DNA of 21,108 bases from a virus. Position 1 is the stretch's first letter. Every line of letters begins with the position of its first letter. The DNA lies in the IMG/VR virus record IMGVR_UViG_3300027800_000054, positions 1 through 21,108 of that record, one strand, 5' to 3'. The notes below the pieces were generated by a model. The model saw only the letters and a list, made by a program, of their open reading frames with translations, had not been told where the DNA came from and did no database searches. This document shows, piece by piece, positions 1 to 21,108 of the stretch. The translations under genes were made by a program, and so were the position numbers.

Positions 1-33
1 AGAGATAGCGAACTCAATGCCTCGCTTACTCAT
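1..33 (-). CDS. Tail tape measure protein, first 11 codons only (cut by window edge)
   Basis: An ATG at 33 follows the stop of the frameshifted tail chaperone (35-37) by one base, with a GAGGAG Shine-Dalgarno about ten bases upstream. The visible start reads MSKRGIEFAIS and runs off the window. In P2- and Mu-type tails the gene directly after the frameshifted chaperone is the tape measure protein, which sets tail length and is bound by the chaperone. The identity here rests on that gene order alone, because too few residues are visible to recognise a family. Confidence 0.55.
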   Translation of the reverse strand, partial: MSKRGIEFAIS

Positions 34-34
34 G

Positions 35-426
35 CTATCCGCGCTCCTCGTTCAGTTCGGCTATGCGTTCGTGCCACCAGTAGATGGTCTCGCTATCCAT
101 GCCCATGATCTCTGCTTCGCAGAAGTGCAGTTCGGCTGCGATTATTCCGCAGGCCCGCTCCCAGTCCTCGGGCCAGCCAACAAAAAACCGGAGACCACCT
201 CACCGCACTCGGTCAGATCGGCCAGGGAAAGCTTCTCCACCACCGAGGGCGGCTGGGCGGTCAAGCGAGCGGTGAGCAGGATGATGTTGTCACCCTTGTC
301 CAACTCGGACAGGCGGATGCCGCGCAAGTCCTTGGCTATTGCCGGGCGCGAAAACACCAGCTCGGAAATGGTCTCCGAGCCCTGAGTCACAGGATCATTC
401 AACTTGAGAGTGTGGGGCAGTTCCAT
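35..426 (-). CDS. Tail assembly chaperone, long -1 frameshift product (P2 E+E'-like)
   Basis: The chaperone gene is read from the ATG at 426 for 82 codons. A -1 slip on T TTT TTG (187-181) would then continue translation for 48 more codons to the TAG at 37-35, giving about 130 residues. The extension begins VGWPEDWERACG and ends WWHERIAELNEERG, so it looks like a real helical domain and not random sequence. The extended reading ends one base before the ATG of the next gene, which is the expected operon packing. In P2, lambda and many other tailed phages the short and long chaperone forms are made in a fixed ratio and bind the tape measure protein during tail assembly. The slip and the product length are inferred; the heptamer and open extension frame are seen directly. 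Confidence 0.8.
142..426 (-). CDS. Tail assembly chaperone, short form (Mu gp41 / P2 gpE-like)
   Basis: A 94-residue protein with ATG at 426, a GGAGG site five bases upstream, directly after the tail tube gene with no gap. It opens MELPHTLKLNDPVTQG, followed by a SELVFSRP segment and an LRGIRLSELDKGD segment. This layout is typical of the small tail assembly chaperones that follow the tube gene in Mu-like and P2-like contractile tails. The last dozen codons beyond the slippery site (GPRTGSGPAE) are low-complexity, as expected when the zero-frame tail serves only as the unshifted terminus. The protein acts in the cytoplasm during tail assembly and is not expected in the finished virion. The family call rests on size, position and sequence character. 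Confidence 0.8.
   Translation of the reverse strand: MELPHTLKLNDPVTQGSETISELVFSRPAIAKDLRGIRLSELDKGDNIILLTARLTAQPPSVVEKLSLADLTECGEVVSGFLLAGPRTGSGPAE
181..187 (-). promoter_or_regulatory. -1 ribosomal frameshift site T TTT TTG
   Basis: On the minus strand the heptamer TTTTTTG is read as GGT TTT TTG in the zero frame (codons 80-82 of the chaperone). It is therefore phased exactly as X XXY YYZ, and a -1 slip re-pairs both tRNAs on TTT TTT. The new frame stays open for 48 codons. To my knowledge this is the same slip sequence described for the E/E' genes of phage P2. No strong downstream hairpin is obvious. Confidence 0.8.
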
Positions 427-789
427 CTAAGCCTCCTCGCAGCTCTTGCCTTCAAAACGGACCGGGATCTCGCCTTCCTTGGTCTTTACCGTGCCCTCAT
501 TCGCGTACCAGCCGTTGCGCAGGACGATGGTCTTGCTGTTGGCCAGCTCCAGCGTCACGGTGACGTCGTCGAGGTTGATCAAGGTTTTGAGGACCACGTC
601 CTTGCTGTCCGTGATGGCGCCTTCGATGAAAGGCGTTTGCATTTCCTCCGAGTAGCCGTGGACAGAGGACGCGCCCACAATGGCGGTGCGCTTCCCCGCG
701 CCGATGTTGTACGAAAACTCGCCCTTGGCCTCGTATTGGGTGCCGTCCACCTTAAAGAAGATGGTGCCGCCCCTGCGGTTGCTCGACAT
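427..789 (-). CDS. Tail tube protein (Mu gpM-like)
   Basis: A 120-residue protein with ATG at 789 and an AAGGAG site just upstream (AAGGAGACACATATG). It begins MSSNRRGGTIFFKVDGTQYE and continues with the GEFSYNIGAGKRTAIVG segment and a central beta-rich stretch (GAITDSKDVVLKTLINLDDV). This pattern fits the Mu-type phage tail tube family, whose members are about 115-120 residues. It would form the inner tube inside the contractile sheath. The gene sits between the sheath gene (18 bases upstream) and the tail assembly chaperone (abutting), the usual contractile-tail order of sheath, tube, chaperone, tape measure. Confidence 0.9.
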   Translation of the reverse strand: MSSNRRGGTIFFKVDGTQYEAKGEFSYNIGAGKRTAIVGASSVHGYSEEMQTPFIEGAITDSKDVVLKTLINLDDVTVTLELANSKTIVLRNGWYANEGTVKTKEGEIPVRFEGKSCEEA

Positions 790-807
790 ATGTGTCTCCT
801 TTTGCGC

Positions 808-2265
808 CTAGAGGATGAAACCCATCTGCACCGCGCCGACCACGAACTGATTGACCAGGTCGGGCGGCAGGTACCAATCCAAGCGGTTACGGTCGGTGGT
901 GTTGCGCTCGCAGATGACGTTGGCCGCGAACACGTCCACGTTCTCCATGAGCCCCATCGCCTCCATTTCCCGCGCCCAGGCGACGGCCTCGGCCTTGCCC
1001 ACCTTGGGGGTGATGATCTTTTGCTCGGGGCCGTAGTTGGCGCCGTCGTCGGCCAGCTTGTGGCGCGGGTACTTGGTCATAATGCGGTTGCGGAAGCTGT
1101 AACGCAGGTAGCCCAAGGTCAGCGGGGTGTTGAGGTCGAGATAGGCCACATCGTCCGCGCCGTTGGGGCTGGTCTTGTAGGTGGTGATGAGACGCTGCAC
1201 CCGCACGATGCCGTCGGCGTCCACATAGAAGGTGGAAATGCCGTCGAACAGCAGCAGGTTGTTTTCGGAGAAAGTGAAGCGGTCAGCCTCGGCAGGCGCC
1301 AGGATGCCGGGAAGCGGCAGGGTCTGGAATGGCCGGGCAGGGTCGATGTTGCCATAGAAGGCTGCGGCGGCCGCAACAGCGGCGGAGACTTCCCAGGTGG
1401 GGCTCGGCACGCCGTGGGCGTGCATGATGACCAGGTGTTTGCTGTTCTGGCTATCACCCAGGGTGCCCAGCGCGCCGTGGGTGCCAGTGGCGGCGGCGAT
1501 GGCCACGCCCTCAATCTGCTTGAGGGGGCCCCAGCGCTCGGTCAGCAGCGCCTTGATCTCCACGAGGCTCGAGGCGTCGGTCCAGGGCCAGCAAATGACG
1601 TGGTACTGAATGTCGCCCAGGGCGGCGATGAGTTCGGCCACCTCCGGGTTGCCGGTGCCGCCGTGCATGGCGGCAAAGACCACCGAAAGCCCAGCGGGCG
1701 TGGACTCCTTATAGTAGTTGAGCCGCAGATCGATGCAGTTGCCGGCCTCGCCCTTGTGGAGGGCGGTAAGGGTGACCACGCCAGCATTGGCCGTAGCCGT
1801 GCAGGGGCAATCCGTGGCCGCGCCGATGGCGGCCACGATGGCGGTGGCCACGGCGGCGGCCTGCATGCCGCTGGTGACGCCGACCTTGATTTTGCGGCCG
1901 CCGACGTACAAGTAGAGGGTGCCGCTCTCCGTTGCCGCGCCGGAAACAGTGACCGTGCCCGTGGCGGCAACGCCAGTGGGATCGTCCACAACGGCGATGG
2001 CCCACATTTCGGTGGTGGTGTTGACCTTGAGGAACGCGGCGCACTGCTGCGCAAGCGAGGACCCCGCGCCGAAGAGCGTTGCGGCCTGGGCGGCGCTGGT
2101 GATGCGCACCGGCACAAGCGGGTTGGCGATGCCCGCAAGCATCTGCCCGGCCACAAGCACCTTGTACGGCATAAGCCCGTTGCTGGCGGCGTTCGAGGAA
2201 TCGAACTCCACGGAGACGTAGGGCACCCGGATGGTGGTGGGAATATCGTTGAAGGGGATGGACAT
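808..2265 (-). CDS. Contractile tail sheath protein (Mu gpL-like)
   Basis: A 485-residue protein with ATG at 2265 and an AGGAG site six bases upstream. It starts MSIPFNDIPTTIRVPYVSVE, close in form to the N terminus of Mu sheath gpL, and its length is near that of gpL (about 495). Residues roughly 115-205 form the Ser/Thr/Gly-rich beta insertion domain typical of this family (GTVTVSGAATESGTLYLYVG, then LHKGEAGNCIDLRLNYY). The conserved C-terminal part contains YLRYSFRNRIMTKYPRHKLA and ends VVGAVQMGFIL. The protein forms the contractile outer sheath, so the virion is a myovirus. It lies three bases after the gp38-like gene and is followed by the tube gene. Confidence 0.95.
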   Translation of the reverse strand: MSIPFNDIPTTIRVPYVSVEFDSSNAASNGLMPYKVLVAGQMLAGIANPLVPVRITSAAQAATLFGAGSSLAQQCAAFLKVNTTTEMWAIAVVDDPTGVAATGTVTVSGAATESGTLYLYVGGRKIKVGVTSGMQAAAVATAIVAAIGAATDCPCTATANAGVVTLTALHKGEAGNCIDLRLNYYKESTPAGLSVVFAAMHGGTGNPEVAELIAALGDIQYHVICWPWTDASSLVEIKALLTERWGPLKQIEGVAIAAATGTHGALGTLGDSQNSKHLVIMHAHGVPSPTWEVSAAVAAAAAFYGNIDPARPFQTLPLPGILAPAEADRFTFSENNLLLFDGISTFYVDADGIVRVQRLITTYKTSPNGADDVAYLDLNTPLTLGYLRYSFRNRIMTKYPRHKLADDGANYGPEQKIITPKVGKAEAVAWAREMEAMGLMENVDVFAANVICERNTTDRNRLDWYLPPDLVNQFVVGAVQMGFIL

Positions 2266-2268
2266 GGG

Positions 2269-2484
2269 CTACTCCTTCGCCGCGCTGGCAGCGGTCTTGG
2301 CAGCGGTTTTGGCGGCGGGGACGATCAGCACGTCGCCCGCTTTGATGCGGCGGATCCAGTGCGAATTACGCTCCTTGGGTTCGCCCTCGGCCTTGAGGGG
2401 GATCATGGTGACGGGGTCGCGCACCACGAGGGGCTGGCCGTCTGCGCCCAGGGCGGGCTGGATGGTGATAATGGTCGCGGGCAT
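2269..2484 (-). CDS. Small Mu gp38-like protein (DUF2635 type)
   Basis: A 71-residue protein. The frame is open much further upstream, but the ATG at 2484 is preceded by GGAGGAACCC, an excellent Shine-Dalgarno, and the upstream part is an out-of-frame shadow of the previous gene. The sequence MPATIITIQPALGADGQPLV, then RDPVTMIPLKAEGE, then WIRRIKAGDVLIVP matches the short proteins found directly before the sheath gene in Mu-like phages (Mu gp38, DUF2635). Their role is not well defined. The Ala/Lys-rich C terminus (AAKTAAKTAASAAKE) is low complexity. The sheath gene starts three bases after its stop. Confidence 0.8.
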   Translation of the reverse strand: MPATIITIQPALGADGQPLVVRDPVTMIPLKAEGEPKERNSHWIRRIKAGDVLIVPAAKTAAKTAASAAKE

Positions 2485-2521
2485 GGGTTCCTCCGGGTCG
2501 TAAGTGTAAGTGGGCTGCTCG

Positions 2522-3064
2522 TTAGTTAGGCTGGACGGGGAGCTGTATCTCGTCGGTGAAGCCGGGATCCTCTTCCGTGGGGGGGATGTACGTGACGCCA
2601 GCGACGGCGAAGTCGTTGAGGCTGGACTCGCTGACCAGGCCGGGCTTGGTCTCAAAGTCGGCCTCGAACTCCAGCTCCAGGCAGCCGGAGTCCGTGCGGC
2701 CATCGTTGACGAAGTACATGCTGGTTTTGACCAGGGCGGAGTCGTCCGCCGTGCCGCCCCAGGTGGGGTTGGCCTGGAGGAGCTGCTCCACCTGCAGGGA
2801 CAAGGCGTCCATGGCGTCGTCGAGGTTCTCGTCCACCTCAAAAATGCCCTGCACATGCACCTTCACGGTGTGGGAGTATTTGCGCGGGCTGGTTTCCTCG
2901 GTGTCTGAGGTTTGCTCCGTGGTGTACACGCCGATGGCCGGGAGCAGCCGCGAGGTGAGCGGCCGCACGCGGGACTTGAACACGCGGTCGCCCGCGTCGG
3001 TGTGGCCCTTCAGAATGGCCACAACGGCTTCGCGGATGAGCTGGCGCGGGTGCTTGGCGCTCAT
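2522..3064 (-). CDS. Tail terminator / tail completion protein (lambda gpU-like)
   Basis: A 180-residue protein. The ATG at 3064 overlaps the stop of the preceding gene (ATGA) and has GAGGTG upstream. The longer open frame above it only shadows the neighbouring genes. The protein starts MSAKHPRQLIREAVVAILKG, then RLLPAIGVYTTEQTSDTEET, KYSHTVKVHVQGIFE and LDDAMDALSLQVEQLLQ. This layout of an N-terminal helix, a central 'PAIGVYT' strand and a later 'D.A.D.L..QVE.LL' helix resembles lambda gpU-type tail terminators, which cap the tail end and join it to the head. The C-terminal ~40 residues (VTYIPPTEEDPGF) extend beyond the usual size (lambda gpU about 131). The call is by pattern and position. 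Confidence 0.65.
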   Translation of the reverse strand: MSAKHPRQLIREAVVAILKGHTDAGDRVFKSRVRPLTSRLLPAIGVYTTEQTSDTEETSPRKYSHTVKVHVQGIFEVDENLDDAMDALSLQVEQLLQANPTWGGTADDSALVKTSMYFVNDGRTDSGCLELEFEADFETKPGLVSESSLNDFAVAGVTYIPPTEEDPGFTDEIQLPVQPN

Positions 3065-3390
3065 GAGCGCACCTCGTGCAGGGTGTACAGGGTGACGCCC
3101 TGGCCGTTCGGCTTGGGCTCGAGCACGCGGAACGTGCGGCCAAGGATGACCATGCGGTCGGCTTCGTCCGGCTCCGCCGGGATGCTCCCGGCCTGGAGGT
3201 GCACGACCGGGCCGGTGCTGGAGATGGGCGCGCGGCTCTTGGGATCCACCTCGCACCATGCCTCGTCGAAGATGCCCTTGAGCATGATGGAATCGCCCGC
3301 TGCGGGGCGGTACTCCACCGGCACGGTGAGGCCGCCCAGGTCGAACAGGGTGGCGAGGTCGGCGGCCATAACGGACATGAGGTCGATCAT
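3061..3390 (-). CDS. Head-tail joining protein (lambda gpFII-like)
   Basis: A 109-residue protein with ATG at 3390 preceded by GGAGGTGGCCG. In-frame Met codons at 5 and 8 are alternatives. Features are a short N-terminal helix (MSVMAADLATLFDLGG), a beta-rich core (VPVEYRPAAGDSIMLKGIFD), then SSTGPVVHLQAGSIP and DRMVILGRTFRVLEPKPNGQ. The order 'G.I..G.FD...' followed by 'V.L....I......D...I....F.V....PD..G' matches the lambda FII family, whose members are about 117 residues and act as the connector between head and tail. Start and stop overlap both neighbours by 4 bases, so it is translated with them. In lambda FII precedes Z; here it follows the Z-like gene. Confidence 0.6.
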   Translation of the reverse strand: MIDLMSVMAADLATLFDLGGLTVPVEYRPAAGDSIMLKGIFDEAWCEVDPKSRAPISSTGPVVHLQAGSIPAEPDEADRMVILGRTFRVLEPKPNGQGVTLYTLHEVRS

Positions 3391-4013
3391 CGGCCACCTC
3401 CGGCGAGGTGATTGATCTGGTGCGCCAGCTCTTTGCGGAAGCGGAGATCCGCGCTGGCCATGATGGCGTCTTGGCGGACGGAGTTGCCGTAGAAAGCCTG
3501 GAGGCTGGGGCCGGTTTCTTGGATGAGCTTGCCGCGTTCGGCCCCCGGGCGCGCAAATACGCCAAGACGCCCACGGACCATTGCGACAAACAATTTCGAT
3601 CTTGTTTCGACCTGCGGCGCGTTGCCAAAAGACTTGCCGCCCCGCCCCAGGCGGTAGCTCACGGCCTTGTACTTGCTCGGCAGACGTCCCTTTTGCGCGG
3701 TGATGCGCAGCGGGCTCACCTTGTACTCGGTCAGTGGCAGGCGCTTGGTGTCGACCTTAACCGCGCCGGAGAGTCGGCTGGCGGATTGCCAACGGCACGC
3801 GGCCACCGTGATGCCCTTGCGGATGGTTCCGGCTCTGAGCACCGTGCGGGAGCGCAGATCCGCCACGATATCTGTGCGGGTGCCGTTGAGCGCCTTATTG
3901 ATGGCGCGGGCAAGGGCCTTGCGCTGCGCACCGGGGATGCTGTCCAGGGAGGATAGCTCGGCGCGGATCTTGCCCTCGTTATAATCGAGCTTCAGCTCGA
4001 GCAGGCCGCTCAT
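3387..4013 (-). CDS. Minor tail protein Z-like (gpZ family)
   Basis: A 208-residue protein. The ATG at 4013 overlaps the Rz stop (ATGA) and has GTGGAG five bases upstream. After an N-terminal strand (MSGLLELKLDYNEGK) comes the family-typical helix AQRKALARAINKALNGTRTD, a basic middle with KAVSYRLGRGGKSFG, and VFARPGAERGKLIQETGP before a C-terminal helix. Lambda gpZ is about 192 residues and is needed at the last step of tail completion and DNA positioning, so size and layout fit. It is the first morphogenesis gene after the lysis cassette. The initiation overlap suggests its translation depends on that of Rz. Confidence 0.75.
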   Translation of the reverse strand: MSGLLELKLDYNEGKIRAELSSLDSIPGAQRKALARAINKALNGTRTDIVADLRSRTVLRAGTIRKGITVAACRWQSASRLSGAVKVDTKRLPLTEYKVSPLRITAQKGRLPSKYKAVSYRLGRGGKSFGNAPQVETRSKLFVAMVRGRLGVFARPGAERGKLIQETGPSLQAFYGNSVRQDAIMASADLRFRKELAHQINHLAGGGR

Positions 4014-4609
4014 TTGCTCCACGCCTCCAAGAGCTGCACAGCCTTGTCCGCGCGTGCGGCATGATCGCCGTAGGCGCGGCCAACGTCGCGCAGCCAATAG
4101 GCCAGGTCCTCTATGGATGCGTCCTTGCATACCCCGCCTGGAGCGGATCCGGGGACGTCGGTTTGGTTTCCAGCTCCGCCGGTACCGTCTGCCTCGGCTG
4201 CACAAGGGGAGTGGAGGCCAAAGGCACGGTTGAACAGGACCACAAGGCGAGGGCCAATAACGCAATCAGTAGGCACGTCACGCACCGCATCGGGGATACT
4301 CCTGGTGATGTTGTCGCGCGTTGCGGACAGCTCCGCACGGGTGGCGATGAGATCGGCGGAAATTTTGTTGCCCTGGGCCACCAGCTCTTCCGAGCGCTTG
4401 AGGGCCTTGGCCAGGGAATCGGACACGGCGGTGGCATGCGCGGCCTTGAGCTCGTTCAGCTCGGCCTTGCCCGTGGCCGTGGCGGCGGCGGAGCCAACGC
4501 GGTTGCCCCAGAGGTAGCAGCCGATGCCCGTAAGCAGCAGGGCCACCACGACGGCCAGCACAACGATGGCCTTGCGATCGGAGCCGGAAAGCAGATCAAG
4601 GCCGGTCAT
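4010..4609 (-). CDS. Inner-membrane spanin subunit (Rz-like)
   Basis: A 199-residue protein with ATG at 4609 that overlaps the transglycosylase stop (ATGA) and has GAGGG upstream. Residues about 13-35 form one transmembrane segment (KAIVVLAVVVALLLTGIG). A long helical periplasmic part rich in Ala, Glu and Lys (about 45-105) follows, then the motif DCVIGPRLVVLFNRAFG seen in many Rz-type proteins, and a C-terminal helix. Rz-type spanins span the periplasm and pair with a lipoprotein partner to disrupt the outer membrane, so the host is Gram-negative. The partner is encoded inside this gene in the +1 frame (see Rz1-like entry). The C-terminal ~60 residues make it longer than lambda Rz (153). Confidence 0.8.
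   Translation of the reverse strand: MTGLDLLSGSDRKAIVVLAVVVALLLTGIGCYLWGNRVGSAAATATGKAELNELKAAHATAVSDSLAKALKRSEELVAQGNKISADLIATRAELSATRDNITRSIPDAVRDVPTDCVIGPRLVVLFNRAFGLHSPCAAEADGTGGAGNQTDVPGSAPGGVCKDASIEDLAYWLRDVGRAYGDHAARADKAVQLLEAWSK
4111..4290 (-). CDS. Outer-membrane spanin lipoprotein (Rz1-like), embedded in Rz
   Basis: A 59-residue reading frame wholly inside the Rz-like gene, in its +1 frame. The ATG at 4290 has AGGAG eight bases upstream. It begins MRCVTCLLIALLALALWSCS, a short basic start, a hydrophobic stretch and a lipobox-like L-W-S-C, so Cys19 would be lipidated; Trp at the -2 position is atypical. The mature part is short and proline-rich (eight Pro in about 40 residues), like lambda Rz1. 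It would sit on the inner face of the outer membrane and bind the C terminus of Rz. The upstream part of the same open frame (from 4437) is an artefact and was left out. Confidence 0.75.
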   Translation of the reverse strand: MRCVTCLLIALLALALWSCSTVPLASTPLVQPRQTVPAELETKPTSPDPLQAGYARTHP

Positions 4610-5259
4610 TGCGCGCCCTCCATGCTTACGCCGGGGCCCCAGCTGCGGTAGCGCGGCTGGTGCACGACGATGACCATATATGGGTACTCGTGGTTCTCGC
4701 GGACGAATTGCGGGGCGCGTCCGCCATTGGCGCGTTCCACGTTGCCCCACCAGCGGACGGCGTCCAGGCCCTGGGCTTTTGCCGCTGCGCGGTCGCGGGG
4801 GATCCAGCCCGGCCCGCCGTTGTAGGCGGAGAGGGTGAAGGCCCAGCGGTCGGCCTCGGTGGCGGCGAAGGACATGGACTCGTAGAGCGCCTTGTCGTAG
4901 CGGCACAGGGCCAAGAGCGCCCAGGCGGGGTTGAGCGGCGCGGCCTTGCCGAGTTCGCGGGGGTACTGGCGGGCCATGTCGCGCGCGGTACCCGGCGTGA
5001 ACTGCGCCAGACCAGAGGCGTAAGCGCTGCGGGCGTTGGCGTCCCAGCCGCTTTCCTGGTGGACCTGCGCGGCCAGCACGGCCACCGGAGCACCCAGGCC
5101 GAACACGTAGCGGGCGCTGCGGATGAGATCGCGCCGGTAGCGCTCCGCCTGGGCCGGGTAGCTGGCGGCTTTGCCATCGGTAAGCAGCACGCCCAGCACC
5201 ACGCACGCGGCCAAAGCCAGCACGAGAGCGGCAAAGGCGCGGCGCTCGGAACAGGGCAT
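4606..5259 (-). CDS. Endolysin: lytic transglycosylase (SLT fold)
   Basis: A 217-residue protein whose ATG at 5259 overlaps the stop of the upstream membrane protein (TGATG). Residues about 8-27 are hydrophobic (FAALVLALAACVVLGVLL) and would act as a signal peptide or signal anchor. The catalytic region is AAQVHQESGWDANARSAYAS followed by GLAQFTPGTARDM; Glu69 in HQESGW is the expected general acid of SLT-type transglycosylases, and SGLAQFTP is the usual second motif. A third motif, LSAYNGGPGW, lies further on. It would cleave the glycan strands of peptidoglycan without needing water. Placed between holin-like proteins and spanins, it is the endolysin of the phage and not a virion enzyme. Confidence 0.88.
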   Translation of the reverse strand: MPCSERRAFAALVLALAACVVLGVLLTDGKAASYPAQAERYRRDLIRSARYVFGLGAPVAVLAAQVHQESGWDANARSAYASGLAQFTPGTARDMARQYPRELGKAAPLNPAWALLALCRYDKALYESMSFAATEADRWAFTLSAYNGGPGWIPRDRAAAKAQGLDAVRWWGNVERANGGRAPQFVRENHEYPYMVIVVHQPRYRSWGPGVSMEGAQ

Positions 5260-5603
5260 CACAGCGCGAGCCCTCCGGCCAGCATGGTGACGCCGATGAC
5301 GAGGGCACGGCGATACATTGCGTGAACAAAAAGCGCGCGCAACTCGGGAGGCCAGGAATCTGCCCAAGGGCTGCGGAAGTCTCCGGGCCTGGCGTAGTAG
5401 AAGACCACCATGTCGACGATGAGGCCCAGGCAGGCGAAGCCGCACAGAAGCCAGATCTTGAAGGTGGCCACGCCCGCGTTTTCGCGCCAGCTGGGCAGGA
5501 TGAGGAACATGAGCAGCAGCGGGATCTGTGTCATCATGGCCAGGGCCACAAGCTGCCAGGGGCGCAAGGCGTTGAGTTTGGAGATGAGGTTGGAGATATT
5601 CAT
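5259..5603 (-). CDS. Membrane protein, candidate holin
   Basis: A 114-residue protein with ATG at 5603 after GGAGGCAGCAA. It overlaps its neighbours at both ends. Three hydrophobic segments are visible: about 17-37 (LVALAMMTQIPLLLMFLILP), 49-70 (KIWLLCGFACLGLIVDMVVF) and 98-114 (RRALVIGVTMLAGGLAL). The loop between the second and third is polar and proline-containing. Three membrane segments and a position directly before the transglycosylase fit a class I holin, which would form inner-membrane lesions at a set time. No family was recognised from sequence, so the holin role is inferred from topology and place. Confidence 0.55.
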   Translation of the reverse strand: MNISNLISKLNALRPWQLVALAMMTQIPLLLMFLILPSWRENAGVATFKIWLLCGFACLGLIVDMVVFYYARPGDFRSPWADSWPPELRALFVHAMYRRALVIGVTMLAGGLAL

Positions 5604-5869
5604 TTGCTGCCTCCGTTATCGTTCAAAATGGCTTCTTTCTTGTCTGGAGCGAGCGGCAGGTGGACTACGATGGAGCGCAGCATGCGCAGCATCATGGCGT
5701 GGTCGTCCTTGTCCTTCTTGGCTCGCGCCTCAAGCTCCTCATCCAGGGCGGCATGGCGCTTTTCGCAGTCGGAGCAGCTCACCTTCCCGGAGCCGGAGAT
5801 GTACCGCACGACGATGCCCACAATGAGGCTTGAGAAGAGGGCAATGAGCGTCGTCTCCAAGTAAGTCAT
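5600..5869 (-). CDS. Small single-span membrane protein of the lysis cassette
   Basis: An 89-residue protein with ATG at 5869 and AAAGGA upstream, overlapping the next gene by 4 bases (ATGA). Residues about 4-24 form a membrane segment (LETTLIALFSSLIVGIVVRY). A short CSDCEK motif follows, then a charged helix (EEELEARAKKDKDDHAMMLR pattern) likely to be cytoplasmic or coiled coil. It is the first gene after the capsid and the hairpin, and is coupled to the candidate holin. It could be a second holin, an antiholin or a lysis accessory protein; the sequence does not decide. No family recognised. Confidence 0.5.
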   Translation of the reverse strand: MTYLETTLIALFSSLIVGIVVRYISGSGKVSCSDCEKRHAALDEELEARAKKDKDDHAMMLRMLRSIVVHLPLAPDKKEAILNDNGGSK

Positions 5870-5888
5870 GTGCCGTCCTTTTTTGTTG

Positions 5889-5928
5889 GGCCCGCCCCGG
5901 CTGTGTGCGCCAGGGACCGGGGCGGGCC
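5889..5928 (-). promoter_or_regulatory. Strong GC-rich hairpin between capsid and lysis genes
   Basis: A perfect 12-bp inverted repeat (5889-5900 with 5917-5928, arm GGCCCGCCCCGG) with a 16-base loop, in the 83-base gap between the capsid stop and the first lysis gene. On neither strand is the stem followed by a U run: on the minus strand it is followed by CAACAAAAAAGG. It is therefore not a standard intrinsic terminator. It may act as a partial terminator, an RNA-processing or 3'-end stabilising structure that lets capsid mRNA exceed lysis mRNA. That role is inferred. Confidence 0.5.
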
Positions 5929-5952
5929 GGTCAAGGGAGGGGGCCTTGATCT

Positions 5953-6906
5953 CTATTCAGCGGACAGGCCAGTGAGCAGGTAGCCAGCAGCCGTGAACTG
6001 CAGGCATTCGTCCGTGTACTGGCGAGCGCGGTAGATATTGCTGCGGGTCTGCTCCTCGCGGTACTGCTCGACCACGAGCATTTCCGGGGCGTCTTCCTGC
6101 CAGCTGAAGGTGCGCCCCAGGCTGGGCTCCTTAAGGTCCTGGCCGCCGCTGGAGACGACAGCCAGCATGGCCTTGGTGGGCTCCCATATGGTGCCGATGC
6201 TCTTGGCTTTTTTCTTGCCGGCCTTGTTGTACACAGCGCCGGCTGCGATGATCTGATCCACCTCGAAGTAGGCCTTGAGCTGATCCAGGGTGAGGCTGCC
6301 ACGGATGGCGCCGGGCGCGGTGTACTTGACGCGCTCGAGGACGGACTCGCACATGGACACGTGCATCAGCACGTCCTCGTCCAAGATGAGGGCGTTGGGT
6401 TTGAGGCCGGTGGTTGCCTTGATCTCCTTGCGGCCTTTCAGCACATCCGCTCGCGGGTCGGCGTTGGCGTAATCGCTCCAAGCGTGACCGGCGGCGTGGC
6501 CAGTGAAGATGTCGGTGCTGAACACCTTGGCGGCGGTGCGCAACTCCATGGAGCGGAGCACGATGCCCATGGCGCGCTCAACAGCGACGGACTCGGCATC
6601 GAAGTAGTTTTGGTATTGCTTGGCCTCGGAATCGTCGAGGGGTTCCTCGTAGCCGTTCTCCTTGCAGGAGTAATCCTTCCAGTCGAATTCCCAGTCGCTG
6701 CGGGCGTAAGCGGCCCGGGGAGCACGCCGAGTGTCGACGATTTCGAGCAATGCCTCGGTGGGGATATACGGGTATTGGGCCGTCTTTTCCGGGGTGTAAA
6801 AGGCGGGGAGCACCTGCTGGGCGATGAAACCCATGGTTGCGGCGTTGGCGGAGCGCTCATACGCAAGGTAGCCCAGGTCGGGCCGGACAATGGCTTTGGA
6901 CTGCAT
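5953..6906 (-). CDS. Major capsid protein (lambda gpE-type)
   Basis: A 317-residue protein with ATG at 6906 and a near-ideal AAGGAGG eight bases upstream, as expected for the most abundant virion protein. It starts MQSKAIVRPDLGYLAYERSA, with early YIPTEALLEIVDT and FDWKDYSCKENGYEEPLDDS segments, followed by a helix carrying VERAMGIVLRSMELRTAAKV. A mid region has GLKPNALILDEDVLMHVS, and EQYREEQTRSNIYRARQYTD lies near the end. This layout (N-terminal arm, a long helix, a central 'P..LI....V...L' domain and a beta-rich end) fits HK97-fold capsid proteins of the gpE/Mu class. Its place after the cement gene is the lambda order D-E. It shows no obvious truncation; lambda gpE is 341. Confidence 0.85.
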   Translation of the reverse strand: MQSKAIVRPDLGYLAYERSANAATMGFIAQQVLPAFYTPEKTAQYPYIPTEALLEIVDTRRAPRAAYARSDWEFDWKDYSCKENGYEEPLDDSEAKQYQNYFDAESVAVERAMGIVLRSMELRTAAKVFSTDIFTGHAAGHAWSDYANADPRADVLKGRKEIKATTGLKPNALILDEDVLMHVSMCESVLERVKYTAPGAIRGSLTLDQLKAYFEVDQIIAAGAVYNKAGKKKAKSIGTIWEPTKAMLAVVSSGGQDLKEPSLGRTFSWQEDAPEMLVVEQYREEQTRSNIYRARQYTDECLQFTAAGYLLTGLSAE

Positions 6907-6920
6907 AACTCAAGCCTCCT

Positions 6921-7292
6921 TTAGGCGGTGAGGGTGTGGCCGTAGCCGTAGGGGAGCGCTTCGATAACGCCACCTCCGGTGACGCTTTCCAGGGCTTCGC
7001 CGATCAAAACGCGGGTTCCGACGCCAGGGTCCTTGGCGACCATGCCGTCCGCAGCGGTGACGAGCTTGTCGCCCGCAGTCACATTGCCGGAGGCCATGAT
7101 TTCGACAGTGCCAGGTCCGTTGAGCAGGCCCACGCCGATCTGTTCATCCACGGCAAAGGCAGCGGACAGGCTCACGCCCAAGGGGGATTCGCCAGCGCCG
7201 CAAGGGGCAAGTTTACCAGCCGTGATCTTGACCAAGCGGTACCGATCAAACACAACGCCGGAAACGCGGGTAATGTCGTTTTTGTGCATCAT
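6921..7292 (-). CDS. Head decoration / capsid cement protein (gpD position)
   Basis: A 123-residue protein beginning with two Met codons (7292 and 7289), two bases after the protease stop, with AAGGA upstream. The longer open frame to 7661 is a shadow of the protease gene. The sequence has KNDITRVSGVVFDRYRLVKI at the start, then GVSLSAAFAVDEQIGVGLL, and the motif GNVTAGDKLVTAADGMVAKD, which is typical of small capsid cement proteins (DUF2190-like). These trimer-forming proteins stabilise the expanded shell. Position between protease/scaffold and major capsid is that of lambda gpD. The functional name is supported by motif and position together. Confidence 0.75.
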   Translation of the reverse strand: MMHKNDITRVSGVVFDRYRLVKITAGKLAPCGAGESPLGVSLSAAFAVDEQIGVGLLNGPGTVEIMASGNVTAGDKLVTAADGMVAKDPGVGTRVLIGEALESVTGGGVIEALPYGYGHTLTA

Positions 7293-7294
7293 GG

Positions 7295-7801
7295 CTATTT
7301 TTCCTTCCGGGACAGACCGTTGGTGTATGCCTTGTGGGCCTCGGGGTTGGTGCGGGCGACATGCACGATGGCTGCGGCGCGGGAGCATTTGGCCTCGCTC
7401 ATGCGCGCCTCGACGAGGGCCTCGAAGCTCTGCTCGCTCACATCCTTTCCGGCCATAGGGGCAAGGCCCTGGCCGTGGGCATTCTGCAGTGCGGCCAGCA
7501 TTTTGCCCTGTGCGTCCGGGGCCGTTGCGCCGTCTTGCGGGGGAGTCTGCTGGGTACCGCCCAAAAGGGCGGCCATGGACGAGGCCTGTTCCACGCTGAC
7601 GCCAGCGGCGAGCACACCTGCCAGCTTTTGCGAGGCATCCTGCCCCATGAGCACACCGCACACTCCGATGCAGCGCTGTTGCTCTACGGCGACAGCTTCC
7701 TGCAGCGTCTTGGAGGCTTCGGCCTTCAGCTCGGTTTCGATCTCGGCCCGATGTTCCGACAACGCGCCGGGGGCCTCTTTCTTGAGGGTCGTCAGATCCA
7801 T
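7295..7801 (-). CDS. Internally started scaffold protein (lambda Nu3-like)
   Basis: Codon 275 of the protease gene is an ATG at 7801. It is preceded by AGGAGGT, a perfect Shine-Dalgarno, four bases upstream (GAGGAGGTCCGCATG). Starting there gives a 168-residue protein beginning MDLTTLKKEAPGALSEHRAE, which is exactly the region after the protease domain. In lambda, Nu3 is made from an internal start within C in the same way and serves as the capsid scaffold. The site and its position at the domain boundary are seen; that it is used is inferred. Confidence 0.7.
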   Translation of the reverse strand: MDLTTLKKEAPGALSEHRAEIETELKAEASKTLQEAVAVEQQRCIGVCGVLMGQDASQKLAGVLAAGVSVEQASSMAALLGGTQQTPPQDGATAPDAQGKMLAALQNAHGQGLAPMAGKDVSEQSFEALVEARMSEAKCSRAAAIVHVARTNPEAHKAYTNGLSRKEK

Positions 7802-8623
7802 GCGGACCTCCTCGTTGATGTGGTTAACGAACGATTCGCGGCTTTCGATGCGGTCAATCAGCCCAACGCCGAGAGCCTCACCTGCGAGAAAGACTTTGCC
7901 ATCGGCCACGGACAAGGCACCGGCCCTATCCACTTTGCGGCCGGTGGAGACAGCCTCGAGGAACAGATCGTACAAAGCGTCTGTCCCGGACTGGAGATAC
8001 GCGCGGGCCTCGTCTGTGAGGGGTTCCACGCTGTTGCCCATGGCCTTGTATTTGCCAGCGGTGATGACGGTGAAGGTGTAGCCAATGCTTTCGGCCAAGC
8101 GGGACGTCTCAACATGGACCATAACCACGCCGATGGAGCCGATCTGTGCCGTTGCGGGTGCGGCTATTTCCTTGGCGCAGGAACCAATCCAGTAGGCGGC
8201 GCTGGCCATGAGCCCGTTGGCGAAGGCGTAAAGGGGTTTTTCTTCGGAAGCGGCGCGGATGATGTCAGCCAGCTCCTCGGTTCCGTCGACTGTGCCGCCA
8301 GGGGAGTCGATATCAAGCATGATGGCGCGCACACGGGGGTTGCTGGCAGCCAGCTGCACGACTTGGCCGATGCGGCGCATGGAGGTGAGGCACCAATCAC
8401 CACGCTTGCTCAAGGGGCCAACGACCGGAACAATGGCCAATGTGCCGACCAACTCATACGGCAGGTCGCCTGGATCCTGCTGCCCGGGGAATAAGCCCAT
8501 CGGGCCTGCGGCTTCCGTGGGCTGGTCCAGCTTGCTGGTGTGGTGAAGCGTCATCTGTGTACACAGAGACTCCAACTCGCGTGGGCGCATGGCCCACAAA
8601 GAGGGGAAAAGAGCAGTGCTCAT
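7295..8623 (-). CDS. S49-family head maturation protease with C-terminal scaffold (lambda gpC-like)
   Basis: A 442-residue protein. The ATG at 8623 overlaps the portal stop (ATGA) and has AGGAGG upstream. Residues about 60-265 are an SppA-like S49 domain: IMLDIDSPGGTVDG near 101-114, the nucleophile Ser141 in NGLMASAAYWIGS, and a likely catalytic Lys193 in TAGKYKAMGNS. Residues from about 275 are a charged, mainly helical scaffold region (SEHRAEIETELKAEASK), a Gln/Pro linker near 355-370 and a basic C terminus. In lambda gpC the protease domain is fused to the scaffold, and the scaffold is also made alone from an internal start; the same is visible here. It works inside the prohead to remove the scaffold. 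Confidence 0.92.
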   Translation of the reverse strand: MSTALFPSLWAMRPRELESLCTQMTLHHTSKLDQPTEAAGPMGLFPGQQDPGDLPYELVGTLAIVPVVGPLSKRGDWCLTSMRRIGQVVQLAASNPRVRAIMLDIDSPGGTVDGTEELADIIRAASEEKPLYAFANGLMASAAYWIGSCAKEIAAPATAQIGSIGVVMVHVETSRLAESIGYTFTVITAGKYKAMGNSVEPLTDEARAYLQSGTDALYDLFLEAVSTGRKVDRAGALSVADGKVFLAGEALGVGLIDRIESRESFVNHINEEVRMDLTTLKKEAPGALSEHRAEIETELKAEASKTLQEAVAVEQQRCIGVCGVLMGQDASQKLAGVLAAGVSVEQASSMAALLGGTQQTPPQDGATAPDAQGKMLAALQNAHGQGLAPMAGKDVSEQSFEALVEARMSEAKCSRAAAIVHVARTNPEAHKAYTNGLSRKEK

Positions 8624-10188
8624 TCGGAGAGGTCCTCCTCACCCGACGCCGTCTCGGGCTGTGTGCGGTTGTTGGGAGCAACGACGGCTGGCACCTGGAC
8701 GAGCCCAGCTTTGCGGATAGCGCGATCTTCGCGCTCCAGGGTGCGCAGCACCGCGTCCCAATCCTTGCCACCGGCATGGCATATGCCCGTGCGTGTCTCG
8801 GTGAAGGTTTCCAGGCCAAGGGATTCGGCCTTGCGCTCCTTGACTGGATCGATGTTTCCGCGAGGCGGACGGGTCCAAATTGCAGCGCACCACGCACGCG
8901 TGGATTCGTAAAACCCTGGCGCGTTTTTTGGCATGACGAGCAGGCCGCGCAGGTAGGCCTCCTCCATCACCATGGTCCAAACCCGCTGCAAATAGCTGCG
9001 GATGAACCAGTCTTGATACATGGTGTGAAGTTTCCAGACCTCGAGCAGGGCGGCGCGAGCGGAGGAGTAATTGGTCTTGGAAAAGTCCTTGGCGACGATC
9101 TCGTAAGGCTGGCCCGTGGAAGCGGCGGCCATGCGGGTCATGCGCGTGTAAAAGGCGTCGAAGGACGGCGCGGGGCGGTTGTTGGAAATGGTCTGGATCT
9201 TGTCCCCGGGCTTTCCCCTAAGAACAAGGCCAGGGTTGACCTCCTCGGGGTACCGACGGCTTGAGGGGCTCTCTCCGCTCGGGGCATGCCCGGGCAGAGC
9301 TTGTCCGTCCATGCTATTTCCCGGCGACTCGATAAAAACCGTGAAGCACGCGGCGATGAGCGCGCCCACCAGCTCATAATCAACGTAATCGGCCAGGTCG
9401 CGGAAGTGCTTCATGGCTGGGGAAAGCAGAGACTCGCCGCGCAGTTGCTCCGGCATGCTTGCATGGCGCTGGTGCAGGCAGGTGTACCGGTGGCCGACTT
9501 TGCGGGGGACAAAGCGGAAGTCTTTGCTGGTGAGGCCGAGCAACATACGGCCTTCGCGCGGCTCGGCTATCCAATAGCCAAGAGGAGCATTGCCTATGCC
9601 GAGCTGCACGCCAGCGCGGATTGTGGGGTCCGTCATCTTGTCGGATGGAGTGCGCAGCCGGGCTGGGTGCAGAGACTGGAGCGCCAGGCCAAAGGTTCGG
9701 CATGGGTCTTTTGCGGGGTCCAGCCAGACCGGCAGATGCAAAAATTCGCCGGTGACGAACATGGAGCGTATGGCTTGGTACTGCAGATCGTCGAAATGGT
9801 CCGTGTCCGCGGCATCGGCCTCTGCGCACCAAATCTCCCAGGCGGCCTCTGCACTCTCTGCAAAGTCGTTTGCAGCCTCGGGCGCGATGCCGAGGGCGGA
9901 TAGTTTAGGGTAAGATTGGGGGCGGAGCCCAGGGCCTGCCACATTGAGCGCCAGGCTGTCCACGCAAGAGGCCGCATGCCCATCGCTGCCGACAAGGGAC
10001 TCGGCCCTGGCCATGACCAAATCGAGGGAGCGGGCTTCGTCGTAGCGGCTGGAGCGACGCGGACGGAAATTTTCCAGTGTGCCAGAGTGCCCGGAAGATG
10101 CTTTGCGGATTTGCTCCACAACGCCGCCCATCATTTGGGCCGCAAGGGCTATGCGGTCCATGTGGCCGCCGGGTGCGGGAGCTACCAC
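8620..10188 (-). CDS. Portal protein (lambda gpB-like)
   Basis: A 522-residue protein if started at the GTG at 10188, which overlaps the end of gpW and has GGAGG five bases upstream. An ATG at 10161 is the alternative but lacks a good site. Lambda gpB is 533 residues. Visible portal features include SRYDEARSLDLVMARAESLV and HAASCVDSLALNVAGPGLRP near the N terminus, then LIAACFTVFIESPGNSMDG, the clip-region segment PEEVNPGLVLRGKPGDKIQT, and the helix-rich MAAASTGQPYEIVAKDFSKT followed by NYSSARAALLEVWK. Twelve copies would form the DNA entry ring at the portal vertex, binding the terminase. Stop and protease start overlap (ATGA). Confidence 0.92.
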   Translation of the reverse strand: MVAPAPGGHMDRIALAAQMMGGVVEQIRKASSGHSGTLENFRPRRSSRYDEARSLDLVMARAESLVGSDGHAASCVDSLALNVAGPGLRPQSYPKLSALGIAPEAANDFAESAEAAWEIWCAEADAADTDHFDDLQYQAIRSMFVTGEFLHLPVWLDPAKDPCRTFGLALQSLHPARLRTPSDKMTDPTIRAGVQLGIGNAPLGYWIAEPREGRMLLGLTSKDFRFVPRKVGHRYTCLHQRHASMPEQLRGESLLSPAMKHFRDLADYVDYELVGALIAACFTVFIESPGNSMDGQALPGHAPSGESPSSRRYPEEVNPGLVLRGKPGDKIQTISNNRPAPSFDAFYTRMTRMAAASTGQPYEIVAKDFSKTNYSSARAALLEVWKLHTMYQDWFIRSYLQRVWTMVMEEAYLRGLLVMPKNAPGFYESTRAWCAAIWTRPPRGNIDPVKERKAESLGLETFTETRTGICHAGGKDWDAVLRTLEREDRAIRKAGLVQVPAVVAPNNRTQPETASGEEDLSE

Positions 10189-10412
10189 GAGCCCCTCCGA
10201 GGAATGCCCGGAGTAAACGACGGACCGCTGCGCCCACAAAGCTTGGCCTCTTCCTGGTCAAGCCAATCCAGAGTGTCGCGGATCTCTTTAGCTGTCATCT
10301 TACGGACAGAGCGGCCAGCGATGGAGTATTCCTGCGCGGCGGCTACGCCGAGGAGTGCGCTTTTAAGAGCTTCCCTGTGCAGGGCTATTTCTTCGCGGGT
10401 GAAGGTTGCCAT
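10182..10412 (-). CDS. Head-tail joining protein gpW-like
   Basis: A 76-residue protein from the ATG at 10412. It reads MATFTREEIALHREALKSAL, then YSIAGRSVRKMTAKEIRDTL and DWLDQEEAKL, matching the gpW layout: two helices around a short hairpin carrying the 'S.AGR.V....T...I...L.WL..E' pattern. Lambda gpW is 68 residues and seals the portal after packaging. The extra C-terminal ~15 residues are loose and overlap the portal start. The start lacks a clear Shine-Dalgarno, unusual for this cluster, and lies right beside the cargo segment. A longer frame from 10463 exists but also has no site and would add a non-family N terminus. Confidence 0.82.
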   Translation of the reverse strand: MATFTREEIALHREALKSALLGVAAAQEYSIAGRSVRKMTAKEIRDTLDWLDQEEAKLCGRSGPSFTPGIPRRGSW

Positions 10413-10528
10413 GTGTAAATGGCTAGCACAGAGGGCGAGGCAGGGAAGTGCACGTGAGAGCAACGTGGGGACGATGGAGACGAAAAGATAGAGCCAACTT
10501 TTGCTTGTAACTTCATGATATTTTGATG

Positions 10529-10557
10529 TTGACTGAACACAACCTTAATGCTTCAAT
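10529..10557 (+). promoter_or_regulatory. Predicted promoter for the plus-strand cargo gene
   Basis: TTGACT (10529-10534) and TTCAAT (10552-10557) are separated by exactly 17 bases, matching the -35 consensus at five of six and the -10 at four of six. Transcription would start near 10564, about 100 bases before the ATG at 10667. The surrounding 10490-10660 stretch is markedly AT-rich compared with the phage genes. The site is predicted by eye only. Confidence 0.4.
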
Positions 10558-10666
10558 TGGTGCGATATTTTCTTGAGACTAGCCTTACTGACTAAAATAG
10601 AAAGTTTTACGAATCAACACTTAGCGAGCTAACTTATTGGGATGGATCTTAGGGAGGTATGAGAAG

Positions 10667-12880
10667 ATGGTGGCCTGGGAAAAAATTAAACATTTCGTAA
10701 CATCAGTTATTTACAAAGCTTTTCACGATTTAACCGTAAGAGCAATAGGTTTTGTAGTACTTGTAGCATTTTGTGCTGTTGCGGCATATTGGGCTGAAGT
10801 GACAAGCCTGTACATGAGGCTAGCTAAAAGCCATGAGTACAAAAGTAGGATCGTTGTTCTCGTAGCACATCTCGCGGGAGACGATTCAGACGGAAGCTAT
10901 ACCAATAAACTCATTGATGCTCTCAATAGCTCTGATGCTGTTAGAGCGATCCTTTTGAACAATACGCTTGAAGTTAAGAACGATTCTATTGACAGACATG
11001 AGGCTCAAGATTCTCTTTCTGCGAAGGCACAGTTAGAGCTCAATGCCTCGGATGCGGATATTATCCTGTTCGGCAAATTTGATAAAAATACTCGAGCCAT
11101 AAGCTGTTTATTAAAGCGAGATGGGAAAAATAGGACTGCCAGCACCCTCGAGATTAGGGACTCCAATGGAAACGTTGCATTTGGCAATACTTCCTTGATG
11201 GTTCAGGAATTAGTTATTATTGGATATATAAATTTTTTGAGTGATTATGTGAATAGATGGCAAGATGAAGAGCAAAAAACAGGCAGGCAAACATTAAGTC
11301 TAACGGCTAAGCTAGTGAGATTTGCAGAATCAATTTGGAACACCGACAAGTCCATCAATGCCCCAGTGGTACAGATCCGCGACAAAATGTTTGGCATCAT
11401 GAGGCTTGTGGGCAACTTTCCCGCCTGGCAGCAATCAAAGGCGTTTGCTGTGATGGCCGCGGCTCAAGGGATTCTGGCAGATCAGACGCATGATCAAGCC
11501 TTGCAAGCAGACGCTCTTGCATATGAGGTCGAGGCTATGCGTGTTATTGAAAATGTTGACGTGTCTAAAGAGTGGCGCCATGCCGTATATAGCGGTCTTG
11601 CCACTCGGTATTATTCAACCGGATTGGCTGGGGACAACGTTGATCAATTGAAAGAAGCCGCACGCTTATACAATGCGTGCTGGTCAGATTTATCTACAGA
11701 TTCTGGGTCTGAACAGAATATAACAGCGAGACTCGGTGAGGTCGAAACATACGTTGCTTTGATCTCGCTTGCCCCAGAGGACAGGGATGCGGAAGCTTGG
11801 TTCAACTCCTTGACTAAGCCCGTAACGGAATTCAAAAATGTGCCGCTATCGCAGGATGCCTCAAAATGGATGCTTTACCGAGTTGCTCAAGTTATAACGA
11901 ATTGCATTCAGGGGAGTTTCCGTGACAAAGGACATTCGAAAGAGCATTTTTCGAAAGCATTGGCCTTTTGCGATGAGTTAGAAAGAGAAAGTCCAAGTAT
12001 TAAGAATAAGGTTTTGGCATTTTCTGTATACCAGTATAAGGCATGGGCAGAAGCGGGGCTATCGACATCATATTCTTCAAATGAACCTGAAACAGCGGCT
12101 CATCTTTTGACAGCGATAGATTCAATGGACAAGTGTAAAACTTTGGTCGGAAGTAATGAACTTTTTATAAAGTTGCCTATGCAAAAAATTCAAGCTGGGA
12201 TTTACTTGCATATTCTTGGCGCAGGGGTTTTCCCATTTCGCGTTCTTTATGATGCAGAGGCGTTTACAAAAGATCGATTGAGTGAAATTAACTACAGGTC
12301 TTATCCTGAATTGTGGTGTGAATTTGTAATATTGAGAAGTTTTTCCTTAGCAAGACTTTCTGACTATTATTCTCACGGGGATAAATTTTTGCAAAACATA
12401 TTCCTTGATTGGCATAATTATGGTGAAGCATTGCTTGAATTTAATAGGTTGAAGCCGGTGTTCAATACAGTCAAGCTGACGCGTCATAATGTGTCATATT
12501 TAAAGTTCTACCCATTCTTGATGGGGTATTTAGCAGAATTGGACTCTAGCAGTGCCGGGACTGCGCTGGGGTATGAGGCCATACCAGCTTACGAGAATAT
12601 GGTTGCAACGTTATACCAGTTAAATATGCCCGCCGAGGCTGTCGTGAATAAATTGTATTTGGCTGAACTGATGTTTACGTTGTCGAAGCGCCAAAATTGC
12701 AGCAGAAAAACTGATATGATTGCTGGTGTTCGTAGGTATTGCGCGGAAATCCTATCCGAAAACCAACTTATCGTAGATGAGCAAACGCGGTCCAGGGCGC
12801 AGACGGTCCTTAATAAGCTTGAGTCTCAACACCCAAAGCCCATCCATGTTGCTTGGAAGGGTGCCTTTTGCTTTGGATAG
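10667..12880 (+). CDS. Membrane-anchored helical-repeat cargo protein, unknown function
   Basis: The only large plus-strand gene: 737 residues from the ATG at 10667, which has GGGAGGT about eight bases upstream. A TTG at 10637 would add ten codons. Residues about 25-45 form one membrane segment (RAIGFVVLVAFCAVAAYWAE). Residues 60-190 look like a compact alpha/beta domain: RIVVLVAHLAGDDSDGSYTN, a helix, then ASDADIILFGKFDKNTRAIS and several strands. From about 210 to the end the protein is almost all helix with TPR-like spacing (DQLKEAARLYNACWSDL; IPAYENMVATLYQLNMPAEA). I recall similar 'membrane segment, VxVA.L.GDD..G..T domain, TPR-like helices' proteins in other bacteria without assigned function. 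Base composition is much more AT-rich than the phage genes, suggesting separate acquisition. A sensor or scaffold at the membrane is possible but unproven. Confidence 0.8.
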   Translation: MVAWEKIKHFVTSVIYKAFHDLTVRAIGFVVLVAFCAVAAYWAEVTSLYMRLAKSHEYKSRIVVLVAHLAGDDSDGSYTNKLIDALNSSDAVRAILLNNTLEVKNDSIDRHEAQDSLSAKAQLELNASDADIILFGKFDKNTRAISCLLKRDGKNRTASTLEIRDSNGNVAFGNTSLMVQELVIIGYINFLSDYVNRWQDEEQKTGRQTLSLTAKLVRFAESIWNTDKSINAPVVQIRDKMFGIMRLVGNFPAWQQSKAFAVMAAAQGILADQTHDQALQADALAYEVEAMRVIENVDVSKEWRHAVYSGLATRYYSTGLAGDNVDQLKEAARLYNACWSDLSTDSGSEQNITARLGEVETYVALISLAPEDRDAEAWFNSLTKPVTEFKNVPLSQDASKWMLYRVAQVITNCIQGSFRDKGHSKEHFSKALAFCDELERESPSIKNKVLAFSVYQYKAWAEAGLSTSYSSNEPETAAHLLTAIDSMDKCKTLVGSNELFIKLPMQKIQAGIYLHILGAGVFPFRVLYDAEAFTKDRLSEINYRSYPELWCEFVILRSFSLARLSDYYSHGDKFLQNIFLDWHNYGEALLEFNRLKPVFNTVKLTRHNVSYLKFYPFLMGYLAELDSSSAGTALGYEAIPAYENMVATLYQLNMPAEAVVNKLYLAELMFTLSKRQNCSRKTDMIAGVRRYCAEILSENQLIVDEQTRSRAQTVLNKLESQHPKPIHVAWKGAFCFG

Positions 12881-12931
12881 TTCGTCTTTCAGCGCATTGT
12901 GAAACGCATGGATACTCTTCTCCGCCATTTT

Positions 12932-12979
12932 CCAGACCCCTCGCATCGAAGATGCGAGGGGTCTGGTCTTGTCTTTTTT
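12932..12979 (+). terminator. Intrinsic terminator of the plus-strand cargo gene
   Basis: A perfect 16-bp stem (12932-12947 with 12951-12966, arm CCAGACCCCTCGCATC) with a three-base GAA loop, followed on the plus strand by TCTTGTCTTTTTT. It begins 51 bases after the stop of the plus-strand gene and lies in the gap before the end of the convergent NTPase gene. On the minus strand the stem is followed by AAAATGG, so it lacks a U tract and is directional for the plus-strand gene, although the stem itself may slow polymerase from either side. Confidence 0.9.
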
Positions 12980-13003
12980 AGCGTCTCTAACTTCCACAGG
13001 CGA

Positions 13004-14725
13004 TTATCGACTTTTGTCCAACTCTTCCTGGGTGATGTTAAATCGATTTATAACCCGGAAGCGATTGATTGGACATTCGTTACCTATTCTCAGTAAAGCA
13101 TTATGAACATTGGAGCCAATTATTTTATATTTTTCTATACCAGTGAATTGTGTGCAAGCACGAACGAAATTGGTCAAGTTACTTCCCTTATGTTGCCTAA
13201 AGCAGTTGTAAAAATCATCGGCTGTCGCGTTTTGCAAAGCTTCAATGTGCTCATCATCCCAGTCGTTTGTCGAAATTCTGGTGATCGCTTGGTCAAGGGT
13301 GGGTGACATTTTTGCCTTAGCATGCAGCTCCTGGCAGCGTTGTCGCAGGATTGGGTCTGTGTCGTGGAGCTGGTTGTGGGGGCTCTTCAAATCAAACAAT
13401 GCCATCTCATCCTTTCGAACTGCACTGTACTCAATGATAAGTTTGTCCGCAAAGTCATCCTGGCCTAGTTCGCGTAGCACGATCACCAGCCCGTTGAGGA
13501 AGCGTAGACTCATAAAGTGTATATGCTTTTCACATTTTGTACGCACTACTTCTATGAATTCATCTGTGTTGTTGTCGAAGGAATTGTTCAGAGCATCCCA
13601 TATCGAGTTGAGATCCGCTTGATCTTGAGCGTTTTGAAGCTGGGCGTCCCATTTTTGGGCCTCTTCAACGAATCTGGTTTCTTCCAGATAGCCCTGTTCA
13701 ATGATTGCTTGAATCGTCAGGTCGAAATCCTCGACAAGTGTGAAGCCATAATTGTGGAGCAGCGTCTCCCATCTCTCGTGTTGAGGCTCCTTTTCTGAAC
13801 CAGATTTTTTGCCAAGCAATGAGCTATAGGGATTCCATTCGATCAAAAACTCTAGGGTTGGTTTCTGCTCATTCCTCTCATAGTAACACCAAGCGAACAG
13901 TACAAGGATTCGTACGGCCCGCTCCATGACCTGTGGTTTTAGCGCTTCTACCTTAGCATGCATGAGCTTTGCTATTTTGACGATTATTCGTAGCACACGT
14001 ATGTTCGTCAAACCTAGTGCTTTCGCATGCGCCACGATGTTCTCGTGGTAGGGGGTGTCCCCCTGCACGGCAATTGCTACGGACTCCTGTGATGTTGGGG
14101 CGTAGAGTAGTTCTATCTCAATGACTTTCTCCCGATACTTTTCGTAGATATTTTTCTTGTTTCCGAGGTTCTCTTCATTGAAAATCAGAACGACCTTGCA
14201 CTTTTTTTTCTCCTTGAGCTCATTGATGAAGCCCATGAGTTCTTCGGAGGTAAAGGTATTTTCATCGAGGCGCTCGAAATCGTCCAGGCAGATCACTGCA
14301 TTCATGATCCTCTGAGATACGAATGCCTCAAACGCACGAGGGAGATTTTTAATCCAAGGAATGTCGCCGAAAGGACTATACTCCTTGTGTTTAGCAAAAT
14401 ACTTGGTGCACCATCCCGCTGCAGCCACTAAGTCTTCCGGCAACCACACGTTGATATTGCCTATTCTCCTGGGGGGCTTTGGCTCGGGCGCTTTGAAGTC
14501 CTGTACACTCGCGTATAGCGCAATGCTCAGTTCACGTTTGGACGCGATGCCGAACAAGGACGCGTAACAGTACTGGGTTGGTTTAAGTGAGCTGCCAAGT
14601 TCTTTGATGAGGCTGTCCCAAAAGTGGGTTTTGCCAACCCCCCAGGATCCTTTGAGCGCAAGCACGCCTAGGTCCTCACGGGTGAGAAAGTCCGCGGCGA
14701 TTTCTTTCACGGTTGCTATGGTCAC
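13004..14725 (-). CDS. KAP-like P-loop NTPase, cargo gene
   Basis: A 573-residue protein starting at a GTG (14725) with AGGAG eight bases upstream. Walker A is GSWGVGKT at residues 26-33, right at the N terminus. Y-C-Y-A-S-L-F-G at about 52-59 is a motif common next to the P-loop in this group. Walker B is AVICLDDFERL (143-153), with Asp148/Asp149. CKVVLIFNEENLG (176-188) would carry the sensor Asn. The 'K.LDDFER.' form and a long helical C-terminal half (about 215-573) fit KAP-type STAND-like NTPases. Family members are often found in mobile elements, some in phage exclusion or defence loci. No membrane insertion is obvious in the NTPase domain, unlike classical KAP members. It converges with the plus-strand cargo gene. 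Function is unknown; a defence or exclusion role is inference. Confidence 0.8.
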   Translation of the reverse strand: MTIATVKEIAADFLTREDLGVLALKGSWGVGKTHFWDSLIKELGSSLKPTQYCYASLFGIASKRELSIALYASVQDFKAPEPKPPRRIGNINVWLPEDLVAAAGWCTKYFAKHKEYSPFGDIPWIKNLPRAFEAFVSQRIMNAVICLDDFERLDENTFTSEELMGFINELKEKKKCKVVLIFNEENLGNKKNIYEKYREKVIEIELLYAPTSQESVAIAVQGDTPYHENIVAHAKALGLTNIRVLRIIVKIAKLMHAKVEALKPQVMERAVRILVLFAWCYYERNEQKPTLEFLIEWNPYSSLLGKKSGSEKEPQHERWETLLHNYGFTLVEDFDLTIQAIIEQGYLEETRFVEEAQKWDAQLQNAQDQADLNSIWDALNNSFDNNTDEFIEVVRTKCEKHIHFMSLRFLNGLVIVLRELGQDDFADKLIIEYSAVRKDEMALFDLKSPHNQLHDTDPILRQRCQELHAKAKMSPTLDQAITRISTNDWDDEHIEALQNATADDFYNCFRQHKGSNLTNFVRACTQFTGIEKYKIIGSNVHNALLRIGNECPINRFRVINRFNITQEELDKSR

Positions 14726-14767
14726 GATGGCGGCTCCTGATACGTGATGACTTTTATTTCTCCTGCG

Positions 14768-14796
14768 TTCATGCCAAAATCAGGGGCTTGGGTCAA
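14768..14796 (-). promoter_or_regulatory. Possible promoter for the KAP-like NTPase gene
   Basis: On the minus strand TTGACC (14796-14791, five of six) and CATGAA (14773-14768, three of six) are 17 bases apart in the 133-base gap between the helix-turn-helix gene and the NTPase. Transcription would begin near 14761, about 36 bases before the GTG. The -10 match is weak, so the gene may instead be read from the terminase transcript. Confidence 0.3.
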
Positions 14797-14858
14797 TGAC
14801 ATCCGCCTAAACGAGAGCGACGGCAGGCGTCCCCGAATGCATGATGTTGCGGCTCTCC

Positions 14859-15077
14859 TCAGCACTCTACCTTTTGGCGCTTGGTAAAACGCACCAAGCT
14901 CTTTTCCGTCACTCTTAAGCCTTTCACATCCCCGATGCGAAGGGCTTTTAGTTTTCCTGCGCCCACAAGCTTGTACACGAAGCTACGGGAACAGTTGAGC
15001 CGCTCCATGACCTGCACAACATTTAGCAGGCGACCTTCGGCGGTGCGGTCGTAGGGGACATTAACAGCGTTGCTCAT
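14859..15077 (-). CDS. Small helix-turn-helix DNA-binding protein (excisionase/AlpA-like)
   Basis: A 72-residue basic protein with ATG at 15077 and AGGAG just upstream, starting eight bases after the large terminase stop. Residues 17-45 (LLNVVQVMERLNCSRSFVYK then LVGAGKLKALRIG) are a MerR/excisionase-type helix-turn-helix: the 'V.E.L..S...VYKL...GKL.A.RIG' pattern is distinctive. The part after it (GLRVTEKSLVRFTKRQ) would form the wing and a short helix. Such proteins bind DNA and act as recombination directionality factors, AlpA-type activators or local regulators. There is no integrase nearby, so a regulator of the adjoining cargo gene or late operon is as likely as an excisionase. Confidence 0.8.
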   Translation of the reverse strand: MSNAVNVPYDRTAEGRLLNVVQVMERLNCSRSFVYKLVGAGKLKALRIGDVKGLRVTEKSLVRFTKRQKVEC

Positions 15078-15084
15078 GCTCTCC

Positions 15085-16962
15085 TCACAAAGTTTTGCGG
15101 TTCTGAAGCCAGGAAAGAGACCTGGTGAAGCGGGGACCAGGCTCGGGATTGTCCGTTGGTTCCGGGGACGGGTTGACTGAGGTTTCTGGCTTTTGCTCGA
15201 TGCGGCTGGCCAGCATCTGCAGGCTGGGCGTCCAGCTGGCGTTGACCGCGGCGAAGTTCATGCACAGGCAGTCGAAAAAGTGGTTGTCGCGGTGGATTTG
15301 CTCCCAGGCCACGGCGCCGCCCCGGCCGCGCATCAGGCGCTCCGAGGCCAGCTGGCGGGCGAGGCTTGCCTCTGCCTCCGCGTGGAGGATGATGGGCTGC
15401 TTGGAGCTGGGCTGCAGGCGCGCATGGACTAGGCCCTTGAAGTGGGCGGTATCGAGCTTGAAGAGCTGGAGCCCGCCGGGGATGGCCGCGTGGGAGCGGG
15501 GCATTTTGTCGATGACGCTCCACGTGACGGGCACGGTTTGCTGGTGGCTGGCGCCCTTGGTGGCGAAAATGCGGCCACGGCCATGCTCGCGCACGAACTG
15601 GTAGCACTCCTCCGTGCGGGTGAGCAGATCCACGTCCGTGCGGGTGCCGCCGGTATCGATGGGGGCCCGCCAGATCGGCAAAGGCGGCTCGCCAGATGCC
15701 TGGGGGAAGGTCGTTTCCCACACGAGCGCCTCAACATCGCAAAAATCGAGCAGGCGGCCGTAGTCGAGGACAAAGCACTCAAGCCCGGCGGTCCAGGCGC
15801 AGACCATGAACCAGAAGCCATGCTTCTGCATGTCGATGCCTGTGGTGAGGGCGATGAAGCCGCGCGGCACCACGCGAGCGGGCATGTCCGGGTTTATCAG
15901 GTCGAGGATCTTGCTTTCGTCCGTCTCCACCACCACGGGCTTGTAGGGCTTTGCCCAATAGCCGTTGACGTAGGCCTGTTTGACGTCGGGATCGTCCGAG
16001 GCCTCGGCCTTCATTTTCTCGGACAGGATCTCGGACAGGCTGACGGCGCGGGAAAGGATGGCGGGCAAGTGGAAGCCCACGCTTTTGGGGCGCGGCACGC
16101 TTTCTTCGGCCCGCCAGCGGCCAGCGGCCACGGCCACGTCGCGCATGTGGTCGGTCCACAAAAAGCCGCAGGCGGGGCACTTGTAGCGCGCCAGGGTGTC
16201 GCGCTTGATCTTTTGCGGGTCCACCGTGCTCGAGGTGCAAACGAGGCCGGACTCCTCCATGCGCGAAAAGGCGGAGCACGCCGGGCAGCGCGGCTCGTAG
16301 TGGCGCAGCTCGTCCGCATCGTGGACGGCTCGCCAGATGCTGGATTCCTCGCCCCCCACGGGCTTGCTGACGCGCAGGATTTTGCGCTTGTGGGAGTAGG
16401 AGCGCGTGCGCTCGAGGAGGTCGACCACGGGCACGCCCTGGCCCGCGAACTGCTTGTACAGGTCCTCCTCGTCCATGAAGAGATCTTGGATGGAGATGGA
16501 GGCGCGCTGGCTGGTGGACTGCGCGCTGGCCAGATGCAGGGCGGTGCCGTCGCGGAAGGACACGGCCCCGGTGCGGAACTTGCGCAGCAGGCGGCGCACG
16601 GGCGCGGTGCGGCGGAACAACGGCTTGAGTTTGGCTTCCACCATTTTGAGGATAGCGGGATCGTCCGGCATGGAGAGCATGCGCGGGCCGGGGCGGCGGT
16701 CGATGGTGTAGCCCATGCACGCGTACAGGAGCATGGTTTTGCCGCTCTGCGGGGTGCCGCACACGCGGACCTCCTCCACCCAGGGCTCGGCCCAGGTGTC
16801 CATGATGCCCACGGTGTAGGGGGTGACGTCGCGCCGCCAGCGGCTGCCCGAGGCCGGGCCATCGGGCACGATGAGATGCTCGGCCGCCCAGCTGGACGGC
16901 GACTGCTTGGGCAGGCGGCGGTAGATGTGCCGTTCGCCCGGGGTGAAGCGGAAGCTGGCCAT
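15085..16962 (-). CDS. Terminase large subunit (lambda gpA / GpA family)
   Basis: A 625-residue protein from the ATG at 16962 (GTGAGG about six bases upstream); ATGs at 16980 and 17064 are in frame but lie against or inside the previous gene. Lambda gpA is 641. The N-terminal ATPase has GTPQSGKT (residues 69-76) as Walker A and DLFMDEEDLY (160-169) as Walker B with catalytic Glu. Cys pairs CPAC (226-229) and CPAC (262-265), with Cys242 between, look like the zinc-binding insert common in the family. The nuclease domain opens with ALTTGIDMQKHGFWFMVCAW, where Asp377 is the likely first metal ligand. It cuts concatemeric DNA and powers its entry into the prohead with the small subunit and portal. 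Confidence 0.95.
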   Translation of the reverse strand: MASFRFTPGERHIYRRLPKQSPSSWAAEHLIVPDGPASGSRWRRDVTPYTVGIMDTWAEPWVEEVRVCGTPQSGKTMLLYACMGYTIDRRPGPRMLSMPDDPAILKMVEAKLKPLFRRTAPVRRLLRKFRTGAVSFRDGTALHLASAQSTSQRASISIQDLFMDEEDLYKQFAGQGVPVVDLLERTRSYSHKRKILRVSKPVGGEESSIWRAVHDADELRHYEPRCPACSAFSRMEESGLVCTSSTVDPQKIKRDTLARYKCPACGFLWTDHMRDVAVAAGRWRAEESVPRPKSVGFHLPAILSRAVSLSEILSEKMKAEASDDPDVKQAYVNGYWAKPYKPVVVETDESKILDLINPDMPARVVPRGFIALTTGIDMQKHGFWFMVCAWTAGLECFVLDYGRLLDFCDVEALVWETTFPQASGEPPLPIWRAPIDTGGTRTDVDLLTRTEECYQFVREHGRGRIFATKGASHQQTVPVTWSVIDKMPRSHAAIPGGLQLFKLDTAHFKGLVHARLQPSSKQPIILHAEAEASLARQLASERLMRGRGGAVAWEQIHRDNHFFDCLCMNFAAVNASWTPSLQMLASRIEQKPETSVNPSPEPTDNPEPGPRFTRSLSWLQNRKTL

Positions 16963-16970
16963 GGCAAACC

Positions 16971-17897
16971 TCACTCGCATAACCCACCAGCCAGAACGCA
17001 CGTCGGGCTGGGCATGTAGGCCATAAGGTCGAATTCCTTTCCTCCTCGCCGGGTCATGGCCCAACGCGCTACGCCGTCAATCTGCTGTGGTGTGGTGGCC
17101 GATGTATGGGACTGGTGGAAGAAGGTAGCCAGCTGGCCCTTGCTGGCTTTACGCACCAGCACCTCCCATGCGCGTATTTTGTCGATGGCCCAGGCATGTT
17201 CGAGGGTTATCTTGCGCAGCTCGGCCTTATTTGCGTTGATGCACGGGAAACACCCGACACGGCCAAAGCCCTGCGAGTAAAGCGGGTTGAGCGGAATGCC
17301 GTGCTTATGATGCATGGCCACCACATCCTGCACCGTCCAGGTGAGAATCGGGCGGTAGTCGGTCAGGCCTTCAAGCTCTGGAGATGGAGCGCTCTCGGCA
17401 TACTTCGAGCGGTTCAGCGACTCGTCTGCCCGCACCCCCTGCCAGGACCAGACCTCATGACCGGCCAGAACAAGAGGCTCCTGCACTTCGGTGAGGATGG
17501 GTGCGCGCTTGAGAAATTCTGTACAGAATTGGCGCTTGCGCGAGGGAAACAGCCCCTTCCACAAGCAGGCGTCTAGGAATGATTTGCCCGTGGGGTACAG
17601 GACATCCAGGGCGCGGGTTACCTGCTCCGGCGTCCAGCCCCTGCGCTCTGCCTTTTCGCTTTGCAGCCACGCCCTGCGCTTTTCGATGCGGGAGGAGAAG
17701 TCGGCGCGCACTGTGCGGATTTCCGGGCCACCTGTGCGGCGCGGAAGATCGGCAAGGTACTCGTAGACCACCGGATGTTCGTTGCCGGTGTCCGCGAACA
17801 CGGCCAGAAAGTCGCCCCCGGTCCGCTCCAGGGCCAGCAAGTATGTGGCGGTCGAGTCCTTGCCACCGGAGCAGGAAATGACATTAATGCGGCCCAT
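16971..17897 (-). CDS. PAPS-reductase-family PP-loop protein (CysH/DndC-like)
   Basis: A 308-residue protein with ATG at 17897 preceded by AGGGAG. The PP-loop motif SGGKDS is at residues 10-15, with VFADTGNEHP at 33-42. Then come FPSRKRQFCTEFLKR (117-131), GVRADESLNRS (154-164), DYRPILTWTVQDV (180-192) and NPLYSQGFGRVGCFPCI (204-220). Cys111, Cys125, Cys216 and Cys219 are candidates to hold an iron-sulfur cluster or zinc. The motifs place it in the large PAPS-reductase-like ATP pyrophosphatase family, which adenylates a substrate for sulfur or related chemistry; the 'PSR..QFCT..LK' and 'RVGC.PC' forms are frequent in phage members. True sulfate assimilation is unlikely; nucleic-acid modification is possible. 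It is unusual to find it between the terminase subunits. Confidence 0.88.
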   Translation of the reverse strand: MGRINVISCSGGKDSTATYLLALERTGGDFLAVFADTGNEHPVVYEYLADLPRRTGGPEIRTVRADFSSRIEKRRAWLQSEKAERRGWTPEQVTRALDVLYPTGKSFLDACLWKGLFPSRKRQFCTEFLKRAPILTEVQEPLVLAGHEVWSWQGVRADESLNRSKYAESAPSPELEGLTDYRPILTWTVQDVVAMHHKHGIPLNPLYSQGFGRVGCFPCINANKAELRKITLEHAWAIDKIRAWEVLVRKASKGQLATFFHQSHTSATTPQQIDGVARWAMTRRGGKEFDLMAYMPSPTCVLAGGLCE

Positions 17898-18421
17898 CTA
17901 TCTCTCTCCCTCGGCCAGGTCGAAGCCCTGACCGTCCGAGCGCGGGCGCAGATCGGCCAGCAGCACGGGCTTGTTGCGAAACCCGACCCACACGCGCCAC
18001 TCCCCGTATTCGTCGACAAAGGGCACGGCCCGGGTGCGCGTGGCGAAGTATGCGGGCTCCACGCTGGTGATCTCCGCGCCGTCGTCGCCCACGTCTCCCG
18101 TGGGCAGGGCATCGTGCAGCCAGACCAGCGTGCCGCGAGGCGTGGCCCGGCTGACGATTTTCGCCTTGCGCGTCTTGATGCCCAAGGCTTGCAGCCCCCA
18201 CTCGGCCAGCAGCTTCCGCAGGCCGTCCGCCGTGAAAAAGCTGACGCGCTCGCCCTTGCGGGTGTGCCAGGCCTCCCCGACCATGACGCCCAGCGGCCGG
18301 GCGCGCCGCCCCATTTTCCCCAATACTCGGCGGGAAAAACGCTCACGCGCTTTACGTCCTTTTTCCCTTTTGGGGCCGGGAAAACGGCCAGGGGTTCTAC
18401 ACCTTCGCGGACTGTGGGCAT
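17898..18421 (-). CDS. Unknown protein, open only through a -1 frameshift
   Basis: An ATG at 18421 has GGAGG seven bases upstream and sits three bases after the small terminase. Its frame reads MPTVREGVEPLAVFPAPKGK then KDVKRVSVFPAEYWGK (36 residues) and afterwards becomes an Arg/Pro-rich shadow frame. In the -1 frame a natural-looking sequence begins exactly there, MGRRARPLGVMVGEAWHTRK, and runs to the stop at 17898, abutting the next gene. The join gives about 174 residues. At the switch lies G GGA AAA (18320-18314), correctly phased for a -1 slip. Either this is programmed frameshifting, a true inactivating indel, or a sequencing error in a run of G and A. The second part might instead start at the internal ATG (18314) or TTG, but no good site precedes them. 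Product family not recognised. Confidence 0.6.
18314..18320 (-). promoter_or_regulatory. Candidate -1 frameshift site G GGA AAA
   Basis: The minus-strand heptamer GGGAAAA is phased so that the zero frame reads GGA AAA (codons 35-36 of the gene starting at 18421). A -1 slip gives GGG AAA and then ATG GGG. A 5-bp GC stem (18309-18305 with 18297-18293, seven-base loop) starts four bases downstream and could stimulate the slip. The same stretch (GGGG AAAA T GGGG) is prone to indels and base-calling errors, so this remains a candidate. Confidence 0.45.
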
Positions 18422-18423
18422 TT

Positions 18424-19050
18424 CTAATCCTCCGTTTCCGTGTCCTCGGCGAGTTCCTCGCCGGCTTCGTCGCCCTTGGGGTCGTCGTCGACCGTGAATT
18501 CGCGGTCCTTTGACCAGGAATCCATCCAATCCGCCGTGGCCTCGTCCAGCCATTCGATGAGCAGGGGCTCGGCTTCCTCGCGCCCGCCCACGAGGTGGAT
18601 GATGGCGGCGGCGCGCAGGCGGATGAAGCTCTCGATCTCGTTTTTGAAGAACAGCGCCCGGGCGGAGAGCGCGGCCTCGTGCTCGCTTTTGAGCATGAAG
18701 AGGCCTTGCTCCTTTTTGAGCTTCAGCTCCTGCCGGGCGGCCTGAACCTCGCGCAGGCGGGTGTCGGCCGTGATTTTCGAGGTGGCTGCGGCGCTGCCCT
18801 TGGCGTCCTCGGCCCTGGCCAGGGGGGTGAGGTGCACGGCGGCATAGGCCAGGAGCGTGGAGGCATCGAAGTGCCCGGCCGCGTTCAAGGGGATGCGCTT
18901 GTACTTTTTCACGTCGTCGTTGAACTTGGTTTTGCCCACCTTGAAGCCCTGGCTGGTGAGGTAGTCCACGGCGGCCAGCTGGGTTTTGAAGGTGAGCCCG
19001 GGGGCGGCGGCAGTCGCCTCCGGTTCAATCGTCTTCAAGGTTTCAGGCAT
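18424..19050 (-). CDS. Terminase small subunit (Nu1-like)
   Basis: A 208-residue protein with ATG at 19050 and AGGAGACAGCC upstream, overlapping the previous gene by eight bases. Residues about 22-75 resemble a Nu1-type winged helix: KTQLAAVDYLTSQGFKVGKT then KFNDDVKKYKRIPLNAAGHF and an ALA-rich helix. Residues about 95-125 are a charged helix likely to be coiled coil (REVQAARQELKLKKEQGLF). The C terminus is strongly acidic (DDDPKGDEAGEELAEDTETE). Small terminases recognise the packaging site and recruit the large subunit. Lambda Nu1 is about 181 residues. Its place ahead of the GpA gene supports the call, though two genes intervene where lambda has none. Confidence 0.75.
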   Translation of the reverse strand: MPETLKTIEPEATAAAPGLTFKTQLAAVDYLTSQGFKVGKTKFNDDVKKYKRIPLNAAGHFDASTLLAYAAVHLTPLARAEDAKGSAAATSKITADTRLREVQAARQELKLKKEQGLFMLKSEHEAALSARALFFKNEIESFIRLRAAAIIHLVGGREEAEPLLIEWLDEATADWMDSWSKDREFTVDDDPKGDEAGEELAEDTETED

Positions 19051-19318
19051 TGGCTGTCTCCTGCGCGTTCTCCCAATCCACCGCCCAGCCCTTGGGCAGC
19101 TCGGGGAACTTTTGCCCGGCCTTGCGCGGGGGCAAGGTGGCCGGGTCGCAGGGCGTCCATTTGCCCATGTGCCGGTGGCGCGGACCGGAGAGATTGACGC
19201 CAGCCTGCACGATGGCCGCGCGGTCGATGTTGGCTAGCCCCGGGTGCGCCAGCAACTGGCGCAGCAAATCATCCACGTGTGTCAGCGCATCGCGCGCGGA
19301 CATGTCTCGAAGATTCAT
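19043..19318 (-). CDS. Small protein of unknown function between primase and terminase
   Basis: A 91-residue protein. The ATG at 19318 has AGAGGAGG seven bases upstream and overlaps the primase stop (ATGA); the frame extends to 19351, but that start has no such site. The N-terminal half is helical (MSARDALTHVDDLLRQLLAH); the rest has RHRHMGKWTPCDPATLPPRK and ELPKGWAVDWENAQE, which are polar and proline-rich. Coupling on both sides indicates it is co-translated with the primase and small terminase. No family recognised. Confidence 0.65.
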   Translation of the reverse strand: MNLRDMSARDALTHVDDLLRQLLAHPGLANIDRAAIVQAGVNLSGPRHRHMGKWTPCDPATLPPRKAGQKFPELPKGWAVDWENAQETANA

Positions 19319-20898
19319 AAATTCCTCCTCTGGGGTTGGTAGGGCGCACACAGGTTTGCTGCGGTGACGACAGGTTCCGGGTGGAGCTGGATCATCGCGT
19401 AGAGATCACTGGGGGCAAGGGGCAGCAGATCGCCGAAAAGCTCGTCGCGCTCGGCGAGGGAAAGCCCGGCCGGGTACAGCCAGGCGCGGAAGCCGGTGGA
19501 GTCTGGCCCGTAGGTGACGCCCTTGCGCTCCATGAAGCGCGCAAGGTTCCACAGGGCCATGTATTGGCGCGGGGTGGCGACAGGGAGCACCGGGGCGGGC
19601 ATGGCTGGAGCGGTGCTCTCCGGCGCGGGTTGCGGAGCGCCTTGGGCCGCCTGGGAAGCTTGTGCCCCCTCCCCCGTGGCCGAAGCCTCGCCAGAAACCG
19701 ACACTCCCAAGGGCGCGGAGACGGGCGCGGGGGCGGCAAGGCGCAGCACTTGGGGCAGCCCGGCCAACGCCCAGGCGCGCAGATCCTCGCCCAGCTTGAA
19801 AGCGTCGCCGGGATCCTTACCCGCGGGCACCGGCCAGCGCCGCGCCGTGGCGCAGTGCTCGCGCCACCATGCCCAGCCGTTGGCCCCGGCCTTGTCGTAA
19901 TCAAGCGCCACCAGCACGGTGAGGGCGCGGATGAGCGCGGCATAGGCGTCGGCGTCGGGCTTGCCCAGGTTGGTGAGCACGGCCAGCGCGCCCACTTTGC
20001 AGGTGGGAGAGTCTCCGGCCAGGTAGTGCACCAGCATGGCGTCCAGCTCGGCCTCGACCACCACGAAGGCGCGGGCGCTTGCGCCCAAAAGCAGGGGGGC
20101 CATGCACGAGCCGGGAATGACGTGGTACTTGGGGTAGTCGGTGCCCTTGATGTCCTCATCCGGGCGGCGGATGCGGATGCGGATGGGCAGCGCGCCATCG
20201 TGGTAGCCCTCCGGGCCATAGGCCGGGATGACGATGCCGCGGGGGATGAACATTTGCTTTTTCACGGCCAGGGTGCCGTCTTGGTTTTTGACTTCCTTGT
20301 CTGGCAGGCCCCAGGCGTTGCGGGCGCGGAAGATGCCGGGACGGTTGTTCCGGTTCGGCTCCTCGGCCAGATAGCCCAGGCGGTACTTGCGCACGGCGTC
20401 CAGATCGAGGCCGCGCTTTGCCAGCCAGCGCAAGGCGTTGGGCGTTTCGAGGAGCCGGGCGTGGGACTTTTCCACGAGGCGGGCGGCGCGCTCGCGCCAG
20501 GTGGTGGACGGCAAGGCGAGCACGGTGGGCACGAAGGCCGGGGCCTCGGTGATCTTCGGCGGCAGAGGCAGGCGGCCGCGAACGGGGAGGTTCGTGGGCA
20601 GCTTGGCGCCCAGCTCAGCGCAGGCAGCGGCGAAGCTCATGTGTTCGAAGTCGATGAGGTACTGGAGGAGATCGCCGCCAGCGCCGCACTTGCGGCACCA
20701 GTAGGTTCCGGGCGCGCTGGCCTCTTGGCAGAGCGGGCCGCCCTCCTGGTTGGGGAAGGCGTGGAAGCGGTCGGACGGATTGCCCGGCTTGTCCGCGCCG
20801 CCACAGCCGGGGCAGGCGCAGGCGTACTCCCCGCCCTTGTTGGCGGAAACCTGGCGGGGATGCAGACCACGAGAGGAAAGCAGCTCGAGGATGTTCAT
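19315..20898 (-). CDS. DNA primase (CHC2 zinc finger and TOPRIM domains)
   Basis: A 527-residue protein with ATG at 20898 and GGGAGG nine bases upstream. Residues 27-72 carry the zinc-binding CHC2 motif (CPGC at 29-32, SDRFHAFP, then WCRKCGAGGDLLQYL at 67-81, Cys68/Cys71), followed by FAAACAELGAKLP. The TOPRIM part has VVVEAELDAMLVHYL near 279-293 (Glu282) and VLVALDYDKAGANGW near 328-342 (Asp333/Asp335), with LTNLGKPDADA between. A Pro/Ala-rich linker (about 390-445) leads to a C-terminal helical domain. It should make RNA primers on phage DNA. No helicase P-loop is present, so the helicase must be separate or supplied by the host. It is the first gene of the block. Confidence 0.92.
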   Translation of the reverse strand: MNILELLSSRGLHPRQVSANKGGEYACACPGCGGADKPGNPSDRFHAFPNQEGGPLCQEASAPGTYWCRKCGAGGDLLQYLIDFEHMSFAAACAELGAKLPTNLPVRGRLPLPPKITEAPAFVPTVLALPSTTWRERAARLVEKSHARLLETPNALRWLAKRGLDLDAVRKYRLGYLAEEPNRNNRPGIFRARNAWGLPDKEVKNQDGTLAVKKQMFIPRGIVIPAYGPEGYHDGALPIRIRIRRPDEDIKGTDYPKYHVIPGSCMAPLLLGASARAFVVVEAELDAMLVHYLAGDSPTCKVGALAVLTNLGKPDADAYAALIRALTVLVALDYDKAGANGWAWWREHCATARRWPVPAGKDPGDAFKLGEDLRAWALAGLPQVLRLAAPAPVSAPLGVSVSGEASATGEGAQASQAAQGAPQPAPESTAPAMPAPVLPVATPRQYMALWNLARFMERKGVTYGPDSTGFRAWLYPAGLSLAERDELFGDLLPLAPSDLYAMIQLHPEPVVTAANLCAPYQPQRRNL

Positions 20899-21108
20899 GA
20901 ATGCGAACCTCCCAACGTCCCGAAAGCTCCCAACTCTCTTTTTACTTTTAACTTACTATTTTTATTATAAATAAAAGTGAAATGGGAGGATGGGAGGCGC
21001 GAGTGCATAAAAAGTGCACCGCCGCACACACTACATACACATGCAAGGCAAACAGGCTGTGATGCTCCCAAACTCCCGGCGCGGCTGTTAGCCCTGCAAT
21101 TTGAGTAG
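20899..21108 (-). promoter_or_regulatory. AT-rich control region upstream of the primase
   Basis: No credible gene is seen here. On the minus strand a perfect TATAAT (20969-20964) lies 66 bases before the primase ATG, but no good -35 precedes it at 16-18 bases, so an activator may be needed. CTCCCA or its complement recurs: CTCCCAAC at 20909-20916 and 20927-20934, tandem TGGGAGGA/TGGGAGGC at 20983-20998, and CTCCCAAAC at 21065-21073. The copies thus face each other across the AT-rich core (about 20938-20980). GTGCATAAAAAGTGCAC at 21004-21020 is a further short repeat. The region would suit a promoter with operators or a small origin. Confidence 0.4.

Follow-up and report, generated by a model that had tools for sequence, protein, structure and literature searches.

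A variable cargo slot between terminase and gpW genes of sulfate-reducer phages, probably a defence and toxin-antitoxin hotspot, holds a KAP-type ATPase gene and an orphan membrane-protein gene

In related temperate phages, the interval between the gene for the terminase large subunit (TerL), together with its adjoining HTH_17 gene, and the gpW gene is a variable cargo slot. In the window (the whole stretch of DNA that was analysed, 21,108 nucleotides) this slot holds two genes, one encoding a KAP-type AAA+ ATPase and one, ORF1, encoding an orphan membrane-anchored protein. The explanation that we regard as best, with a probability of about two in three, is that a variable defence and toxin-antitoxin (TA) cargo slot of temperate phages of dsrA-bearing sulfate reducers has been filled here by two independent genes, of which the KAP gene would encode a phage-exclusion ATPase. 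Coordinates are collected in Table 1.

Table 1. Positions of the cargo island, its genes and its borders in the window
Feature	Position	Strand	Evidence or remark
Portal, lambda family	8620-10239	-	PF05136 5.5e-79
gpW head-tail adaptor, left slot border	10182-10412	-	phrog_118 2e-4
Cargo island, about 4.4 kb	10413-14858		AT-rich, bounded by the HTH_17 gene and gpW
ORF1, orphan membrane-anchored protein, 737 aa	10667-12880	+	Open frame with ribosome-binding site; antisense to late genes
N-terminal membrane helix predicted in ORF1, residues 22-40	10730-10786	+	Kyte-Doolittle 2.35 over 19 residues
Intrinsic terminator of ORF1	12932-12966	+	Perfect 16-bp stem, 3-nt loop, -33.4 kcal/mol, z -7.7
Stand-alone gene for a KAP-type AAA+ ATPase of 573 aa, putatively defensive	13004-14725	-	PF07693, phrog_4740, PADLOC PDC-S49
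Walker B motif AVICLDDFER, catalytic Glu included, about residues 143-152	14270-14299	-	D148, D149, R152 invariant, E151 at least 90%
Walker A GSWGVGKT, residues 26-33	14627-14650	-	G26, W28, G29, G31, K32 invariant, T33 at least 90% (82 relatives)
HTH_17 excisionase-like gene, right slot border	14859-15077	-	PF12728 1.4e-8
Terminase large subunit (gpA type)	15085-17064	-	PF05876 4.7e-45, PF20454 6.8e-44

The 21-kb virus record that forms the window has its late genes on the minus strand, in the order primase, TerS, PAPS reductase, TerL (gpA type), HTH_17, gpW, portal, S49-type protease and major head protein. These are followed by the lysis genes, the neck and tail terminator genes and the gene for a contractile tail sheath. 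The original prediction described an AT-rich island of about 4.4 kb with two convergent genes, set between a gpA-type large terminase and gpW in a phage with a lambda-type portal. Its coordinates were right and the difference in base composition is clear, the GC content being 0.449 in the island and 0.661 in the flank. ORF1 (plus strand) and the KAP gene (minus strand) converge and are separated by 123 bp. The border at gpW, which is 70% identical in one relative (L025), was also placed correctly, but the island does not touch the terminase gene directly, since the HTH_17 gene intervenes. This gene adjoins TerL in other phages too (L020, L191, L196, L197, L230-L232 and others), distant relatives among them, and it is therefore a phage core gene that lies outside the island. 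The true start of TerL may be further downstream than the listed one. Screening of the island borders for direct repeats or att-like ends revealed only short, chance-level repeats.

Two further parts of the late region were noted. Endolysin and Rz-like spanin genes (4010-5445) interrupt the structural genes, with the major head gene on one side and the tail genes on the other. The PAPS reductase gene (16971-17897), located between TerS and TerL, has a 90% identical copy in the same place in phage L016. The TerS-TerL gap of phages L017 and L018 measures 0.5-0.9 kb and gives no PAPS reductase match; in L191 and L193 TerS abuts TerL. These arrangements suggest that the TerS-TerL junction is a second, smaller cargo slot.

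Phages with a related TerL were collected from IMG/VR and from two genome sets, one of 395 genomes from a single phylum and the other of 347 genomes from an order belonging to that phylum; a related terminase was present in about 49 of these 347. The survey set consisted of the 47 phages, mostly prophages of sulfate reducers, in which both TerL and portal could be placed. Two phages outside this set (L191 and L015) also carry cargo, with no gpW or portal placed. The gene dsrA was detected above the curated cut-off in all ten genomes tested, nine of which have a TerL match, and the hosts are therefore dissimilatory sulfite reducers; we infer that they belong to the Desulfovibrionales.

As had been predicted, the terminase-gpW interval turned out to be variable when relatives were compared. 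It ranges from 52 to 5,811 bp (median 1,682) across the 47 phages. Nine intervals fall below 600 bp; they contain no more than one small open frame each and were counted as empty. Near-empty slots are found, for example, in L196, L197 and L257. The remaining 38 intervals all have a GC content below that of their own TerL flank (Wilcoxon p 8e-8). Neighbouring junctions are rigid, with standard deviations of length of 65-253 bp (65 bp for gpW-portal, 172 bp for S49-MCP), as against 1,727 bp for TerL-gpW. Fixed core flanks thus enclose content that varies or is lacking, as in a hotspot.

The identity of TerL to the window protein is uncorrelated with that of the portal (rho 0.02, p 0.92; 46 phages). 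Phage L226, for instance, has 71% identity in TerL and 26% in the portal, and L197 has 31% and 42%, respectively. Hence, the slot is also a breakpoint between packaging and capsid modules. Among the 46 relatives, two portal/capsid types were seen to be swapped behind related terminases (L226-L263 and others).

Slot genes were called by a simple longest-ORF rule, so their numbers are approximate; a few known pairs missed by this rule (L020) were added by hand. Several slots contain complete gene sets of known anti-phage systems: Septu in L231 (PADLOC; PtuA 1.5e-128 and PtuB 2.9e-56), PD-Lambda-5 A and B in both L230 and L264, AbiLi with AbiLii in L263 and, in L248, Hp1 with Hp2, a pair defined by PADLOC. 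In the slot of L258, a membrane-anchored KAP protein with a full-length PDC-S49 match (1.1e-75) is encoded beside an MBL-fold gene. The latter gene weakly matches LmuA, and the two (L258:3998-9137) are possibly an uncharacterised defence pair.

TA genes are also present. Pfam counts over 135 slot proteins included RelE, HicB, BrnT/BrnA, MqsR/MqsA, PemK and an HI1420-type antidote. Translations read by eye revealed BrnTA and a RelE pair in L020, one RelE-type pair each in L191 and L193, and a MazF-type pair in L194. Genes for BRO-N, IMS polymerase and transposase were found as well, and for most slot genes no function has been assigned. When the core head proteins of these loci (67 portals, proteases and major head proteins) were screened for comparison at the same threshold, PADLOC matched none of them. 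Seven phages or more carry complete defence systems and TA modules in the slot. The sequences point to a slot that is probably a defence and TA hotspot. No description of a defence hotspot at the terminase-gpW position was found in the literature within our reach, which excluded most subscription journals.

The KAP protein matches PF07693 with 33.5 bits (3.4e-8), above the Pfam cut-off of 20, and phrog_4740 over nearly its whole length (7e-55). PADLOC PDC-S49, a candidate system, matches residues 139-399 only (1.3e-21, 75 bits). An alignment of 82 members revealed that the motifs GxWGxGKT, SLFG, DDxER, N183 and NxR (N241, R243), as well as the C-terminal SxxNxxR motif (S551, N554, R557), are mostly invariant or nearly so. 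Walker A, Walker B and the sensor residues are intact in the window protein, with N183 and N241 invariant or conserved in at least 90% of members. The AF2 model (pLDDT 91, pTM 0.80) shows an AAA+ core over roughly the first 210 residues and, beyond it, an all-helical part. No transmembrane segment was detected: the highest hydropathy over 19 residues is 1.26, and the confident model has no membrane helix. The inserted transmembrane segments of KAP NTPases are thus missing from this protein. On the basis of sequence and model we filed it as a predicted soluble subfamily that is related to the KAP family and distinct from Tmn. Foldseek searches with the model returned generic AAA+ cores only, with ORC/Cdc6 as the best (TM 0.30) and NLRC4 further down; they gave no clue to the C-terminal part and no evident effector domain in the fold. 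The literature that could be consulted, with most subscription journals beyond reach, held nothing on this KAP subfamily or on PDC-S49, and no close relative of the subfamily with a tested activity was found.

Profile scans recovered 200 KAP relatives in GTDB genomes (80 of which were kept) and 78 in IMG/VR, and a protein search identified relatives in 117 plasmid records. Of the 52 non-redundant viral copies, 14 are located between P2-type replication gene A and portal gene Q and are convergent on Q. The gpA-Q interval is the site of P2 old/tin, an anti-phage hotspot (PMC9122126, PMC9519451). Other copies are carried by phage-plasmid-like Klebsiella plasmids, lie beside TA pairs (L026 and L078) or have as neighbours TIR genes, ThiF/JAB with DUF4238, an S8 peptidase with ATPase genes, or AAA genes. 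In L282 the KAP relative is the only gene of an AT-rich island within a GC-rich chromosome. No partner gene was common to the KAP loci across the settings compared, and from these sequences the KAP family appears to be a stand-alone one.

ORF1 has a ribosome-binding site, AGGGAGGT, upstream of its ATG. Its length, this site and its terminator indicate that it is a real gene. The terminator has a T-rich tail on the plus strand only and therefore ends ORF1. Its perfect 16-bp stem between the genes had been called correctly beforehand, and the membrane anchor predicted for ORF1 is supported by hydropathy. The separate promoters assumed for the two genes did not stand up: 10 promoter-like sites were predicted, against 6.7 ± 2.6 in shuffled sequences, and none lies just upstream of ORF1 or the KAP gene. 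The sole basis for an alpha/beta plus helical-repeat layout of ORF1 is a low-confidence single-sequence model (pLDDT 42.5), and a possible resemblance of its alpha/beta part to TolB-N or TPR-type sensor proteins was dropped.

No relative of ORF1 was found in Pfam, PHROGs, PADLOC, NCBIfam or PDB sequences, by tblastn of phages and plasmids, or in scans of IMG/VR and GTDB. The KAP loci, the other slots (phmmer of all loci) and 747 whole genomes gave none either, the genome searches having been run without a positive-control genome. Each genome search is weak when taken singly; together, the searches argue persuasively that ORF1 is rare. One apparent relative in IMG/VR was rejected because its contig is 99.99% identical to the window and thus not independent. 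A slot protein of 517 aa in L235 (L235:5669-7219) has an N-terminal hydrophobic segment, no Pfam match and no sequence similarity to ORF1. Phage L015, whose TerL is 80% identical, carries an AT-rich gene for a 480-aa membrane protein with no Pfam match (L015:2922-4361), which comes after TerL and a small cysteine-rich (zinc-ribbon-like) gene.

The original prediction treated ORF1 and the KAP gene as one defence-type module. In such a two-component anti-phage system the KAP protein would act as sensor or switch, with ORF1 as the effector in the membrane. The genes are adjacent and jointly fill the slot, ORF1 has an N-terminal membrane helix, and an ATPase with a membrane protein is a common defence layout. 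However, the two genes are convergent with a terminator in between, and when co-occurrence was examined no ORF1 relative turned up in the KAP loci, the other slots or the 747 genomes; KAP relatives are found alone or with varied neighbours. We consider a joint module improbable. What survives of that prediction is the slot with its likely purpose, which probably is defence, and the KAP family was found in known defence hotspots; the link between the two genes probably does not hold. Still further from the evidence, and hardly credible, is a role of the two genes in virion assembly or DNA packaging, as the position of an ATPase next to the terminase and the KAP gene on the late-gene strand might suggest. 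Relatives with an otherwise similar gene order have near-empty slots, the GC content of the island is much lower, and KAP relatives are also found on plasmids and by themselves in chromosomes. Both genes are absent from nearly all relatives, so a morphogenesis role was rejected; they are probably accessory, as originally proposed.

A more substantial, though still unlikely, alternative is a neutral or general moron site produced by packaging-capsid recombination, which would collect random accessory genes with no anti-phage role (for example, genes for plasmid-like maintenance or a benefit under host stress). The slot is a mosaic breakpoint, and many of its genes have no known domain or encode BRO-N, IMS polymerase or transposase. 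With the majority of its genes lacking an assigned function, the slot could be a general cargo site. Such a site is difficult to reconcile with the recurrence, in seven phages or more, of TA modules and complete defence systems when core proteins gave no match, or with the independent occurrence of the KAP family in the P2 defence hotspot. We therefore prefer a defence and TA slot filled by two independent genes.

The slot lies at the mosaic junction between the genes for packaging (TerS, TerL, HTH) and those for the capsid (gpW, portal, protease, major head protein). The ATPase motifs, together with the company that the family keeps, lead us to infer an anti-phage activity for the KAP gene, whose most likely job, as far as can be read from its sequence, is single-gene phage exclusion. 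In a lysogen, the KAP ATPase would be kept inactive by its nucleotide state. Its long helical C-terminal part might recognise a product of an invading phage, upon which the protein would oligomerise with ATP. By analogy with other single-gene prophage exclusion ATPases, the invader's replication would then be blocked or the cell would be aborted. ORF1 would be a separate membrane-anchored gene, for which envelope exclusion seems the likeliest among several guesses. Because ORF1 points in the opposite direction to the late operon and is ended by a terminator of its own, it may be expressible in the lysogen.

Prophage defence hotspots are the source of many anti-phage systems. Those whose descriptions we found in the literature are from P2-like prophages and P4 satellites of E. 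coli. The slot, with its fixed flanks (TerL-HTH and gpW-portal), is easy to harvest computationally, and 38 of the 47 slots contain cargo, mostly unnamed. Slot membership offers a plain way to rank genes of unknown function, such as the KAP subfamily and ORF1, for testing. These findings suggest that defence genes accumulate at the boundaries between modules of mosaic phages. We can only tentatively entertain the bolder view that both genes are new systems, with a soluble KAP/AAA+ single-gene defence, ORF1 as founder of a membrane-anchored superinfection-exclusion family, and the slot as an undescribed anti-phage reservoir.

Among known systems, PDC-S49 resembles the KAP gene in being a single gene; the match was counted over the P-loop and middle part, and a full-length PDC-S49 protein occupies the same slot in L258. 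The window protein differs in matching residues 139-399 only and in having no counterpart to the membrane region at the N-terminus of the L258 protein. The family phrog_4740, matched over nearly the whole length, has no assigned function. PifA is a KAP-family exclusion ATPase that is likewise encoded by a single gene on mobile elements. Tmn, a KAP NTPase with two transmembrane segments, blocks T2, P1 and other phages (PMC11846954). It shares with the window protein the KAP P-loop NTPase, the single gene and the location on mobile elements; however, its two transmembrane segments have no counterpart in the window protein, for which no PADLOC Tmn match was listed. At the level of the locus, the closest parallels are the P2 old/tin (gpA-gpQ) and P4 psu-int hotspots, which are also variable prophage loci between core genes with diverse defence fillings (PMC9122126, PMC9519451). 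The slot described here differs from them in lying between TerL-HTH and gpW-portal, in another phage family, that of sulfate-reducer phages.
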